In this document: one piece after another, positions 1-64,000 of the stretch
Numbering within the stretch: position 1 is the stretch's first letter
Layout: each line of letters begins with the position of its first letter
NCBI RefSeq assembly: GCF_002356355.1
Contig: NZ_AP018052.1
Span: 2,232,001 to 2,296,000 of the forward strand
Length of the DNA stretch: 64,000 nucleotides
DNA from: Thiohalobacter thiocyanaticus
Lineage (GTDB): Bacteria > Pseudomonadota > Gammaproteobacteria > Thiohalobacterales > Thiohalobacteraceae
Direction of reading: 5' to 3'
The notes under the pieces: generated by a model
The model's database searches: none
Told to the model about the DNA's origin: nothing
What the model saw: only the letters and a program-made list of their open reading frames with translations
Position numbers and translations under genes: made by a program

Positions 1-121
1 GCATGCGTTCGGTGATGGCGGTGGCCATGCTGTCCAGGCTGTCCTGCACGACCTCGGCGCTGTGCACGCATTCGGCGCGTTCCAGCACCTGGCGGGCTTC
101 GGTGGGGGTGATATCGGTCAT
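1..121 (-). CDS. hpt: Probable hypoxanthine-guanine phosphoribosyltransferase, N-terminal fragment
   Basis: Only the first 40 codons are inside the window; the gene runs off the left edge. The start is the ATG whose complement is at 119-121. The visible peptide begins MTDITPTEARQVLERAEC and continues with a helix ending MATAITERM. This matches the N-terminal helical region I know from gammaproteobacterial hypoxanthine-guanine phosphoribosyltransferases (purine salvage, cytoplasmic). The phosphoribosyl pyrophosphate motif lies outside the window, so the call rests on a short, weakly conserved stretch. Confidence 0.45.
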   Translation of the reverse strand, partial: MTDITPTEARQVLERAECVHSAEVVQDSLDSMATAITERM

Positions 122-161
122 TGGTCAGCTTTTGATTCTGGGGCTTCGGGTTGTATCCCGG

Positions 162-243
162 GTAGGATGGGTGGAGGCGCCGGGCGCCGCAACCCATCGG
201 ATATCGAACGACGATGGGTTGCGCTTCGCTTCACCCATCCTAC
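162..243. repeat. Family A inverted repeat, copy 1
   Basis: Begins GTAGGATGGGT and ends with the complement ACCCATCCTAC. Two inner hairpins are built on AACCCATCG and CGATGGGTT. It ends 8 bases beyond the stop codon of the patatin gene. Confidence 0.9.
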
Positions 244-251
244 GGTTTTTA

Positions 252-1196
252 TCATTCCAGGAGCCGCTTGATCTGGTCGCCGGCCCGTCTGGCGACCTTG
301 TAGCCTTCCTCGATGGCCTCGGTCGCACGGTGGAACTCCAGCAACCGGATCTGGGACAGCCGCGGGGTCAGCAGCACGTCAGGCGGATCCCCGGCCATGC
401 GCGCGCGGGTGATGCGCACCTGCATAATGTAAACACTTTGTGCCAGTACGTCGACCAGCGACGGCGGCGCACTCGCCTCGCGCTGGAAATAGCTTTTCCA
501 CTGCTCCATGGGCGCATGAAACAGGGTCTGGAACATGCCCTGCCAGTCGCCCTTGCGTAACATCTTGCCCCAGGCCTTCTGCGCCGACTCGTCCTCTTCG
601 GCGGGCAGCGAGCGGGGTGGCTTGCCGGTACGCCGGCCGAGGATATCGGAGTTCAGATCCACCGCGATGATGCGCTCGGCGCCCAGCGCCCGGCACAGCG
701 ACACCGGCACCGGGTTGACCAGGCCGCCATCGACCAGCCAGCGGCCGTCCCGTTCCACCGGCGTGAACAGGCCCGGCAGCGCGATGGAGGCGCGCATGGC
801 GTCCATCAGCGATCCGGATTGCAGCCATACCTCCTGGCCGTTGGACAGTTCCGTGGCCACGGCCGCGAACGGGCGATCCAGTTTATCGATCTCGGCGTCC
901 TGCAACCGCTCGCGGAAGAAGTCCATCAGCTTGGTGCCCTGGAGCAGGCCGCCGGTGAAGGTCACGTCCAGGTAGCGGATGATGTCCTGCCATTCCAGCT
1001 GCTCCAGCCACTCGCGCAGGGTATCGAGCTGGCCGGCGGCCTCGGCACCGCCGACGATGGAACCGATGGAGGTGCCGCAGATCACATCCACATCGATGCC
1101 TTCGTCCTTCAGGTACTGGATGACACCGATATGCGCCCAGCCGCGCGCCGCGCCGCCGCCCAGGGCCAGGCCGATGCGCGGGCGGCGCCGGCTCAC
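252..1196 (-). CDS. Patatin-like phospholipase (RssA/YlbK type)
   Basis: Predicted cytoplasmic or membrane-associated acyl hydrolase of 314 residues. The N-terminus carries the oxyanion-hole glycine run ALGGGAARGWAHIG (residues 11-24). The nucleophile elbow is GTSIG with Ser43, and the catalytic aspartate is Asp156 in DGGLVNPVPV. The Ser-Asp dyad is therefore intact and the length suits the bacterial patatin family. The start overlaps the stop of the upstream mechanosensitive channel gene by four bases (ATGA), so the two are probably translationally coupled. The natural substrate (phospholipid or lysophospholipid) cannot be read from sequence. Confidence 0.9.
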   Translation of the reverse strand: MSRRRPRIGLALGGGAARGWAHIGVIQYLKDEGIDVDVICGTSIGSIVGGAEAAGQLDTLREWLEQLEWQDIIRYLDVTFTGGLLQGTKLMDFFRERLQDAEIDKLDRPFAAVATELSNGQEVWLQSGSLMDAMRASIALPGLFTPVERDGRWLVDGGLVNPVPVSLCRALGAERIIAVDLNSDILGRRTGKPPRSLPAEEDESAQKAWGKMLRKGDWQGMFQTLFHAPMEQWKSYFQREASAPPSLVDVLAQSVYIMQVRITRARMAGDPPDVLLTPRLSQIRLLEFHRATEAIEEGYKVARRAGDQIKRLLE

Positions 1197-2347
1197 TGAC
1201 CGCCCGCCGGGGCCGGGGCCGCATCTTCGTCGGGCGCATCCCCTTCATCATCACGTCCCAGCAGCAGCCGCTCCGGCACATGCAGGGTACGGGTCGGGTA
1301 GGCGATCTCGGCGCCGTGGCTGGCGATGATATCGGCGATCTTCAACAGGATCTCGTGTTTGATGCGGTGGAACTCGGTCCAGACCGTGGTATGGGTGAAG
1401 GTGTAGACCATGAAGTCGATGGACGAGGCATTGAAGGCGTTGAAGTAGACCATCAGGGTCTGGGAGTCATCAATCTCTTCATGCGTCTGCAGCATCTCCC
1501 GCACCTCGTCGGTGATGGCATGCATCTTGTCCATGTCGTCATAGCGGATGCCGATGGTCTCGAAGATGCGGCGGTGACTCATGCGCCGCGGGTTCTCCAC
1601 GATGATGCTGGTGAAGACCGAGTTGGGCACGTACAGCGGCCGCTTGTCGAAGGTGCGGATGGTGGTGATGCGCCAGCCGATGTCCTCCACGACGCCCTCG
1701 ATCTCGCGGTCCGGCGAGCGGATCCAGTCGCCGACATTGAAGGGGCGGTCCAGGTAGACCAGCATGGCACCGAAGAAATTGGCCAGCATGTCCTTGGCAG
1801 CGAAGCCCACCGCGATGCCGCCGATACCGCCGAAGGCCAGCACGCCGGAGATGCTGAACCCCAGCGTCTGCAGCACCACCAGAAAGGCGGTGATGATGAC
1901 GGTGGCGCGCAGCAGCTTGCCGATGGCATCCAGGGTGGTGCGGTCGTAGGGCTTGTCGTCGCTCGCGTGCTGCTGCAGCACATTCTTCTGGACGTTGTTG
2001 ATCAGGCGCAGCAGGAACCAGGCCATGACCGCGATCACGCCGACGTCGCGTATCGGGTCCACGGCGGTGAAGATGGGGGTATCCGTCTTGGCGTGGATGA
2101 TCTCGGCGGCGAAGGCGATGCCGATGATCCAGATCAGCACCCGCACCGGCTTGCGCGCCGACTCGGCCAGCGCATCGTCCCAGGTGTTGCGGGTCTTCTG
2201 AAACCGCGCATACAGACGGTCGAGCAGCTTGCCGGCGATATAGCTCAGCAGCAGCGAGACGAAGACGATGATGAATACCTGGTAGATCCAGGTGTTTTCG
2301 GTGCTCCAGGCATACAGCGGCCTGATGTGTTCGATGAAGTTTTCCAT
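1193..2347 (-). CDS. MscS-family mechanosensitive ion channel
   Basis: Inner-membrane protein of 384 residues. An N-terminal transmembrane helix (about 21-42) is followed by further hydrophobic segments near 70-90, 100-116 and 150-165. The pore-lining helix and beta domain follow at GGIGGIAVGFAAKDMLANFFG and PFNVGDWI, which are hallmarks of the MscS core. The C-terminal alpha/beta domain ends in an acidic, proline-rich tail. Family members release solutes on hypo-osmotic shock. The gene lies first in a two-gene unit with the patatin gene. Length and topology are closer to the YbdG/MscM-like members than to 286-residue MscS. Confidence 0.9.
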   Translation of the reverse strand: MENFIEHIRPLYAWSTENTWIYQVFIIVFVSLLLSYIAGKLLDRLYARFQKTRNTWDDALAESARKPVRVLIWIIGIAFAAEIIHAKTDTPIFTAVDPIRDVGVIAVMAWFLLRLINNVQKNVLQQHASDDKPYDRTTLDAIGKLLRATVIITAFLVVLQTLGFSISGVLAFGGIGGIAVGFAAKDMLANFFGAMLVYLDRPFNVGDWIRSPDREIEGVVEDIGWRITTIRTFDKRPLYVPNSVFTSIIVENPRRMSHRRIFETIGIRYDDMDKMHAITDEVREMLQTHEEIDDSQTLMVYFNAFNASSIDFMVYTFTHTTVWTEFHRIKHEILLKIADIIASHGAEIAYPTRTLHVPERLLLGRDDEGDAPDEDAAPAPAGGQ

Positions 2348-2382
2348 GCGGATTGTGTTGTCTCACGGCGTTTCAGACGACC

Positions 2383-2470
2383 CCGCCATTGCGTGGCGCA
2401 ATGCGCTGCGGCGATCTCGGAACAAGGGATCTGTGCGGCCAGAGATTGCCACGCTTCGCTCGCAATGACG
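2383..2470. repeat. Family C inverted repeat, copy 1 (degenerate left arm)
   Basis: The right arm reads AGATTGCCACGCTTCGCTCGC then AATGACG, the complement of the CGTCATTGCGAG arm seen in other copies. The left arm is diverged. It ends 14 bases from the nagZ stop codon. Confidence 0.75.
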
Positions 2471-2484
2471 AGAAATTAATTACG

Positions 2485-3534
2485 TTATTCCAGATCCATA
2501 TCCAACAGCGGCTCGCTGTCATAGCCCTGCACTGCGGCCACCGCCTCGCGCCAGCGCCGCTCGCGGCGCAGTTCCTCCGGTGTCAGCGCCCGGCGGCCGT
2601 GCAGCCGGATCAGCCGCGCCTGCGAGGCCGGGTTCTCGTAGCCCTCCAGCGCCTCGACCACGGCCCGCGCCTCCCGCGGGCGATTGCAGACCAGGATCAT
2701 GTCGCAACCGGCATTCAGCGCACTGCGGGCCCGCGCCACCATGTCGCCGGCGCGCTCGGCGGCGGCCATGCCGAGATCATCGCTGAAGATCACCCCCTGA
2801 AAGCGCAACTGCCGGCGCAGGTAATCCTGCAGCCAGAAAGCCGAGAAGCCGGCCAGGTCGGCATCGATCCGGGGATACAGCACATGGGCAACCATGATCC
2901 CGGCCAGGCCCTGATGAATCAAGCGCTCGAAGGGCAGCAGATCCTCCAGTTCCAGATCGGCCAGTTCGCGCTCGTCCACCGGCAGGTCCAGATGGGAGTC
3001 GGCCTCCACCCCGCCGTGGCCCGGGTAGTGCTTGCCCACCGCCGCCATGCCCGCGCTCTGCATGCCCTTCTGGTAGGCGTGGGCCAGTTCCGCCACCGCC
3101 TCCGGTCGGCGGTGGAAGGCGCGGTCGCCGATCACCGAACTGCGGCGGCGGTCGATGTCCAGCACCGGCGCGAAGCTCAGGTCCACGCCCATGGCGCGCA
3201 GTTCGCTGGCCATCAGCCAGCCGGTGGTCTCGGCCAGCGCAAGGGCACGGGCGCGGTCCTCGTCATAGACCCGGCCCAGTTCAGCCACCGGCGGCAGCCG
3301 GGTGAAACCGTCGCGGAAGCGCTGCACCCGCCCGCCTTCCTGGTCCACGGCGATGAGCAGCCGCGGGTCACGCAGACCGTGCAGTTCGTCGATGAGTTCC
3401 TGCAGCTGGTCGGGCGAAGTGTAGTTGCGGCTGAACAGAATCACCCCGCCGACCTCGGGCCGGCACAGCAGTTCGCGCTCCGCGGCGGTGGGCCGCAGAC
3501 CCTCGATGTCCAGCATGACCGGTCCCAGTGACAT
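2485..3534 (-). CDS. nagZ: Beta-N-acetylhexosaminidase NagZ
   Basis: Glycoside hydrolase family 3 enzyme of 349 residues that removes N-acetylglucosamine from anhydro-muropeptides in the cytoplasm during peptidoglycan recycling. The sequence shows AVDQEGGRVQRF near residue 62, the flexible-loop catalytic His/Asp motif GKHYPGHGGVEADSH near 166-180, and the nucleophile region FSDDLGMAAA near 246-255. There is no signal peptide, as expected for NagZ. The length matches the family (about 340). Next to it lie two peptide ABC permeases, a signal-less YkuD enzyme and a peptide-binding lipoprotein, which supports a recycling context. Confidence 0.95.
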   Translation of the reverse strand: MSLGPVMLDIEGLRPTAAERELLCRPEVGGVILFSRNYTSPDQLQELIDELHGLRDPRLLIAVDQEGGRVQRFRDGFTRLPPVAELGRVYDEDRARALALAETTGWLMASELRAMGVDLSFAPVLDIDRRRSSVIGDRAFHRRPEAVAELAHAYQKGMQSAGMAAVGKHYPGHGGVEADSHLDLPVDERELADLELEDLLPFERLIHQGLAGIMVAHVLYPRIDADLAGFSAFWLQDYLRRQLRFQGVIFSDDLGMAAAERAGDMVARARSALNAGCDMILVCNRPREARAVVEALEGYENPASQARLIRLHGRRALTPEELRRERRWREAVAAVQGYDSEPLLDMDLE

Positions 3535-3567
3535 GGTGGTTGTTTCCTTAATTGTTCATAGCGGGGC

Positions 3568-3653
3568 GTAGGATGGGTGAAGCGAAGCGTAACCCATCGC
3601 GGTGCGGCAGGACATGATGGGTTACGGCGCTTTGCGCCTTCACCCATCCTACG
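3568..3653. repeat. Family A inverted repeat, copy 2
   Basis: Full copy with GTAGGATGGGT and ACCCATCCTAC outer arms. It lies between nagZ and the permease gene, 32 bases from the permease stop. Confidence 0.9.
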
Positions 3654-3685
3654 CAATAGTTCCGTTTATGTCCGTGGTCATTATG

Positions 3686-4477
3686 TCAACGCAGCCGCAC
3701 ATCCATCCGATCGCGCAGCCGATCGCCCAGCAGGTTCACCGCCAGGACTACCAGCAGCATGGCCGTGCCGGGCACCAGCACCATGTGCGGTGCGACCAGC
3801 AGGTAGCGGGTGCCGTCGCGGATCATGCTGCCCCAGGAGGCCGCCGGCGGTTGCACCCCCAGCCCCAGGAACGACAGCCCGGCCTCGGCGATCACGATGG
3901 AGGCCACGCCGAAGGTCGCCTCCACGATCAGGGGCGCGCTCAGCAGCGGGATCAGGTGGCGCAGGATGATCCGGCGCCGGCGGCTGCCCAGGGCAATCGC
4001 TGCGCTGACGTGCTCGCGCTGCTTCAGTGACAACACCTGGGCCCGGGCCAGGCGGGCGAAACCCACCCAGCCGACCAGGCTGAGGGCGATGACCACATTG
4101 CCGATCCCCGGCCCCAGTATACCGGCAAGCGCGATGGCCAGCAGGATTCCCGGGAAGGCGAGAAAGATGTCGATCACATGGACGATCATCCGGTCCGTCC
4201 AGCCCCCCAGGTAGCCGCTGACGCTGCCGATCAGGGTACCGGTCACGGCCGACAGGCTCACCACCCACAGCGCCACCCAGAAGGAGGTGCGGGCACCGGC
4301 GATCACCCGGTCCAGCAGCGGGCGGCCCAGGTCGTCGTAGCCCAGGCCGCCGGCCTCCCAGGGCGGGGCCAGGATCAGTTCCAGCCGGATGCGGTCGGGC
4401 TCGAGCGCGCCCACCCCGGCCAGCAGCGCGGCCAGCGCCCACAGCAGCAGGATGAGCAAGGGAAGCCGGCGCATCAT
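3686..4477 (-). CDS. Peptide-type ABC transporter permease (DppC/OppC family)
   Basis: Inner-membrane permease of 263 residues. A single N-terminal helix (about 5-25) is followed by a periplasmic segment and the binding-protein-dependent transport core. The EAA-type loop is readable at AAIALGSRRRRIILRHLIP, followed by EAGLSFLGLGVQPPAASWG, typical of DppC. The start overlaps the upstream permease stop by one base (TGATG), so the two are an operon. No ATPase gene (DppD/DppF type) is present in the window, so ATP-binding partners must be encoded elsewhere or shared. Confidence 0.9.
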   Translation of the reverse strand: MMRRLPLLILLLWALAALLAGVGALEPDRIRLELILAPPWEAGGLGYDDLGRPLLDRVIAGARTSFWVALWVVSLSAVTGTLIGSVSGYLGGWTDRMIVHVIDIFLAFPGILLAIALAGILGPGIGNVVIALSLVGWVGFARLARAQVLSLKQREHVSAAIALGSRRRRIILRHLIPLLSAPLIVEATFGVASIVIAEAGLSFLGLGVQPPAASWGSMIRDGTRYLLVAPHMVLVPGTAMLLVVLAVNLLGDRLRDRMDVRLR

Positions 4478-5403
4478 CAGTCCGCCCCCAGCCGGATGCG
4501 CGGATCGATCCCGGCGTAGAGCAGATCGGTCAGCATGTTGACCAGCACATAGCTCAAACTGATGAGCAGGACGCAGGCCTGCACCAGGGGATAGTCGCGG
4601 CCCTGGATGGCCTCGATGGTCAGCGAGCCCAGGCCGGGCCAGCCGAACACCACCTCGGTGATCACCGCGCCGGCCAGCAGGGTGCCCAGCTGCAGGCCCA
4701 GCACCGTGATCACCGGCAGCAGCGCATTGGGCAGGGCGTGGCGGGTCAGCACCTGGCGCGTGGACAGACCGCGGGCATAGGCGCTGCGGATGAAATCCTC
4801 GCCCAGCACCTCCAGCACGCTGCTGCGCACCATGCGCGACAGCACCGCCGCCAGCGACAGGCCCAGGGTCAGCGCCGGCAGGATCAGCGCGCCGGGCGCG
4901 TCGCGGCCGCTGACCGGCAGCCAGCCCAGCCCGACCGCGAACAGCAGGATCAGCAGCGGCCCCAGCCAGAAGTTGGGGATGGACACCCCCAGCAGCGAGA
5001 AGGCCATCGCGCCGCGGTCCCAGCCGCTGTTGCGGCGCACCGCCGCCAGCAGCCCCAGCGGCAGTGCCAGCACCAGGGTGAAGGCCAGTGCGGCCAGCGC
5101 CAGTTCCAGGGTGGCGGGAATGCGTTCGGCCAGCAGTTCGCCGATCGGCCGGCGCTGCTGCAGCGACTGCCCCAGATCCCCCCGGGCCAGGCCGCCCAGG
5201 TAGTCGCCCAGCTGCGCCGTCAGCGGCCGGTCCAGTCCCAGCTGGTGGCGCAGCGCCTCGCGGTCAGCCGCCGTGGCGGCCTCGCCCAGCATCACGTCCA
5301 CCGGGTCGCCGGGGATGAGATGGATCAGCAGGAACACCAGCACCACCACGCCCAGCACCACGACGGCGGTGCTGAGCAGGCGACGGGTCAGTTCAGCGAG
5401 CAT
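4477..5403 (-). CDS. Peptide-type ABC transporter permease (DppB/OppB family)
   Basis: Inner-membrane permease of 308 residues with six predicted helices. The N-terminal block reads LIHLIPGDPVDVMLGEAA, which is the classical DppB/OppB signature. The cytoplasmic coupling loop is FIRSAYARGLSTRQVLTRHALPN (about residues 194-216), followed by EVVFGWPGLGSL. It pairs with the DppC-type permease through a one-base overlap. The substrate-binding lipoprotein at 6198-7682 is the likely partner, and the context with nagZ suggests murein peptides as cargo (inference). Confidence 0.9.
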   Translation of the reverse strand: MLAELTRRLLSTAVVVLGVVVLVFLLIHLIPGDPVDVMLGEAATAADREALRHQLGLDRPLTAQLGDYLGGLARGDLGQSLQQRRPIGELLAERIPATLELALAALAFTLVLALPLGLLAAVRRNSGWDRGAMAFSLLGVSIPNFWLGPLLILLFAVGLGWLPVSGRDAPGALILPALTLGLSLAAVLSRMVRSSVLEVLGEDFIRSAYARGLSTRQVLTRHALPNALLPVITVLGLQLGTLLAGAVITEVVFGWPGLGSLTIEAIQGRDYPLVQACVLLISLSYVLVNMLTDLLYAGIDPRIRLGAD

Positions 5404-5447
5404 ATGTCTTGCCTGACGATGATATGGCTTGGTTTCATTGCAGACCT

Positions 5448-5527
5448 GTAGCTCGGGTCAGCGCAGCGTAACCCGACACAACCGCGGTATTTTGTCGGGT
5501 TACGCCCCGCGGGCTAACCCGACCTAC
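5448..5527. repeat. Family B inverted repeat, copy 1
   Basis: Outer arms GTAGCTCGGGT and ACCCGACCTAC, with inner GTAACCCGAC and GTCGGGTTAC arms. It stands two bases from a family A copy. Confidence 0.9.
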
Positions 5528-5529
5528 GC

Positions 5530-5613
5530 GTAGGATGGGTGGAGGCGCATAGCGCCGTAACCCATCGGGTCAGTCTCGTGACGATGGGTTGCGCTTGGCT
5601 CCACCCATCCTAC
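5530..5613. repeat. Family A inverted repeat, copy 3
   Basis: Full copy, in tandem with the family B copy on its left and another family A copy 12 bases to its right. Confidence 0.9.
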
Positions 5614-5625
5614 TGGATTAGCGTT

Positions 5626-5710
5626 GTAGGATGGGTGAAGACGCCGGGCGCCTTAACCCGCCACACCAAATCATGCAACGATGGGTTGCGCTGCGCTCCA
5701 CCCATCCTAC
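5626..5710. repeat. Family A inverted repeat, copy 4, supplying a stop codon
   Basis: Full copy. On the minus strand its outer arm starts GTAGGATGGGT, and the TAG at 5709-5707 is the stop codon of the YkuD gene. The repeat therefore overlaps coding sequence by a few bases. Confidence 0.9.
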
Positions 5711-6201
5711 CGGATCAGTACCGGCAACCCCGTCTCCACCTGTTCGAACAGTTCCAGCAGATCGGCATTGCGCATGCGGATGCAGCCGTGCGAGGCCGGC
5801 ACGCCCATGGGCTCGCTGTCCGGGCAGCCGTGGATGTAGATGTAGCGGCGCAGGGTGTCGACCGCCCCGCCGCGGTTGCAGCCGGGCTCCAGGCCGGTCA
5901 GCCACAGGATGCGGGTCAGGATCCAGTCCCGTCCCGGTGCGCTGGCGGCCAGTTCGGGGCTGTAGATCTCGCCGGTCGGCCGGCGGCCGACGAACACGGT
6001 ATTGAGCGGGCAGTCGGCCCCGATGCGGATGCGGATGCGGTGCCAGCCGCGCGGGGTACAGCCGCTGCCGTCGCGCTCGCCCGGCCCGGCCGCACCGGTC
6101 GAGACCGGATATTCCAGTTGGGGCTCACCCTGCTCGATCAGCTGCAGGCGCTGATCGTCCAGCGTGACCCGCAGGTAGCGTCGCGGCGGCGTCTGTGTCA
6201 T
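5707..6201 (-). CDS. YkuD-fold L,D-transpeptidase or L,D-carboxypeptidase without signal peptide
   Basis: Protein of 164 residues made almost entirely of one YkuD domain. The catalytic block is IHGCPDSEPMGVPASHGC then IRMRN, with nucleophile Cys140 and the conserved histidine of SHGC. The start chosen is ATG 6201, which overlaps the upstream lipoprotein stop by four bases (ATGA); an open frame continues upstream but only inside that gene. No signal peptide or membrane segment is visible, so the enzyme is predicted cytoplasmic. That favours a recycling L,D-carboxypeptidase such as Acinetobacter ElsL over a periplasmic cross-linking enzyme (inference). Its stop codon lies in a family A repeat. 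Confidence 0.87.
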   Translation of the reverse strand: MTQTPPRRYLRVTLDDQRLQLIEQGEPQLEYPVSTGAAGPGERDGSGCTPRGWHRIRIRIGADCPLNTVFVGRRPTGEIYSPELAASAPGRDWILTRILWLTGLEPGCNRGGAVDTLRRYIYIHGCPDSEPMGVPASHGCIRMRNADLLELFEQVETGLPVLIR

Positions 6202-7682
6202 CTGCGCTGCACCTCGAGCAGCCCGTCGTAATTGCCGTGCAGGTTGAGGCGGTAACCCCGGATATCCGCCCGCGCGGCGTAGACATGATCCTCGTACCAC
6301 AGCGGGACATACGGCAGGGTCTCCAGCAACCGCGCCTGGATGCGTCGATAATACGTGACCTGCTCGGTCTGTGTCTGCGCCGCCTCGGCCGCCTCGATCC
6401 AGGCATCGGTCTGCGCATCCCGATAGCGGCCGCGGTTGGCGCCGCCGGGCGGGAGCGAGGCGCTGTGGAACACGTGACGGAAGATGTCCGGGGTCTTGAT
6501 GCCCACCCACATCAGGCTGTAGAGCTGAAAGCGCCCGGCCTTGATGTCGCCGTAGAAGGTGCCCCAGTCGTAGCTCTGCAGTCTGAGCCGGATGCCGACG
6601 CGGGCCAGCTGGTCCTGGAACACGGTGGCGATGCGCAGCCGCAGCGGATCGCTCGAGGTCTTGTAACTGAGCTCCAGCAGCCGCTGCGGGCCGTAGCCGA
6701 GTTCGCTCAGCAAGGCCCGGGCCCGATCCGGATCGTAGTCCACCCCGTCCAGTTCCGGGTGCCCGGCCCAGTGCCCGGGCGGCAGCAGCGCCCCGGCCGG
6801 CCGCGCCGCACCAGCCAGCAGATGCTCGATGATGGCGGCGCGGTCGATGGCGTGGGCCACGGCCCGGCGCAGGCGCGGGTCGCCGGTCTGCGCATCCTCG
6901 AGATTGAACCCGATATAACTGAAATTTGCGCCGCGATGGCGTTCGATCCGGATATCCTCGCGGCCGTCCAGGTAGCCGATCAGTTCGGCCGGCAGATCGT
7001 TCTGGATGATGTCCAGTTCACCGCGCTGCAGCTTGAGCACCCGCACCGTCGGGTCCTTCACCTGCTGGACGGCAAGCTGCTGGCCATCACTGCGCCGGCG
7101 CAGCCGCAGCTGGCCGTCGCCGCCCCGCTCGATCAGTTCCAGGGGGCCGCTGCCGATCGGTGCACGCTGAAAGTCATGCCCCTGCGCCAGCAGGCGGGCC
7201 GGCACGATGCCGATGACCAGATAACCGGGGAACAGCCGGTCGGCGCGATTCAGCAGAAACTCGACCGTGTCGGCGTCGACGGCGCTGACCTGCCCGATCA
7301 GACTGAGCAGGCCGCGGTGCGGTGATCCGGTGGCCGGATCCAGCACCGCCCGGTAGGTCGCGACCACGTCGGCGGCGGTCAGGGGCGCGCCGTCATGGAA
7401 GGGGGCGCGCTCAGGATCGAGATGAAAGCGGTAACGGGTCGGCGTCAGGCGCTCCCAGCGCGCCAGTTCCGGCACCGGCCGCTGCTGCGCGTCGAAATCG
7501 ACCAGGGAGCGGTACAGCAGCCGGTTGACGCGCGCGGACGCCGCGTCGGTGGCGTGCAGCGGATCCAGGTTGGCGGGCCGCCCGGCAATGCCGAGCCGGA
7601 TGACGTCCTCAGCAGGCGACTGGCAGGCCGGCGTCAGCAGGACCGCTGTCAGCAGCAGCAGGAGGCGCCAGCGGATCATCAC
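6198..7682 (-). CDS. Peptide ABC transporter substrate-binding lipoprotein (SBP family 5)
   Basis: Lipoprotein of 494 residues with signal peptide and lipobox LLTPAC (Cys20), so it is anchored in the periplasm. The body follows the extracellular solute-binding family 5 pattern: IRLGIAGRPANLDPLHATD near the N-terminus, YRFHLDPERAPFHDGAPLTAADV near residues 90-112, and the C-terminal domain around YDWGTFYGDIKAGRFQL. These proteins bind oligopeptides, murein peptides or related cargo for DppBC-type permeases. It is four-base overlapped with the YkuD gene and follows the CYTH gene by three bases. Confidence 0.9.
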   Translation of the reverse strand: MMIRWRLLLLLTAVLLTPACQSPAEDVIRLGIAGRPANLDPLHATDAASARVNRLLYRSLVDFDAQQRPVPELARWERLTPTRYRFHLDPERAPFHDGAPLTAADVVATYRAVLDPATGSPHRGLLSLIGQVSAVDADTVEFLLNRADRLFPGYLVIGIVPARLLAQGHDFQRAPIGSGPLELIERGGDGQLRLRRRSDGQQLAVQQVKDPTVRVLKLQRGELDIIQNDLPAELIGYLDGREDIRIERHRGANFSYIGFNLEDAQTGDPRLRRAVAHAIDRAAIIEHLLAGAARPAGALLPPGHWAGHPELDGVDYDPDRARALLSELGYGPQRLLELSYKTSSDPLRLRIATVFQDQLARVGIRLRLQSYDWGTFYGDIKAGRFQLYSLMWVGIKTPDIFRHVFHSASLPPGGANRGRYRDAQTDAWIEAAEAAQTQTEQVTYYRRIQARLLETLPYVPLWYEDHVYAARADIRGYRLNLHGNYDGLLEVQRR

Positions 7683-7685
7683 CCG

Positions 7686-8171
7686 TCAGTCCCAACTCGG
7701 CCAGGGGTGCTCCGCCAGGTAGACATTGTAATAACGCGGATCGTCGGAAACCTCGGCCCCGGCCCAGTCCGGCCGTGCGAAGGCCTCGTCCTCGGCCTGC
7801 AGTTCGATCTCGGCCACCACCAGTCCGGCGTTGTCGCCCTCGAACACATCCACCTCCCACACATGCCCGGCCACCGGGACATGGTAGCGGGTCTTCTCCA
7901 CCAGCCGGCCCAGGGAAAGCCGGTCCAGCATCTCCTCCGCCTCGGCCAGCGGGATGGCGTATTCGTATTCCAGTCGCCACACCCCCAGTTCGGCGCTCTT
8001 GATGTTGAGCCAGGCCCGATCGCCGGCGGTGCGCACCCGCACCGAGGCCTTGACGTCCGTGTCTCCGATCACCCGGGTCAGATAACCCTGGCGGTAGCGC
8101 ACGCCGGCATCGGCGTCGTCGCGCCAGGCGTCGGAGGTGACCAGGAATTTGCGTTCGATTTCGATGGGCAT
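7686..8171 (-). CDS. CYTH-domain protein (triphosphate tunnel metalloenzyme)
   Basis: Protein of 161 residues that is a single CYTH domain. The signature EIERKFLV is at residues 4-11 and is followed by the alternating basic and acidic strand residues that line the tunnel (RYRQGYL, KASVRVRTAG, YEYAIPLAEAEEML, EVDVFEGDNAGLVVAEIEL). Bacterial relatives of this size are inorganic triphosphatases; some are adenylate cyclases or have unknown substrates. Cytoplasmic. It is the first gene of the unit with the lipoprotein (three-base gap), though the functional link is unclear. Confidence 0.9.
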   Translation of the reverse strand: MPIEIERKFLVTSDAWRDDADAGVRYRQGYLTRVIGDTDVKASVRVRTAGDRAWLNIKSAELGVWRLEYEYAIPLAEAEEMLDRLSLGRLVEKTRYHVPVAGHVWEVDVFEGDNAGLVVAEIELQAEDEAFARPDWAGAEVSDDPRYYNVYLAEHPWPSWD

Positions 8172-8182
8172 ATGAGTTATTC

Positions 8183-8386
8183 AAAATCCTTCAACGCAGA
8201 GGCGCGGAGACGCAGAGATTATTGAGGCAGGTGGATATCAGAATGATTATCCGCCATTCCGGCGCGGGCCGGAATGACGGGAAAACATGATCAGGGCTAC
8301 CAACGTTTGTCGATAAATTTGCAATTTTTGCGATCTCTGCGCCTTTGTACCCATCGGGCATAAACGCCCCTGCGTTGAAGGTTTTC
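8183..8386. repeat. Family E long-armed inverted repeat, copy 1, with nested elements
   Basis: The arms TTCAACGCAGAGGCGC (left) and CTGCGTTGAA (right) enclose a family D half copy at 8251-8280. The right arm is interrupted by an 18-base insertion at 8349-8366 (see findings). The right end overlaps the sdhE stop codon. Confidence 0.8.
8251..8280. repeat. Family D half copy, nested in family E
   Basis: A single hairpin with CCGCCATTCCGG and CCGGAATGACGG arms. It lies in the centre of the family E element. Confidence 0.8.
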
Positions 8387-8651
8387 AACCATCATGACTC
8401 CCGGCCGCCGCGCGGATCGCCCGCGCCAGTTCGGCCAGGGCCGGGTCGGCCGGCGGCTGTCGGCCCATGAGCACTTCCAGCAGCACCTGATCCGGATACT
8501 CCAGCAACTGTTCCAGTCGCTGCACGCCGGCCGCATCCAGTTCATGGTAGCGGGAATCGACATAGGCCAGCAGCATCAGGTCCAACTCGCGCATGCCGCG
8601 CCGGCATTGCCACAGCAGGCGGGCGCGGCGGTTGTCGGATGCCGTCATCAT
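8385..8651 (-). CDS. sdhE: Succinate dehydrogenase FAD assembly factor SdhE (YgfY)
   Basis: Small cytoplasmic protein of 88 residues. The family motif RRGMRELD is at residues 17-24, matching the conserved RGxxE needed to help attach FAD covalently to SdhA. Length is typical (80-95). It is the last gene of the sdh group, separated from sdhB by a family A repeat. The start has a second Met codon directly after it; either ATG is possible. Confidence 0.93.
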   Translation of the reverse strand: MMTASDNRRARLLWQCRRGMRELDLMLLAYVDSRYHELDAAGVQRLEQLLEYPDQVLLEVLMGRQPPADPALAELARAIRAAAGSHDG

Positions 8652-8662
8652 TTCACCGTTGC

Positions 8663-8745
8663 GTAGAATGGGTGGAGGCGCCGTGCGCCGTAACCCATCG
8701 CCCGGGAGGACGATGATGGGTTGCGCTGCGCTCCACCCATCCTAC
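8663..8745. repeat. Family A inverted repeat, copy 5
   Basis: The left arm has one mismatch (GTAGAATGGGT); the right arm ACCCATCCTAC is intact. It lies between sdhB and sdhE, 18 bases from the sdhB stop. Confidence 0.9.
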
Positions 8746-8763
8746 ATTCCGTGGCCATGAAAA

Positions 8764-9465
8764 CTAGAGCGACCTCTTCAGCATGAGTTCCTTGATGTGA
8801 CCGATGGCGCGGGTGGGGTTCAACCCCTTGGGACAGGCCTCCACGCAGTTCATGATGGTGTGGCAGCGGAACAGCTTGAACGGTCCTTCCAGGGCATCCA
8901 GACGCTCGTCGGTGGCCTGGTCGCGGCTGTCGGCGAGGAAGCGCCAGGACTGCAGCAGCGCGGCCGGCCCCAGAAACTTGTCCGGGTTCCACCAGAAGGA
9001 CGGGCAGGAGGTCGAACAGCAGGCGCAGAGGATGCATTCGTACAGGCCGTCCAGGCGTTCGCGCTCGGCCGGGCTCTGCAGCCGTTCCACCTCCGGCTCG
9101 GGGTCCTCGTTGATCAGCCAGGGTCTGGCCGCGCGGTACTGCTGGTAGAAGGGTTCCAGATCCACGATCAGATCGCGCACCACCGGCATCCCCGGCAGCG
9201 GCCGCAGGGTCACCGGCTGTCTGAGTTCCTTGAGGGGCGTGATGCAGGCCAGGCCGTTGCGGCCGTTGATGTTCATGGCGTCCGAGCCGCACACCCCCTC
9301 CTGACAGGAGCGGCGGAAGCTGAGGCTTTCGTCCTGCGCCTTCAGCGCCAGCAGGGCATCGAGCAGCATCATGCCGGGCCTGATCTCCGACTCCGGGAGT
9401 TCGAGGTCCTGCATCCAGGGTTTGCCGTCGGTGTCCGGGTTGTAGCGGTAGATCGAGAATTTCAT
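8764..9465 (-). CDS. sdhB: Succinate dehydrogenase iron-sulfur subunit SdhB
   Basis: Subunit of 233 residues carrying the electron relay of respiratory complex II on the cytoplasmic face of the inner membrane. The [2Fe-2S] ligands are in [19 protein letters not shown] and its following Cys. The [4Fe-4S] and [3Fe-4S] ligands are in [18 protein letters not shown] and [17 protein letters not shown]. Length and cysteine spacing match E. coli SdhB (238). Transcribed after sdhA across a gap of about 100 bases that holds a family B half repeat. Confidence 0.97.
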
Positions 9466-9497
9466 ATGTAGCGCCGAGAGTCGAGGTTTCAGCCTGT

Positions 9498-9527
9498 GTA
9501 GGTCGGGTTAGCGAAGCGTAACCCGAC
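9498..9527. repeat. Family B half copy, copy 2
   Basis: One hairpin only: GTAGGTCGGGTTA paired with GTAACCCGAC. The second half is absent. It sits between sdhA and sdhB. Confidence 0.8.
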
Positions 9528-9569
9528 GCGCGTCGCAGTGCACGTCTGTACCCTGCGTCTTGTATCCCA

Positions 9570-11336
9570 TCAATACACCCGCTCCTTGGGCGGGAAAGTA
9601 TCCACGCTCAGCGGTTTGATGCGTACCGGTTTGAAGTCCACCCGCTGCTCCTGCTTGTAGAACAGTGAATGCCTGAGCCACTGGTTGTCGTCGCGCTCGG
9701 GATAGTCGATGCGCGAATGCGCGCCGCGGCTCTCGCGCCGCTCCAGCGCCGAGCACACGGTGGCCAGCGCCACATCCATCAGGTTCTCCAGTTCCAGCGC
9801 CTCGATGCGGGCGGTGTTGAACACCTTGCTGTGATCCTCGATGCCGGCATCGGCCAGCCGCGCCTGCAGGGCCAGCACCCGGTCCACCCCTTCGCGCAGC
9901 ACCTCCTCGGTGCGGAAGACACCGCAGTAATCCTCCATCGTCCGCTGCAGTTCGCTGCGAATGCTGCTGACCCGCTCTCCTCCGGCCGGCCGGTCCCAGC
10001 GGGCCAGTCGCTCCAGCGCCCGGTCCACGCTGTCCTGGTTGAGCGGGCGGTGGTAGCGGTGCTCGGCCAGGAACTCGATGATGTGGTTGGCCGCGGCGCG
10101 GCCGAACACCAGGATGTCCAGCAGCGAGTTGCCGCCCAGGCGGTTGGCGCCGTGCACCGAGACGCAGGCGCATTCGCCGGCGGCGTACAGGCCCTGCACC
10201 GGCTCCTCCGGCCCGTGGTGTTCGGGGGCGACCACCTGGCCGGTACGGTTGGTCGGAATCCCGCCCATGGTGTAGTGCGCGGTGGGATAGACCGGGATGG
10301 GTTCGTGCGCCGGGTCGATGTGCAGGAAGGTCTTCACCGTATCGCGAATGCCGGGCAGACGCTTGGCCACCACCTCCTCGCCCAGGTGATCCAGCTTGAG
10401 CAGCACATGGTCCCGGTCCGGGCCGCAGCCGCGGCCTTCGCGCACCTCGGTGGCGATGGCCCGGCTGACCACGTCACGGCTGGCCAGATCCTTCACCCTG
10501 GGTGCATAGCGTTCCATGAAGCGTTCGCCGTCGCCGTTGAGCAGGTAGCCGCCCTCGCCGCGCGCGCCCTCGGTAATCAGCATGCCCTTGCCGGCGATGC
10601 CGGTGGGATGGAACTGGAAGAACTCCATGTCCTGCAGCGGAATGCCGGCCCGCAGCGCCATGGCCATGCCGTCGCCGGTGTTGATCAGGGCATTGGTGTT
10701 GGTACGGAACAGCTGCCCGGCCCCGCCGGTGGCCAGGAGCGTGGTCTTGGCCTCGATGACGATGGGCTCGCCGGTGGCGATGTCCACGGCCACGGCGCCC
10801 AGCACGGCACCCTCCTCCGGGTCCTGGATCAGGTCGAGGGCGAAGTATTCGTCGAAGAAATGGGTACGGGCGCGGATGTTCTGCTGATACAGCGAATGCA
10901 GGATGGCGTGGCCGGTGCGGTCGGCCGCGGCACAGGTGCGCGCGGCCTGCTCGCCGCCGAAGTTGCGGCTCTGACCGCCGAAGGCGCGCTGGTAGATGCG
11001 GCCGTTGTCCAGGCGCGAGAAGGGCACGCCCATGTGGTCCAGTTCATAGACCACCCGCGGCGCGGCCCGGCACATGTACTCGATGGCATCCTGGTCGCCC
11101 AGGTAGTCGCTGCCCTTGACGGTATCGAACATGTGCCAGTGCCAGTTGTCCGGCAGCACATTGGCCAGCGCGGCATTGACCCCGCCCTGGGCGGCCACCG
11201 TATGCGAGCGGGTGGGAAAGACCTTGGACACCACCGCCACATGGGCCTCGGCACGGGACAGCTGCAGCGCCGCCCGCAGACCGCCGCCGCCGGCACCGAT
11301 GATCAGGGCATCGAATTTGCGCACCGGAAGGTTCAT
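9570..11336 (-). CDS. sdhA: Succinate dehydrogenase flavoprotein subunit SdhA
   Basis: Catalytic subunit of 588 residues, oxidising succinate to fumarate. The N-terminal dinucleotide fold is [16 protein letters not shown], and the histidine that binds FAD covalently is in [14 protein letters not shown]. Active-site blocks [21 protein letters not shown] and the GGIPTN region are present. The frame is open further upstream, but ATG 11336 (MNLPVRKF) gives the normal length and overlaps the sdhD stop by four bases (ATGA). The C-terminus ends in the expected [15 protein letters not shown] block. Confidence 0.97.
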
Positions 11337-11674
11337 TGTCCCACCACCGAAAACACAACCCGCAGCGACCACAGCCCGGTCCCGCCCAGCACCAGCGCGA
11401 CCAGCGCCATCAGACTCACCCGCGCGCCGGTAGGGCGTACATAGTCCATGATCACATCCCGCACCCCGACCCAGGCATGGATCAGCAGGGTGGCGATGAA
11501 CAGGGCCGTGGCCAGGTTGGGCAGCGGCGCGGCCAGCCAGGCCTGCCACTGGGCGTGGCTGTGCAGCGGCTGCCACAGGAACCAGAGCCCGGTCACCAGG
11601 ATATACAGGGCGATATAGGCGGCCGTGAAGCGCTGCAGCAGCCAGGCCCGCAGGCCGTGTGCCTGACGGCTCAC
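11333..11674 (-). CDS. sdhD: Succinate dehydrogenase membrane anchor subunit SdhD
   Basis: Protein of 113 residues with three predicted helices (about 13-34, 52-72, 88-110). The heme b ligand region is readable as [16 protein letters not shown], as in E. coli SdhD. Together with SdhC it binds heme b and ubiquinone and anchors the catalytic subunits. It overlaps sdhC and sdhA by four bases each. Confidence 0.93.
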
Positions 11675-12048
11675 AGCAGCCCCCCGACGAACAGCAGCGC
11701 GGCCAGCGGCGCGGCCAGGGTCGCCACCCAGGCCATGCGCCGGGCCGATGTCCGTTCCATGCCCAGGTCCAGGTCCAGCAACAGGAAGCGGATACCGGCG
11801 AACAGATGGTGAAAGACGATCCAGGCCAGAACCAGCAGTGCCGCCTGCCCGGCCGGGCCCTCGAGCCAGCCGGCGGCGCGCGCGTAACCCGCCGGATCGC
11901 GCAGTGACAGTTCCAGCAGCCAGGCCGCAAGCGGCAGCAGCAGGAACAGCAGCACGCCAGTCAGGCGGTGCAGGATGGAGGTCACCGCGCCGATGGGCTG
12001 GCGGATCAGCAGCAGGTTGAGAAATCTGGGGCGTGCGTCGTGGGGCAT
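11671..12048 (-). CDS. sdhC: Succinate dehydrogenase cytochrome b556 subunit SdhC
   Basis: Protein of 125 residues with three transmembrane helices. The signature [18 protein letters not shown] near residues 14-31 includes the quinone-site serine and arginine, and the heme histidine lies in [12 protein letters not shown] choose ATG 12048 ([11 protein letters not shown]), which gives the family length. An upstream in-frame ATG at 12099 would add 17 residues that look unlike SdhC. First gene of the sdhCDAB operon. Confidence 0.9.
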
Positions 12049-12069
12049 GGATTGCGGCTTTTTGGAGAT

Positions 12070-12099
12070 TTTATAGCATTGCACCCTGGAAATTGCCAT
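12070..12099 (-). promoter_or_regulatory. Possible sigma70 promoter of the sdh operon
   Basis: A TATAAA -10 element (12075-12070) lies 22 bases upstream of the sdhC start. The best -35 at about 18 bases spacing (ATGGCA) matches poorly. Support is positional only. Confidence 0.3.
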
Positions 12100-12145
12100 A
12101 AGAGTATCATTAAGGGATCTCTGACTTAGAATGGCACTTAGTTAG

Positions 12146-12248
12146 CGTCATTGCGAGCACCCAGAGGGCATAAACGAAGCGTGGCAATCTCGTACTGCAG
12201 AATCAATTGGTTGGAGATTGCCACGTCGCTTCGCTCCTCGCAATGACG
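12146..12248. repeat. Family C inverted repeat, copy 2
   Basis: The arms CGTCATTGCGAG and CTCGCAATGACG are complete. The interior reads CAGAATCAATTGG then TTGGAGATTGCC, shared with other family C copies. The left arm carries an 18-base insertion at 12159-12176. It lies in the divergent sdhC-ygfZ intergenic region. Confidence 0.9.
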
Positions 12249-12399
12249 TAATTAACCAGAGGTTCCTTAATCCGCCACGGTGCGCCAGACTGCGGGATTC
12301 ATGCCGGATTTCCCTGCAATTCCTGCCTGAGATTGACGGCGACGCGCTGAAAATGATACTCAACGAGGCTGCCCACCAGGCCGCGGAGCGGATACGATC

Positions 12400-13455
12400 A
12401 TGAAACAGCAGTGGAAGAATTTTCTCGAGGCCAACGGCGCCGAGTTCGACGACAACGGCGTGGTGACCAGCTTCGGCAGTCCCCGGCGTGAACTGAGCGT
12501 GGCCCTGACCGGCAATGTCTTCGCCGACCTGTCGGACATCGCTGTCATCGCCGCCCACGGCAGGGACGTCCAGTCCTTCCTCCAGGGCCAGTTCAGCAAC
12601 GACATCACCAATGTCAGCGCCTCGCGCAGCCAGCTGTCCTCCTACTGCACGCCCAAGGGCCGCATGCTGGCCAATTTCCGCTTGTTCGCGCGCGACGACG
12701 GCGTCTATATCGCCCTGCCCGCGGCGCTCAGCGAAACCTTCCTGCAGCGGCTGCGCATGTTCGTACTCATGGCGGATGTCACCCTGGAAGACGTCAGCGA
12801 GAACTTCATTCACCTGGGGGTATCCGGCCCCGATGCCGCTTCCGAACTGGAAGCCATACTGGGCCAGGTACCGCAATCAGTCGACGACGCCCTGACCCGG
12901 GACGGCTGCACCCTGATCCGCACGCCGGGCATGCATCCCCGCTTCGAGATCTTCGGGACGCTCGAGTGCATGCAGAAACTGTGGGAGGCGCTCAATGTGC
13001 GCTGCGCCCCCGTCGGCCAGCCCGCCTGGGGCCTGCTGCGGGTGATGGCCGGCGTGCCCATGATCCAGCCGGGAACCAGCGAGGCCTTCGTGCCGCAGAT
13101 GGCAAACATGGAACTGGTCAACGGCGTCAACTTCAAGAAGGGCTGTTACCCGGGCCAGGAAGTAGTGGCGCGCATGCAGTACCTGGGCAAGCTCAAGCGC
13201 CGCATGTACCTCGGTCGGATCGCCGTGGAACCGCCGCCGGAACCCGGCAATGAACTGTTCACTGCGGACCGACCCGATCAGGGCGTGGGCCGCATCGTCG
13301 AGGCCTATCCGCACCCCGATGGCGGCTGCATGGCGCTGGCGGTGACGCAGATCGAGAGCATACGTCAGGGGGAGGTGCACCTGGGCGCGGCCGACGGGCC
13401 GCTGTTCGAGCCGGCCGAACTGCCCTACGACCTGCCGGAGGCGGCCTCGGGCTGA
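12400..13455 (+). CDS. ygfZ: Folate-binding iron-sulfur cluster maturation protein YgfZ
   Basis: Cytoplasmic GcvT-like tetrahydrofolate-binding protein of 351 residues that helps make or repair certain iron-sulfur enzymes. The diagnostic motif KGCYPGQEVVARM (about residues 247-259) contains the conserved redox-active Cys. A GGAGCGG ribosome-binding site precedes ATG 12400. It is divergent from the sdh operon; in many gammaproteobacteria ygfZ is paired with sdhE (ygfY), and here the two flank the whole sdh operon. Confidence 0.93.
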   Translation: MKQQWKNFLEANGAEFDDNGVVTSFGSPRRELSVALTGNVFADLSDIAVIAAHGRDVQSFLQGQFSNDITNVSASRSQLSSYCTPKGRMLANFRLFARDDGVYIALPAALSETFLQRLRMFVLMADVTLEDVSENFIHLGVSGPDAASELEAILGQVPQSVDDALTRDGCTLIRTPGMHPRFEIFGTLECMQKLWEALNVRCAPVGQPAWGLLRVMAGVPMIQPGTSEAFVPQMANMELVNGVNFKKGCYPGQEVVARMQYLGKLKRRMYLGRIAVEPPPEPGNELFTADRPDQGVGRIVEAYPHPDGGCMALAVTQIESIRQGEVHLGAADGPLFEPAELPYDLPEAASG

Positions 13456-13465
13456 AACGATAGCT

Positions 13466-13548
13466 GTAGGATGGGTGAAGGCGTGCTGCGCCGTAACCCA
13501 TCGCCGCACCGTGCAACGATGGGTTGCGCTGCGCTCCACCCATCCTAC
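13466..13548. repeat. Family A inverted repeat, copy 6
   Basis: Full copy beginning 10 bases after the ygfZ stop codon, between converging ygfZ and the GGDEF-EAL gene. Confidence 0.9.
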
Positions 13549-13582
13549 CCGCTCATGCCGCGAAGGTTAATCAGGGATCACC

Positions 13583-15514
13583 CTACTCCAGCCAGCCGCT
13601 CTGGCGGATCTTCGCCTCCAGTTCGTCGGGCGGCATGGCGTGTCCGAAATGGAACCCCTGGGCGATGTCGCAGCCCAGTGCCTTGAGCCGGTTCAGCACC
13701 CGCGCGTTCTCCACGCCTTCGGCCACCACCGACAGGCCCAGGTTGTGCGCCAGATCGATGGTGGAATGCACGATCACCAGATCGTCGGGGTTGTGCTCCA
13801 TCTCGATGACGAAGGAGCGATCGATCTTGAGTTCGCTGACGGGCAGGCGCTTGAGCCGGCTGAGCGAGGAATGGCCAGTGCCGAAATCGTCGATCGAGAA
13901 GGACACGCCGCGGCGCTGCAGCCGCAGCAGAGTCTGGCTGAGCCGGCCGTAATCGCTCAGGAACAGATTCTCCGTGATCTCCAGCATCAACCGGCCTTCC
14001 AGCCCCCACTTGTCCAGCAGGGTTTCGAGTTCATCCGGAAAGGCCGGATTGAGCAGACTGTGCACGGACAGGTTGACCGAGACCGTGAAATCGAAACCCT
14101 GGTCGCGCCAGCGCGCGGCCTGCTCCACCGCCGTGGACAGCGCCCATTGATTGAAGGCCGAGATCAAACGCGACTGTTCGAGGGAGTGGACAAAGGCTGT
14201 GGGTGAGATCAGACCGCGTTCGGGCTGGGGCCAGCGCGCCAGGGCCTCCACCCCGACCAGCCGGCCGCTGCGGATATCCAGCTTGGGCTGGTACTCCAGC
14301 CGGAATTGCTGTTCATTGAGCGCGCGGCGCAGATCCCCGAGCAGGATCAGCTGCTGCGGGCTGTAGCTGTCGTCGCTGGCATCGTACACCGCCAGGCTCT
14401 GCTTACTGGACTTGGCCTGGTACATGGCCATGTCGGCGTGACGCAGCAGGGTGGTCATGTCCCGGCCGTGGTCGGGATATACCGCGATACCGATGCTCGC
14501 GGTCATGGACAGGCTGTGGCCGTCGAGTTCGAAACTCGAGTCCAGCGAACGCAGCAGGTTGCCGGCGATCTCGGCGGCCTTGGCCTCATCGGCATTGGGC
14601 AGCAGCAAACCGAATTCATCCCCGCCCAGACGGCCGACCGTATCGGAGTAGCGGGTGATCTCGCCGAAGCGCTCACTGACCAGCTTGAGCAGGCGGTCGC
14701 CGAATTCGTGGCCGAAAGTGTCGTTGACCTCCTTGAACTGGTCCAGGTCGAGCAGCAGGATGGCCAGCGGCTGGGCGATCACGCCGGCCACGGTCAGGCC
14801 CTGCTGGATGCGGTCGCGGAACAGGGTGCGGTTGGGCAGGCCGGTCAGTTCGTCGTACAGCGACAGGTATTCCAGTTCGCGGTTGGCCGCGACCAGGGCC
14901 TCGTTGAGTTGCTGCAGCTGCTGCTGATAGCGCTCGGCATCCTGGCGGGCATGTTCCAGCTTCTCGAAGGCCAGGGCGTTTTCGAGCGCCACCACGACCT
15001 GAGAGGCAAACAGGCTGAGCAGATTCAGGTCGGCCCGGGTGAAATCCTCGCCGTCGAGTTTGCGCAGGCCGGCCAGACCGCCCAGGAAGGTGCCCTTGCC
15101 GATCAGCGGCACCATCAGGACAGTGCCCGCGCGCGCCTCCCAGTGGGTGCGTTCGCGCTCGTCGAGTTCGTCCAGCACCCCGCGCCACCAGGGCTTCTTG
15201 TTGCGCCAGACCCAGCCGCAGATGCCCTGGTTGATGGGCAGGCTCTCGCCCACGGCTTCCTGGGCATATTCGCCGGAACCGGCCTCGTAGGTGTAGTGGG
15301 TGCGTTCGGCATTGAGCACCGGGACCAGAACGGTCTCGGCCTGGATGATCTCACGGGCCCGGTCGGCGATCAGCTGCAGCACCAGAGCCGGATCCCGCTC
15401 ACGGCCCACGGCCAGGGCGGTTTCCTTCAGCAGTTCAAGTTCGTATTCCCGCTGTCGCAGGCTGTTGCGCAGCGCCTCGAACTCCGGATCCGGGCGCCGG
15501 GTCGGGTTTCCCAT
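13583..15514 (-). CDS. Cyclic-di-GMP turnover protein with GAF, GGDEF and EAL domains
   Basis: Cytoplasmic signalling protein of 643 residues with no membrane segment. Order: GAF sensor (about 40-185), coiled-coil linker (about 185-215), GGDEF domain with GGDEF at 297-301 and an inhibitory-site RYSD five residues before it, then an EAL domain with EAL at 423-425, DDFGTG at 542-547, lysine in ELKID at 563 and EGVE at 599-602. Both the diguanylate cyclase and phosphodiesterase catalytic residues appear intact, so it could act in either direction depending on the GAF ligand. It stands alone between repeats, so its output pathway cannot be inferred. Confidence 0.93.
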   Translation of the reverse strand: MGNPTRRPDPEFEALRNSLRQREYELELLKETALAVGRERDPALVLQLIADRAREIIQAETVLVPVLNAERTHYTYEAGSGEYAQEAVGESLPINQGICGWVWRNKKPWWRGVLDELDERERTHWEARAGTVLMVPLIGKGTFLGGLAGLRKLDGEDFTRADLNLLSLFASQVVVALENALAFEKLEHARQDAERYQQQLQQLNEALVAANRELEYLSLYDELTGLPNRTLFRDRIQQGLTVAGVIAQPLAILLLDLDQFKEVNDTFGHEFGDRLLKLVSERFGEITRYSDTVGRLGGDEFGLLLPNADEAKAAEIAGNLLRSLDSSFELDGHSLSMTASIGIAVYPDHGRDMTTLLRHADMAMYQAKSSKQSLAVYDASDDSYSPQQLILLGDLRRALNEQQFRLEYQPKLDIRSGRLVGVEALARWPQPERGLISPTAFVHSLEQSRLISAFNQWALSTAVEQAARWRDQGFDFTVSVNLSVHSLLNPAFPDELETLLDKWGLEGRLMLEITENLFLSDYGRLSQTLLRLQRRGVSFSIDDFGTGHSSLSRLKRLPVSELKIDRSFVIEMEHNPDDLVIVHSTIDLAHNLGLSVVAEGVENARVLNRLKALGCDIAQGFHFGHAMPPDELEAKIRQSGWLE

Positions 15515-15683
15515 GAAGCAACCTGTCGTTGTAATTGTAAGCGGCGAAACTTAACAAAAGTGTTTCGAATATAAAGTTATCTATTTATTATTCCTTTAAA
15601 AATACCTCTCCTGTCCCGTATAAGGCCAGATTGCACGGGGGCTGTCAAGTTCTGACGTGAGGCGTTGGACGTGAAATGAACGC

Positions 15684-15766
15684 GTAGGATGGGTGAAGCG
15701 CAGCGCAACCCATCGTGGCGCGGTCAATCGATGGGTTACGGCGTCATACGCCTTCACCCATCCTAC
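15684..15766. repeat. Family A inverted repeat, copy 7
   Basis: Full copy ending 9 bases from the lysS stop codon. The rest of the 15515-15775 gap holds an AT-rich stretch (15550-15610), likely the promoter region of the GGDEF-EAL gene, with no recognisable gene. Confidence 0.9.
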
Positions 15767-15775
15767 ACAATATTC

Positions 15776-17314
15776 TCACTCCCCCGCCTTGCGCATATGC
15801 GGAAACAGCAGCACATCGCGGATGGAGGGCGAGTCGGTGAACAGCATCACCAGCCGATCGATGCCGATGCCCTCGCCGGCGGTGGGCGGCATGCCGTGCT
15901 CCAGCGCGGCGACATAGTCGGCGTCGAAGTGCATGGCCTCCTCGTCGCCGGCCTCCTTCTCCTGCACCTGCTGGCGGAAGCGTTCGGCCTGGTCCTCGGC
16001 GTCGTTGAGCTCGGAGAAGCCGTTGGCGATCTCGCGCCCGCCGACGAAGAATTCGAAGCGGTCGGTGACGAAGGGATCGGCGTCACTGCGCCGGGCCAGC
16101 GGCGAGACCTCGGTGGGATAGGCGGTGATGAAGGTCGGGTCCTTGAGCCGGTGCTCGACCGTCTTCTCGAAGATCTCGATCTGCACCTTGCCCAGGCCGT
16201 AGCTGTCCTTCAAGGGAATCCCCAGTCCCTCGGCGACCTTGCGCGCCGCCTCCAGGTCGCTGATCCGGTCCTCGCTGATATCCGGATTGAAATGCAGGAT
16301 GGATTCCTTGACGCTCATCCGCGCGAACGGCCGGGAGAAATCATAACTCTCGCCCTGGTAGTCGATCTGCTGGCTGCCGTGGATGTCGCGCGCCATGTCG
16401 CGCAGCAGGGTCTCGGTCAGATCCATCAGGTCGTGGTAGTCGGCGTAGGCCTGGTAGAACTCCAGCATGGTGAACTCGGGGTTGTGGCGCGTGGACAGGC
16501 CCTCGTTGCGGAAGTTGCGGTTGATCTCATAGACCTTCTCGAAGCCGCCGACCACCAGGCGCTTGAGGTAGAGCTCCGGCGCGATGCGCAGGAACAGCTG
16601 CATCTCCAGGGCATTGTGATGGGTGATGAAGGGCCGTGCCGCCGCCCCGCCCGGGATGGCCTGCATCATGGGCGTCTCGACCTCCAGGAAATCGCGCGCG
16701 TTAAGGAAATCGCGGATGTACTGGACGATGCGGGTACGCTTGCGGAACACCTCGCGCGAGACCTCGTTCATGATGAGGTCCAGGTAGCGCTGGCGGTAAC
16801 GCGCCTCGGTATCGGTCAGGCCGTGGTACTTCTCCGGCAACGGGCGCAACGACTTGGTCAGCAGCCGCAGGCTGTCGACCTTCACACTCAACTCGCCGGT
16901 CTTGGTCTTGAACAGGACACCCTCGGCACCGAGGATGTCGCCCACATCCCAGCCCTTGAATTCCTGATAGCGGCCTTCGGGCAGGGCGTCGCGCTGCACG
17001 AACAGCTGGATGCGTCCGGACATGTCCAGCAACTGGGCGAAGCTGGCCTTGCCCATGACGCGCTTGGCCATCATGCGTCCGGCCACGCAGACGCGGATGG
17101 CGTTGTCGTCGAAGAACTCCGGCGCCTTGTCGCCGTACTCGGCGTGCAGTTCGGCGGCCACGACGTTGCGGCGGAAATCATTGGGGAAGGCCGCGCCCTG
17201 TTCGCGCAGCGCCTGCAGCTTGCGCCGGCGTTCGGCGATCAGGCGGTGTTCCTCTTCGCGGGTGTCGGTGGCGTTGGTCTCGTTGGCGTCGGTCATGGTC
17301 GATTCTGTCATCAT
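15776..17314 (-). CDS. lysS: Lysyl-tRNA synthetase (class II)
   Basis: Class II aminoacyl-tRNA synthetase of 512 residues. The N-terminal anticodon-binding OB fold contains [21 protein letters not shown]. Class II motif 2 is in [21 protein letters not shown], and motif 3 is [20 protein letters not shown] near the C-terminus. Three candidate Met starts lie in the first seven codons (17314, 17311, 17296) and cannot be separated. It is followed by prfB upstream on the same strand, the common prfB-lysS order, although repeats of families D and B separate them here. Confidence 0.97.
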
Positions 17315-17342
17315 TGAGAAAGAGAGGCTATTTAACCTTGGA

Positions 17343-17414
17343 CGTCATCCCGGCGAAGGCCGGGATCCAGAACTCGCCGCGATCACTGGATTCCCGCCTT
17401 CGCGGGAATGACGG
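17343..17414. repeat. Family D inverted repeat, copy 2
   Basis: The left hairpin CGTCATCCCGGCG/CGCCGGGATCC-type and right hairpin CCCGCCTTCGCGGG with AATGACG form a full two-hairpin copy between lysS and prfB. Confidence 0.85.
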
Positions 17415-17424
17415 GAAGTTCTAC

Positions 17425-17506
17425 AGGTCGGGTTAGTGCAGCGTAACCCGACATGCATGGCGGCGAATTCCGTCGGGTTACGCCCTGACGGGCTAACCCG
17501 ACCTAC
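17425..17506. repeat. Family B inverted repeat, copy 3
   Basis: Full copy with slightly diverged left end (ACAGGTCGGGT). It ends 14 bases from the prfB stop codon. Confidence 0.88.
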
Positions 17507-17520
17507 GAAATTGTGAGTTG

Positions 17521-18619
17521 TCAGAGGCCGCTTTTCAGACTGGCCTCGATGAAGGGGTCCAGGTCGCCGTCCAGCACGGCCTGGGTGTTGCCCACCTCCA
17601 CGCCGGTGCGCAGGTCCTTGATGCGCGACTGATCGAGCACATAGGAGCGGATCTGGCTGCCCCAGCCGATGTCGGATTTACTCTCCTCTACACTCTGCTG
17701 CTCGGCACGGCGCTTCTGCATCTCCATCTCGTACAGCTTGGCCTTGAGCTGCTTCATCGCCGAGGCGCGGTTCTTGTGCTGGGAGCGGTCGCTCTGACAG
17801 GCCACCACGATACCGCTGGGTTCGTGGGTGATGCGGATGGCGGACTCGGTGCGGTTGACGTGCTGGCCGCCGGCGCCGCTGGCGCGGTAGGTATCGACCC
17901 GCAGGTCGGCCGGATTGATGTCGATCTCGAAATCCTCGTCCACCTCGGGCGAGACGAACACCGAAGCGAAGGAGGTATGCCGCCGGTTGCCCGAATCATA
18001 GGGCGACTTGCGCACCAGCCGGTGCACCCCGGTCTCGGTGCGCAGCCAGCCGAAGGCATAGGGACCCTCGACCCTGACCGTGGCGCTCTTGATGCCGGCG
18101 ACCTCGCCCTCGGAGGCCTCGACGATCTCGGTGGCAAAGCCGTGACGCTCGGCCCAGCGCAGATACATGCGCAGCAGCATCTCGGCCCAGTCCTGGGCCT
18201 CGGTGCCGCCGGAGCCGGCCTGGATATCCACGAAGGCATTGCTCTCGTCCATCTCGCCCGAGAACATGCGGCGGAATTCCATCGCCTCGACCTGCTTTTC
18301 CTGCTCGGCGACATCGGCCTCCACGGAACGGAAAGTCTCTTCGTCACCCTCCTCCGCGGCCAGTTCCGCCAGCTCGGCGGCATCGGTCAGCCGCCCGTCG
18401 AGTTCCTCCAGCGTGTGCACCACCTCGCTGAGCCGGGCGCGCTCCTGGCCCAACTGCTGGGCCTTTTCGGGCTCGTTCCAGACATTCGGGTCCTCGAGTT
18501 CGCGCTCGACCTCTTCCAGCCGCTCCTTCCTGCCGGCATAGTCAAAGATACCCCCTCAGGGACTCGCAGCGCCCTTGCAGATCCTTGATGCGGTTGATGA
18601 CCGGATTGACTTCCAGCAT
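17521..18619 (-). CDS. prfB: Peptide chain release factor 2, with programmed +1 frameshift
   Basis: RF2 releases peptides at UGA and UAA. Codons 1-25 run from ATG 18619 to CTT at 18547-18545 and are followed by in-frame TGA (18544-18542). The second frame resumes at GAC (18543-18541) and runs to 17521. The joined product is 365 residues, the same as E. coli RF2. The slip site CTTTGAC is preceded by AGGGGGTAT, the internal Shine-Dalgarno needed for autoregulation. The GGQ peptidyl-transferase motif is in GAGGQHVN. The stop-codon recognition tripeptide is SPY instead of the usual SPF. Readers should join the two segments and not treat 18453 as the start. Confidence 0.96.
18541..18556 (-). promoter_or_regulatory. 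prfB: Programmed frameshift site of prfB
   Basis: On the minus strand the site reads AGGGGGTATCTTTGAC. The Shine-Dalgarno-like run, the CTT slippery codon, the TGA stop and the C after it are as in E. coli. Low RF2 lets ribosomes slip +1 and make more RF2. Confidence 0.95.
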
Positions 18620-18680
18620 GGTTCTCGATTCCTTGACTGATGAATTCCGCCCCGGGTCAGGGCCATATGCCCGTTTCCGG

Positions 18681-18779
18681 CAGTGAGTAGGATGGGTGAA
18701 GGCGCTCAGCGCCGTAACCCATCACCCGGCCCGGTGGACAGCGATGGGTTACGCTGCGCTTCACCCATCCTACTCACTG
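18681..18779. repeat. Family A inverted repeat, copy 8
   Basis: The copy has unusually long perfect outer arms, CAGTGAGTAGGATGGGT and its complement. It ends 12 bases from the DAHP synthase stop. Confidence 0.92.
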
Positions 18780-18791
18780 TTCCGCCCCGGC

Positions 18792-19898
18792 TCAGGAAGC
18801 GGCGATGCTGTTGGGATTCTCGCGCCGCTGGCGCACGGCCGCGGCCAGCTGTTCGAGCAGACCCACGGTCTCGTCCCAGCCGATGCAGGCATCGGTGATG
18901 CTCTGGCCGAAAACCAGTTCCCGGCCCGACACCACGTCCTGGCGGCCGCCCTTGAGATGGCTCTCGGCCATGATGCCGACGATGCGGCTGTCGCCGGCGG
19001 CGATCTGCCCGGCCACGTCCTCGCCCACGATGAGCTGACGCTTGTGCTGCTTCAGGCTGTTGGCATGACTGAAGTCCACCATCAGCCGCGGCGGCAGCCC
19101 GGCCGCTTCCAACTCCTGGCTGGCCTGGTCGATGCTCACGGCGTCGTAGTTGGGCTGCCTGCCCCCGCGCAGGATGATGTGACAGTCATCGTTGCCGCGG
19201 GTGGAGAAGATGGCCGAGTGCCCCTGCTTGGTCAGGGACAGGAAGTTATGCGGCTGCGAGGCCGAGCGGATGGCGTCGACCGCCACCCGCAAGGTGCCAT
19301 CGGTGCCGTTCTTGAATCCGACCGGGCAGGACAGGCCGGAGGCCAGCTCACGGTGCACCTGGCTCTCGGTGGTGCGTGCCCCGATCGCGCCCCAACTGAC
19401 CAGGTCGGCCACGTACTGGGGGCTGATCAGATCGAGGAACTCGGTCGCCGCCGGCACGCCCATCTCGTTCAGATCGCACAGCAGCTTGCGCGCCACGCGC
19501 AGCCCCTTGTTGATCTGGAAACTGCCGTCCAGGTCAGGGTCGTTGATCAGGCCCTTCCAGCCCACCGTGGTGCGCGGCTTCTCGAAATAGACCCGCATGA
19601 CGACCAGCAGATCGTCGGACAGGGTGTCACGCATGACCTTGAGCCGGCGGGCGTATTCGATCGCCGCCGCCGGGTCGTGGATGGAACAGGGGCCGACAAT
19701 GACCAGCAGCCGGCCGTCTTCGCCATGCAGTATGCGATGAATCGCCTCGCGGGTGGCGAACACCGTCTCCGAGGCGTTATCACTGATCGGATATTCCTCG
19801 TGTACCTGGGCGGGCGGACTGACTTCCCGGATCTCGCGGATGCGCAGATCGTCGGTGTGGTAATGCTTGTTCATCGGGGCGGTTTCCGGCGTTGGCAC
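18792..19898 (-). CDS. 3-deoxy-7-phosphoheptulonate synthase (class I DAHP synthase)
   Basis: First enzyme of the shikimate pathway, condensing phosphoenolpyruvate and erythrose 4-phosphate in the cytoplasm. Recognisable blocks are LVIVGPCSIHDPAAAIEYA, KPRTTVGWKGLINDPDLDGS, GARTTESQVHRELASGLS and VGFKNGTDG, all class I (AroF/AroG/AroH) signatures. The reading frame gives 368 residues from 19898. The start could instead be MNKHYHTDDLRI at 19874, closer to E. coli homologues. Which aromatic amino acid inhibits it cannot be told from sequence, so no symbol is given. Confidence 0.93.
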   Translation of the reverse strand: MPTPETAPMNKHYHTDDLRIREIREVSPPAQVHEEYPISDNASETVFATREAIHRILHGEDGRLLVIVGPCSIHDPAAAIEYARRLKVMRDTLSDDLLVVMRVYFEKPRTTVGWKGLINDPDLDGSFQINKGLRVARKLLCDLNEMGVPAATEFLDLISPQYVADLVSWGAIGARTTESQVHRELASGLSCPVGFKNGTDGTLRVAVDAIRSASQPHNFLSLTKQGHSAIFSTRGNDDCHIILRGGRQPNYDAVSIDQASQELEAAGLPPRLMVDFSHANSLKQHKRQLIVGEDVAGQIAAGDSRIVGIMAESHLKGGRQDVVSGRELVFGQSITDACIGWDETVGLLEQLAAAVRQRRENPNSIAAS

Positions 19899-19972
19899 GG
19901 GCCTGCAGTGGTTGCGCTAAACCTCGCATTATCCCAGAAATCCGGCGCCCTGTCAGGCCGGAATGGCCGAGC

Positions 19973-20054
19973 GCAGGATGGGTGGAGCGAAGCGCAACCC
20001 ATCGGTGCTCCGCGTGCGATGGGTTGCGGCGCGCAGCGCCTCCACCCATCCTGC
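19973..20054. repeat. Family A inverted repeat, copy 9
   Basis: Both outer ends read GCAGGATGGGT and ACCCATCCTGC, so the same base change occurs on both sides and pairing is kept. Confidence 0.9.
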
Positions 20055-20078
20055 CCGCGTAACAGGGGTGTCAGTCCT

Positions 20079-20159
20079 GTAGGTCGGGTTAGCCCGGCAG
20101 GGCGTAACCCGACAAATGCCGCGGAAGCCGTCGGGTTACGCTCCGCTAACCCGACCTAC
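20079..20159. repeat. Family B inverted repeat, copy 4
   Basis: Full copy, 24 bases after a family A copy and 16 bases from the mlaA stop codon. Confidence 0.9.
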
Positions 20160-20175
20160 GGGAGTGCCGGGCAGA

Positions 20176-20904
20176 TCAGTCCAGATCGAAGGAAGGCGGC
20201 GGCGGGTTGCCGTCGTGGATGCGGTTCCAGCGGTGCTGGCGGTAGGCCTCGCGGGTGAACAGATAGCCATCCAGCGCCGCGGTGTCGCGCACCCGACTGG
20301 CGCCGAGCAGGCGGGCCCGGGTGTCCACCACCCGCAGGGCGACCAGGCCGTACTTCCAGTTCTCGTCCTCGACATAATACAGCGGATTGAGATAGCCGTC
20401 GGGGACCATACCCACGGTGTCGCGCACCGTGCTCGGCCCCAGGAAGGGCAGCACCAGGTACCAGCCCTCGCCGAAGCCCCATCTGGCAAAGGTCTGGCCG
20501 AAATCCTCGTCGTGCCGGGGCAGCCCCATGGGTGTGGCGACATCGAACAACCCCAGCACGCCGAAGGTCGTATTGAAGATGAAGCGGGTGGAATCCCCAG
20601 CCCCCTGCTCGAACTTGCCCTGCAGGACCTGATTGGTCGCGGTCAGGGGTTCGCCCAGGTTGGAGTAGAAGTTGCTGACACGCCTGCGCGCCGGCGCCGG
20701 AACGTAATCCTGGTAACCCTGCGCCACCGGCTTGAGCAGGTAGCGGTCGAACTGCTCGTTGAACTGGTAGATGGCCCGGTTGACCGGCTCCAGCGGGTCA
20801 CTGACCTCCTCTTCCGGCGCCATTACAGCACAGCCGGTGCTCAGCACGGCCGCCAGCAGAGGAAGGAAAAGGCGTGAGAGGAAAGGGCTGCAAGCTCCCT
20901 GCAT
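20176..20904 (-). CDS. mlaA: Outer-membrane lipid asymmetry lipoprotein MlaA (VacJ)
   Basis: Outer-membrane lipoprotein of 242 residues that removes phospholipids from the outer leaflet. The start at 20904 gives a clean lipoprotein signal ending LSTGC (Cys25); the frame is open 14 codons further but without a better start. Family blocks are DPLEPVNRAIYQFNEQFDR, FNTTFGVLGLFDVATPMGL and FGQTFARWGFGEGWYLVLP. The length suits MlaA (about 250). The other Mla genes are not in this window. Confidence 0.94.
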   Translation of the reverse strand: MQGACSPFLSRLFLPLLAAVLSTGCAVMAPEEEVSDPLEPVNRAIYQFNEQFDRYLLKPVAQGYQDYVPAPARRRVSNFYSNLGEPLTATNQVLQGKFEQGAGDSTRFIFNTTFGVLGLFDVATPMGLPRHDEDFGQTFARWGFGEGWYLVLPFLGPSTVRDTVGMVPDGYLNPLYYVEDENWKYGLVALRVVDTRARLLGASRVRDTAALDGYLFTREAYRQHRWNRIHDGNPPPPSFDLD

Positions 20905-21000
20905 TGTTGTTGTCTCCCCGGTGTACCACGGTCCTGCGTCGCACAACTGAACGGCAGGTTAGCAGAATTCTTGATTGGGAGACAGTTGAGGGAGGCGGGA

Positions 21001-21035
21001 TTAACGCAGCGGACGCAAAGGCGCGGAGGCGCAAT
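21001..21035. repeat. Family E half copy
   Basis: Reads TTAACGCAGCGGACGCAAAG then GCGCGGAGGCGC, matching the left arm of family E. No matching right arm was found nearby. Confidence 0.6.
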
Positions 21036-21058
21036 ACATAAGAAAAAATGTCATGACC

Positions 21059-21147
21059 GTAGGATGGGTGAAGGCGCGTGCGCCGCAACCCATCGCTGGC
21101 GGTGGAAAATCGAATCGATGGGTTACGCTGCGCTCCACCCATCCTAC
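21059..21147. repeat. Family A inverted repeat, copy 10
   Basis: Full copy lying directly downstream of the tRNA-Pro tail array (13 bases from its last unit on the minus strand). Confidence 0.9.
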
Positions 21148-21159
21148 GCGAGTTTGATT

Positions 21160-21420
21160 TGGTCGGGGCGAGAGGGTAAAGCCTGACCGTGCGTCCGGTG
21201 GACGCACGCAGCAGGCTGAACGCCCGCCGGGCCGGAAATCCGAACGCCCCATAAGAACAATCAACAGCCGAAGGCTGTAATACATTGATTTGGTCGGGGC
21301 GAGAGGGTGAGGGACGACCGTGCGTCCAGTGGACGCACGCAGCGGACCGAACGCCCGCAGGGCCGGAAATCCGAACGCCCCATAGAATAATTGACAGCCG
21401 AAGGCTGTAATACATTGATT
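21160..21420 (-). repeat. Tandem array of two 130-base units carrying tRNA-Pro 3' tails
   Basis: Copies of the tRNA-Pro 3' end (minus strand CCTCTCGCCCCGACCA) occur at 21160-21176 and 21291-21306, then as the real tRNA end at 21421-21436. The spacing is 131 and 130 bases. Each spacer has a 6-bp hairpin ACAGCC-GAA-GGCTGT (21264-21278, 21394-21408) and a 9-bp hairpin with CGTGCGTCC and GGACGCACG arms (21188-21208, 21318-21338). The two spacers are near identical. The architecture matches the rtT repeats after E. coli tyrT. Confidence 0.9.
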
Positions 21421-21497
<77 letters not shown>

Positions 21498-21575
21498 TAA
21501 AAGAACGGCCTGCCCAGCGGGCAGGCCGCACATGATACCGATTTCCTTCGCCGGAGGGAACGTTCTTTGACACTT

Positions 21576-21663
21576 CCGTCATTGCGAGCGTAGCGTGGCA
21601 ATCCCGTAATGAAGAATCAATCAGTTGGAGATTGCCGCGGCGCTACGCGCCTCGCAATGACGG
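21576..21663. repeat. Family C inverted repeat, copy 3
   Basis: Full copy with CCGTCATTGCGAG and CTCGCAATGACGG arms and the interior GAAGAATCAATCAGTTGGAG. It ends 14 bases from the merR-like stop codon. Confidence 0.92.
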
Positions 21664-21677
21664 GAATCAGTAATACC

Positions 21678-22034
21678 TCAGCGCTTGAGGATCTGCAGCA
21701 GTTCCTCGAGTTCCATGCGCATCTGGCGGATGATCTGCTGGCTCTGGTTGATATCGTCCCTGGCTTCGTCGCCGGACAGCCGCTGGCGTGCACCGCCGAT
21801 GGTAAAGCCCTGTTCATACAACAGGCTGCGGATCTGGCGGATCATGATCACGTCATGGCGCTGGTAGTAGCGCCGGTTGCCGCGGCGCTTGACCGGCTTG
21901 AGCTGGGGGAATTCCTGCTCCCAGTAGCGCAGCACGTGCGGCTTCACACCGCACAGGTCACTGACCTCGCCGATGGTGAAATAACGCTTGCCGGGGATCG
22001 GGGGCAGTTCGTCGTTATTGCTCGCTTCCAGCAT
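21678..22034 (-). CDS. MerR-family transcriptional regulator next to ihfA
   Basis: Cytoplasmic DNA-binding protein of 118 residues. The N-terminal winged helix-turn-helix reads [26 protein letters not shown] (about 18-43) and [13 protein letters not shown]. The C-terminal coiled coil is short, with no metal-binding cysteines, so the effector is unknown. The start overlaps the ihfA 3' end by 20 bases, showing co-translation. This MerR-like gene after ihfA is a conserved gammaproteobacterial arrangement of unknown role. Confidence 0.9.
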
Positions 22035-22314
22035 ACGCCTCCACCCTCGACTTGAGTTTCTGGCCGGGCCGGAAGGTCACCACCCGCCGCGCGGTAATGG
22101 GAATCTCCTCGCCTGTCTTGGGGTTGCGGCCGGGGCGCTGGTTCTTGTCACGCAGGTCGAAATTACCGAACCCGGACAGCTTCACCTGGTGGCCGCTCTC
22201 GAGGGCGAGCCGCACCTCCTCGAAAAACATCTCCACCAGTTCCTTGGCCTCGCGCTTGTTCAGACCCAATTCTTCGAAAAGTCGTTCTGCCAGATCCGCC
22301 TTCGTCAACGCCAT
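22015..22314 (-). CDS. ihfA: Integration host factor alpha subunit
   Basis: DNA-bending protein of 99 residues, partner of IhfB encoded at 56067-56387. The HU/IHF core is [22 protein letters not shown] with the DNA-intercalating proline in the beta arm. It follows pheT by four bases on the minus strand, the standard pheST-ihfA operon order. Confidence 0.96.
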
Positions 22315-22318
22315 CGCT

Positions 22319-24700
22319 CTACTCTCTCAAGCTAGCTCCGAGATCCCGTTGCAGGGCCGTTGTCACTTCGTCCACGACCGCCTGCACGTCCTGATCGGTT
22401 AGTGTGCGTGAAGAATCCTGTAGAATCAAGCCTAAAGCGATGCTTTTTCGACCCGTTTCTATACCCTTGCCCTGGTAAACGTCAAACAGACGCAATTCCT
22501 TTAGCGTTTCGCCCGCCGCCAGGCGGATCCGCTCGGCCACCGCAGCCGCCGGCACCGCCTCGTCAACCAGCAGCGCCAGGTCGCGGCGGATGGCCGGGTA
22601 ACGGGAAATCGGCTCGAAGGCTGCCTTGCGGCCTGTCGTCACTGGGGCAATTTCCAGTTCGAACAACTGGGTATCGGCAGGAAGTTCGAGTTCTTCTGCA
22701 TGTCGTGGATGCAGGGTGCCGATCCAGCCCACCGAACGACCGTCGCACAGGACACGCGCCGAGCGGCCGGGGTGCAGCGCCGGATGCTGCGCGGCCTCGA
22801 AAGTGAAGGCCTCGAAGCGGCCGCCGAGACGCAGCAGCGCCTCCAGATCGGCCTTGGCGTCAAAGAAGTCCAGGTTCCCGTCAGCCACGCCCCACTGTTC
22901 CGGCAATGGCCGGCCACAGGCGACGCCTGCAATATATGATTCCTGTTTTATTTCATTATCTTCTGAAATAAAGTTAAGACCTGACTCGAATAATCGCACC
23001 CGCTCCTGCTGGCGCCGCAGGTTGTGCCCCAGCGCCCCGAGCAGCCCCGGCCAGAGCGAACTGCGCATCACCGCCAGATCGGCCGAAATCGGATTGGCCA
23101 GGGGGATGGGCTGACGGCCGGGCTCCAGGCGCCGCTGCAGGTCAGCGTCGACAAAGCTGTAGGTGATGGCCTCGCGGTAGCCGCGCTCGATCAGGCTCAG
23201 GCGCAGCCGGTTGAGCGGCACCTGCTCCTCGCGCTGCGGCGTCATCTGCAGCCGTCCGGCAGGCACCCGGCTGGGCAGCCGGTTGTAGCCGTGAACCCGG
23301 CCCAGTTCCTCGATCAGGTCGGCCTCGATGGCCAGGTCGAAACGGTGGCTGGGCGGGATGACCGACCAGTCCTCCCGCTCCGCATCCACGGCGCAGCCCA
23401 GCCCTTCCAGAATCCCGGCCACCTCGCCAGCCTTCAACTCGAAGCCGAGCAGGCGCCGGATGCGCTCGCTGCGCAGCCGGATGGCCGGTCTCCGCGGCAG
23501 GTGGGCGTCGCTGCAGACCTCGATCACCGGGCCGGGCCGGCCACCGCAGATATCGACCAGCAGCTGCGTGGCCCGATCCAGGGCGCGGAGCTGGAGTTCG
23601 GGATCCACACCGCGCTCGAAACGATAGGAAGAATCGGTCTGCAGGCCGTAGGCCCGCGCCCGCCCGGCAATATGCAGGGGATCGAAGAAGGCGCATTCCA
23701 GAAACACGTCGCGGGTGCTGTCGCTCACCCCGGAGCCTTCCCCGCCCATCACGCCGGCCAGGGCCAGCGGCTGGCGGGCGTCGGCGATCACCAGGGTGTC
23801 GGCGGCCAGCGCCACCTCGCGCCCGTCCAGCAGGGTGAGCTTCTCCCCCGCTTCGGCGAAGCGCACCCGGATACCGCCCTGCAGCCGCGCCAGATCGAAG
23901 CCGTGCATGGGCTGCCCCAGCTCCAGCAGCACATAGTTGGTGACGTCGATCACCGGCCCCAGCGGCCGGATACCGCCGCGGCGCAGCCGCTCCTGCAGCC
24001 ACAGGGGGGTGACCGCCGCCGGATCGATGCCGCGGATCACCCGGCCCAGATAGCGCGGGCAGGCCGCCGGTGCGTCCACTGCCACCGGGAAGCTGTCCTC
24101 GACCTGCGTCGTGATCGGCGCGATGGCAGGCGGGGTCAGTTCGCAGTCATTGAGCAGCGCCACCTCGCGGGCGATGCCGGCCATGCCCAGGCAGTCGCCG
24201 CGGTTGGGGGTGAGATCGACCTCGATGATGCGGTCGTCGAGCTTGAGATAGTCGCGAATATCGGTCCCGAGCGGAGCGTCGGCAGGCAGCGCCATCAGCC
24301 CGGCATGCTCCTCGGACAGGCCCAGTTCGCGCGCCGAGCACAACATGCCGAAGGACTCCACCCCGCGCAGTTTGGCCTTCTTGATCTTCAGCCCGCCGGG
24401 CAGCCTGCCGCCGACCAGCGCCACCGGGGCGCGCATCCCCTGATGCACGTTGGGCGCCCCGCACACGATCTGCAGCGGATCACCGCCCTGCCCGGCCTCG
24501 ACCCGGCACACGCGCAGCTTGTCCGCGTCCGGGTGCGGCGCGACCCCGACCACCTCGCCCACCACCACCGACTCGAACTCGCCGGCGGCCGGCTCGATCG
24601 AGTCGACCTCCAGCCCGGCCATGGTCAACTGCTCGGCCAGCTCCTTCGTGCCGACCGGCGGATCCACCCATTCACGCAACCACTGCTCGCTGACTTTCAT
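22319..24700 (-). CDS. pheT: Phenylalanyl-tRNA synthetase beta subunit
   Basis: Large subunit of 793 residues of the (alpha-beta)2 synthetase, cytoplasmic. Domain order: N-terminal [14 protein letters not shown], tRNA-binding EMAP-like domain (about 40-150, [20 protein letters not shown]), B3/B4 editing domain (about 200-390), B5 (about 400-475) and C-terminal ferredoxin-like anticodon-binding domain (about 700-793). Length equals the E. coli protein (795). A nested repeat block separates it from pheS, unusual because the two are normally adjacent. Confidence 0.97.
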
Positions 24701-24731
24701 TGTTTATCGTTCAGTTTGAATTGATTGATTG

Positions 24732-24917
24732 GATGGCCACGAAATCCACGAAAGTAATCATTGATTCGAGAAATCCTGCGTAGGTCGGGTTAGCCCGGCA
24801 GGGCGTAACCCGACGCGGTTCCCACCGTTGTGTCGGGTTACGCTGTCGCTAACCCGACCTACAGATTTAATGCTGGATACATTAATCATTTTCGTGGGTT
24901 TCGTGGATTTCGTGGCC
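24732..24917. repeat. Family G long-armed inverted repeat enclosing a family B copy
   Basis: The left arm GGCCACGAAATCCACGAAA and the right arm with its complement flank the family B element at 24780-24862. Spacer AT-rich words TAATCATT are also inverted. The right end abuts the pheS stop codon. Confidence 0.85.
24780..24862. repeat. Family B inverted repeat, copy 5, nested in family G
   Basis: Full copy with GTAGGTCGGGTTA and TAACCCGACCTAC arms. Confidence 0.92.
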
Positions 24918-24918
24918 A

Positions 24919-25965
<1,047 letters not shown>

Positions 25966-25975
25966 TCAGCCTGAA

Positions 25976-26156
25976 ACCTCAACGCAGAGGCGCAAAGGCG
26001 CAGAAATCGGATTGTTGAACCCGTCATCCCGGCGCAGGCCGGGATCCAGATACCGCTGCGGTCAATGGATTCCGGCCTGCGCCGGAATGACGGGAAATTA
26101 ATTGACCCGATTATTCTTTGCGTTCTCTGCGCCTCGGCGTCTCTGCGTTGAGATCT
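25976..26156. repeat. Family E long-armed inverted repeat, copy 2, enclosing a family D copy
   Basis: The arms CTCAACGCAGAGGCGC and its diverged complement ending CTCTGCGTTGAG enclose family D at 26021-26093. It occupies most of the gap between pheS and rplT. Confidence 0.85.
26021..26093. repeat. Family D inverted repeat, copy 3, nested in family E
   Basis: Two hairpins, CCGTCATCCCGGCG with CCGGGATCCAG and TGGATTCCGGCC with GCCGGAATGACGG. Confidence 0.9.
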
Positions 26157-26182
26157 TTCTGTCCGATCCAATCACCACGAAG

Positions 26183-26215
26183 AAAAAAGGGAAGGCACTA
26201 CCGGCCTTCCCTTTT
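26183..26215 (-). terminator. Rho-independent terminator after rplT
   Basis: Stem AAGGGAAGGC with GCCTTCCCTT, followed on either strand by a T run (bidirectional shape). It ends the infC-rpmI-rplT transcript before pheS. Confidence 0.85.
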
Positions 26216-26263
26216 TGACTTGCCGCTGTCCGGCGACGCGTCGCCGTGAAAGCGTTCGCGGCC

Positions 26264-26623
26264 TCAGGCCGCCAGGTTGGCCTTGGCCTGCTCGGCGATC
26301 CTGGCGAAGGCCGCCTTGTCCTGCACGGCGATGTCGGCCAGCACCTTGCGATCGATCTCGATCTCGGCCTTCTTCAGGCCATTGATCAGTCGGCTGTAGG
26401 ACAGACCGTTCTCGCGCGCGGCGGCGTTGATGCGCGCGATCCACAGGGCGCGGAACTGGCGCTTGCGCTGACGGCGGTCGCGATAGGCGTACTGGCCGGC
26501 CTTGATGACGGCCTGCTTGGCCACGCGGAAGACCTTGCGGCGGGCACCGTAGTAGCCCTTGGCCTTCTTCATGATCTTGTTGTGACGCTTGCGGGCTATC
26601 ACACCACGTTTGACTCGTGCCAT
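26264..26623 (-). CDS. rplT: 50S ribosomal protein L20
   Basis: Ribosomal protein of 119 residues, highly basic, starting [21 protein letters not shown] and containing [20 protein letters not shown]. It binds 23S rRNA early in assembly and, in known systems, represses its own operon. It follows rpmI by 17 bases. Confidence 0.98.
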
Positions 26624-26640
26624 GGCTGATTACCTCCCGC

Positions 26641-26838
26641 TCACTTGAAGGGCAGCATCTGTTTGACTGCCGCCACATCCGCTTCGTGGATGTAGGCAGG
26701 GCTGCCAAGCTGACGCTTCCGCTTGCTGCTTTTCTTGGTCAGGATATGACGGCGATGGGACTGGAATCGCTTGAAACCGCCCTTGGCCGTCCGCTTGAAG
26801 CGCTTCGCGGCGCCCCGGTTGGACTTCATCTTCGGCAT
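26641..26838 (-). CDS. rpmI: 50S ribosomal protein L35
   Basis: Ribosomal protein of 65 residues, from [18 protein letters not shown] to the conserved end [13 protein letters not shown]. The frame is open upstream, but ATG 26838 gives the exact family length and N-terminus. Standard position between infC and rplT. Confidence 0.98.
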
Positions 26839-26894
26839 TGTGAATGCACTCCGTATTTGCAGGTCGCCCATCGGCGCCTGGAACATTGAACAAA

Positions 26895-26912
26895 AGCGAT
26901 CGCGCGATCGCT
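26895..26912 (-). terminator. Hairpin in the infC-rpmI gap
   Basis: A palindrome AGCGATCGCGCGATCGCT ends at the infC stop codon and is followed on the minus strand by TTTTG. It may be a partial terminator or part of an L20-type translational control site. Sequence alone does not decide. Confidence 0.4.
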
Positions 26913-27430
26913 CACTTTTTCGGGGACATGACCATGACCATCTGGCGACCTTCCATCTTCGGGAACTGCTCGACTGTGCCGTACTCTTCCAGGTCGGTCT
27001 TGACCCGTTCCAGCAAGTCGCGCCCGAGATCCTGGTGCGCCATCTCACGGCCGCGGAAGCGCAGGGTCACCTTGACCCTGTCCCCTTCCTCTAGGAAACG
27101 TATCAGGTTGCGGAGTTTGACCCGATAATCCCCTATGTCGGTGCCAGGCCGGAACTTGATCTCCTTGACCTGGACCTGCTTCTGCTTCTTCCTGGCGGAC
27201 TGTTGCTTCTTCTGCTGATCGAACCGGAACTTGCCGTAATCCATGAGACGGCAGACCGGCGGCTCGGCATTGGGAGAAATCTCCACCAGATCGAGACTGG
27301 CTTCATCGGCCATTTCCAGCGCCCTGGCGATGGGAACCACGCCGATCTGTTCACCATCCTCTGCAACCAGCCGCACTTCCTGTGCCGTTATCTTCTCATT
27401 GATCCGGTGCTGCTCTTTTGGTTTAGCGAT
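26912..27430 (-). CDS. infC: Translation initiation factor IF-3, ATC start codon
   Basis: IF-3 of 172 residues; it binds the 30S subunit and rejects non-AUG starts. Blocks [47 protein letters not shown] and [13 protein letters not shown] cover the whole family. No ATG or GTG gives the full N-terminus. The only start that includes [11 protein letters not shown] and follows a good Shine-Dalgarno (GGAGGA, seven bases away) is ATC at 27430-27428, three bases after the thrS stop. The family is known for AUU-type starts that allow autoregulation. A GTG at 27376 would drop the conserved N-terminal segment. Confidence 0.93.
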
Positions 27431-27433
27431 ATC

Positions 27434-29368
27434 TCAGTCCTCCACTTGCATAACAATTCGGCCGTGGCTCGTGACCTCGGCGGCGAGACGTTCTGCGAAC
27501 GTCTCCAGGGACATAGTGCCCAGATCCTTGCCGCCGCGGGTACGCACAGCCACGGTACCGGTTTCTGCCTCGCGGTCCCCCACCACCAGGAGGTAGGGCA
27601 CACGCTGCAGTGTGTGCTCGCGGATTTTAAAGCCGATTTTCTCGTTTCTCAAGTCGGAAATGACCCGGATACCCTGATTTTGCAGGAATTCTTCTGCCCG
27701 ATGGACAAAATCCGCCTGCCGGTCGGTGATATTGAGCAAAACCGCCTGCACCGGCGCCAGCCAGGTGGGGAATTTTCCCTCGTAGTGCTCGATCAGGATG
27801 CCGATGAAGCGCTCCAGCGAGCCCAGGATGGCCCGGTGCAGCATCACCGGGACCTGCTTGCTGCCGTCCTCGGCGATATAGGCCGCCCCCAGCCGGGCCG
27901 GCATGGAGAAATCCAGCTGGATGGTGCCCAGCTGCCAGACCCGGCCCAGGCAGTCCTTGAGCGAAAACTCGATCTTGGGACCGTAGAAGGCGCCCTCACC
28001 CGGCTGCAGTTCCCACTCCAGGTGCTTGTGGTTGAGCGCGTCCTCCAGGGCCTGTTCGGCCTTGTCCCACAGGGCGTCCTCGCCGACCCGCTGCTCGGGC
28101 CGGGTGGAGAGCTTGATCAGCACCTCCTCGAAGCCGAAGTCGCGGTAGACCTCGAACAGCAGGTCGATGAAGGCCGAGACCTCCTCCAGGATCTGCCCCT
28201 CGGTGCAGAAGATGTGGGCGTCGTCCTGGACGAAGCCACGCACCCGCATCAGGCCGTGCAGGGTGCCGGAGGGCTCGTTGCGGTGGCAGGAACCGAACTC
28301 GGCCAGGCGCAGCGGCAGGTCGCGGTAGCTCTTCAGCCCGTGGTTGTAGATCTGGATGTGGGCCGGGCAGTTCATCGGCTTGACCGCGTAGTCGCGGTTC
28401 TCCGAATGGGTGGTGAACATCATGTCCTGGAACTTCTCCCAGTGCCCGGACTTCTCCCACAGCGTGCGGTCGATCACCGAGGGGGTGTGCACCTCCTGGT
28501 AGCCGTGGCGGCGCAGCTTGTCGCGGATATAGTCCTGGATGCCCAGATACACCTGCCAGCCGCGGTCGTGCCAGAACACCATGCCCGGCGCTTCTTCCTG
28601 GGTATGGAACAGGTCCATGGCCTTGCCCAGTTTGCGGTGGTCGCGCTTCTCGGCCTCCTCCAGCCGCTTGAGATAGGCCTTGAGTTCCTTCTTGTCGCGC
28701 CAGGCGGTGCCGTAGATGCGCTGCAGCATCTCGTTGTCCGAGTCGCCGCGCCAGTAGGCGCCGGCCAGTTTCATCAGCTTGAAACCCTGACCGAGCCTGC
28801 CGGTGCTGGGCAGGTGCGGACCGCGGCAGACATCGAACCAGTCGCCCTGGCGATAGACCGAGATGGCCTCGTCCCCGGGAATGGCCCGGATGATCTCGGC
28901 CTTGTAGGTCTCGCCGATGGATTCGAAGGTGCGGATGGCCTCGTCGCGGTCCCAGACCTCGCGCTGGATGGGCAGGTCGCGCTTGACGATCTCCTGCATC
29001 CGCGCCTCGATCTGCTTGAGGTCCTCGGGGGTGAAGGGCTCGTCGCGGGCGAAGTCGTAGTAGAAGCCGTCCTCGATGGCCGGACCGATGGTGACCTGGG
29101 TGCCGGGATAGAGCTCCTGCACCGCCTGGGCCATGACATGGGCGGCATCGTGGCGCAGCAGTTCCAGGGCGTCCTCGTCCCGGCTGGTGACGATGGCCAG
29201 TTCGGCGTCCTGGTCTATAGTGTGACTGAGATCGACCATGCGGCCTTCGACCCTGCCGGCCAGGGCGGCCCTGGCCAGACCGGGGCCGATGTCGGCGGCG
29301 ACGTCCCCGACGGTCACCGGGTGCTCGTAACTGCGCTGACTGCCATCGGGAAGGGTGATCGTGGGCAT
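27434..29368 (-). CDS. thrS: Threonyl-tRNA synthetase
   Basis: Class II synthetase of 644 residues. Order: TGS domain ([20 protein letters not shown]), editing domain with [16 protein letters not shown] and the SAD region, catalytic core with [42 protein letters not shown] and VQDDAHIF, then the C-terminal anticodon-binding domain. The frame is open upstream through tRNA-Val, but ATG 29368 gives the normal start. Its stop is three bases from the infC start, so the two genes are coupled. Confidence 0.97.
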
Positions 29369-29428
29369 GCTGCTCTCCAGTGGTGACCGATACGAGGGGC
29401 CACATGATTTGTGTATGGCTGAAAGTAT

Positions 29429-29459
29429 AAAAAGGGGACAGACCGGGCATCTGTCCCCT
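29429..29459 (-). terminator. Rho-independent terminator after tRNA-Val
   Basis: On the minus strand, stem GGGGACAGA with TCTGTCCCC and loop TGCCCGG, followed by TTTTTATA. It separates the tRNA from thrS. Confidence 0.85.
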
Positions 29460-29473
29460 GTTCGATCAGGATT

Positions 29474-29550
29474 TGGTAGGCGCGATTGGACTCGAACCAA
29501 CGACCCCCACCATGTCAAGGTGGTGCTCTAACCAACTGAGCTACGCGCCT
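29474..29550 (-). tRNA. tRNA-Val (anticodon GAC)
   Basis: 77 bases including encoded CCA. The acceptor AGGCGCG pairs with CGCGCCT, the D arm is GCTC-AGTTGGTTA-GAGC, and the anticodon loop TTGACAT carries GAC. A terminator follows. Confidence 0.96.
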
Positions 29551-29688
29551 GTCGAGCGCGCATACTCTACAGGAAGCCGCGGCAAAATCCAATACAAAAT
29601 GGCCCGCGAATAAGGACCTTGCCCGTTTCCGTCCGCAGACGAGAGAAAAAACCGGCCCGGGCTTGCGAACCCGGATTTCATGAACTTT

Positions 29689-29707
29689 ACTTAGACCAAT
29701 TCTAAGT
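29689..29707. promoter_or_regulatory. Candidate operator palindrome upstream of the peroxidase operon
   Basis: Perfect 7-base inverted repeat ACTTAGA-CCAAT-TCTAAGT. Read as TTAGACC-A-ATTCTAA it has the 7-1-7 layout of Fur/PerR-type boxes, though the match is partial. It lies 71 bases before the peroxidase start. Confidence 0.45.
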
Positions 29708-29718
29708 TGCGGTCTGAG

Positions 29719-29740
29719 CAGCCGCCGGAGGAGGCGGCTG
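29719..29740 (+). promoter_or_regulatory. Leader hairpin of the peroxidase operon
   Basis: Perfect 8-bp stem CAGCCGCC/GGCGGCTG with the loop GGAGGA, a Shine-Dalgarno-like sequence held in the loop. The actual ribosome-binding site AGGAGG is at 29763-29768. Confidence 0.6.
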
Positions 29741-29777
29741 TGGACCCGTCGCAACAATAACCAAGGAGGACAATGCC

Positions 29778-30917
29778 ATGCTTCAGAAGCTACCCACTGT
29801 CGGCGCCCTGAGCCTGGCCCTGTTGTGCGGTCCGCTGCCCGCGCTCGGGGACACACCGCTGGGCCTGCCCCCGGTGCCCATTCCGGCCGACAATCCGCAG
29901 ACGCCGGCCAAGATCGAACTGGGCGACCGGCTGTTCAACGATGTGCGCTTCAGCGCCGACGGCAAGGTCAGCTGCGCCACCTGCCACGACCCGTCCAAGG
30001 CCTTCACCGACAACAAACCGGTCTCGGAAGGCTTCAAGGGCCTGAGGGGCACCCGCAACGCCCCCACGGTCATCAACGCCGCCTACATGGAAACCCAGTT
30101 CTGGGACGGCCGCGAGCCGAGTCTGGAGGCGCAGTCCCTGCAGCCCCCCATCAACCCGGTCGAGGGCGGACTGGAGAACCATGACCCGATCCTGAAGACC
30201 ATCCGCAACGACCCGCAGTACGTTCAGGCCTTCCGCGAGGTGTTCCAGGTGAGCCCGGACGAGATCACCATGGATCATGTCGCCAAGGCCATCGCCAGCT
30301 TCGAACGCACCCGGATCGCCGGCAACTCGCCCTTCGACCGCTGGTACTTCGGCGGTGAGGAAGACGCCATGACCGAGGCCCAGATCCGCGGCTTCCAGGT
30401 CTTCGTCGGCCAGGGGCGGTGCGTGTCCTGCCACCAGGTCGAGCAGACCCAGGCCCTGTTCACCGACAACCGTTTCCACAACATCGGCGTCGGCTTCAAG
30501 AACATTCAGGGCCGGGTTGCCGGGATCGCCGAGCAGTTCCTCCAGGCCAAGGCCGAGGGCGCGGACGTGGACAAGACCGTGCTGACCGATCCGGACGCCT
30601 CGGAACTGGGCCGCTTCGCTGTCAGCGAGGACATGACCGACGTGGCCGCCTTCAAGACCCCGACCCTGCGCAACATCGAACTCACCGCGCCCTACATGCA
30701 TGACGGCAGCCAGGAGACCCTGGAGGACATGGTCGAGTTCTACAACAACGGCGGCCGGGTGAATCCCGACGATCCGGTCTCGCCCTTCCTCAGCGGCGGC
30801 ATCCGTCCGCTCGACCTGTCCGATCAGCAGAAGGAGGACCTGATCGCCTTCCTCAAGGCGCTGACCAGTCCCAGCGTCGCCGCCGCCACCAAGTCCGCCG
30901 CCAATAACGCACAGTAA
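29778..30917 (+). CDS. Di-heme cytochrome c peroxidase (MauG/CcpA family)
   Basis: Periplasmic enzyme of 379 residues reducing hydrogen peroxide with electrons from small cytochromes. A signal peptide ends near PALG-DTP (residue 24). The two heme-binding sites are CATCH (66-70, peroxidatic domain) and CVSCH (215-219, electron-transfer domain). The blocks RNAPTVINAAYMETQFWDGR and FKTPTLRNIELTAPYMHDGS are family hallmarks. AGGAGG precedes the ATG by nine bases. It heads an operon with a Tat-exported metallophosphoesterase (14-base gap) and a cytochrome c. It could also act as a MauG-like oxidant of an unknown partner. Confidence 0.93.
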   Translation: MLQKLPTVGALSLALLCGPLPALGDTPLGLPPVPIPADNPQTPAKIELGDRLFNDVRFSADGKVSCATCHDPSKAFTDNKPVSEGFKGLRGTRNAPTVINAAYMETQFWDGREPSLEAQSLQPPINPVEGGLENHDPILKTIRNDPQYVQAFREVFQVSPDEITMDHVAKAIASFERTRIAGNSPFDRWYFGGEEDAMTEAQIRGFQVFVGQGRCVSCHQVEQTQALFTDNRFHNIGVGFKNIQGRVAGIAEQFLQAKAEGADVDKTVLTDPDASELGRFAVSEDMTDVAAFKTPTLRNIELTAPYMHDGSQETLEDMVEFYNNGGRVNPDDPVSPFLSGGIRPLDLSDQQKEDLIAFLKALTSPSVAAATKSAANNAQ

Positions 30918-30931
30918 GGAGGGAACGCAGC

Positions 30932-32002
30932 ATGAGCATGAAACGACGGGACTTTCTCAAGACCGGCGGCGCCCTGCTGGCCGCCGGCAGTCTGCCGCTG
31001 AGCCTGGTCGAAGTCGCCTTCGGCAAGGAATCGCCGCAGAACTTCACCTTCGCCTTCATTTCCGATTCGCACATCACCCACATCAAGGGCAACGAATTCG
31101 TGCGCAACTGGGACATGGGCCTCAAGCGTGCCATTGCCGAGGCCAACCTGATGACGCCGCGCCCGGATTTCATCATCTACGGCGGCGACATCGCCCAGCT
31201 CGGTACAAAGGAGGAGATCGACCACGGGCTGGAACTGATGGGCGCGCTGCGCGGCAAGGTGCACTATGTCATGGGCGAGCACGACTACTACGTGGATCTG
31301 GGCGACTACTGGCGCAAACAGCTCGGCCCGGACTATTACAGCTTCGATCACAAGGGCGTGCACTTCGTGGTGCTGAACAGCATCGTGACCTACGACGAGT
31401 GGACCCACCAGGACTGGGACAGCCCGATGGCCCGCATGAAGGAGATGGCGCGGCTGGACAACCCCAACGGCTCGCCCTTCATGGTCGGCCCGACCCAGCG
31501 CGAATGGCTGCGCAAGGACCTGGAGAAGGTCGACCGGGACACGCCCATCGTGGTGCTGTCGCACTCGCCGCTGCAGAAGATCTACAAGGGCTGGAACTTC
31601 TGGACCGACGATGCCGAGGAGGTTCAGGCCCTGCTCAAGCCGTTCAATAAGGTCACCGTGCTGTACGGCCATGTGCACCAGATCCAGTACAACCAGATCG
31701 GCAACATCAGTTTCCACGCCGTCATGGCCACCGCCTGGCCCTGGCCCTACCCCTCAACCTACAGCCAGGAAGCCAGCCATCTGCCCAAGCTGACAGTGGA
31801 GATGAACCGGGCCGACCCCTTCTTCGAACGCGATGCCACCGGCTGGCAGTTCATCAACATGGACAGCGGCAATATCGATGTGCACTACACCCTGCCGGAC
31901 AACAGCAACCGGGTCGTCGCCTTCAACGAGGACAAGGGCCATCCGGAGGATACGAAGTATCAGGCCGAGGGCAACCAGATCCCGCCGCAGGAACACTATT
32001 GA
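30932..32002 (+). CDS. Tat-exported calcineurin-like metallophosphoesterase
   Basis: Protein of 356 residues. The N-terminus has a twin-arginine signal RRDFLK (5-10) with a hydrophobic stretch and cleavage near residue 31, so it is exported folded to the periplasm. Metallophosphoesterase ligands are Asp45 and His47 (SDSH), Asp86 (GGDIA), GEHD at 115-118, His211 (LSHSP) and GHVH at 246-249. The usual bridging Asn of GNH[DE] is Glu116 here. Substrate unknown; the CpdA-like fold alone does not imply cyclic nucleotide activity outside the cytoplasm. It lies between two cytochrome genes. Confidence 0.88.
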   Translation: MSMKRRDFLKTGGALLAAGSLPLSLVEVAFGKESPQNFTFAFISDSHITHIKGNEFVRNWDMGLKRAIAEANLMTPRPDFIIYGGDIAQLGTKEEIDHGLELMGALRGKVHYVMGEHDYYVDLGDYWRKQLGPDYYSFDHKGVHFVVLNSIVTYDEWTHQDWDSPMARMKEMARLDNPNGSPFMVGPTQREWLRKDLEKVDRDTPIVVLSHSPLQKIYKGWNFWTDDAEEVQALLKPFNKVTVLYGHVHQIQYNQIGNISFHAVMATAWPWPYPSTYSQEASHLPKLTVEMNRADPFFERDATGWQFINMDSGNIDVHYTLPDNSNRVVAFNEDKGHPEDTKYQAEGNQIPPQEHY

Positions 32003-32022
32003 GCATCGAAGGGAGAACAATC

Positions 32023-32430
32023 ATGCTGACACGCATTACCAAGGCAGTCCTGTGCGCCGGGGCGCTCACGCTCGCGCAGCCGGCGGTCCAGGCCGACGAG
32101 TTCACCGAAGAGGACCTCAAGAGCTGGGAGGAACAGTTCATGACCGTGGTCGACCGCGGCAGCAAGCTGTTCCACGGCGGCCTGGAGAGCAAGAATACGG
32201 TCTCCTGCGACCAGTGCCATCCCAACGCCACCAACACCCACCCGGAGACCTACCCCAAGTTCCAGCAGCAGTTGGGCAAGGTGGCGGTGCTGTCGGAGAT
32301 GATCAACTGGTGCATCGAGAACCCGCTGGAGACCGAACCGCTGGCGCTGGACGACCCGCGCATGACGGCGCTGCAGGCCTACATCACCTGGGAACGGCGG
32401 GGTGTGAAGCTGGCACCGGGCAAGCATTGA
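32023..32430 (+). CDS. Small periplasmic c-type cytochrome
   Basis: Monoheme cytochrome of 135 residues. The signal peptide ends near AVQA-DEF (residue 24), the heme motif CDQCH is at 62-66, and Met114 in DDPRMTALQAYI is the probable sixth ligand. The C-terminal helix LQAYITWERRG resembles SoxX/SoxA-type class I cytochromes, but I cannot assign a named family. The start is ATG 32023 after AAGGGAG; an in-frame ATG at 31999 overlaps the upstream gene and lacks a signal peptide. It probably donates electrons to the peroxidase of the same operon (inference). Confidence 0.85.
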   Translation: MLTRITKAVLCAGALTLAQPAVQADEFTEEDLKSWEEQFMTVVDRGSKLFHGGLESKNTVSCDQCHPNATNTHPETYPKFQQQLGKVAVLSEMINWCIENPLETEPLALDDPRMTALQAYITWERRGVKLAPGKH

Positions 32431-32491
32431 CAACAATCAAGAGCAAGAGCGCCACGGAATACACGGAAAGCACGGACAAGTTAAAATAGCC

Positions 32492-32528
32492 GCACGTCGG
32501 GTTACGCCCTTCGGGCTTACCCGACCTG
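32492..32528. repeat. Family B half copy, copy 6
   Basis: A single hairpin: GTCGGGTTACGCCC with GGGCTTACCCGAC, nested in family F. Confidence 0.8.
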
Positions 32529-32557
32529 CGGCTTGCGGTCCAGTAGGCACCTGATTT

Positions 32558-32652
32558 CCGTCATCCCCGTACCGGCCTGCGCCGGCACAGGCTCCGGCGG
32601 GGATCCAGATATCGCCGCGGTCACTGGATCCCGGATTGCGCCGGGATGACGA
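32558..32652. repeat. Family D inverted repeat, copy 4
   Basis: CCGTCATCCCCG and CCGGGATGACG arms. The left hairpin loop carries an extra GCCGGCACAGGCTCCGGC stretch, also found in the copy at 61757. Confidence 0.85.
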
Positions 32653-32662
32653 GGGTAGGCGT

Positions 32663-32744
32663 GTAGGATGGGTGGAGGCGCTTGCGCCGCAACCCATCAC
32701 TCTGCCGGGCAATGATGGGTTTCGCTGTGCTTCACCCATCCTAC
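32663..32744. repeat. Family A inverted repeat, copy 11
   Basis: Full copy with intact GTAGGATGGGT arms, nested in family F. Confidence 0.9.
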
Positions 32745-32769
32745 GCTACTACGCGCCTCGCAATGACGA
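32745..32769. repeat. Family C right-arm fragment
   Basis: Reads GCTACTACGCGCCTCGCAAT then GACGA, matching only the right end of family C. Confidence 0.6.
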
Positions 32770-32785
32770 ATGAATCAGAAATTCC

Positions 32786-32864
32786 GTAGGTCGGGTTAGC
32801 GCAGCGTAACCCGACATTCCCCGCAGCGAGCGTCGGGTTACGCCCTCGGGCTAACCCGACCTAC
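32786..32864. repeat. Family B inverted repeat, copy 7
   Basis: Full copy with GTAGGTCGGGTTA and TAACCCGACCTAC arms, nested in family F. Confidence 0.92.
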
Positions 32865-32940
32865 GGCTCTGACCCCAATCCTTTGTGTATTTTTCCGTGC
32901 TTTCCGTGTTTTCCGTGGCGCTCTTGAACTTGATCCTGCC

Positions 32941-34971
32941 TCACCCCGTTGCCGCATCATGCAGGCCCACCCCCAGTTCGGCCTGGCGGATGTGCTCGAT
33001 CTCGTCGCGCAGCCGCGCGGCCTCCTCGAACTCCAGGTTGCGGGCGTGCTCGTGCATCTGCTGTTCGAGTTGTTTGATCCGGCGCTGGCGCTGCTCGGGT
33101 GACATGCGGCCGTATTCCAGCTGCTCTTCGGCCACCGCGGCGAAACGCCCGGCGGGGATCGGCGCATCGGGGCTGGCGCCTTCCATGATGTCGGCCACCG
33201 CCTTGCGGATGGACTGGGGCGTGATGCCGTGCTCCTCGTTGAAGGCCACCTGCTTGGCGCGGCGGCGCTCGGTCTCGCCGATGGCGCGCTCCATCGAGCC
33301 GGTGATGCTGTCGGCATAGAGAATGGCCTTGCCGTGCAGGTTGCGCGCCGCCCGGCCGATGGTCTGGATCAGGGAGCGGTCCGAGCGCAGGAAGCCCTCC
33401 TTGTCGGCGTCCAGGATCGCCACCAGCGACACCTCGGGGATGTCCAGGCCCTCGCGCAGCAGGTTGATCCCCACCAGCACGTCGAAGGCGCCCAGGCGCA
33501 GGTCGCGGATAATCTCCACCCGCTCCACCGTGTCGATGTCCGAGTGCAGATAGCGCACCCGCACCCCGTTCTCGGCCAGGTACTCGGTCAGGTCCTCGGC
33601 CATGCGCTTGGTCAGGGTGGTGACCAGCACCCGCTCGTCTGCCTCAGCCCGTAATTTCGCCTCGGACAGCAGGTCGTCGACCTGGGCGGCCACCGGGCGG
33701 ATCTCGATTTCGGGATCGACCAGCCCGGTCGGGCGCACCACCTGCTCGACCACCTGGCCGGCATGCTCCGACTCGTAGGGCCCGGGGGTGGCGGAGACGA
33801 AGATGCCCTGCGGGGCCAGGCGCTCGAACTCGTCGAAGCGCAGTGGCCGGTTGTCCAGCGCCGACGGCAGGCGGAAACCGTATTCCACCAGGGTCTCCTT
33901 GCGCGAGCGATCGCCCTTGTACATGCCGCCGATCTGGGGAATGGTCACGTGCGACTCGTCGATCACCAGCAGGGCGTCCGGCGGCAGATAGTCGAACAGG
34001 GTCGGCGGCGGCTCGCCCGGCGCCCGACCGGAGAGGTAGCGCGAGTAGTTCTCGATGCCGTTGCAGTAGCCGAGTTCGGCCATCATCTCCAGGTCGAACT
34101 GGGTGCGCTGCTCCAGGCGCTGGGCCTCGACCAGCTTGTTGTTGTCATAGAGTTGTTTCAGCCGCTCCCTGAGCTCCGCCTTGATGCCGTCGATGGCGTC
34201 CAGGATGGTCTGGCGCGGGGTGACATAGTGGGTCTTGGGGTAGATGGTCACCCGGGGCACCCGGTTGAGCACCTCTCCGGTGAGCGGGTCGAACCAGGCC
34301 AGGCTCTCGATCTCGTCATCGAACAACTCTATGCGCACGGCGTCGCGCTCGGACTCGGCCGGGAAGATGTCGATCACCTCGCCGCGGGCGCGGTAGGTGC
34401 CGCGCTGCAGCTCGACGTCGTTGCGGGTGTACTGCAGCTCGGCCAGCCGGCGCAGCACCTGGCGCTGGTCGATACGGTCGCCGCGCACCAGGTGCAGCAT
34501 CATGCTCAGGTAGGACTGGGGATCGCCCAGGCCGTAGATGGAGGAGACCGAGGCCACGATGATGGTGTCGCGCCGCTCCAGCAGCGCCTTGGTGGCCGAC
34601 AGGCGCATCTGCTCGATGTGCTCGTTGACCGAGGCGTCCTTCTCGATGAAGGTGTCCGAGGCCGGGACGTAGGCCTCGGGCTGGTAGTAGTCGTAGTAGG
34701 AGACGAAGTACTCCACCGCGTTGCGGGGGAAGAATTCACGGAACTCACCATAGAGTTGGGCCGCCAGGGTCTTGTTCGGGGCCAGCACGATGGTCGGCCG
34801 CTGGATGCGCTGCACGACGTTGGCGATGGTGAAGGTCTTGCCCGAGCCGGTCACCCCCAGCAGGGTCTGGTGGGCCAGGCCGCTGTCCAGGCCCTCGACC
34901 AGCGCCTCGATGGCCGCGGGCTGGTCCCCGGCCGGCTGCATGTGGCTGGCAAGTTCGAATTCACGCGTCAT
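32941..34971 (-). CDS. uvrB: UvrABC excision nuclease subunit B
   Basis: DNA repair helicase-like protein of 676 residues that verifies lesions after UvrA loading. Walker A is [15 protein letters not shown] (about 39-53). The beta-hairpin region contains [16 protein letters not shown]. The helicase blocks are [12 protein letters not shown] and [20 protein letters not shown], and the C-terminal UVR (UvrC-binding) domain is [18 protein letters not shown]. Length equals E. coli UvrB (673). No LexA box was recognised upstream. It converges with the redox operon and is divergent from the aminotransferase gene. Confidence 0.97.
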
Positions 34972-35142
34972 GGGTTGATGTATCCATTGGTGTCACCCCC
35001 TCGCAGGCGGGGATGACGGAAAACGGGGCCCGGCTGGATCGCACTTCCGGTGACCTCCAGCCGCCGGCCCGCCAAACAGGAACTGGTCTGAAGATACCGG
35101 CTTTCGCGTGCATGTTGTGGACTTTTCAGTGCAATTGTCAGG

Positions 35143-35171
35143 TTAACAGGCCCTCACAATTACAGTATGAT
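35143..35171 (+). promoter_or_regulatory. Sigma70-type promoter of the aminotransferase gene
   Basis: TTAACA (35143-35148), a 17-base spacer, then TATGAT (35166-35171). Transcription would start near 35178, about 40 bases before the TTG start, which excludes upstream ATG codons from the mRNA. Confidence 0.7.
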
Positions 35172-35216
35172 GTCAGGCCGGTCTGGCACTCAATCTCAAG
35201 CTCACAGGAACCGGCT

Positions 35217-36404
35217 TTGGCTACTTTAACACTTTCCCAGCGGGTCTCGCGCGTCAAACCCTCCCCCACCCTGGCCGTCACCGCCCGCGCCGCCGAGATG
35301 CGTGCGGCCGGCCGCGACGTCATCGGCCTGGGTGCCGGCGAACCGGATTTCGACACCCCCGACCACATCAAGGAAGCCGCCATTGCGGCCATCCGGGCCG
35401 GCGCGACCCGCTACACCGCGGTCGACGGCACCCCGGAACTGAAGCAGGCGGTGATCGACAAGTTCCAGCGCGAAAACGGCCTGGACTATGCGCCCGACCA
35501 GATCCTGGTCTCCTGCGGCGGCAAGCAGAGCTTCTTCAACCTGGCCCAGGCCCTGCTCAACACCGGCGACGAGGTCATCATCCCCTCGCCCTACTGGGTC
35601 TCCTACCCGGACATGGTGCTGCTGGCCGACGGCAACCCGGTGATCGTGGATGCCGGCATCGAGCAGGGTTTCAAGGTCCTGCCCGAACAGCTGGAAGCGG
35701 CCATCACCCCGCGCACCCGGCTGGTGGTGATCAACAGCCCCTCCAACCCCACCGGCATGGCCTACGACCGGGCCGAACTGGAGGCGCTGGGCGAGGTGCT
35801 GCGCCGCCATCCGCAGGTGCTGATCGCTACCGACGACATGTACGAGCACATCCGCTGGGCGGACGAACCCTTCGTCAACATCGTCAACGCCTGCCCGGAC
35901 CTGTATGAGCGCACCATCGTCCTCAACGGGGTGTCCAAGGCCTACGCGATGACCGGCTGGCGCATCGGCTATGCCGGCGGCCCGGCCCCGCTGATCCAGG
36001 CGATGAAGAAGATCCAGTCCCAGAGCACTTCCAACCCGGCCGCGGTCTCCCAGGCCGCGGCCTGTGCGGCGCTCAACGGCGACCAGGCCTGTATCGCCAC
36101 CATGCGCAAGGCCTTCAAACAGCGTCACGACTACCTGGTTGCCGCTCTGGACGCCCTGCCCGGCGTGCAGTGCCTGCCCGGCCACGGCACCTTCTACGCC
36201 TTCCCCGATATGCAGGGACTGATCGACGCCCGCAGCGATGTGCACACCGACATCGAACTGGCCGAGAAGCTGATCGAGGAAGTCAACGTGGCACTGGTAC
36301 CCGGCTCGGCCTTCGGCGCGCCGGGCTACATGCGGCTGTCGTTTGCCACCTCGCTGGAGACGCTGCAGGAGGCGATCCGGCGGATCAGTCAGTTTCTGGA
36401 ATAA
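35217..36404 (+). CDS. Aspartate-type class I aminotransferase, TTG start
   Basis: Pyridoxal-phosphate enzyme of 395 residues of the Ib aspartate (or aspartate/prephenate) aminotransferase group, cytoplasmic. Blocks are LSQRVSRVKPSPTLAVTARA, VIGLGAGEPDFDTPDHIK, INSPSNPTGMAYDRAEL and the lysine motif LNGVSKAYAMTGWRIGYAGG. The frame is open from 35013, but that stretch does not look like protein and precedes the promoter. TTG 35217 with AGGAA seven bases before gives the typical N-terminus. In Pseudomonas aeruginosa a homologous aminotransferase and uvrB border the O-antigen locus in the same way. Confidence 0.92.
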   Translation: MATLTLSQRVSRVKPSPTLAVTARAAEMRAAGRDVIGLGAGEPDFDTPDHIKEAAIAAIRAGATRYTAVDGTPELKQAVIDKFQRENGLDYAPDQILVSCGGKQSFFNLAQALLNTGDEVIIPSPYWVSYPDMVLLADGNPVIVDAGIEQGFKVLPEQLEAAITPRTRLVVINSPSNPTGMAYDRAELEALGEVLRRHPQVLIATDDMYEHIRWADEPFVNIVNACPDLYERTIVLNGVSKAYAMTGWRIGYAGGPAPLIQAMKKIQSQSTSNPAAVSQAAACAALNGDQACIATMRKAFKQRHDYLVAALDALPGVQCLPGHGTFYAFPDMQGLIDARSDVHTDIELAEKLIEEVNVALVPGSAFGAPGYMRLSFATSLETLQEAIRRISQFLE

Positions 36405-36409
36405 GGCAA

Positions 36410-36554
36410 GATCAAGAGCGCCACGGAATACACGGAAAGCACGGAAATTTTGATTGCCGTGGCGCTTCGCGCCCGGCAATGCAGGAAAAGGTTTTCAACC
36501 CGGGATTTTCCGTGTGTTCCGTGTATTCCGTGGCGCTCTTTAACGCTCTTGATC
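36410..36554. repeat. Family F long-armed inverted repeat, copy 2
   Basis: The arms ATCAAGAGCGCCACGGAATA and its complement enclose a diverged family C fragment (36455-36482). It starts 5 bases after the aminotransferase stop codon. Confidence 0.85.
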
Positions 36555-36597
36555 CAATCCGGCGGCTCCAGTAAGATGTGCGCCTTTGAAAGACCCT

Positions 36598-36673
36598 TCC
36601 CCGGTAGCTCAGTCGGTAGAGCGGGTGACTGTTAATCACTAGGTCGGCGGTTCGAGCCCGTCCCGGGGAGCCA
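36598..36673 (+). tRNA. tRNA-Asn (anticodon GTT)
   Basis: 76 bases including encoded CCA. TCCCCGG pairs with CCGGGGA, the anticodon loop CTGTTAA carries GTT, and the T loop reads GGTTCGAGCCC. A strong terminator follows. Confidence 0.96.
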
Positions 36674-36679
36674 AACGCG

Positions 36680-36710
36680 AAAGCCCGCATCGGTCGATGC
36701 GGGCTTTTTT
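36680..36710 (+). terminator. Rho-independent terminator after tRNA-Asn
   Basis: Stem AAAGCCCGCATC with GATGCGGGCTTT and loop GGTC, followed by TTT. Confidence 0.92.
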
Positions 36711-36724
36711 GTTTACGGCTTCCC

Positions 36725-36810
36725 GTAGGATGGGTGAAGCGAAGCGCAACCCATCATTGGCCCGCCAAGGCGATGGGTTGCGGCGCCACGGACGCCTCCA
36801 CCCATCCTAC
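36725..36810. repeat. Family A inverted repeat, copy 12
   Basis: Full copy with GTAGGATGGGT and ACCCATCCTAC ends, between the tRNA-Asn terminator and galU. Confidence 0.9.
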
Positions 36811-36827
36811 CGACCAGCAACTTCCCC

Positions 36828-36861
36828 TCCTCCCCGGGAGAGGGGCCGGGGGTGAGGGTAT
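36828..36861. repeat. Family H repeat, copy 1
   Basis: GC-rich CCCCTCCTCCCCGGGAGAGG then GGCCGGGGGTGAGGG; related to the longer copy at 58511. It ends 13 bases from the galU stop. Confidence 0.65.
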
Positions 36862-36874
36862 AAAAGGCAATAAC

Positions 36875-37780
36875 TCAGGCACTTTCCTGTTGGCCGAGGG
36901 AACCGCCGCAACGCGCGTCCAGGTATGCCCGGAACCCATCGGCAAGCTCAGGATGCTTGAGGGCATATTCCACCGTCGCCTTCAGATAGCCCAGTTTGCT
37001 GCCGCAGTCGTAGCGCGTGCCCTGGAACTCATAGGCCAGCACCTGTTCCTCCTGCAGCAGAGCGGCAATAGCATCGGTGAGCTGGATCTCGCCGCCGGCC
37101 CCGCGCGGGGTGTCCTCCAGCAGTTCGAAGATGCGCGGCGTGAGGATGTAGCGCCCCACCACCGCCAGATTGGACGGAGCATCCGCGGGGCTGGGCTTTT
37201 CCACGATGTTGCTGACCCGGCTCAACCCCTCGGCGATGGCATCGCACTTGACCACACCGTACTTGTCGGTCTCGCTGGGCGGAACTTCCTCCACCCCGAG
37301 GATGCTGCAACGGTTGTACTCGAAGGTCGCGGTCATCTGGGCAATGCAACTGCGCCCGCCCTCGCCGTCGATCAGATCGTCGGCCAGGATCACCGCAAAG
37401 GGATCATTGCCGATGACCGGCTTGGCGCACAGCACTGCGTGGCCCAGCCCCAGGGCCTCGGGCTGACGCACATAGACACAGGACACGCCGCTGGGCACGA
37501 CATTGCGCACGATCTCCAGCAGCTCGTGCTTGTTCTTCTTCTCCAGCTCGGACTCCAGCTCGTAGCTCTTGTCGAAGTGATCCTCGATGGCACGCTTGCT
37601 GGAACTGGTCACGAACACCAGTTCCTCGATCCCGGCGCTGATGGCCTCCTCCGCTGCATACTGGATCAGCGGCTTGTCCACCACCGGCAGCATCTCCTTG
37701 GGATTGGCCTTGGTGGCCGGGAGGAAGCGGGTCCCCATCCCCGCCACTGGAAATACGGCTTTTTTTACTTGTATTTTCAT
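36875..37780 (-). CDS. galU: UTP-glucose-1-phosphate uridylyltransferase
   Basis: Cytoplasmic enzyme of 301 residues making UDP-glucose for surface polysaccharides. The nucleotidyltransferase signature [20 protein letters not shown] is near residue 8, followed by [15 protein letters not shown]. Further blocks are [16 protein letters not shown] and FAVILADDL. The frame is open 39 codons upstream, but ATG 37780 (MKIQVKK) is the family start. It borders the polysaccharide locus and is transcribed in the same direction. Confidence 0.95.
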
Positions 37781-37920
37781 ATTGTTACACCTGTAATCGC
37801 AGACACCCGAACCTGCTGCAAGCATAACACAGGGCTGCGAAGGATTCAGGTCATGCCGGGAGTGTTCAGACAGGAACAAAGTGTGAAGATGTGACACCTG
37901 TCAAAGGCGAAACAGATTCC

Positions 37921-37950
37921 CCGTCATCCCCGCGAATGCGGGGATCCAGT
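37921..37950. repeat. Family D half copy, copy 5
   Basis: A single hairpin CCGTCATCCCCGCG with CGGGGATCCAG. Confidence 0.75.
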
Positions 37951-37968
37951 AATCACTATCTGCAGTCT

Positions 37969-37998
37969 GTAGGTCGGGTTAGCGCAGCGTAACCCGAC
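37969..37998. repeat. Family B half copy, copy 8
   Basis: A single hairpin GTAGGTCGGGTTA with GTAACCCGAC. It is the last repeat before the repeat-free polysaccharide locus, 18 bases from the dehydratase stop. Confidence 0.8.
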
Positions 37999-38016
37999 GC
38001 AGTGGCACACACCACC

Positions 38017-39924
38017 TCAGGCCTTGTGCGAGTCCAGCGGAATGACATTGGACGGCAGCGCAGCAGGCGGCGTGGGGCTGAGTTCAGGCACGAACTCATG
38101 CATCGCCCCACGCAGGCTGTCCTCGTCATACCGCTGGCAGGCCACCGAGATGTCGTGCAGCAGCTTCTGTAGCCGCTCCCAGTCCCAGGTGCGGTACCGG
38201 GCCAGCAGGATCTTGCTGTGCTCGGTGCTGACCAGGGTCTCTTTCTCGTGGAACAACTCCTCGTACAGCTTCTCGCCCGGCCGCAGACCGGTAAATTCGA
38301 TTTCGATATCGCTGCCCGGCTCCAGTCCCGAGAGCCGGATCATCTGCTCGGCTAGGTAGACAATCTTGACCGGCTGCCCCATATCCAGCACGTAGATCTC
38401 GCCCCCCTTGCCCATCACCCCGGCCTGCAGGATCAGCTGACTGGCCTCGGGGATGGTCATGAAATAGCGGGTGATCTCGGGATGAGTGACCGTCACCGGC
38501 CCGCCCTGACGGATCTGCTCCAGGAACAGCGGCACCACGCTGCCGGCCGAGCCGAGCACATTGCCGAAGCGCACCGTGATGTAGCGGGTGGCCGAGTGCT
38601 GGCTGAGATTCTGGCAGTAGATCTCGGCCATACGCTTGGTCGCCCCCATGATGTTGGCCGGATTGACCGCCTTGTCGGTGGAGACCAGCACGAAGATCTC
38701 GCTGCCGAAACGGTCTGCAGCGTCGGCCACGGTACGGGTACCGATGACGTTGTTGTGGACGGCTTCGCGTACCTGCGGCTCCAACAGGGGGACATGCTTG
38801 TAGGCCGCGGCATGCAGGATAACCGCCGGGCGGTGGCGTTCGAATACCTGATCCACTGCGGATGGATCCGTCACGTCACAAAGCATCGAGACAATCTCGA
38901 TATCAGGATACTGACGGGTCAGTTCATAATCGATTCTATAAAGGTTGTACTCAGAGTGATCAACGATGACGAGACGCGCCGGCCCCAGACGCGCAACCTG
39001 TCGACAGAGCTCGGAGCCAATGGAACCGCCGCCACCGCTCACCAGGATGCACTTGCCTGACATGCCCGCCCGGATCGCGGGCAGATCGAGCTTGACCGGA
39101 TCACGACCGAGCAGGTCCTCGATGGACACCTCGCGCAGCGCACCCGTGCTGACACGACCCGCAATCAGATCGGCCATCTTGGGCAGCATGCGGAATTCGA
39201 CTCCGGCCTCCTCGCACAATTCCACCACATAGCGGATCTGCTTCGAACTGGCCGAGGGCATGGCGATGATGACCATGTCGATGTCCAGTTCATCCACTAG
39301 GTCCGGAATCTGCCCGCAAGACCCGGCGACACGCACACCGTGTATATCTATACCACGTTTTCTCGGGTCATCGTCCACGAAGGCAATCGGCTGCAGACTG
39401 TGCTCTGGATCTCTGAACATATCCCGCACCAGCATCTCGCCACCGCGACCGGCACCCACAATAAGAACCCTTTTACCTTTGGTAAGGTAAAGCTTGCGGT
39501 CCTTGAACCACCGATAGAGGAAGCGGGGGCCGCCGAGCAGAAACATCAGCAGCAGCATATACAGCGGGAACAGGGATCGAGGCATCCCCTCGAGACGGCT
39601 GAACATGAATATGATGGCCATTGTGGCGAGGCCACCTACTACCACGGCCTTGATGATCCGGGCCAGATCCGGCATAGAGGCAAAACGCCAGTGGCCGCGA
39701 TAGAGCCCGAAATAGATGAAGGCTCCCACCTGCAGCCCCATAACGAGAGGCAGCCAAAGCACAGACTCGTCCAGATACGCAGACGGAATCGCCTCGAAAT
39801 TGAATCGAGTCCAGAGAGCGGCGAACCAAGCCACCGGCACCATAACCAGATCGTGCAGAAAAGCGGCCGCAGGAGTACGCATAAGATCAAATCGTTTTCT
39901 GGAATGCATCCGTTCTCTTATCAT
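38017..39924 (-). CDS. UDP-sugar 4,6-dehydratase, membrane-anchored (WbpM/PglF/CapD family)
   Basis: Inner-membrane protein of 635 residues that converts UDP-GlcNAc to a 4-keto-6-deoxy sugar. Four N-terminal helices (about 15-115) are followed by a first Rossmann domain (VLIVGAGRGGEMLVRDMF) and the catalytic SDR domain with ILVSGGGGSIGSELCRQ, HAAAYKHVPLLE and STDKAVNPANIMGATKRMAE. The start is ATG 39924; a second in-frame Met follows five codons later. The open frame further upstream (to 40170) lacks conserved sequence and is excluded. This enzyme normally starts synthesis of diamino- or aminodeoxy-hexoses in O-antigen clusters. Confidence 0.93.
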   Translation of the reverse strand: MIRERMHSRKRFDLMRTPAAAFLHDLVMVPVAWFAALWTRFNFEAIPSAYLDESVLWLPLVMGLQVGAFIYFGLYRGHWRFASMPDLARIIKAVVVGGLATMAIIFMFSRLEGMPRSLFPLYMLLLMFLLGGPRFLYRWFKDRKLYLTKGKRVLIVGAGRGGEMLVRDMFRDPEHSLQPIAFVDDDPRKRGIDIHGVRVAGSCGQIPDLVDELDIDMVIIAMPSASSKQIRYVVELCEEAGVEFRMLPKMADLIAGRVSTGALREVSIEDLLGRDPVKLDLPAIRAGMSGKCILVSGGGGSIGSELCRQVARLGPARLVIVDHSEYNLYRIDYELTRQYPDIEIVSMLCDVTDPSAVDQVFERHRPAVILHAAAYKHVPLLEPQVREAVHNNVIGTRTVADAADRFGSEIFVLVSTDKAVNPANIMGATKRMAEIYCQNLSQHSATRYITVRFGNVLGSAGSVVPLFLEQIRQGGPVTVTHPEITRYFMTIPEASQLILQAGVMGKGGEIYVLDMGQPVKIVYLAEQMIRLSGLEPGSDIEIEFTGLRPGEKLYEELFHEKETLVSTEHSKILLARYRTWDWERLQKLLHDISVACQRYDEDSLRGAMHEFVPELSPTPPAALPSNVIPLDSHKA

Positions 39925-40179
39925 CACTCGTTGATCCCTGCTGCCTGCCGCCCTAACCAAAACCCCGCCCCTATTATACCCTCTTCGATTACATGATCCG
40001 TGACCACACGCATGTATCGGGCGATCTACAAGTGCTTGCTCCAAAATCACGCCAGGGAATTGATCGATATTGTATCCATAAATAATAGCATATTGAAGTG
40101 TGCCGCGGCCCGCCCATATTGACTCAGCGCGAAACTCTGAGCATTCACAATCACTGACAATATAAGCCAATACCCAGCA
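39925..40179. other. Intergenic region between dehydratase and aminotransferase genes
   Basis: 255 bases, open in the dehydratase frame but encoding no recognisable protein. No repeat of families A-I, no tRNA and no clear terminator. It may hold an internal promoter. Confidence 0.5.
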
Positions 40180-41361
40180 TCACCGGCTGGCGTGTCGCAG
40201 GACATCCGTAAGAACATCACAGGTTTTGTCTATCTCATCACCGCTCAGTGTGGGATGCACGAGAAACATCAGGCTAGTCTCTCCGAGTTCCTTTGCGACA
40301 GGCAATCTGGGTTCCGGCCGCCACCCGGTATCATCAAAGGCCTTCTCCAGATAGACTTCGGAACAGGAGCCGGAAAAACATGGCACTCCTTTCTCGTTTA
40401 TTACACCGAGAATACGGTCCCGATTCCAACCCGACATGAGTCGCTCAGTCCGTACAAACACGTAGTACTTGTACCAGGCATGCTCAATATCAGCAGGCAC
40501 ATCAGACACGCGCAGCGCTTCGATGTTACGGGCAGCCGACGAGATCGTATCAGCATTCCGTTTTCTATCGGAATGCCACTCTCTCATATGCAACAGCTGT
40601 ATGCGGCCAATGGCAGCCTGCATTTCTGTCATTCGCCAGTTGGTACCGAAGGATTCGTGCAACCAGCGAAAACCGGTTGTATGCTCACGGTTGAATACCG
40701 CATCGAAACTCTTACCATGATCCTTATAGGCCCAGGCCTTTTTCCATAAAGCTTCATCATTGGTGGTAAGCATCCCACCCTCTCCACCTGTGGTCATGAT
40801 CTTGTCCTGACAGAATGACCATGCGCCTACATGTCCGATACTTCCGACTGACTTGCATCTGTAAATCGCGCCATGTGCCTGAGCGCAATCTTCGACAACG
40901 TACAGGCTATGCCGTGTAGCCAGATCCATAATGTCATCCATGTCGCATGGCCAGCCAGCCAGATGCACACAGATCACAGCACGAGTACGCGACGACAGTA
41001 CGCTCTCAATGCTATGTGCAGTGATGTTCTGGGAATCACGATCAATATCTGCAAATACCGGCGTCGCGCCGACTGCCACAACCGCGCTGGCCGAGGCGAT
41101 GAATGTACGAGGTGTCACCACAACCTCGTCTCCCGGCCCAACATCCAATATTTTCAGCGCAAGCTCCAACGCCACGGTTCCGTTTGCTAGGGAAACAGCA
41201 TAATCCGCTCCGCACCAGTCAGAGAATTCCCGCTCAAACGAGCGGCACTCTTCACCAGTCCAATAGTTGACATGATTCGATAACAGCACCCTATTCACTG
41301 CATCAGCTTCTTCCTGGGTGAACGAGGGCCAGGGCGAGAATGGTCCATTCAACATACGCAA
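40180..41361 (-). CDS. DegT/DnrJ/EryC1/StrS-family sugar aminotransferase
   Basis: Pyridoxal-phosphate enzyme of 393 residues that aminates 4-keto (or 3-keto) nucleotide sugars. The N-terminal YWTGEECRSFEREFSDWCGA and SLANGTVALELALKILDVG are typical. EDCAQAHGAIYRCKSVGSIG contains the cofactor-binding aspartate region, and WSFCQDKIMTTGGEGGML has the Schiff-base lysine. Acting after the neighbouring dehydratase it would make a UDP-4-amino-4,6-dideoxy sugar, as PglE does (inference). No matching N-acetyltransferase is visible in the locus. It precedes the sugar transferase by four bases. Confidence 0.92.
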   Translation of the reverse strand: MRMLNGPFSPWPSFTQEEADAVNRVLLSNHVNYWTGEECRSFEREFSDWCGADYAVSLANGTVALELALKILDVGPGDEVVVTPRTFIASASAVVAVGATPVFADIDRDSQNITAHSIESVLSSRTRAVICVHLAGWPCDMDDIMDLATRHSLYVVEDCAQAHGAIYRCKSVGSIGHVGAWSFCQDKIMTTGGEGGMLTTNDEALWKKAWAYKDHGKSFDAVFNREHTTGFRWLHESFGTNWRMTEMQAAIGRIQLLHMREWHSDRKRNADTISSAARNIEALRVSDVPADIEHAWYKYYVFVRTERLMSGWNRDRILGVINEKGVPCFSGSCSEVYLEKAFDDTGWRPEPRLPVAKELGETSLMFLVHPTLSGDEIDKTCDVLTDVLRHASR

Positions 41362-41365
41362 TCTC

Positions 41366-41971
41366 TTATCGGCCAGCTATGGTCTGCCAGATATACCGGA
41401 TATCGCCAGACAAACTCCAGTTTTCGATATATTCCCGGTTCAGTCTGACTTTATCGGGAAAAATGACATCGCGATTATAGGCGTCAGGATCCGTATGTTC
41501 GGCGAGAATGGCCTCTTCATCACGATACTTCAGCGTCGCAGGACCGGTGATTCCAGGCCGGATCGACAGAATAATCCGGTCTTCGCCAGTCAATCGGTCT
41601 GCAAAACCCGGGACATCCGGCCTCGGACCCACGAAGCTCATATCACCACGAAGCACATTAATAAGCTGCGGTAGTTCATCAATTTTTGCTTTTCTCAGTA
41701 ATCGCCCAAGATGCGTTATCCGGGGATCACCCCTGGCCGTCACAGTCGTATCAACTCCGGGAACATTTCGCATGGTCCGAATCTTGATGACTCTGAATAA
41801 TCTGCCGTTCCGCCCGATTCGAGACTGGGTAAAAAAACCGTTCTGTCGAGTATCGATGGTTGCCGCAAGCCAGGCGAAAACAACCAACCACCAGGCAAAC
41901 ACAAGACCCAGTGAAGCACCCAGAATGTCGAAACCACGCTTGATCATCGCCTGCGATCTGGAGAGCGCCAT
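41366..41971 (-). CDS. Initiating undecaprenyl-phosphate sugar-1-phosphate transferase (PglC type)
   Basis: Membrane enzyme of 201 residues that places the first sugar phosphate on undecaprenyl phosphate. One N-terminal re-entrant hydrophobic segment (about 15-37) is followed by the catalytic blocks FTQSRIGRNGRLFRVIKIRT, KIDELPQLINVLRGDMSFVG and RPGITGPATLKYRDEE. The compact length is the minimal monotopic form and lacks the extra helices of WbaP. The start overlaps the sulfotransferase stop by one base. Confidence 0.92.
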   Translation of the reverse strand: MALSRSQAMIKRGFDILGASLGLVFAWWLVVFAWLAATIDTRQNGFFTQSRIGRNGRLFRVIKIRTMRNVPGVDTTVTARGDPRITHLGRLLRKAKIDELPQLINVLRGDMSFVGPRPDVPGFADRLTGEDRIILSIRPGITGPATLKYRDEEAILAEHTDPDAYNRDVIFPDKVRLNREYIENWSLSGDIRYIWQTIAGR

Positions 41972-42828
41972 CAGCCGTAACCATAGCGGGCCAATGTATG
42001 GCGAACCAGTCGATCGAGTCGTTGCAACGATGCCTCACCAAGCGCAGATCGCCCTTTTCCGATACTATCGGGGCGCACCCCCACTACTGCTGCTGCAATT
42101 TGATCAGAAGTCGCATCGATCTCGAGAAATTCTATGATTCGTGCAAATTCACTAGCTGGCGAATCAACAAAGTCCTCATAGGAGATCTCCAGCCAGCGTT
42201 CTTCAGGCATTGTTGCAAATGCATCGGCCGCCTTATCGACACAGGCCTGCCATTGAAGAGCACAAATCTCATCCAATGAATATTGTTTCAGCAACTCATC
42301 CATATCGTCCAGTTGAGGACCCCAGAAAGCCAGTCTTTCCTCCCGGGAAAGTAAACGATAGAGTCGATTCCAGAGATAGCGGCCACTATAGTATGGAAGA
42401 TCAGAAAGTGGGACGAAACGAGCCTTTCTCATCAAGTACGGAATATCAAGTTTCGCCGTCCATCGTTTCATGGCGGAGCCCACAGCATCAAGGCCATCTC
42501 GACGTATAAACAGATACCTTGCATTGGGAATCACCGCATCCACAAATGGCACTCGAACAGAATTGGCGCAGGTTTTCTCCACCACTGTATGGGCACGGTA
42601 ACGTCTTGCAACCCAGTTGAATTGCCTACGTATGTAAGAGCGCACAGACTCACCAGCCGCTTCAATGGGAAGTTCATCCGACGGATATCGCACATTCCCG
42701 TGACGCCAGATATAGTTGATCTCATCACAGGGCCATGTAGCCACACCTTCCAGCCGGGACAGCACATCCCGGAGCATATTTGTACCGGAACGCGGCGCAC
42801 CGATTATAATAACCGGCTGATAATCCAT
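41971..42828 (-). CDS. Sulfotransferase-domain protein
   Basis: Cytoplasmic protein of 285 residues. The 5'-phosphosulfate-binding loop for PAPS is IIIGAPRSGTNML (residues 7-19). The 3'-phosphate site is FIRRDGLDAVGSAMKRW (about 107-123). The fold order matches the Sulfotransfer_3 family. It would add sulfate to a sugar hydroxyl. Sulfation of bacterial surface glycans is uncommon. The acceptor is unknown, and PAPS synthesis genes are not in the window. Overlaps its neighbours on both sides by one base, so it is firmly part of the operon. Confidence 0.85.
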   Translation of the reverse strand: MDYQPVIIIGAPRSGTNMLRDVLSRLEGVATWPCDEINYIWRHGNVRYPSDELPIEAAGESVRSYIRRQFNWVARRYRAHTVVEKTCANSVRVPFVDAVIPNARYLFIRRDGLDAVGSAMKRWTAKLDIPYLMRKARFVPLSDLPYYSGRYLWNRLYRLLSREERLAFWGPQLDDMDELLKQYSLDEICALQWQACVDKAADAFATMPEERWLEISYEDFVDSPASEFARIIEFLEIDATSDQIAAAVVGVRPDSIGKGRSALGEASLQRLDRLVRHTLARYGYG

Positions 42829-43958
42829 CAGATATAAATCCCAAGACTACGGTACACACCCAGATAGGCTTCCTGCACGGCATGGATGTCAAACGCAGAT
42901 CTAGCCAGTTCGTTGGCCCGACGACCCATCTTTAGCCTTCTGGAGTGATCTCGAAGTAATTCGAGGACCCTAACGGTCATCGCCTCTACATCCCGCTCCG
43001 GCACTAGGTAGCCCGTCTCTCCATTCCGGACAGCTTCACGCACACCTGGCACATCAAAAGCCACAGTAGCCAGCCCAGTGGCAGCGGCTTCCATCACAAC
43101 ACGTGGCACACCCTCACGGTAGTAAGAAGGGAACAATAGAAGATCTGCCTTCTCCAACAAGGGGACAACATCTGACAAGCGACCAAGATATTCAACATCC
43201 GATGCCTTGCTCAGCCAGTCCATACTCACCGAATCGGGGTGATTTGGCTCCTCTTCTCCAGCAAGGCAGAACCGCGCCTGTGGAATTTCCTTCCGCACTC
43301 GTCTTGCGATCCGCTCGAACTCCGGAATGCCCTTTTGATTGAGCAATCGCCCGAGCATAACTACTACAGGACGTTCTGGATCATGGTCGATACGATTTAT
43401 GTAAGTAAACCGATCGAGTGGCACTCCAGAACCAGCTATCAATTCAGCACTTGCATCAGGAAGCCAGTGATTCTTTAGAAACATCGCGCGGTCATCACGG
43501 TTCTGAAAAATTGTGATATCCGCTCGCGGCAGTGCCATTCTATACCCAGCACTGGCAATTTGAGTGACAAGTCCACCCTTGACAAAGGCATGACCAAGGC
43601 CAGTGATCGTGTTTACAATCTTGACGGATTGACCGAGCTCTCCACGAGCGATCACCGTACCCATTATCACAGGTTTTGCGTGAAATAATTGCACCAGCGA
43701 TGGTGTCCACTTTCGAATAATCTGACGAAACCTGCGATAGGCACACCAGTCTGCCAACGGCGAAACCCCACCACGATTGAATGTCATGGGCTCCAGCGAC
43801 GCCCCTAAGTCTTCCAATACACGGCTATCCTCGTCATTCGCTGTTGCAAGTACCACCTGCCACCCATCAGCGAGAAACCTGTTAATCAGTTCTCGACGGG
43901 AACTGAGAAGCGCATATCCACGATTAGCTGCGAAGAGCACAGTTTTATTCTCATACAT
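42828..43958 (-). CDS. Glycosyltransferase family 4 (GT-B fold)
   Basis: Cytoplasmic retaining glycosyltransferase of 376 residues. The N-terminal acceptor domain begins VLFAANRGYALLSSRRELIN and resembles WbpH/WcaL-type enzymes. The donor domain has PVVVMLGRLLNQKGIPEF and the EX7E motif region EGVPRVVMEAAATGLATVAF. I chose ATG 43958; an earlier in-frame ATG at 44000 lies inside asnB. It is the only ordinary glycosyltransferase recognised in the locus, so the repeat unit may be short or other transferases are encoded elsewhere. Confidence 0.88.
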   Translation of the reverse strand: MYENKTVLFAANRGYALLSSRRELINRFLADGWQVVLATANDEDSRVLEDLGASLEPMTFNRGGVSPLADWCAYRRFRQIIRKWTPSLVQLFHAKPVIMGTVIARGELGQSVKIVNTITGLGHAFVKGGLVTQIASAGYRMALPRADITIFQNRDDRAMFLKNHWLPDASAELIAGSGVPLDRFTYINRIDHDPERPVVVMLGRLLNQKGIPEFERIARRVRKEIPQARFCLAGEEEPNHPDSVSMDWLSKASDVEYLGRLSDVVPLLEKADLLLFPSYYREGVPRVVMEAAATGLATVAFDVPGVREAVRNGETGYLVPERDVEAMTVRVLELLRDHSRRLKMGRRANELARSAFDIHAVQEAYLGVYRSLGIYI

Positions 43959-43965
43959 AAGACAT

Positions 43966-45927
43966 TTATCCGGTATACGGAGAAGCCGGGCTTGTTTCAA
44001 GCCATGCCTGAAACATCAACACATCCCACAAGTGGAAATGCCACCGACCTTTTCCAGCAACATGTTCCTCCCACATTCGTCGGATCTGTACAGAATCAAA
44101 AAAGCCTTGTTCTCGCAACCGTTTTGCATCTAACAAACACTCAGCCCAGTCACGCAGTGGGCCACGTAGCCAATGCTCAATGGGCACACCAAAACCCTTC
44201 TTCGGACGATTCATCAATTCCGGAGGGACGTACCGAGAGAGCACCTGACGCAGTAGCCACTTGCCCTCACCATTGCGGTATTTGTATTGCATGGGCACCC
44301 GCCAGGCGAACTCCACTACTCGGTGATCCAGTAGTGGCACGCGAGCTTCAAGGCTCACAGCCATACTCGCACGATCTAGCTTTGTAAGAATATCATCGGG
44401 AAGGTAGGTCTTCATGTCTAAGTACATCATCTGCTCGCGAAGTCCGGGCAAATCTGGTAGCAGGTCGGGATAGTCGATAATTGTCTTAGGCTCATCGGCA
44501 CCCAGCACAAACTCACCCGGATTCACGGCATGGGAGACAAGACTCCGATAGAAGGACTGGCCATCCTGATGCCCCAGGACATCCGCAAGTTTAGGCAGAC
44601 GATCTGCAAGATTAGAGACTCGAAACCGGCGAGGTAGACGCCGTTGCAGAGCATCCAGGCTATGACCTGGTGCATATCTAAATACGGCGGACAGCATCGA
44701 CCTTACTGGCCGAGGTAACAGTCGTAGCTTACTCCAAATCCGATAGCCAGTGACATAGCGGTTGTAACCACAAAACAACTCATCGCCACCGTCACCAGAC
44801 AAGCTGACCGTAACATGCTTCCGGGCAAGCTCGCTGACAAGATAGGTCGGAATCTGCGAGGAATCAGAGAAAGGCTCATCATAAATAGCTGGCAACTTGG
44901 GAATCACAGCCAGCGCCTCTTCCGGTGTCACATAGAACTCAGTATGATCTGTGCCCAAATGGCCAGCCACTAGTTTGGCGTGTGGAGCCTCATCGTAGCT
45001 TTCCTCAAAAAAACCGATTGAGAAGGTCTTGACCGGCTGCTCGCTTTGTACCTGCATCAGTGCGGCAACTGTGGTCGAATCAAACCCTCCAGATAGAAAA
45101 GCGCCCAGCGGCACATCAGCTGCCATTCGTAGCTTGACGGCGTCACGCAACAAGATATCAAGCTCTTCAGTTAGCGCCTCCGGTTCACCAACAACAGCCC
45201 CAGCCCCGTTTTCTGCAACCAAAGCCAAATTCCAGTAGCAGATAGGTTCACCCACATCCCGTCCGCCATTACGAATAACCAGAAAATGCGCCGGAGGAAG
45301 CTTGGCAACTCCTCGGTAAATACTCCAGGGAGCAGGCACGCAATTATGCCGCATGTAGAGAGCCAACGCATCCCTGTCAACCTCTCCTCGCCAGTCTGGA
45401 TGAACAGTCAGCGCCTTGAGTTCCGAACCAAATAACAGGGTATCACCGCAACGGCCATAATAGAGTGGCTTCTCCCCCATACGATCACGAGCGAGGAACA
45501 AAGTCCGCTCTGTCGCATCCCACACCGCAAAAGCGAACATCCCGTTCAACCGCTCAAGCGTTCCTCGAACCCCCCAATGTCGCAGAGCAGCAAGGAGCGT
45601 TTCCGTATCTGAGTGCCCACGCCAGTCAAACGAACCACCTGATCGCTCCAAATCCGATCGCAGGTCTTGATGATTATAGATTTCACCATTGTAGACAATA
45701 ACATACCTCCCGCATGGGGACCGCATTGGCTGATGGCCAGCAGGAGAAAGATCAATAATCGACAGGCGTTGATGAGATAGTGCAATACCAGCATCGCGAT
45801 CAGCCCAAGCACCAGCATCATCAGGGCCACGATGAAGCACTCCGGCTGCCATCTTACTGGCAGACGAAAGCATTGATGAGACATCATCTACATGGTGCGG
45901 ATTAATAAATCCGGCTATGCCACACAT
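43966..45927 (-). CDS. asnB: Glutamine-dependent asparagine synthase-like amidotransferase
   Basis: Protein of 653 residues. The start is chosen so that the N-terminal nucleophile is Cys2 (MCGIAGF). The glutaminase domain continues with VLHRGPDDAGAW and VYNGEIYNHQDLR. The synthetase domain has the PP-loop LSGGFDSTTVAAL and SLSGDGGDELFCGYNRY. In metabolism such enzymes make asparagine; inside O-antigen loci homologues such as WbpS amidate uronic-acid sugars. Position within the operon favours the second role, but sequence cannot settle it. Confidence 0.9.
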   Translation of the reverse strand: MCGIAGFINPHHVDDVSSMLSSASKMAAGVLHRGPDDAGAWADRDAGIALSHQRLSIIDLSPAGHQPMRSPCGRYVIVYNGEIYNHQDLRSDLERSGGSFDWRGHSDTETLLAALRHWGVRGTLERLNGMFAFAVWDATERTLFLARDRMGEKPLYYGRCGDTLLFGSELKALTVHPDWRGEVDRDALALYMRHNCVPAPWSIYRGVAKLPPAHFLVIRNGGRDVGEPICYWNLALVAENGAGAVVGEPEALTEELDILLRDAVKLRMAADVPLGAFLSGGFDSTTVAALMQVQSEQPVKTFSIGFFEESYDEAPHAKLVAGHLGTDHTEFYVTPEEALAVIPKLPAIYDEPFSDSSQIPTYLVSELARKHVTVSLSGDGGDELFCGYNRYVTGYRIWSKLRLLPRPVRSMLSAVFRYAPGHSLDALQRRLPRRFRVSNLADRLPKLADVLGHQDGQSFYRSLVSHAVNPGEFVLGADEPKTIIDYPDLLPDLPGLREQMMYLDMKTYLPDDILTKLDRASMAVSLEARVPLLDHRVVEFAWRVPMQYKYRNGEGKWLLRQVLSRYVPPELMNRPKKGFGVPIEHWLRGPLRDWAECLLDAKRLREQGFFDSVQIRRMWEEHVAGKGRWHFHLWDVLMFQAWLETSPASPYTG

Positions 45928-46019
45928 TCGACGTTCCCTAATCCTTCCCAGCAATATGAGAGGTAATTTAAATAAAATTCAAACACTGAAGACTCATATT
46001 GTGCAGGCACACATTAGAC

Positions 46020-47273
46020 TCATAATGCAGGCACACATTTTCCATATCGTACACATCGACTGTAAATGAGCGAAGCAGCTTGGTGTGCAACAATCAATGT
46101 GAACCAGAAGAAAGGATGTCGAAGCATATAATGAAAACTTGAAAATATTACTATAGATACCAATGCGCCAAATAAAAACAGATTATGTTTGACTATTATT
46201 TTCAAACTCAGAACAATAATAGAGACAAAGGCGACGAGTCCAATAATGCCAGAGATAGTAAACCAATCAATAAAGCTATTATGCGCCTCGCTGCCTGTAT
46301 GTGGGGCAACAAAGCCTGAATGATTTCCAGGACCTAAGCCAAAGAGAGGAGAGTCCAGCCCAGCAAGAACGCCGTGCACCCACAAATCAAACCGCCTGTA
46401 TGCCTGAAGATGCTGCTCCGAGCCTGCGCCATATACTTCCATAATAATATCTTGCGACATCAGCACAGCACTTAATAACACAATTACCATAACCAAGACC
46501 AGCATAACCATAACTGCGGATACCGGGATACGAAGATGAGTCTTGATATATTGCATGATAATGGCAATTATTATTGCGCCCACGCCACTCACCCAGCCAA
46601 TAACTAGGGCATCACTTCGGGTAGCAAGACCAGCTATCAGCAGTGCGACTAGAGAAACAATAGCCATCATCCGATGTTTCGAACTATACGAATACAGAAA
46701 CATCGCGAAAAATGGCATTGGCGAGAATATTAGCGCCAATTGGTTTGGGTTTTCTGATAACCCCTTCATTCTCTTTCCCATCCACCATTCAGCCCCACCA
46801 ATCGAGACACCTGAAAAAGCAAAAGTCAAAAGAATTAATGCAAATAGACTACTTAGAATTACAGACAAACGAAGCATTCTGAGCGAAGACAATCTATCAG
46901 CGCTCAAATTGATGGTTAACAATAAAGTGAACCCTATCACAAACGACAAGGCCAGAAATTCTCGCCTCAGTTTATGCGGCGCTTCCAACACACCATTCTC
47001 ATACGCAATCAACGTTCCCACAATAAGACTAACAAGAGATACAACCCAAAAAATCGAATAAGCGGTAGTTTGTTGACTAAATACGGTGTTTTTATGTATG
47101 ACAGCGAGAAAGGTCAACCCAATCCAAATCACCAATCCAATTTCACCTACCCCTATAGGATATCCACTAAAACGAAGCTGTGTAGCTGAAATCATGATCA
47201 ATGACAGCACTAGCAAGATTTCTCGCCACTTTCGCTGGAAAGATATTTTTAATTGAATCTGTATAACTCGCAT
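46020..47273 (-). CDS. O-antigen polymerase/ligase-like membrane protein (Wzy candidate)
   Basis: Inner-membrane protein of 417 residues with about ten hydrophobic helices and little conserved sequence. A periplasmic loop carries FGLGPGNHSGFVAPH then TGSEAHNSFIDWF, the Wzy_C-like G-rich/AHN signature of O-antigen ligase and polymerase families. In this cluster with Wzx and Wzz it is the natural candidate for the polymerase. The gene is visibly more AT-rich than the flanking chromosome. Start and the methyltransferase stop overlap by one base. Confidence 0.8.
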   Translation of the reverse strand: MRVIQIQLKISFQRKWREILLVLSLIMISATQLRFSGYPIGVGEIGLVIWIGLTFLAVIHKNTVFSQQTTAYSIFWVVSLVSLIVGTLIAYENGVLEAPHKLRREFLALSFVIGFTLLLTINLSADRLSSLRMLRLSVILSSLFALILLTFAFSGVSIGGAEWWMGKRMKGLSENPNQLALIFSPMPFFAMFLYSYSSKHRMMAIVSLVALLIAGLATRSDALVIGWVSGVGAIIIAIIMQYIKTHLRIPVSAVMVMLVLVMVIVLLSAVLMSQDIIMEVYGAGSEQHLQAYRRFDLWVHGVLAGLDSPLFGLGPGNHSGFVAPHTGSEAHNSFIDWFTISGIIGLVAFVSIIVLSLKIIVKHNLFLFGALVSIVIFSSFHYMLRHPFFWFTLIVAHQAASLIYSRCVRYGKCVPAL

Positions 47274-47941
47274 TATTTCTTTGCCACCAGCAAATACCCA
47301 CTTGGCGCAGTTGTTTCATGCGCCGTATAAAAATAATCAAACAAGAAAATAAGATGATTAAACAGCCTCAACATGACAAATGGCGACTGCAATACCCCCC
47401 TTCTTGAAAAGGAAGTAGTAATTAGGTCCGATATAACATGCAAACGATTCCCTTGACTCGAAATATCTATATGTGAGAATCCATCCAACCATATTTTCAA
47501 CATTTCGTTTGTTGGTCTTACAAAATCGTTCGGGTGCGCATGCTGATGAAACATAAACGGCACTGTTGCTATAAACATTCCTCCCGGCATTAAAACGCGC
47601 TTAGTTTCGCGAATAAAAGCAAGCGGGTTATCCAAATGCTCAATTACTTCCGTCGCGACAACGCAATCAAATGCATTATCCTGAAATGGAAGTAAGTGAG
47701 CGTCAGCTTGGACGTCAATTCCACCGGACGCCCTATCAATATCGAATCTCAAATATCTATCGGCATTATAAAAATACCTGCGATATGGATCAGAGCCGGA
47801 GCCAGCAACCAGGACGCTACGACCACCAGATAGATCAAGCCCCCTCACGCCGCGTTTAACGAGGACATCACGCGTAGTAGGCAGTAGCCGTCTAATAATA
47901 CGGCCTTTCCCCCGAGGATAAAGGGATGATATGAACGCCAT
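47273..47941 (-). CDS. Class I SAM-dependent methyltransferase
   Basis: Cytoplasmic protein of 222 residues. The SAM-binding motif I is VLVAGSGSDPYRRYF (about 44-58), motif II contains DVQADAHLLPFQDNAFDCVV, and EVIEHLDNPLAFIRETKRVL is the usual post-motif helix. The family is Methyltransf_11. It could methylate a sugar or a lipid-linked glycan. One-base overlap with the polymerase candidate. Confidence 0.85.
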   Translation of the reverse strand: MAFISSLYPRGKGRIIRRLLPTTRDVLVKRGVRGLDLSGGRSVLVAGSGSDPYRRYFYNADRYLRFDIDRASGGIDVQADAHLLPFQDNAFDCVVATEVIEHLDNPLAFIRETKRVLMPGGMFIATVPFMFHQHAHPNDFVRPTNEMLKIWLDGFSHIDISSQGNRLHVISDLITTSFSRRGVLQSPFVMLRLFNHLIFLFDYFYTAHETTAPSGYLLVAKK

Positions 47942-48035
47942 TTACCTCACCTGAATTTGACTGATATGACTAACATACATATATTTTGACTATATGAATT
48001 CATCAACAATCGGATATTCTTTTTTATCAGCCTCC

Positions 48036-49019
48036 TCAAACAGATCTGGCGCCCCCTGCTGCCTCAAGAACCTCGCATACATAATCAGACCGCGTCTTCC
48101 ACGCCACGAAATTATGATCATCTTTTTTATTTTTATTCTTATATTCTACTGCAGACCTGTAATCCGGTATCCGCAGTAGACTACCATCTATTTGAGGAAC
48201 ATATATTTCGAATCCCTGATTTATAAGATAGCGCGTAACATTCTGATCACTCCCATAGTCTTCATATATAAAAATTGAATTTCTTTTTGCTGTGTCAAGC
48301 GCCCCCTTAAAAGCCTCAATCTCAGCGCCTTCAACATCAAGCTTTATCAATACGCGATCTTGATCGGAAAACATTTTGTGATAGATATCGTCTACTGAGG
48401 TAGTGACAACTTTCACAAGTCGTTCAGATGGGGAAAATAACTTTATGTCGTTTACTTCGAGTTTCTCGATTGTTCCATCTACGATATGCCTTCCTGCATG
48501 ACGCGAGCCCTCTGTAAATGAAATGGTGTTACCTGAAGACGAGTATAATGCAGCATTAATGCATTCAAATCGCGACTCATTTTTTTTTGCTGTTTGACAT
48601 AATACGGAAAAAGTTTCATTAGATGCCTCAACCGCGACGCAGCTATGTGCACCCCAGGAAGGACTACTCAAAAGAGCGCTCCAGTACCCGAAATTTGCAC
48701 CCCCATCTATAAATGAAAATTCGATCTGATATATGCGTGACAAGAACGCCTGCAGCCTACTCTCAAATGATTTACGCAACACAAGATAATAAAACCAGTA
48801 TGGATCATAAACTGGAAAAATAAATAACGCGTCATCGCTCAATCTGATCTGTACGAGTGCATCACTGTACGGAAAGATTTTGCTAGCAATACCGATACCA
48901 CGGACACGTCCCACCGGCCCTATAACCCTAGTGACCACCTGCATCAGATTTAAATGAAGCCTGTGAGCACGACTGTCTTCCACTAGTTGCGGACTGCCGT
49001 AAGAAGCCTTCATCTCCAT
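48036..49019 (-). CDS. FkbM-family methyltransferase
   Basis: Protein of 327 residues. The C-terminal FkbM domain shows FSFIDGGANFGYWSALLS (about 100-117), a SAM-binding VAVEASNETF segment and the family motif VLIKLDVEGAEIEAFKGAL (about 224-242). FkbM enzymes methylate hydroxyl groups; in polysaccharide loci they often make O-methyl sugars. The N-terminal 90 residues are specific to this protein. AT-rich codon use like its neighbours. Confidence 0.87.
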   Translation of the reverse strand: MEMKASYGSPQLVEDSRAHRLHLNLMQVVTRVIGPVGRVRGIGIASKIFPYSDALVQIRLSDDALFIFPVYDPYWFYYLVLRKSFESRLQAFLSRIYQIEFSFIDGGANFGYWSALLSSPSWGAHSCVAVEASNETFSVLCQTAKKNESRFECINAALYSSSGNTISFTEGSRHAGRHIVDGTIEKLEVNDIKLFSPSERLVKVVTTSVDDIYHKMFSDQDRVLIKLDVEGAEIEAFKGALDTAKRNSIFIYEDYGSDQNVTRYLINQGFEIYVPQIDGSLLRIPDYRSAVEYKNKNKKDDHNFVAWKTRSDYVCEVLEAAGGARSV

Positions 49020-49049
49020 ACCATCTCCAAATCTAAATACTTATACACA

Positions 49050-50327
49050 TTAAAGGTGGCGTTTTCTGGAGTACAAAGCACGACAATAAAGCAATACCAG
49101 CATCGCTTCGATGGCTATCGTCGTTACAACGCCTCCAATAACGCTGAACTCACGTATCAAAACAACACCGAGAATAAGCCCTATCGAAGTACCATATATA
49201 TCCAGAACAACCTTCTTCCGGACTATACCTTTTCCGACCATAAGCGCACCTAGTGCGACAGCTAAAAATCTGAAAAATATTGCTGGGCTCAATAGCTGAA
49301 GAACCAATACGCTTTTATCGTATTCAGAGCCAAACAGAAATGGCATCACCCATGGAGACACAACAACTATTGCCGCTATAATTATCAGGCTCAAACTAAG
49401 TACTGCGTATAGACTTTTCTGAAATACATAATTTAATTTTATCGAATCACCCCATGCCCAACGATGCATCTTCGGCATCATATACCATCTATACAGGATT
49501 GTTGGAATAAGAAATACTGCGCTCAATACTACAAAAGCCACACTATAGATTGCTGCAGATTCTGGCCCTGAAAACACTTCCAGAAAAACAATCGCCAGTT
49601 GGTAATGAAGGACATAGAAGACTCCTGACGCCGCAAACCATTTTGCATTGGATAAAATATCTCGAATTGTTCCATGCCTAAATAACGCAGCCGAATCATC
49701 CTTCACACCGTGGCCGACTAATAATAACCGTCCTGCCGCCATTTCATAAATAATCAGTACCGGGATCGCCAGCAACAACGCATATATCGCAGCCAACATA
49801 GACGCCACGCCCATCAATCCAAGCCCTAGCCATGCAGCTGATAATGCTGCAATTAGCCTTGGTACATGAGGAATCATCGCCCAGAGCGACGTCTTATTAT
49901 ACCTCTCTTCCAATTGGTACCTGGCCACTGCAAGCGATGTTAATGATTGAAACGCGACCATTGGTAGCAATAAAATTAATGCTATTGATGTATTTTTATC
50001 AGATGCTCCAAACCATGCCCATAGCCCTCCCAAGAACAATGCTATCAATATTGTAAAACTTATAGTTTCAAGTGACGGCTTTACCCAGGCTATCGCACCC
50101 CAACCTTCTTGGCCAAACCGCGCAAGCCAAAACTCACTGATACCAAACGAAGCTATTGGGGAAAGAACCCGTGTTACCGCAAACGCGGCTGCAAGTGACC
50201 CATATTCCGCGGGTGAAAGGGTGCGCGCAAACAGTGCCTGGGATATAAATGTAAGACCAGCCCCACCGACAAGGGATAATCCGAGCAGCGCGATCTGCGT
50301 TAATTTTTTTGTATTTTGGTAACTCAT
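49050..50327 (-). CDS. Wzx-type oligosaccharide flippase (MOP superfamily)
   Basis: Inner-membrane protein of 425 residues with about twelve helices. The start IALLGLSLVGGAGLTFISQA and LFARTLSPAEYGSLAAAFAV are typical of the polysaccharide_synt family that flips undecaprenyl-linked units. Placed between the methyltransferases and Wzz in a Wzy-dependent locus. Confidence 0.85.
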   Translation of the reverse strand: MSYQNTKKLTQIALLGLSLVGGAGLTFISQALFARTLSPAEYGSLAAAFAVTRVLSPIASFGISEFWLARFGQEGWGAIAWVKPSLETISFTILIALFLGGLWAWFGASDKNTSIALILLLPMVAFQSLTSLAVARYQLEERYNKTSLWAMIPHVPRLIAALSAAWLGLGLMGVASMLAAIYALLLAIPVLIIYEMAAGRLLLVGHGVKDDSAALFRHGTIRDILSNAKWFAASGVFYVLHYQLAIVFLEVFSGPESAAIYSVAFVVLSAVFLIPTILYRWYMMPKMHRWAWGDSIKLNYVFQKSLYAVLSLSLIIIAAIVVVSPWVMPFLFGSEYDKSVLVLQLLSPAIFFRFLAVALGALMVGKGIVRKKVVLDIYGTSIGLILGVVLIREFSVIGGVVTTIAIEAMLVLLYCRALYSRKRHL

Positions 50328-50595
50328 AAATTAAATGCATCAACACTCAGAACGCATGAACCGCCACTCAGAAATCGGCTAGCACATAATTATATTACAT
50401 ATATTATATTGGGAATTATCTACCCTGATTAGCGCAGATGTATTATCCAGAAATCCATGCGAATGATGTATATTCCACCCGCTCACATGGACAACAATTA
50501 GGCATATACTAAATCGTATGACAGAATTTGATGCACTTGTCTAAAATCGAACCCATAGTTATTTTAATTTCTTTGAACGTATCTTTATGTCGTAC
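50328..50595. other. AT-rich intergenic region between wzz and wzx genes
   Basis: 268 bases, strongly AT-rich with several TATAAT-like words around 50384-50413. It may contain a promoter for the wzx part of the locus. No gene, RNA or repeat from families A-I was found, and I could not recognise an ops/JUMPStart element. Confidence 0.4.
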
Positions 50596-51516
50596 TCAAG
50601 TCTGTTTTTTATATTTACTCATAAATTCCTTAATGAATGCGGAAAGTATTCCGAGCAAAACACCCAAAGCAATTGATAACGATAAAATCAGAGTTTTATT
50701 TGGTTTGTCAGGAACAGATGTCGGTTTCGCGGGACTATCAACATTTACTACTGATGTATTACTCAGATCAACAGATAGTGAATTCAGGTAATTTATCCGC
50801 TTTTGAAGCAGTTCAACATCAAGCAAAATATCTTTGCTGTTAATATTAACTTGATCTATCGTTTCGCTACTTAATTGAGCATCCATGTCCCGACTAAGTT
50901 TTTTAACCTCTATCTCTATAACTTGTTCGATATCGTCTGTGATTTTTTGTGCAGTATATCGTTCTATATATTTCACAAATTCATTCACTTTGGTTGCTGC
51001 ATATTCGGGATCCCTGTGAGATAAACTTATAACTATGGCGGGAATATTGTTGACAGAACTGATCTTGAAGCTGCGCGGATTATTAGACCCAGAAAACCTG
51101 CTTCTGGCTTCTTCAGAATTACAATTTTTCACATACGACTCAAACACAGAAGTTGGCGTTATTGATTCTAGGCCGTACTTATTCAGAAGAGATTTTCCAG
51201 TAGTATAGCCTACTAGTTTGCCATCCTCCGTTTTCATTCCCCATAGCACCGGCTCCGCAAGAAGAAGCTCTTTGATATCTGATATATCCGGTGGAACTAG
51301 TCGTGAACTCACTGTATATACTGGCTCTTTTACTGATAAATATCCAATGGCCAGAGCAACCACAAACAGAAATACCCCGAATGCAATTAATTTATGCCTA
51401 GCCAATACACGAAAAAAATCAATCATGCTTAGTTCATCACCCTTCTCTACGCATGGAAGGATATATGCTGGCACTGGCTCCCCACTGGGAATGGACTCGG
51501 GCTGTTCTTTAGGCAT
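50596..51516 (-). CDS. Wzz-type polysaccharide chain-length determinant
   Basis: Inner-membrane protein of 306 residues. Helix 1 is around residues 44-64 (LIAFGVFLFVVALAIGYLSV), then a periplasmic domain with coiled coil, and helix 2 near 277-296. The proline-rich motif AKPTSVPDKPNKT precedes helix 2, as in Wzz family members. It sets O-chain length with the polymerase candidate. In Pseudomonas aeruginosa wzz also sits at the ihfB side of the O-antigen locus. Confidence 0.88.
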   Translation of the reverse strand: MPKEQPESIPSGEPVPAYILPCVEKGDELSMIDFFRVLARHKLIAFGVFLFVVALAIGYLSVKEPVYTVSSRLVPPDISDIKELLLAEPVLWGMKTEDGKLVGYTTGKSLLNKYGLESITPTSVFESYVKNCNSEEARSRFSGSNNPRSFKISSVNNIPAIVISLSHRDPEYAATKVNEFVKYIERYTAQKITDDIEQVIEIEVKKLSRDMDAQLSSETIDQVNINSKDILLDVELLQKRINYLNSLSVDLSNTSVVNVDSPAKPTSVPDKPNKTLILSLSIALGVLLGILSAFIKEFMSKYKKQT

Positions 51517-51554
51517 GGGCTTTTTCCAGGAAGTTCTTGTGACAAAATCTAGTT

Positions 51555-52982
51555 TTATGAAGACTGTTCCACCCGGTCATACACATCCTCGAACCGCACG
51601 ATGTCATCCTCACCCAGATAGCTGCCCGACTGCACCTCGATGATTTCCAGCGGGATGGTGCCGGGATTCTCCAACCGGTGCGTTGTACCGAGCGGGATGT
51701 AGGTGGACTGGTTCTCGGTCAGGATGAACACCTCCTCGCCGCGGGTGACGCGGGCGGTGCCGCGCACCACGATCCAGTGCTCGGCGCGGTGGTGGTGCAT
51801 CTGCAGGGAAAGAGACGCGCCGGGTTTGACCACGATGCGTTTGACCTGGTAGCGCTCGCCCTTGTCGATACCTTCGTAGTCGCCCCAGGGACGGTACACC
51901 CGGCTGTGGAAGCGGAATTCGTCGCGGTCCTGTTTCTTCAGTTCGGCGACGATCTGCTTGACATCCTGGGAGCGCTGCCGGGGGGCGACCAGCAGGGCGT
52001 CGGGGGTATCCACGATAACCATATCCTCCAGCCCGATGGCGGCGACGAATCGGTCGTTGGACCAGATCAGGGAATTCTTCACGTCCTGCGCCAGCACGTC
52101 GCCCTGGGTCGCGTTGCCGCAGTCATCGCACTCGGCAATGTCCCAGATGGCGGACCAGGCGCCGACGTCGGACCAGCCGCTTTCCAGCGGTACCACGGCA
52201 GCCCGCTCGGTGCGTTCCATCACGGCATAGTCGATGGAGTTCTCGGGGCAGTTGATAAACTCTTCCTTCCCGACCCGGCAGAAGTCCAGGTCCTTGCGGC
52301 CGCTGTCGATGGCACGCTCGCAGGCCTGTCGGATCTCCGGCTCGAAACGCTCGATCTCCTCCAGCCAGCTGGAAGCCTGCATCACGAAGATGCCACTGTT
52401 CCAGTAATAGTCACCGGCATCGAGATAGCCCTGGGCCTGGTCGAGGTCGGGCTTCTCCACGAAGCGCTTGACCTTGAAGCGGCCGTCGCCGTCGAGAGTC
52501 TCGCCGCGCTGGATGTAGCCGTAGCCGGTCTCCGGCCGGGTGGGCTGGATGCCGAAGGTGACCAGATGGCCTTGTTCGGCCAGGGCCACGCCATCGGCCA
52601 GGGCACGGCGGAAGGCCTCGAGATCGGGGATGACATGATCGGCGGGCATCACCACCATCACGGCTTCGGGGTCCTGCTCCGCCAGAAACAGGGCGGCGAC
52701 GGTGAGCGCGGGGGCGGTGTTGCGGCCTTCCGGTTCCAGGATGATGCCGGCGGGCCGGATGTCCAGCGCCTGCACCTGCTCGGCCACCAGGAAACGGTGT
52801 TCCTCGTTGCAGACGAACACCGGCGGCTCGCTGCCGGGGAAGCCCTGCAACCGGCGGGCGGTGGCCTGGAGCAGCGACTCGTCGCCGACGATGGGCATGA
52901 GCGGCTTGGGAAAATACTCCCGCGACATCGGCCACAGCCGGGAACCGGCCCCGCCGGTCAGGATCACTGGATAGACGGCCAT
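51555..52982 (-). CDS. manC: Mannose-1-phosphate guanylyltransferase/mannose-6-phosphate isomerase
   Basis: Bifunctional type II enzyme of 475 residues making GDP-mannose. The N-terminal nucleotidyltransferase has LTGGAGSRLWPMSREYFPKP (residues 8-27). The C-terminal cupin isomerase domain has KPGASLSLQMHHHRAEHWIV and YIPLGTTHRLENPG. The usual PKQ lysine motif reads PKPL here. GC content is higher than in the wzz-wzx part, like the core chromosome. It implies that the glycan contains mannose or a GDP-mannose derivative, though no GDP-mannose-modifying gene is in the window. Confidence 0.92.
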   Translation of the reverse strand: MAVYPVILTGGAGSRLWPMSREYFPKPLMPIVGDESLLQATARRLQGFPGSEPPVFVCNEEHRFLVAEQVQALDIRPAGIILEPEGRNTAPALTVAALFLAEQDPEAVMVVMPADHVIPDLEAFRRALADGVALAEQGHLVTFGIQPTRPETGYGYIQRGETLDGDGRFKVKRFVEKPDLDQAQGYLDAGDYYWNSGIFVMQASSWLEEIERFEPEIRQACERAIDSGRKDLDFCRVGKEEFINCPENSIDYAVMERTERAAVVPLESGWSDVGAWSAIWDIAECDDCGNATQGDVLAQDVKNSLIWSNDRFVAAIGLEDMVIVDTPDALLVAPRQRSQDVKQIVAELKKQDRDEFRFHSRVYRPWGDYEGIDKGERYQVKRIVVKPGASLSLQMHHHRAEHWIVVRGTARVTRGEEVFILTENQSTYIPLGTTHRLENPGTIPLEIIEVQSGSYLGEDDIVRFEDVYDRVEQSS

Positions 52983-53017
52983 CTCTCCCCCACAAATAAA
53001 TGAATTATTTGCGCGGG

Positions 53018-53046
53018 ATTATACGCGATTGTGGGGGTGCGGTAAC
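53018..53046 (-). promoter_or_regulatory. Possible promoter of manC
   Basis: A perfect TATAAT -10 box (53023-53018) lies 36 bases upstream of the manC start. The -35 region (near 53041-53046) is weak. Confidence 0.45.
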
Positions 53047-53172
53047 CCGGGGTGGGCAGGAGGGATGCGGTGTTGCAGGAATCAGATCACAGTTTTCGGG
53101 ACGAGAGAATGCTGCTCGGGAAGGGATGGCAAAGCGCGGCTGCAACCCCGGAGGTCCATGACACAGGCAAAA

Positions 53173-53260
53173 CCGTCATTGCGGGCGAAGCCTGGCAATC
53201 CCTGACTGCAGAATCAATCGGTTGGAGATTGCCACGTCACTTCGTTCCTCGCAATGACGG
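53173..53260. repeat. Family C inverted repeat, copy 4
   Basis: The arms CCGTCATTGCGGGCG and CTCGCAATGACGG with interior CAGAATCAATCGGTTGGAG. It ends 12 bases from the comEA stop. Confidence 0.92.
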
Positions 53261-53272
53261 GTAATTATGGCG

Positions 53273-53560
53273 TCAGGGCCGGGCCGCGTCCGCCACGGGT
53301 TGCGAGACGGTGATCGCCTCGGCGTTCTGCTCCAGGAACTTCGGTCCGAGGCCGCGCACCTGGGTCAACTCGCCCACGGCGACGAAGGGCCCGTGCTGGT
53401 CACGGTAGGCGATGATGGCCTGTGCCTTCGAGGGGCCGACACCCTTGAGTTGGGCCAGTTCCTCGGCGCTTGCGGTATTGACGTCGATCGGCTCGGCCAG
53501 CAGCGGCTGGGCGCCGAACAGGAACAGGGACAGGATCAGATAGGGAATGGACTTCCACAT
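53273..53560 (-). CDS. comEA: ComEA-like helix-hairpin-helix DNA-binding protein
   Basis: Small exported protein of 95 residues. The signal peptide ends near LLAEP (residue 22) and the rest is a tandem HhH domain: DVNTASAEELAQLKGVGPSK and LTQVRGLGPKFLEQN. Such proteins bind incoming DNA in the periplasm during natural transformation. In gammaproteobacteria a copy near pyrF and ihfB is frequent; other competence genes are not in the window. Confidence 0.9.
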   Translation of the reverse strand: MWKSIPYLILSLFLFGAQPLLAEPIDVNTASAEELAQLKGVGPSKAQAIIAYRDQHGPFVAVGELTQVRGLGPKFLEQNAEAITVSQPVADAARP

Positions 53561-53684
53561 GGGGATTACCTCCGTGTAATGGTGTTGATTATTGATTGTG
53601 TTCCGTCCTTCCTGGACGGAATCTGAGGTTAGCCCGGGTTGGGGGTGGCGTCAAGTGACGGGCACCGATCCAACTCTGATTACC

Positions 53685-53772
53685 CCGTCATTGCGAGGCG
53701 CGTAGCGCCGCGGCAATCTCTAACCGACTAATTCTGCATTACGAGATTGCCATGCTGCGCTCGCAATGACGG
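53685..53772. repeat. Family C inverted repeat, copy 5 (interior inverted)
   Basis: Full arms CCGTCATTGCGAGG and GCAATGACGG. The interior reads CCGACTAATTCTGCATTACG, so the element is in the opposite orientation to copies 2-4. It ends 3 bases from the pyrF stop. Confidence 0.9.
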
Positions 53773-53775
53773 AAC

Positions 53776-54486
53776 CTACGGCGCCAACTCGCGATTGATG
53801 GCCTCCAGCACCGCCACCGGATCCTCCGCCTGGGTGATGGGCCGGCCGATCACCAGGTAGTGCGAGCCGGCGGCCAGGGCGTCGGCCGGGGTCATGATGC
53901 GCTGCTGGTCGTCGGTCGTGCTGCCGGCCGGGCGCACGCCGGGGGTGACCAGGACAAAACCGCTGCCCAGCTGCCCGGACAGCAGCCGGCTTTCCTGCGG
54001 CGAGCAGACCACGCCGTCCAGGCCGGCCGCCTGTGCCAGGCCGGCCAGGCGGGCGACATTGTCGGCCGGGCTGCCGGTCAGGCCCACCTCGGCCAGATCC
54101 CCTTCCCCCATGCTGGTCAGGATGGTCACCCCGATCAGCAGCGGCCGCCGCCCGCTGCGCCGCTCCAGCGCCTCGCGGGCGGTGACCATCATCCGGCTGC
54201 CGCCGAGTGTGTGCACATTCACCATCCACACGCCCAGATCGGCGGCCGCCTCGCAGGCACGCGCCACGGTGTTGGGGATGTCATGAAACTTGAGATCCAG
54301 AAAGATCTCGAAGCCCCGCCCCTGCAGTTCCTCGACCAGGGCGGGGCCGGCGCGGGTGAACAGTTCCTTGCCGATCTTGAGCCGGCAGCTGCCGGGTGTG
54401 AGCCGGCCGACGAAGTCCCGGGCCCGGGCAGCATCCGGGTAATCCAGGGCCACGATCACCCGTGAGTCGGTCTGCGCCTGCGTCAT
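53776..54486 (-). CDS. pyrF: Orotidine 5'-phosphate decarboxylase
   Basis: Last enzyme of UMP synthesis, cytoplasmic, 236 residues. The blocks are [13 protein letters not shown], the catalytic [13 protein letters not shown] (Asp-Lys-Asp array) and [10 protein letters not shown] with [10 protein letters not shown]. Two adjacent ATGs exist (54489 and 54486). The second has a better GGAGG spacing (seven bases) and forms a TGATG overlap with the lapB stop. The frame continues upstream only inside lapB. Confidence 0.95.
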
Positions 54487-55652
54487 CATTCTCCCTCCAC
54501 GCCATAGATCGGTTTGATGCGGTTCCATTCCTTGCAGCCGGGGCACTGCCAGTGCAACGCCTTGGCCTCGAAGCCGCAGTTGTGACAGCGATACCGGGGC
54601 CGGTCCTCCAGCAGCCGCGCAGTCAGGTCGCGCAGCAGCAGCAGGTCCTCGCGCGCCCTGCCCTCGCTGCTGCCCAGGTCCAGATGAATCATCCGCTCCA
54701 GGCCGCGGATGGAGGGCCGCTCACGCAGGTAGGCGGTCAGATATTCCACCGCGGCAGCGGCGCCGTCGCGGGCCTCGATCAGTTCCGACAGCATCAGCGC
54801 CGGCGTCACCCCCCGGTAACGACCGGCAATCTCCTGCAGATAGCGCATCAACTCCGGCTCCGCACCTTGTGCCGTGTAGCCCGCCTTCAGTTCGGGCAGC
54901 GCCTCGGGCAGGAAATCGATGTCCTGTTTCTCGATGCGTTTCAGCACCTGGACCGCGGTGCGGTGGTCACCTGCCTCGCGCGCCAGACGGGCCTGCAGGA
55001 GGCTGGCACGCACACAGTTCGGATCGTGGTTGAGTGCCCGCTTGAGCAGGCGCGTGGCGCCGGCGGCATCGCCGTGACGCATCGCCTGCTCGGCCTGCTC
55101 GCAGTGAAACTGCGCCACTACCGGATGCATGTGGCGCCCGTTCAACCCCTCCAGCCGGCGGGCGACCTGGATCGCCTTGTCCCATTCCTTTTCCTGCTGG
55201 TAGATGTCCAGCAGGTGCCCCAGCGCGGCCGGGGCATGGGCGCTGGTGTCCAGCAGCTCCTGCAGCAGGTTCTCGGCACGATCGAACAGGCCGGCACGCA
55301 TGTAATCGCGGCTCAGCTCCAGCAGTGCGGTGTTGCGCTGATCACGCTCCAGCGTGGGGCGGGCGATCAGATTCTGATGGATGCGGATGGCACGGTCGAC
55401 CTCGCCGCGGCGGCGGAACAGGTTGCCAAGGGCCATGTGGGTCTCGACCGTGTCGCTGTCGACTTCCAGCATGTCGACGAACACCTCGATCGCCTTGTCG
55501 GGCTGCTCATTGAGCAGTAAGTTCAGCCCTTTGAAATAGTGCTCATTGAGTTCCGGAGGGGGACGGCGCTGGCGCCGGCGTTCGCTGCGCACGGCCAGCA
55601 GCCAGCCGGAGGCGGCAGCCACGGGCAGGAGCAGCCAGAGCAGCGCCGACAT
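54486..55652 (-). CDS. lapB: Lipopolysaccharide assembly protein LapB (YciM)
   Basis: Inner-membrane protein of 388 residues that controls LpxC proteolysis and so the rate of lipid A synthesis. An N-terminal helix (1-21) is followed by TPR repeats (about 35-330, for example [20 protein letters not shown]) and a C-terminal rubredoxin-like domain with two Cys pairs ([10 protein letters not shown] and [10 protein letters not shown]). Order lapA-lapB-pyrF is conserved in gammaproteobacteria. Confidence 0.95.
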
Positions 55653-55655
55653 GGT

Positions 55656-55949
55656 TCAGGGGCGGTCTTTGACGGGAAGCGATCGCAGGTTGGCGACCTC
55701 CTGCTCGGCCAGCCGGGTGCCGCGGCGCAGTTTACGGTTCTCACGCTTGAGCCGCAGAAGCATGAACCCGGCCACCAGCAGCCCCAGCACCGCGCCCAGT
55801 GCCAGCACCAGCACCACCAGCAGCGCCAGCGGCAGTTGCAGGCTGCCCAGCAGATAGTTCAATGTCACCTGCTGCGGATTGAGCACGGTGAAGGTGATGC
55901 CGACCCCGATCAGGAGCACCAGGGCAATCACCGACAGGATACGGGACAT
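55656..55949 (-). CDS. lapA: Lipopolysaccharide assembly protein LapA (DUF1049)
   Basis: Small membrane protein of 97 residues. Two hydrophobic helices (about 4-22 and 41-64) flank the motif FTVLNPQQVTLNYLLGSLQL, and a C-terminal coiled coil faces the cytoplasm. Three bases before lapB; same operon. Confidence 0.92.
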   Translation of the reverse strand: MSRILSVIALVLLIGVGITFTVLNPQQVTLNYLLGSLQLPLALLVVLVLALGAVLGLLVAGFMLLRLKRENRKLRRGTRLAEQEVANLRSLPVKDRP

Positions 55950-56066
55950 GGGATTCTCCTCGTGACGGGCCGTGGATTCATCGGATAGCGCAGCTGCGGC
56001 CCGCTACAGGCAAGACTTTATTGGGGCAGACGGGCGATGGCAACCGTCCGGGGAGCCGGAGGCGCC

Positions 56067-56387
56067 TCAGTTGCCGTTGTCGCTGGATTTGATCGGAGTG
56101 GTCGCGCGGGATTCGTTGACCCGTTCACGCATTTCCTTGCCGGGCTTGAAATGGGGGACGTACTTGGAGGACAGGGCAACGGCCTCGCCGGTCTTGGGAT
56201 TGCGGCCGACGCGGGGCGGGCGGTAGTGCAGGGAGAAGCTGCCGAAGCCGCGGATCTCGATCCGCTGTCCGGTCGCCAGGGACTGACTCATCTGCTCCAG
56301 CAGGCTCTTGACCGCCAGTTCCACATCCTTGTAGTTCAGATGGCTGTTCTTGCTGGCAAGAATCTCGATCAGCTCTGACTTTGTCAT
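56067..56387 (-). CDS. ihfB: Integration host factor beta subunit
   Basis: DNA-bending protein of 106 residues, partner of IhfA. It starts [14 protein letters not shown] and contains [20 protein letters not shown] with the intercalating proline. The C-terminal tail (about ten residues) is longer than in E. coli (94 residues). Normal position after rpsA. Confidence 0.96.
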
Positions 56388-56538
56388 TCGTCTTCTTCCT
56401 GATATCCGGGCCGGATGGCAAGTGGCGGCGGCCGCACGCGGGCGGCCGCCGGCGTCATTCCACTAGGAGTATGCCAAAAAGCACGCAAAAATCAATGCTT
56501 AGCCGAATAACACTCACACAAACCGCGGTTCAGCCTGT

Positions 56539-56615
56539 CCGTCATCCCCGCGCAGGCGGGTATCCAGCATTTGCCGGCTCTGCCAGGCACTGGATTCCCG
56601 CCTGAGGGAATGACG
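56539..56615. repeat. Family D inverted repeat, copy 6
   Basis: CCGTCATCCCCGCG and CCCGCCTGAGGGAATGACG halves between ihfB and rpsA, 26 bases from the rpsA stop. Confidence 0.85.
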
Positions 56616-56641
56616 CGGCTGAAGCGAGTGCCATTCAGTGT

Positions 56642-58318
56642 TCAGCTGTTGCCCTTCTCTTCCATCTGCTCCTTCAGGATGTCCCCGAGGGTGGTGGTGG
56701 CGGAGCCGGACTTGGCATAATCCTGCACGGCCTCGGCTTCCTCGCCGAGTTCCTTGGCCTTGATCGACAGGCTCAGGGTGCGGTTCTTGCGGTCCACGCC
56801 CATGAACTTGGCCTCGACCTCTTCGCCTTCCTTGAGCACGGTGCGGGCGTCCTCGACCCGGTCACGGGCCAGTTCGGAGGCGCGCAGAATGCCTTCAATC
56901 CCTTCGCCGAGATCGATCACTGCTGCCTTTGCATCGACCTCCTTGACGGTTCCTTTAACGATGCTGCCCTTGGGATGGGCGGCCACGAAGTTGGAGAAGG
57001 GATCCTTTTCCAGCTGCTTCAGGCCCAGCGAGATGCGTTCGCGCTCGGGATCCACGGCCAGGACCACGGCCTCGACCTCGTCGCCCTTCTTGAAGTTGTG
57101 CACCACTTCCTCGCCGGTATCGCTCCAGGAGATATCCGACAGATGCACCAGACCGTCGATGCCGCCGTCCAGGCCGACGAAGATGCCGAAGTCGGTGATG
57201 GACTTGATCTGACCAGAGACCTTGTCACCCTTGTTGTGGGTGGCGGCGAACTCTTCCCAGGGATTGGCGTGGCACTGCTTCATGCCCAGGGAGATGCGGC
57301 GACGCTCCTCGTCGATGTCCAGCACCATGACCTCGACCTCGTCGCCCACGTGCACGACCTTGGCCGGGTTGACGTTCTTGTTGGTCCAGTCCATCTCGGA
57401 GACGTGCACCAGACCTTCCACGCCTTCCTCGATCTCGACGAAGCAACCGTAGTCGGCGATGTTGGTGACCTTGCCGAACAGGCGGGTGCTTTCGGGATAG
57501 CGGCGGGACAGATCCTCCCACGGATCGGTGCCCAGCTGCTTCATACCCAGGGAGACGCGGTTGCGCTCGCGGTCGAACTTGAGCACCTTGACCTCGATCT
57601 CGTCACCCACGGCGACCATCTCGCTCGGATGCTTGATGCGCTTCCAGGCCATGTCGGTGATGTGCAGCAGACCGTCGATGCCGCCCAGGTCCACGAACAC
57701 GCCGTAATCGGTGAGGTTCTTGACGATGCCCTTGATGACCATGCCTTCCTGCAGGTTCTTGAGCAGTTCCTCGCGCTCGGCGCTGTATTCGGACTCGACC
57801 ACCGCGCGGCGGGAGACCACCACGTTGTTGCGGCGCTGATCGAGCTTGATGACCTTGAATTCGAGTTCCTTATTCTCCAGGTAGGTGGTGTCGCGCACCG
57901 GGCGCACATCCACCAGCGAGCCGGGCAGGAAGGCGCGGATGTCCTTGATGTCGACGGTGAAGCCGCCCTTGACCTTGCCGCTGATCATGCCCTTGACGGT
58001 CTCGTTGTCTTCGTAGGCCTGTTCCAGTTCCTTCCAGACACGCGCGCGCTTGGCCTTCTCGCGCGACAGGCGGGTCTCGCCGAAACCGTCCTCGACGGAA
58101 TCCAGGGCGACTTCCACGTCCTCGCCCACGTTGATCTCGAGTTCGCCCTGCTCGTTATAGAACTGTTCGACCGGAATCACGCCTTCCGATTTCAGTCCCG
58201 CGTTGACGATGACCACGTCCGGCTTGATGTCGACGACGGTGCCGGTGACGATGGATCCGGGGCGGAGTTCCTGTTTGGCCAGGCTCTCTTCGAACAGTTC
58301 TGCAAAGCTTTCGCTCAT
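56642..58318 (-). CDS. rpsA: 30S ribosomal protein S1
   Basis: Ribosomal mRNA-binding protein of 558 residues with six S1 RNA-binding repeats. The start is [20 protein letters not shown] at 58318; the frame is open 24 codons further without family sequence. Repeats 3-6 show the [20 protein letters not shown] and [20 protein letters not shown] patterns. Length equals E. coli S1 (557). Confidence 0.97.
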
Positions 58319-58410
58319 GGTTGACTCATTCCTTGAACCGCAACTGCGATTCACTTGTTGGGCCGCGCGGTCGGACAGACGAACCGTCACGGGTTGGTTG
58401 CAAAGACAAA

Positions 58411-58433
58411 GCCCGGATAAGGGCTATCCGGGC
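58411..58433 (-). terminator. Hairpin between cmk and rpsA
   Basis: Stem GCCCGGATA with TATCCGGGC, followed on the minus strand by TTTGTCTTTG. A weak terminator or leader structure upstream of rpsA. Confidence 0.45.
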
Positions 58434-58510
58434 GCCGATTCGTACAAACGGGTATTATAGGCAGAAATGCGAAAAATATCACTAGTCTGGGTAGGCGCCG
58501 GGCACATTCG

Positions 58511-58592
58511 CCCCCTCACCCCGACCCTCTTCCCGGCGGGGAGAGGGAGCCAGCCTCCCCTCTCCCTTTGGGAGAGGGGCCGGGGGTGAGGG
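58511..58592. repeat. Family H inverted repeat, copy 2
   Basis: CCCCTCACCCCGACCCTC and its complement GGGGCCGGGGGTGAGGG, with inner CCCGGCGGGGAGAGGG. It ends 2 bases from the cmk stop. Confidence 0.85.
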
Positions 58593-58594
58593 CA

Positions 58595-59269
58595 TCAGGC
58601 GCCCAGCCGCCCCCGCACGATCCCCAACGCCGCCGCAATGCTGCCCTCGATATCCAGCCCTGAGGTATCCAGCTCCACGGCGTCCTCCGCCGGCTTCAGC
58701 GGCGCGACCGGCCGTTCCATGTCGCGCTTGTCGCGGGCCTCGATGGCCGCCACCAGTTCCGCAATGTCGGCCTCGATCCCCTTTTCCTTCAACTGGTTAT
58801 AGCGGCGCCGGGCACGTTCCCCGGCGCTGGCGGTGAGAAAGATCTTCACCTCGGCCGCGGGAAAAACCACACTGCCCATGTCGCGACCGTCGGCCACCAG
58901 CCCCGGCGCGGCGCGAAAATCCCGCTGCAACTGCAGCAGCGCCTCGCGCACGCCCGGCAGGGCCGCCACCCGGGAGGCGGCGTCCCCGGCGGCCTCGCTG
59001 CGGATGGCCAGGCTGACCTCCTCGTCCCCGAGCCAGATGCGGTCGGAATCGGTGTCGAAGCGCACTTCCAGATGCCGGGCAAGATCGGCCAGTCCGGCCT
59101 CGTCGTCCAGCGCCACCCCCCGGTCCAGGGCGGCATGGGCCACCAGCCGGTAGAGGGCGCCGCTGTCGAGGAAATGCCAGCCCAGGCGGGTCGCCAGGGC
59201 CCGGCTGACCGTGCCCTTGCCCGAGCCACTGGGTCCATCGACGGCGACCACCGGTGCCTGATCACTCAT
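58595..59269 (-). CDS. cmk: Cytidylate kinase
   Basis: Cytoplasmic kinase of 224 residues phosphorylating CMP and dCMP. The P-loop AVDGPSGSGKGTVSRALA is at residues 9-26. DGRDMGSVVFPAAEVKIFLT and AGERARRRYNQL are family blocks. The start overlaps the aroA stop by four bases (ATGA), as in the conserved aroA-cmk-rpsA order. Confidence 0.96.
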   Translation of the reverse strand: MSDQAPVVAVDGPSGSGKGTVSRALATRLGWHFLDSGALYRLVAHAALDRGVALDDEAGLADLARHLEVRFDTDSDRIWLGDEEVSLAIRSEAAGDAASRVAALPGVREALLQLQRDFRAAPGLVADGRDMGSVVFPAAEVKIFLTASAGERARRRYNQLKEKGIEADIAELVAAIEARDKRDMERPVAPLKPAEDAVELDTSGLDIEGSIAAALGIVRGRLGA

Positions 59270-60579
59270 TCGGTCACCCCAAGACCGGCCTGCTGGGCCA
59301 GCGCCACGAACTCGGGGAAGGAGGTGTTCACGTTGGCGCAGTCGTCGATGACGATCCCGGCCTCGGCACGCAGTCCGGCCATGGCGAAGCTCATGGCGAT
59401 GCGGTGGTCGCCGTGGCTGTCGATCCGGCCGCCGCCGAGTTGCGGCTGACCCTCGATGACGATGCCGTCCGGCGTGGGCTCGGCGGACACGCCCAGCGCC
59501 TGCAGACCATCGGCCATCACCTGGATGCGGTCGCTTTCCTTGACCCGCAGTTCCTCGGCCCCGCGCAGCACCGTGCGGCCCTCGGCGCAGGCGGCGGCCA
59601 CGAACAGGGCGGGAAACTCGTCGATGGCCAGCGGCACCAGTTCGGGCGGGATGTCGATGCCTTTGAGCGCGGCGGCGGTGATATGCAGATCGGCCACCGG
59701 TTCTCCGCCCAGCACCTGCTCGTTGGCAATATCGATGTTCGCGCCCATACGCTGGAGGATGTCGATCACCCCGGTGCGGGTCGGGTTCATACCCACCTGC
59801 TCCAGTACCAGGTCCGAGCCAGGCGCGATGCTGGCCCCCACCAGGAAGAAGGCCGCCGAGGAGATGTCGGCCGGCACCGTGATCGCGCCGCCGGTCAGCC
59901 GGCCGCCGCCGTCGAGGCAGGCGCGCGGCCCGTCGACTTCGACCGCGTAGCCCAGGCCCTGCAGCATGCGCTCGGTGTGGTCGCGGGTCGGCGCCGGCTC
60001 GGTGGTGCAGGTCCGGCCCGCGGCATAGAGCCCGGCCAGCAGGACGCAGGATTTCACCTGGGCGCTGGCCATGGGCAGGGCGTAGTCGATGCCCCGCAAT
60101 GCCCGCCCCCCGGTGATTTTCAGCGGCGCGGTCCCGCCCGCCTCGCTGTCGATGCGTGCGCCCATTGCAGTCAGCGGATCGATGACCCGGCCCATGGGCC
60201 GCCGCGACAGGGAATCATCGCCGGTCAGGACGCTGTCGAAGGTTTGCCCGGCCAGCAGCCCGGCCAGCAGCCGCATGGAGGTGCCCGAGTTGCCCAGGTA
60301 CAGCGGCTCGGGCGGCGGCTGCAGGCCGTGCATTCCCACGCCGTGGATGCGCACGCTGCCATCGTAGGGCCCCTCGATCTTCACACCCATGGCACGGAAG
60401 GCGGCCAGGGTGGCCAGGCTGTCCTCGCCCTCCAGGAAACCGGTCACGTCACTCACGCCCTCGGCCAGCGAACCCAGCATGATGGCGCGGTGCGACACGG
60501 ATTTATCCCCCGGCACCTTGAACCGGCCTTCGAGCCGGCCACCGGGCTGGATGTGGAATTGTTTGTTGGTGTGGGTCAA
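59266..60579 (-). CDS. aroA: 3-phosphoshikimate 1-carboxyvinyltransferase (EPSP synthase), TTG start
   Basis: Shikimate pathway enzyme of 437 residues. Blocks: HIQPGGRLEGRFKVPGDKSV then SHRA, YLGNSGTSMRLLAGLLAG, and RVKESDRI near the C-terminus. I choose TTG 60579 (with AGGA seven bases before), which gives the usual N-terminus. The only upstream ATG (60633) lies in a family B repeat and would add 18 residues translated from the repeat. Confidence 0.92.
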   Translation of the reverse strand: MTHTNKQFHIQPGGRLEGRFKVPGDKSVSHRAIMLGSLAEGVSDVTGFLEGEDSLATLAAFRAMGVKIEGPYDGSVRIHGVGMHGLQPPPEPLYLGNSGTSMRLLAGLLAGQTFDSVLTGDDSLSRRPMGRVIDPLTAMGARIDSEAGGTAPLKITGGRALRGIDYALPMASAQVKSCVLLAGLYAAGRTCTTEPAPTRDHTERMLQGLGYAVEVDGPRACLDGGGRLTGGAITVPADISSAAFFLVGASIAPGSDLVLEQVGMNPTRTGVIDILQRMGANIDIANEQVLGGEPVADLHITAAALKGIDIPPELVPLAIDEFPALFVAAACAEGRTVLRGAEELRVKESDRIQVMADGLQALGVSAEPTPDGIVIEGQPQLGGGRIDSHGDHRIAMSFAMAGLRAEAGIVIDDCANVNTSFPEFVALAQQAGLGVTE

Positions 60580-60609
60580 TTCGGGTTCCTGTTCATTCGA
60601 TTCAAACGA

Positions 60610-60688
60610 GTAGGTCGGGTTAGCGCAGCGCAACCCGACAGCGTCGCGGCAAACGTCGGGTTACGCCCTGCGGACTAACCCGACCTAC
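60610..60688. repeat. Family B inverted repeat, copy 9
   Basis: Full copy with GTAGGTCGGGTTA and TAACCCGACCTAC arms. It lies just upstream of aroA, and its right half carries an in-frame ATG. Confidence 0.9.
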
Positions 60689-60700
60689 GTTACTGCCTTC

Positions 60701-60839
60701 CCGTCATTCCCGCGAAGGCGGGAATCCATGGGGTTCAGCGCGTAGACCGGAATAAGGGCCGGATGGCCCGTTTCCGGCATTCGATCCGGAGTGCCGGGAA
60801 CACTGCGTTTATCCCGGCCTACGACTACGCGAATGACGC
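60701..60839. repeat. Family D half copy interrupted by a family I element
   Basis: A D hairpin (CCGTCATTCCCGCG with CGGGAATCC, 60701-60730) is followed by an inverted repeat starting GCGTAGACCGGAATAAG and ending GCCTACGACTACGCG (family I). The trailing GAATGACG fits the missing end of D, suggesting insertion of I into D. It ends next to the tyrA stop. Confidence 0.65.
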
Positions 60840-61703
60840 CTAACGCGGCGCATGCTCATCCCGCGCCCGCTTGGCGCGGCTGAAGATTTCCACCAGCCGT
60901 TCGCCGTCACGCGCCTGGATGGCCTCGGTCAGCGCGGTCAGGTCCACCTGGAAATGGGCGATCATCTCCAGGATGGCCTCGCGGTTGGCCAGGCAGATGT
61001 CGCGCCACATCACCGGGTCGCTGCCGGCGATGCGGGTGAAATCGCGGAAGCCGCCGGCGGCATATTGGAATATCTCGTCGTGTTCGTGCAAGCGCGCCAG
61101 GCTGTCGACCGTGGCATAGGCCAGGATGTGCGGCAGATGGCTGGTGGCGGCCAGCACCCGGTCGTGATGCTCGACCCCCATCTCCACCACCTCGGCCCCG
61201 GCCGTCTCCCACAGGCCGCGCACCCGCTCCACCGCCTCGGCATCCGTATGCGCCAGCGGGGTGAGGATCACCCGGCGCTGCCGGAACAGCTCGGCGAAGG
61301 AGGCCGCCACGCCGCTGCGCTCGGTCCCGGCGATGGGATGGCCCGGCACCAGGTTGGCCGGCACGCCGCCAAAGGCCTTCTGGGCGGCATCAACCACCGC
61401 ACCCTTGGCGCTGCCGACATCGGTGATCACCGCATCCGGCGCCAGATGGGGCCTGATCTGTTTGAACACCGCTTCCATCGCGCCCATGGGCACGGCCACC
61501 AGCACCAGGTCGGCACCGGCGACCGCCTGTGCGGGATCGGTGTCATAGCGGTCGATCACGCCCAGGTCGACCGCCTGCTGCAGATGCTCGGCGCTGCGGC
61601 TGCAGCCGACAACCTCGCCCACCGCATCGTTCGCCCGCAGGGCGCGGGCCAGCGAACCGCCGATCAGTCCCACGCCGATGATGCAGAGGCGTTCAATCCG
61701 CAT
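60840..61703 (-). CDS. tyrA: Prephenate dehydrogenase
   Basis: Cytoplasmic NAD(P)-dependent enzyme of 287 residues in tyrosine synthesis. The N-terminal Rossmann motif is IIGVGLIGGSLARALRA (residues 8-24). The blocks VTDVGSAKGAVVDAA and GHPIAGTERSGVAASF carry the conserved catalytic histidine. Unlike in Pseudomonas it is not fused to aroA. Same strand as hisC and aroA. Confidence 0.94.
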   Translation of the reverse strand: MRIERLCIIGVGLIGGSLARALRANDAVGEVVGCSRSAEHLQQAVDLGVIDRYDTDPAQAVAGADLVLVAVPMGAMEAVFKQIRPHLAPDAVITDVGSAKGAVVDAAQKAFGGVPANLVPGHPIAGTERSGVAASFAELFRQRRVILTPLAHTDAEAVERVRGLWETAGAEVVEMGVEHHDRVLAATSHLPHILAYATVDSLARLHEHDEIFQYAAGGFRDFTRIAGSDPVMWRDICLANREAILEMIAHFQVDLTALTEAIQARDGERLVEIFSRAKRARDEHAPR

Positions 61704-61756
61704 GGCTCAGAGCCCTCGTATGCAGCGAATGCAATAGCACGCTGCAATGCATTTTT

Positions 61757-61850
61757 CCGTCACCCCGGCGCAGGCCGGGGTCCAGATACCGCCGCGCCTA
61801 CTGGATTCGGCCGCAGCCTGTGCCGGCGCAGGCCGATGCCGGAATGACGG
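61757..61850. repeat. Family D inverted repeat, copy 8
   Basis: CCGTCACCCCGGCG and CCGGAATGACGG ends, with the extra CCTGTGCCGGCGCAGGCC stretch in the right hairpin. It lies between tyrA and hisC. Confidence 0.85.
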
Positions 61851-61870
61851 AGTACACGCGGCTTCGATGT

Positions 61871-62986
61871 TCATGCCAGAACCTTTTCCAGCGCGGCGAT
61901 GGCGCGGCTGTTCTCGGCCTCGGTGCCGATGGTGATGCGCAGATGGTTGGGCAGCCCATAGGCACCGATGGGCCGCACGATCACGCCCTCGCGCAGCAGC
62001 GCCTCGTAGACCGCACCGGCCGGGCGGCCGACATCCACGCTGAGGAAGTTGCCCACCGAAGGGATATACGCCAGTCCCAACTTGTCGCAGGCCGCCCGCC
62101 AGGCCTGCATGCCGGCGTCGTTCAAGGCCACGGCGCGGGCGATGTGCTCGGCATCGCCGAGTGCCACCTCGGCCGCGGCCAGGGCCAGGCTGTTCACGTT
62201 GAACGGCTGGCGCACACGGTTCAGCAGATCGGCCACCACCGGGCTGGACAGGGCATAGCCCACGCGCAGGCCGGCCAGGCCGTAGGCCTTGGAGAAGGTG
62301 CGGGTGATGACCAGGTTCGGCCAGCGGTCCAGCCAGGGAAGGCTGTCGGGATAGTCCGGCTCGCGGACATATTCGACATAGGCCTCGTCCAGCACCAGGA
62401 TGACATCGCGCGGCACCTCGGCCAGGAAGGCCTCCAGTTCGCGCCCCGGTAGCCAGGTGCCGGTCGGGTTGTTGGGATTGGCGATGAACACCACCCGGGT
62501 GGTGTCATCGATGGCCGCGCGTATGGCCTGCAGATCGTGGCCGTGGTCGCGCGCCGGTGCCACCTGGGGTGTCGCACCGATGGCCTGGGTGACGATGGGA
62601 TAGACCGCGAAGGCGTGCTCGGAGAACACCGCGCCGCGCCCCGGGGCCAGAAAGGCCCGGGCGATCAGTTCCAGCACGTCGTTGGAGCCGTTGCCCAGGG
62701 TGATCTGCTTCAGATCGACATCGTGGCGGTCGGCCAGCGCCCGCTTCAGACCGAAACCGTTGCCGTCCGGGTAACGGGCCAGTTCGGCGACATGGGCCTG
62801 AATGGCTTCCTTCACCCGCGGACTGGGACCGAGCGGGTTCTCGTTGGAGGCCAGCTTGACCGCGTCGCGCACGCCGTACTCGCGCTCCAGTTCGGACAGC
62901 GGCTTGCCCGGCTGATAGGGCTGCAGCCCCTGCACGCCGGCAGTGGCGCAGTCGAACAGGTAATGGCGTTCGTGGTCGTTCATCAA
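61871..62986 (-). CDS. hisC: Histidinol-phosphate aminotransferase
   Basis: Pyridoxal-phosphate enzyme of 371 residues. The Schiff-base lysine is in TRTFSKAYGLAGLRVGYAL, and PNNPTGTWLPGRELEAFL and DEAYVEYVREP are class I/II blocks. In this pheA-hisC-tyrA neighbourhood homologues often act on aromatic keto acids as well as histidinol phosphate. Confidence 0.93.
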   Translation of the reverse strand: MMNDHERHYLFDCATAGVQGLQPYQPGKPLSELEREYGVRDAVKLASNENPLGPSPRVKEAIQAHVAELARYPDGNGFGLKRALADRHDVDLKQITLGNGSNDVLELIARAFLAPGRGAVFSEHAFAVYPIVTQAIGATPQVAPARDHGHDLQAIRAAIDDTTRVVFIANPNNPTGTWLPGRELEAFLAEVPRDVILVLDEAYVEYVREPDYPDSLPWLDRWPNLVITRTFSKAYGLAGLRVGYALSSPVVADLLNRVRQPFNVNSLALAAAEVALGDAEHIARAVALNDAGMQAWRAACDKLGLAYIPSVGNFLSVDVGRPAGAVYEALLREGVIVRPIGAYGLPNHLRITIGTEAENSRAIAALEKVLA

Positions 62987-63021
62987 TCACTCGATTCGCG
63001 GTTTTTCACTCGATCTGCAAC

Positions 63022-63097
63022 GTAGGTCGGATTAGCCCGCAGGGCGTAATCCGACACCGGTGAGGCCCCTGTCGGATTACGCTGCGCCAACCCGACC
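63022..63097. repeat. Family B inverted repeat, copy 10
   Basis: Variant with GTAGGTCGGATTA and GTCGGATTAC words; the right end lacks the final CCTAC. Confidence 0.85.
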
Positions 63098-63119
63098 AGC
63101 CTATTCCAAACCACAAACT

Positions 63120-63191
63120 CGTCATTCCGGCGCAGGCCGGAATCCAGGACCCACTGCGGTCACTGGATCCCGGCCTGCGCCGGGATGACGG
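63120..63191. repeat. Family D inverted repeat, copy 9
   Basis: CGTCATTCCGGCGCAGGCC and GCCTGCGCCGGGATGACG halves. With the two family B copies it fills the 344-base hisC-pheA gap; no gene was seen there. Confidence 0.88.
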
Positions 63192-63216
63192 GAAAACATT
63201 AATGCAGGTCAGCGGC

Positions 63217-63295
63217 GTAGGTCGGATCAGCCCAAAGGGCGTAATCCGACATCCGGCCGATCCCTGTCGGGTTACGCTGCGCCAACCCGACCTAC
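63217..63295. repeat. Family B inverted repeat, copy 11
   Basis: Full copy, GTAGGTCGGATCA to ACCCGACCTAC. Confidence 0.88.
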
Positions 63296-63330
63296 ATACT
63301 TCGGCGATCCATATGATCGCTCGAACCCGC

Positions 63331-64000
63331 TCACACCTGCGCCCGGGGGTACGACCCCAGCACCTTGAGAACGCTCGCCCGCTGTTCCAACTCGGCCAGC
63401 GCCGCTGCGACCTGCGCATCCCCGGCATGGCCTTCGATGTCGACGAAGAAGACATAATCCCAGACGCCGCGCCGTGAGGGCCGCGATTCGATGCGGGTCA
63501 TGCTGATACCGTGCTCGTTGAACGGCGCCAGCAGGGTGTAGAGCGCGCCCGGTTCGTTGCGCACCGAGACCAGCAGCGAGGTCTTGTCCCGGCCCGAGGG
63601 CGCGACCGTCTGTTTGCCGATCACCAGGAAGCGGGTGGTGTTGCCCGGCTCGTCCTCGATGTTGCGCGCCAGCCGGTTCAGGCCGTACAACTCGGCGGCG
63701 GTTTCGCTCGCCACCGCGGCGCTGTCGGACTCGGCCGCGGCACGCCGTGCCGCCTCGCCGTTGCTGCTCACCGCGATGCGCTCGGCCTGCAGCAGGTTGG
63801 TGTCCAGCCATTCCCGGCACTGGGCCAGGGACTGCTGATGCGAGTACACCCGTTTGATGCCGGAGGTGTCAGCGGCCTTGCCGAGCAGGTGCAGTTCGAT
63901 GCGCTGCTGCACCTCGCCGCAGATGTGCAGCGGCGAGCGCATGAACATGTCCAGGGTATGATTGACCACGCCTTCGGTGGAGTTCTCCACCGGCACCACG
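63331..64000 (-). CDS. pheA: Chorismate mutase/prephenate dehydratase, C-terminal part
   Basis: Incomplete: the gene continues beyond the right edge, so only the last 223 codons or so are seen. The fragment starts inside the prephenate dehydratase domain (VPVENSTEGVVNHTLD), continues with the substrate motif NTTRFLVIG and ends with the regulatory ACT domain (SLLVSVRNEPGALYTLLAPF, then ESRPSRRGVWDYVFFVD). The N-terminal mutase domain is outside the window, so bifunctionality is assumed from the family and the hisC-tyrA-aroA context. Confidence 0.93.
   Translation of the reverse strand, partial: VVPVENSTEGVVNHTLDMFMRSPLHICGEVQQRIELHLLGKAADTSGIKRVYSHQQSLAQCREWLDTNLLQAERIAVSSNGEAARRAAAESDSAAVASETAAELYGLNRLARNIEDEPGNTTRFLVIGKQTVAPSGRDKTSLLVSVRNEPGALYTLLAPFNEHGISMTRIESRPSRRGVWDYVFFVDIEGHAGDAQVAAALAELEQRASVLKVLGSYPRAQV

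Follow-up and report, generated by a model that had tools for sequence, protein, structure and literature searches.

Inverted-repeat shells kept between Thiohalobacter genomes hold palindromes that are often different or flipped in sister species

How do five small repeats come to lie together inside one long-armed inverted repeat, and are they inherited as one block or gathered piece by piece? The question is raised by a nest between two genes in the window, a stretch of 64,000 nucleotides (G000:C1:2232001-2296000) of a Thiohalobacter genome, G000, that belongs to a sulfur-oxidizing bacterium and consists of a single contig of 3,233,441 bases. Reading of the window sequence confirmed the nest, in which one pair of F arms surrounds a half-B, a D, an A, a C fragment and a B (Table 1). 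The arms are 44 nt each, 91% complementary and spaced 411 nt apart, and the nest stretch of 516 nt folds far more strongly than dinucleotide shuffles (z = -13); one stem of its D dimer carries an additional 22-nt micro-hairpin. Beside the right arm, at 32941, ends a gene on the minus strand, which we take to be uvrB-like. An earlier note on the window had proposed that the loop of one palindrome is a preferred target for the next, so that the elements moved, probably by a trans-acting enzyme encoded outside the window. The other nests that it listed, with G around B, E around D twice and I splitting D, were all confirmed by direct reading of the sequence. The second F element of the window is nested as well, but its filling, taken for a C fragment in that note, is instead a short GC hairpin in its own right, H, which is a frequent simple filling of F.

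Table 1. Nested palindromic elements in the window, with positions counted from its first base.
Feature	Position	Strand	Remark
F shell, left arm	32436-32479	+	6 nt past the stop codon of the upstream plus-strand gene
Single B unit (GTAG-type REP), inverted	32496-32529	-	Also in the T. thiocyanaticus ortholog
D dimer (CGTC-type REP)	32559-32651	+	In T. thiocyanaticus too, in opposite orientation
A dimer (GTAG-type REP / REPIN)	32663-32744	+	Not in the T. thiocyanaticus ortholog
C half-element (CGTC-type REP)	32750-32768	-	Not in the T. thiocyanaticus ortholog
B dimer (GTAG-type REP / REPIN)	32786-32864	+	Not in the T. thiocyanaticus ortholog
F shell, right arm	32891-32934	-	
Second F element, filled with short hairpin H	36410-36554		F shell in T. 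thiocyanaticus too
G shell around B dimer	24732-24917		Direct reading
E shell around D dimer	25976-26156		Direct reading
E shell around D element	8183-8386		Direct reading
D split by family-I palindrome	60701-60839		Direct reading
D insertion, 143 bp, clean	56504-56646		Empty site ATGCTTAGC / TGTTGCCC in the T. thiocyanaticus ortholog

The ortholog of the nest in Thiohalobacter thiocyanaticus Hrh1 (G002, same genus, 91% complete), at C2:234606-234898, has F arms around H, D and a half-B but no A, C half or full B. When the G000 interior was reverse-complemented, it aligned to this ortholog over D and the half-B with 142/182 identical columns and a score of 215; in forward orientation it scored only 70. 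Because this ortholog holds different, partly inverted contents, the nest was filled piecemeal. Inheritance of the nest as a single block is thus ruled out by the orthologs, and more generally nests are not always passed on as one unit, since orthologous sites, that of the window included, hold different fillings. From the compared sequences, we infer an order of insertion in which the D and the half-B, shared in inverted form with T. thiocyanaticus, are the older contents; the simplest reading of the other three pieces (A, C half and full B) is that this lineage gained them.

F proved to be a true repeat family, as its arm core gave 137 matches in G000 with up to 2 mismatches and 0 when read backwards as a reversed control. 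Chance nesting of unrelated repeats is ruled out, with more than 100 copies of the arm family and 0 in that control. In the G000 stretches covering F sites (864 kb including the window), we found 75 F pairs, nearly every one enclosing a smaller palindrome, namely, D, B, C, A, combinations of them, or H, with family calls that are motif-based and approximate. By eye, the pairs at 786900 and 803733 were alone in having no recognizable core. Outside F, only 21/164 A-D dimers had a detectable outer inverted repeat, so that, taken with the F pairs, shells are rarely empty and REPs mostly free; the idea that every REP dimer is shelled is ruled out by the same count. H as a private core of F is also ruled out, since similar hairpins were found outside F.

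The F elements lie a few bases from stop codons and, by crude gene calls, are commoner between convergent genes (22/73 versus 76/426 gaps) and rare between divergent genes (5/73 versus 86/426 gaps), and a function at mRNA 3′ ends is possible. As in MITEs, there are inverted terminal arms without coding capacity; two pairs enclose a gene-like stretch. These two, at L013:5858-6316 (G000:840858) and L035:13984 (G000:3081984), surround a small gene-like reading frame together with palindromes. The pair at 840858 has an interior of equal length in T. thiocyanaticus, and its reading frame, which starts MLVEKGLTYGIRGCVYEVYRQLGAGFLEKVYEKALL.., presumably resembles those of GxxExxY proteins. Tandem GATCAA units were seen immediately outside several F arms, on their upstream side, e.g., at L013:11085 (agatcaagatcaagatcaagagc). 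In addition, three F elements with near-identical GC hairpins span 2 kb at G000:1626679, 1627454, and 1628678 (L024), a local amplification that is partly present in T. thiocyanaticus too.

To these two genomes we added a third, MAG NAT125 (G001, 78% complete), which is nearer to G000 at about 92% identity, compared with about 83-92% for G002. The F stretches of G000 aligned to G002 nearly everywhere. The G002 stretches were initially picked for holding F, but a resulting retention bias is ruled out, because the missing regions were added and 75/75 G000 F sites were resolved, with 69 (92%) having paired F, 3 having one arm, and 3 being without F. One of the three sites without any F in T. thiocyanaticus, 785220, was aligned for a target-site duplication and is too diverged for one to be read; nor could a target duplication be delimited for F, C, or D. 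The A-D elements common to G000 and G002 were 56/120 outside F and 34/55 inside F, and the retention of shells compared with that of outside elements gave a Fisher p of about 2.5e-12, calculated on an earlier 66/70 shells.

The contents of these conserved shells, on the other hand, were frequently not the same. Among 57 F interiors compared between G000 and G002, 19 were colinear, 12 inverted, 24 without spacer homology, and 2 ambiguous, where comparisons of H-filled sites are weak owing to the loose definition of the H core. Spacers diverge fast, so that the count without homology is an upper bound on replacement and some of these cases may be decay. About 7 of the inverted interiors were strong, such as those at 522851, 922793, 940692, 1263858, 2367528, and 2787886, and several were marginal. 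At 940692, the outer flanks had not moved (TAATG / TTATG on the left side), which indicates that the loop was turned and not the whole element. The third genome served to polarize several sites. At 2709514, F[B] is found in both G000 and G002, the spacers being the same, and G001 has F[H-like + D]; at 842699, G000 and G002 have F[D] and G001 has F[C], with the diagnostic GGCACGGA kept in the left arm in all three; at 1534061, F[C + B] is common to G000 and G002 and G001 is filled otherwise; and at 3081984, each genome is filled differently. A clean loop insertion was found at 2798545, where the F[H] of G002 corresponds in G000 to a shell with that same H, turned around, together with a 148-bp D unit. 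The alignment of filled and empty forms across related genomes, which the earlier note had suggested, therefore yielded differently filled versions, and its view that the elements moved is supported by the fillings at orthologous sites. The nests have been rebuilt repeatedly over evolution, with the outer hairpin kept and the contents often different or flipped in sister species.

Several sites carry two same-direction F arms 12-26 bp apart. In G001, the shells at L151:9505 are concentric, F1(F2(D)F2)F1, and at 842699 and 847892 an F2 element comes after an F1 left arm. At 2080095, G001 has a complete F and then a second right arm, and G000 has one hybrid right arm there. Elements whose two ends differ in type, F1 at one and F2 at the other, are to be expected if adjacent arms collapse, and they amounted to 9/73 in G000, 9/69 in G002, and 14/41 in G001. 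The double shells in the sister genomes suggest that F inserted into F and that arm collapse followed, along with arm-mediated inversion. Both the collapse and the inversion mechanism are read from end states, the collapse from a handful of double-arm sites, the number of which is near a rough random-insertion estimate at such density.

The guests of these shells belong to known REP classes. In A (GTAGGATGGGTG..) and B (GTAGGTCGGGTTAG..), a GTAG tag opens an imperfect palindrome, as in GTAG REPs, and both often occur as head-to-head pairs in high copy in G000, as in REPINs. Exact A tags numbered 266 in G000, 144 in G001, and 26 in G002, and exact B tags 198, 147, and 80, respectively. C (CGTCATTGCGAG) and D (CGTCATYCC) have the CGTC tag, an AT-starting stem, and inverted dimers throughout, as in CGTC REPs, and D units further have the CCA tail (..GGGAATCCA / ..GGGATCCA). 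A search of the genome for a RAYT gene, another check proposed at the outset, found two (NF047646, 200 bits each), both outside the window, one at G000:2148796 with B dimers on both sides and one at G000:321525 flanked by A units. A cognate RAYT thus stands beside its own REP family for A and for B, and these flanking genes and the copy numbers link the two families to their likely movement by RAYT. The proposal of a trans-acting enzyme outside the window accordingly holds for A and B; none was found for C, D, and F, for which the RAYT-like genes found in G000 gave no candidate. G000 and G001 each have a RAYT, and none was detected at E 0.001 in G002, which is 91% complete. A third RAYT-like gene, at G000:C1:661838-662164 (L001), is flanked by an inverted repeat (GGGGTCGGTGACAACTGAG.. 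/ ..CTCAGTTGTCACCGACCCC) that is not A, B, or F, similar to the TIRYT arrangement (PMC3733652). This RAYT (661904) was ruled out as the enzyme of F, as no F, A, or B is nearby, and F arms were found beside none of the three RAYT-like genes.

Nesting also occurs at smaller scale and in other shells. Of 16 J copies (about 62 bp), nearly all occupy one position within D; about 11 true copies of K are placed inside the hairpin of C; and the orthologous D copies at 940692 and 1263858 differ by J. Some D elements have long outer flanks, i.e., the clean insertion in the window, GAATGGCACTTAC.. at 2362018, and TTRCTCAGG..TCAGGAATATWGGCTACA at 1258943 and 2701494, suggesting that the moving D unit may exceed the CGTC dimer. 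An E shell at L025:12160 (G000:2077160) holds C in this genome and D in T. thiocyanaticus, so that content exchange is not confined to F.

We observed that shells are conserved and that their contents differ or are inverted, along with insertions that are clean, double shells of concentric form, and RAYT genes beside A and B; on this basis, we consider it probable that an old F shell stays in place and that its loop contents turn over by REP insertion, arm inversion, and arm collapse. F would be an old long-armed inverted-repeat element, mostly static at gene 3′ ends, and its loop would be a container with changing contents. Mobile REP-class palindromes would enter the loop one by one, A and B, of the GTAG type, being carried by RAYT transposases whose genes lie at other places in the genome, and C and D being of the CGTC type. 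Recombination between the inverted F arms may flip the loop. When F lands inside an F loop, the neighboring same-direction arms would be short direct repeats, and their collapse would swap the contents while the outer shell remains. Against this reading, many replaced interiors yielded neither an intermediate form nor a donor copy.

Interiors with the same spacers at non-orthologous sites, namely, 922793 / 2787886 in both species, 913380 / 1033488, and 560010 / 2893955 in G002, could also be produced by ectopic gene conversion, in which hairpin breaks are repaired from another F copy via arm homology and the whole interior is copied with no new insertion. The arms of one element are slightly more alike than those of different elements (96.6% versus 95.8%), and many replaced interiors change across the full arm-to-arm span, as such copying would predict. 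However, a donor matching on both sides was found for few replaced interiors, and the clean loop insertion at 2798545 and the double shells require insertion, which makes this reading rather doubtful. It is far less credible still that whole filled F elements inserted independently into a few tolerated intergenic spots and thereby came to share sites. F does lie a few bases past stop codons and avoids divergent promoters, and solo REPs of different families are found in the same intergenic regions in both species, but paired F arms are present in both species at 92% of the sites, and outer arm bases and flanks match despite differing contents, as does GGCACGGA in all three genomes.

The notion of the loop as a preferred target fared unevenly, as an enrichment in F loops exists for B and D and not for A, so that it is not shown in general. 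In G000, F loops contain 21/85 (about 25%) of the A-D copies that are lineage-specific, although these loops account for roughly 5-10% of the free intergenic DNA. By a crude estimate, their REP-free DNA comes to about 5 kb, compared with some 65-120 kb of free DNA in the other intergenic regions; enrichment therefore exists, though uneven. Half-elements inside F were 7/138 for A (no enrichment), 42/165 for B, 57/297 for D, and 9/79 for C. A is ten times commoner in G000 than in T. thiocyanaticus, yet it is not enriched in F loops, and strict loop targeting is unsupported for this family. That transposases actively pick the loop of an existing palindrome is unlikely in our judgment. The share of lineage-specific A-D copies in F loops, the positions of J in D and K in C and the excess of B and D in F speak for it, but outside F a shell can be detected around only a minority of the A-D dimers, and spreading of composites plus selection against insertion elsewhere could yield equal enrichment. 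Indeed, the spacers shared at different sites show that part of the F elements took their contents along when spreading; this raises the counts of B and D in F without any targeting.

REP dimers within longer palindromes have been described as GTAG-15 in A. variabilis and CGTC-1 in H. neapolitanus (Di Nocera et al. 2013, PMC3733652), and REP-less shells were not found in those genomes (PMC3733652). F resembles them in holding GTAG- or CGTC-type dimers inside a longer unrelated inverted repeat. However, by their description in PMC3733652, those shells hold one REP family each, whereas F holds A, B, C, D, and H, singly or in combination, and orthologous F shells differ in content and orientation. 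A and B resemble REPINs and GTAG REPs with RAYT, i.e., REPtrons (PMC3116915, PMC2817692, PMC8266576), in starting with GTAG, in forming imperfect palindromes and inverted dimers, in their high copy number, and in having two RAYT genes, one with A and one with B at its flanks, but they are additionally guests in a larger shell. C and D, with their CGTC start, inverted dimers, and no dedicated transposase found, are like the CGTC REPs dRS3 of Neisseria and RPE-6/RPE-4 of Rickettsia (PMC3733652), but differ in that they sometimes lie in F, E, or G shells and have further elements nested within them, J in D and K in C. F itself, at about 100-450 bp, non-coding, intergenic, and with inverted terminal arms, is like the MITEs NEMIS/Correia, ERIC, and RUP (listed in PMC3733652) but is fixed in position with exchangeable contents, and no RAYT-like gene is F-flanked. 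In the literature searched on nested bacterial REPs, we found nothing closer than PMC3733652. REP dimers in longer palindromes have thus been known since 2013, and what is new is that a shell is conserved while its contents can be exchanged and inverted.

The 2013 report gave no explanation of REP dimers inside longer palindromes. This genus offers three genomes that can be compared, the complete one having about 75 F sites, and insertion, nesting, inversion, and exchange can be read from the orthologs; the mobile part, consisting of REPs and RAYT genes, can be separated from the fixed part, the F shell. It becomes testable whether hairpin arms drive the exchange of their own loop contents. 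More tentatively, F shells may be transposase-independent exchange sites, with the hairpin kept at the 3′ ends of genes and arm recombination flipping or swapping the inner palindromes. If so, unrelated REP families would be shuffled among fixed positions, and the shell would perhaps be kept by selection.
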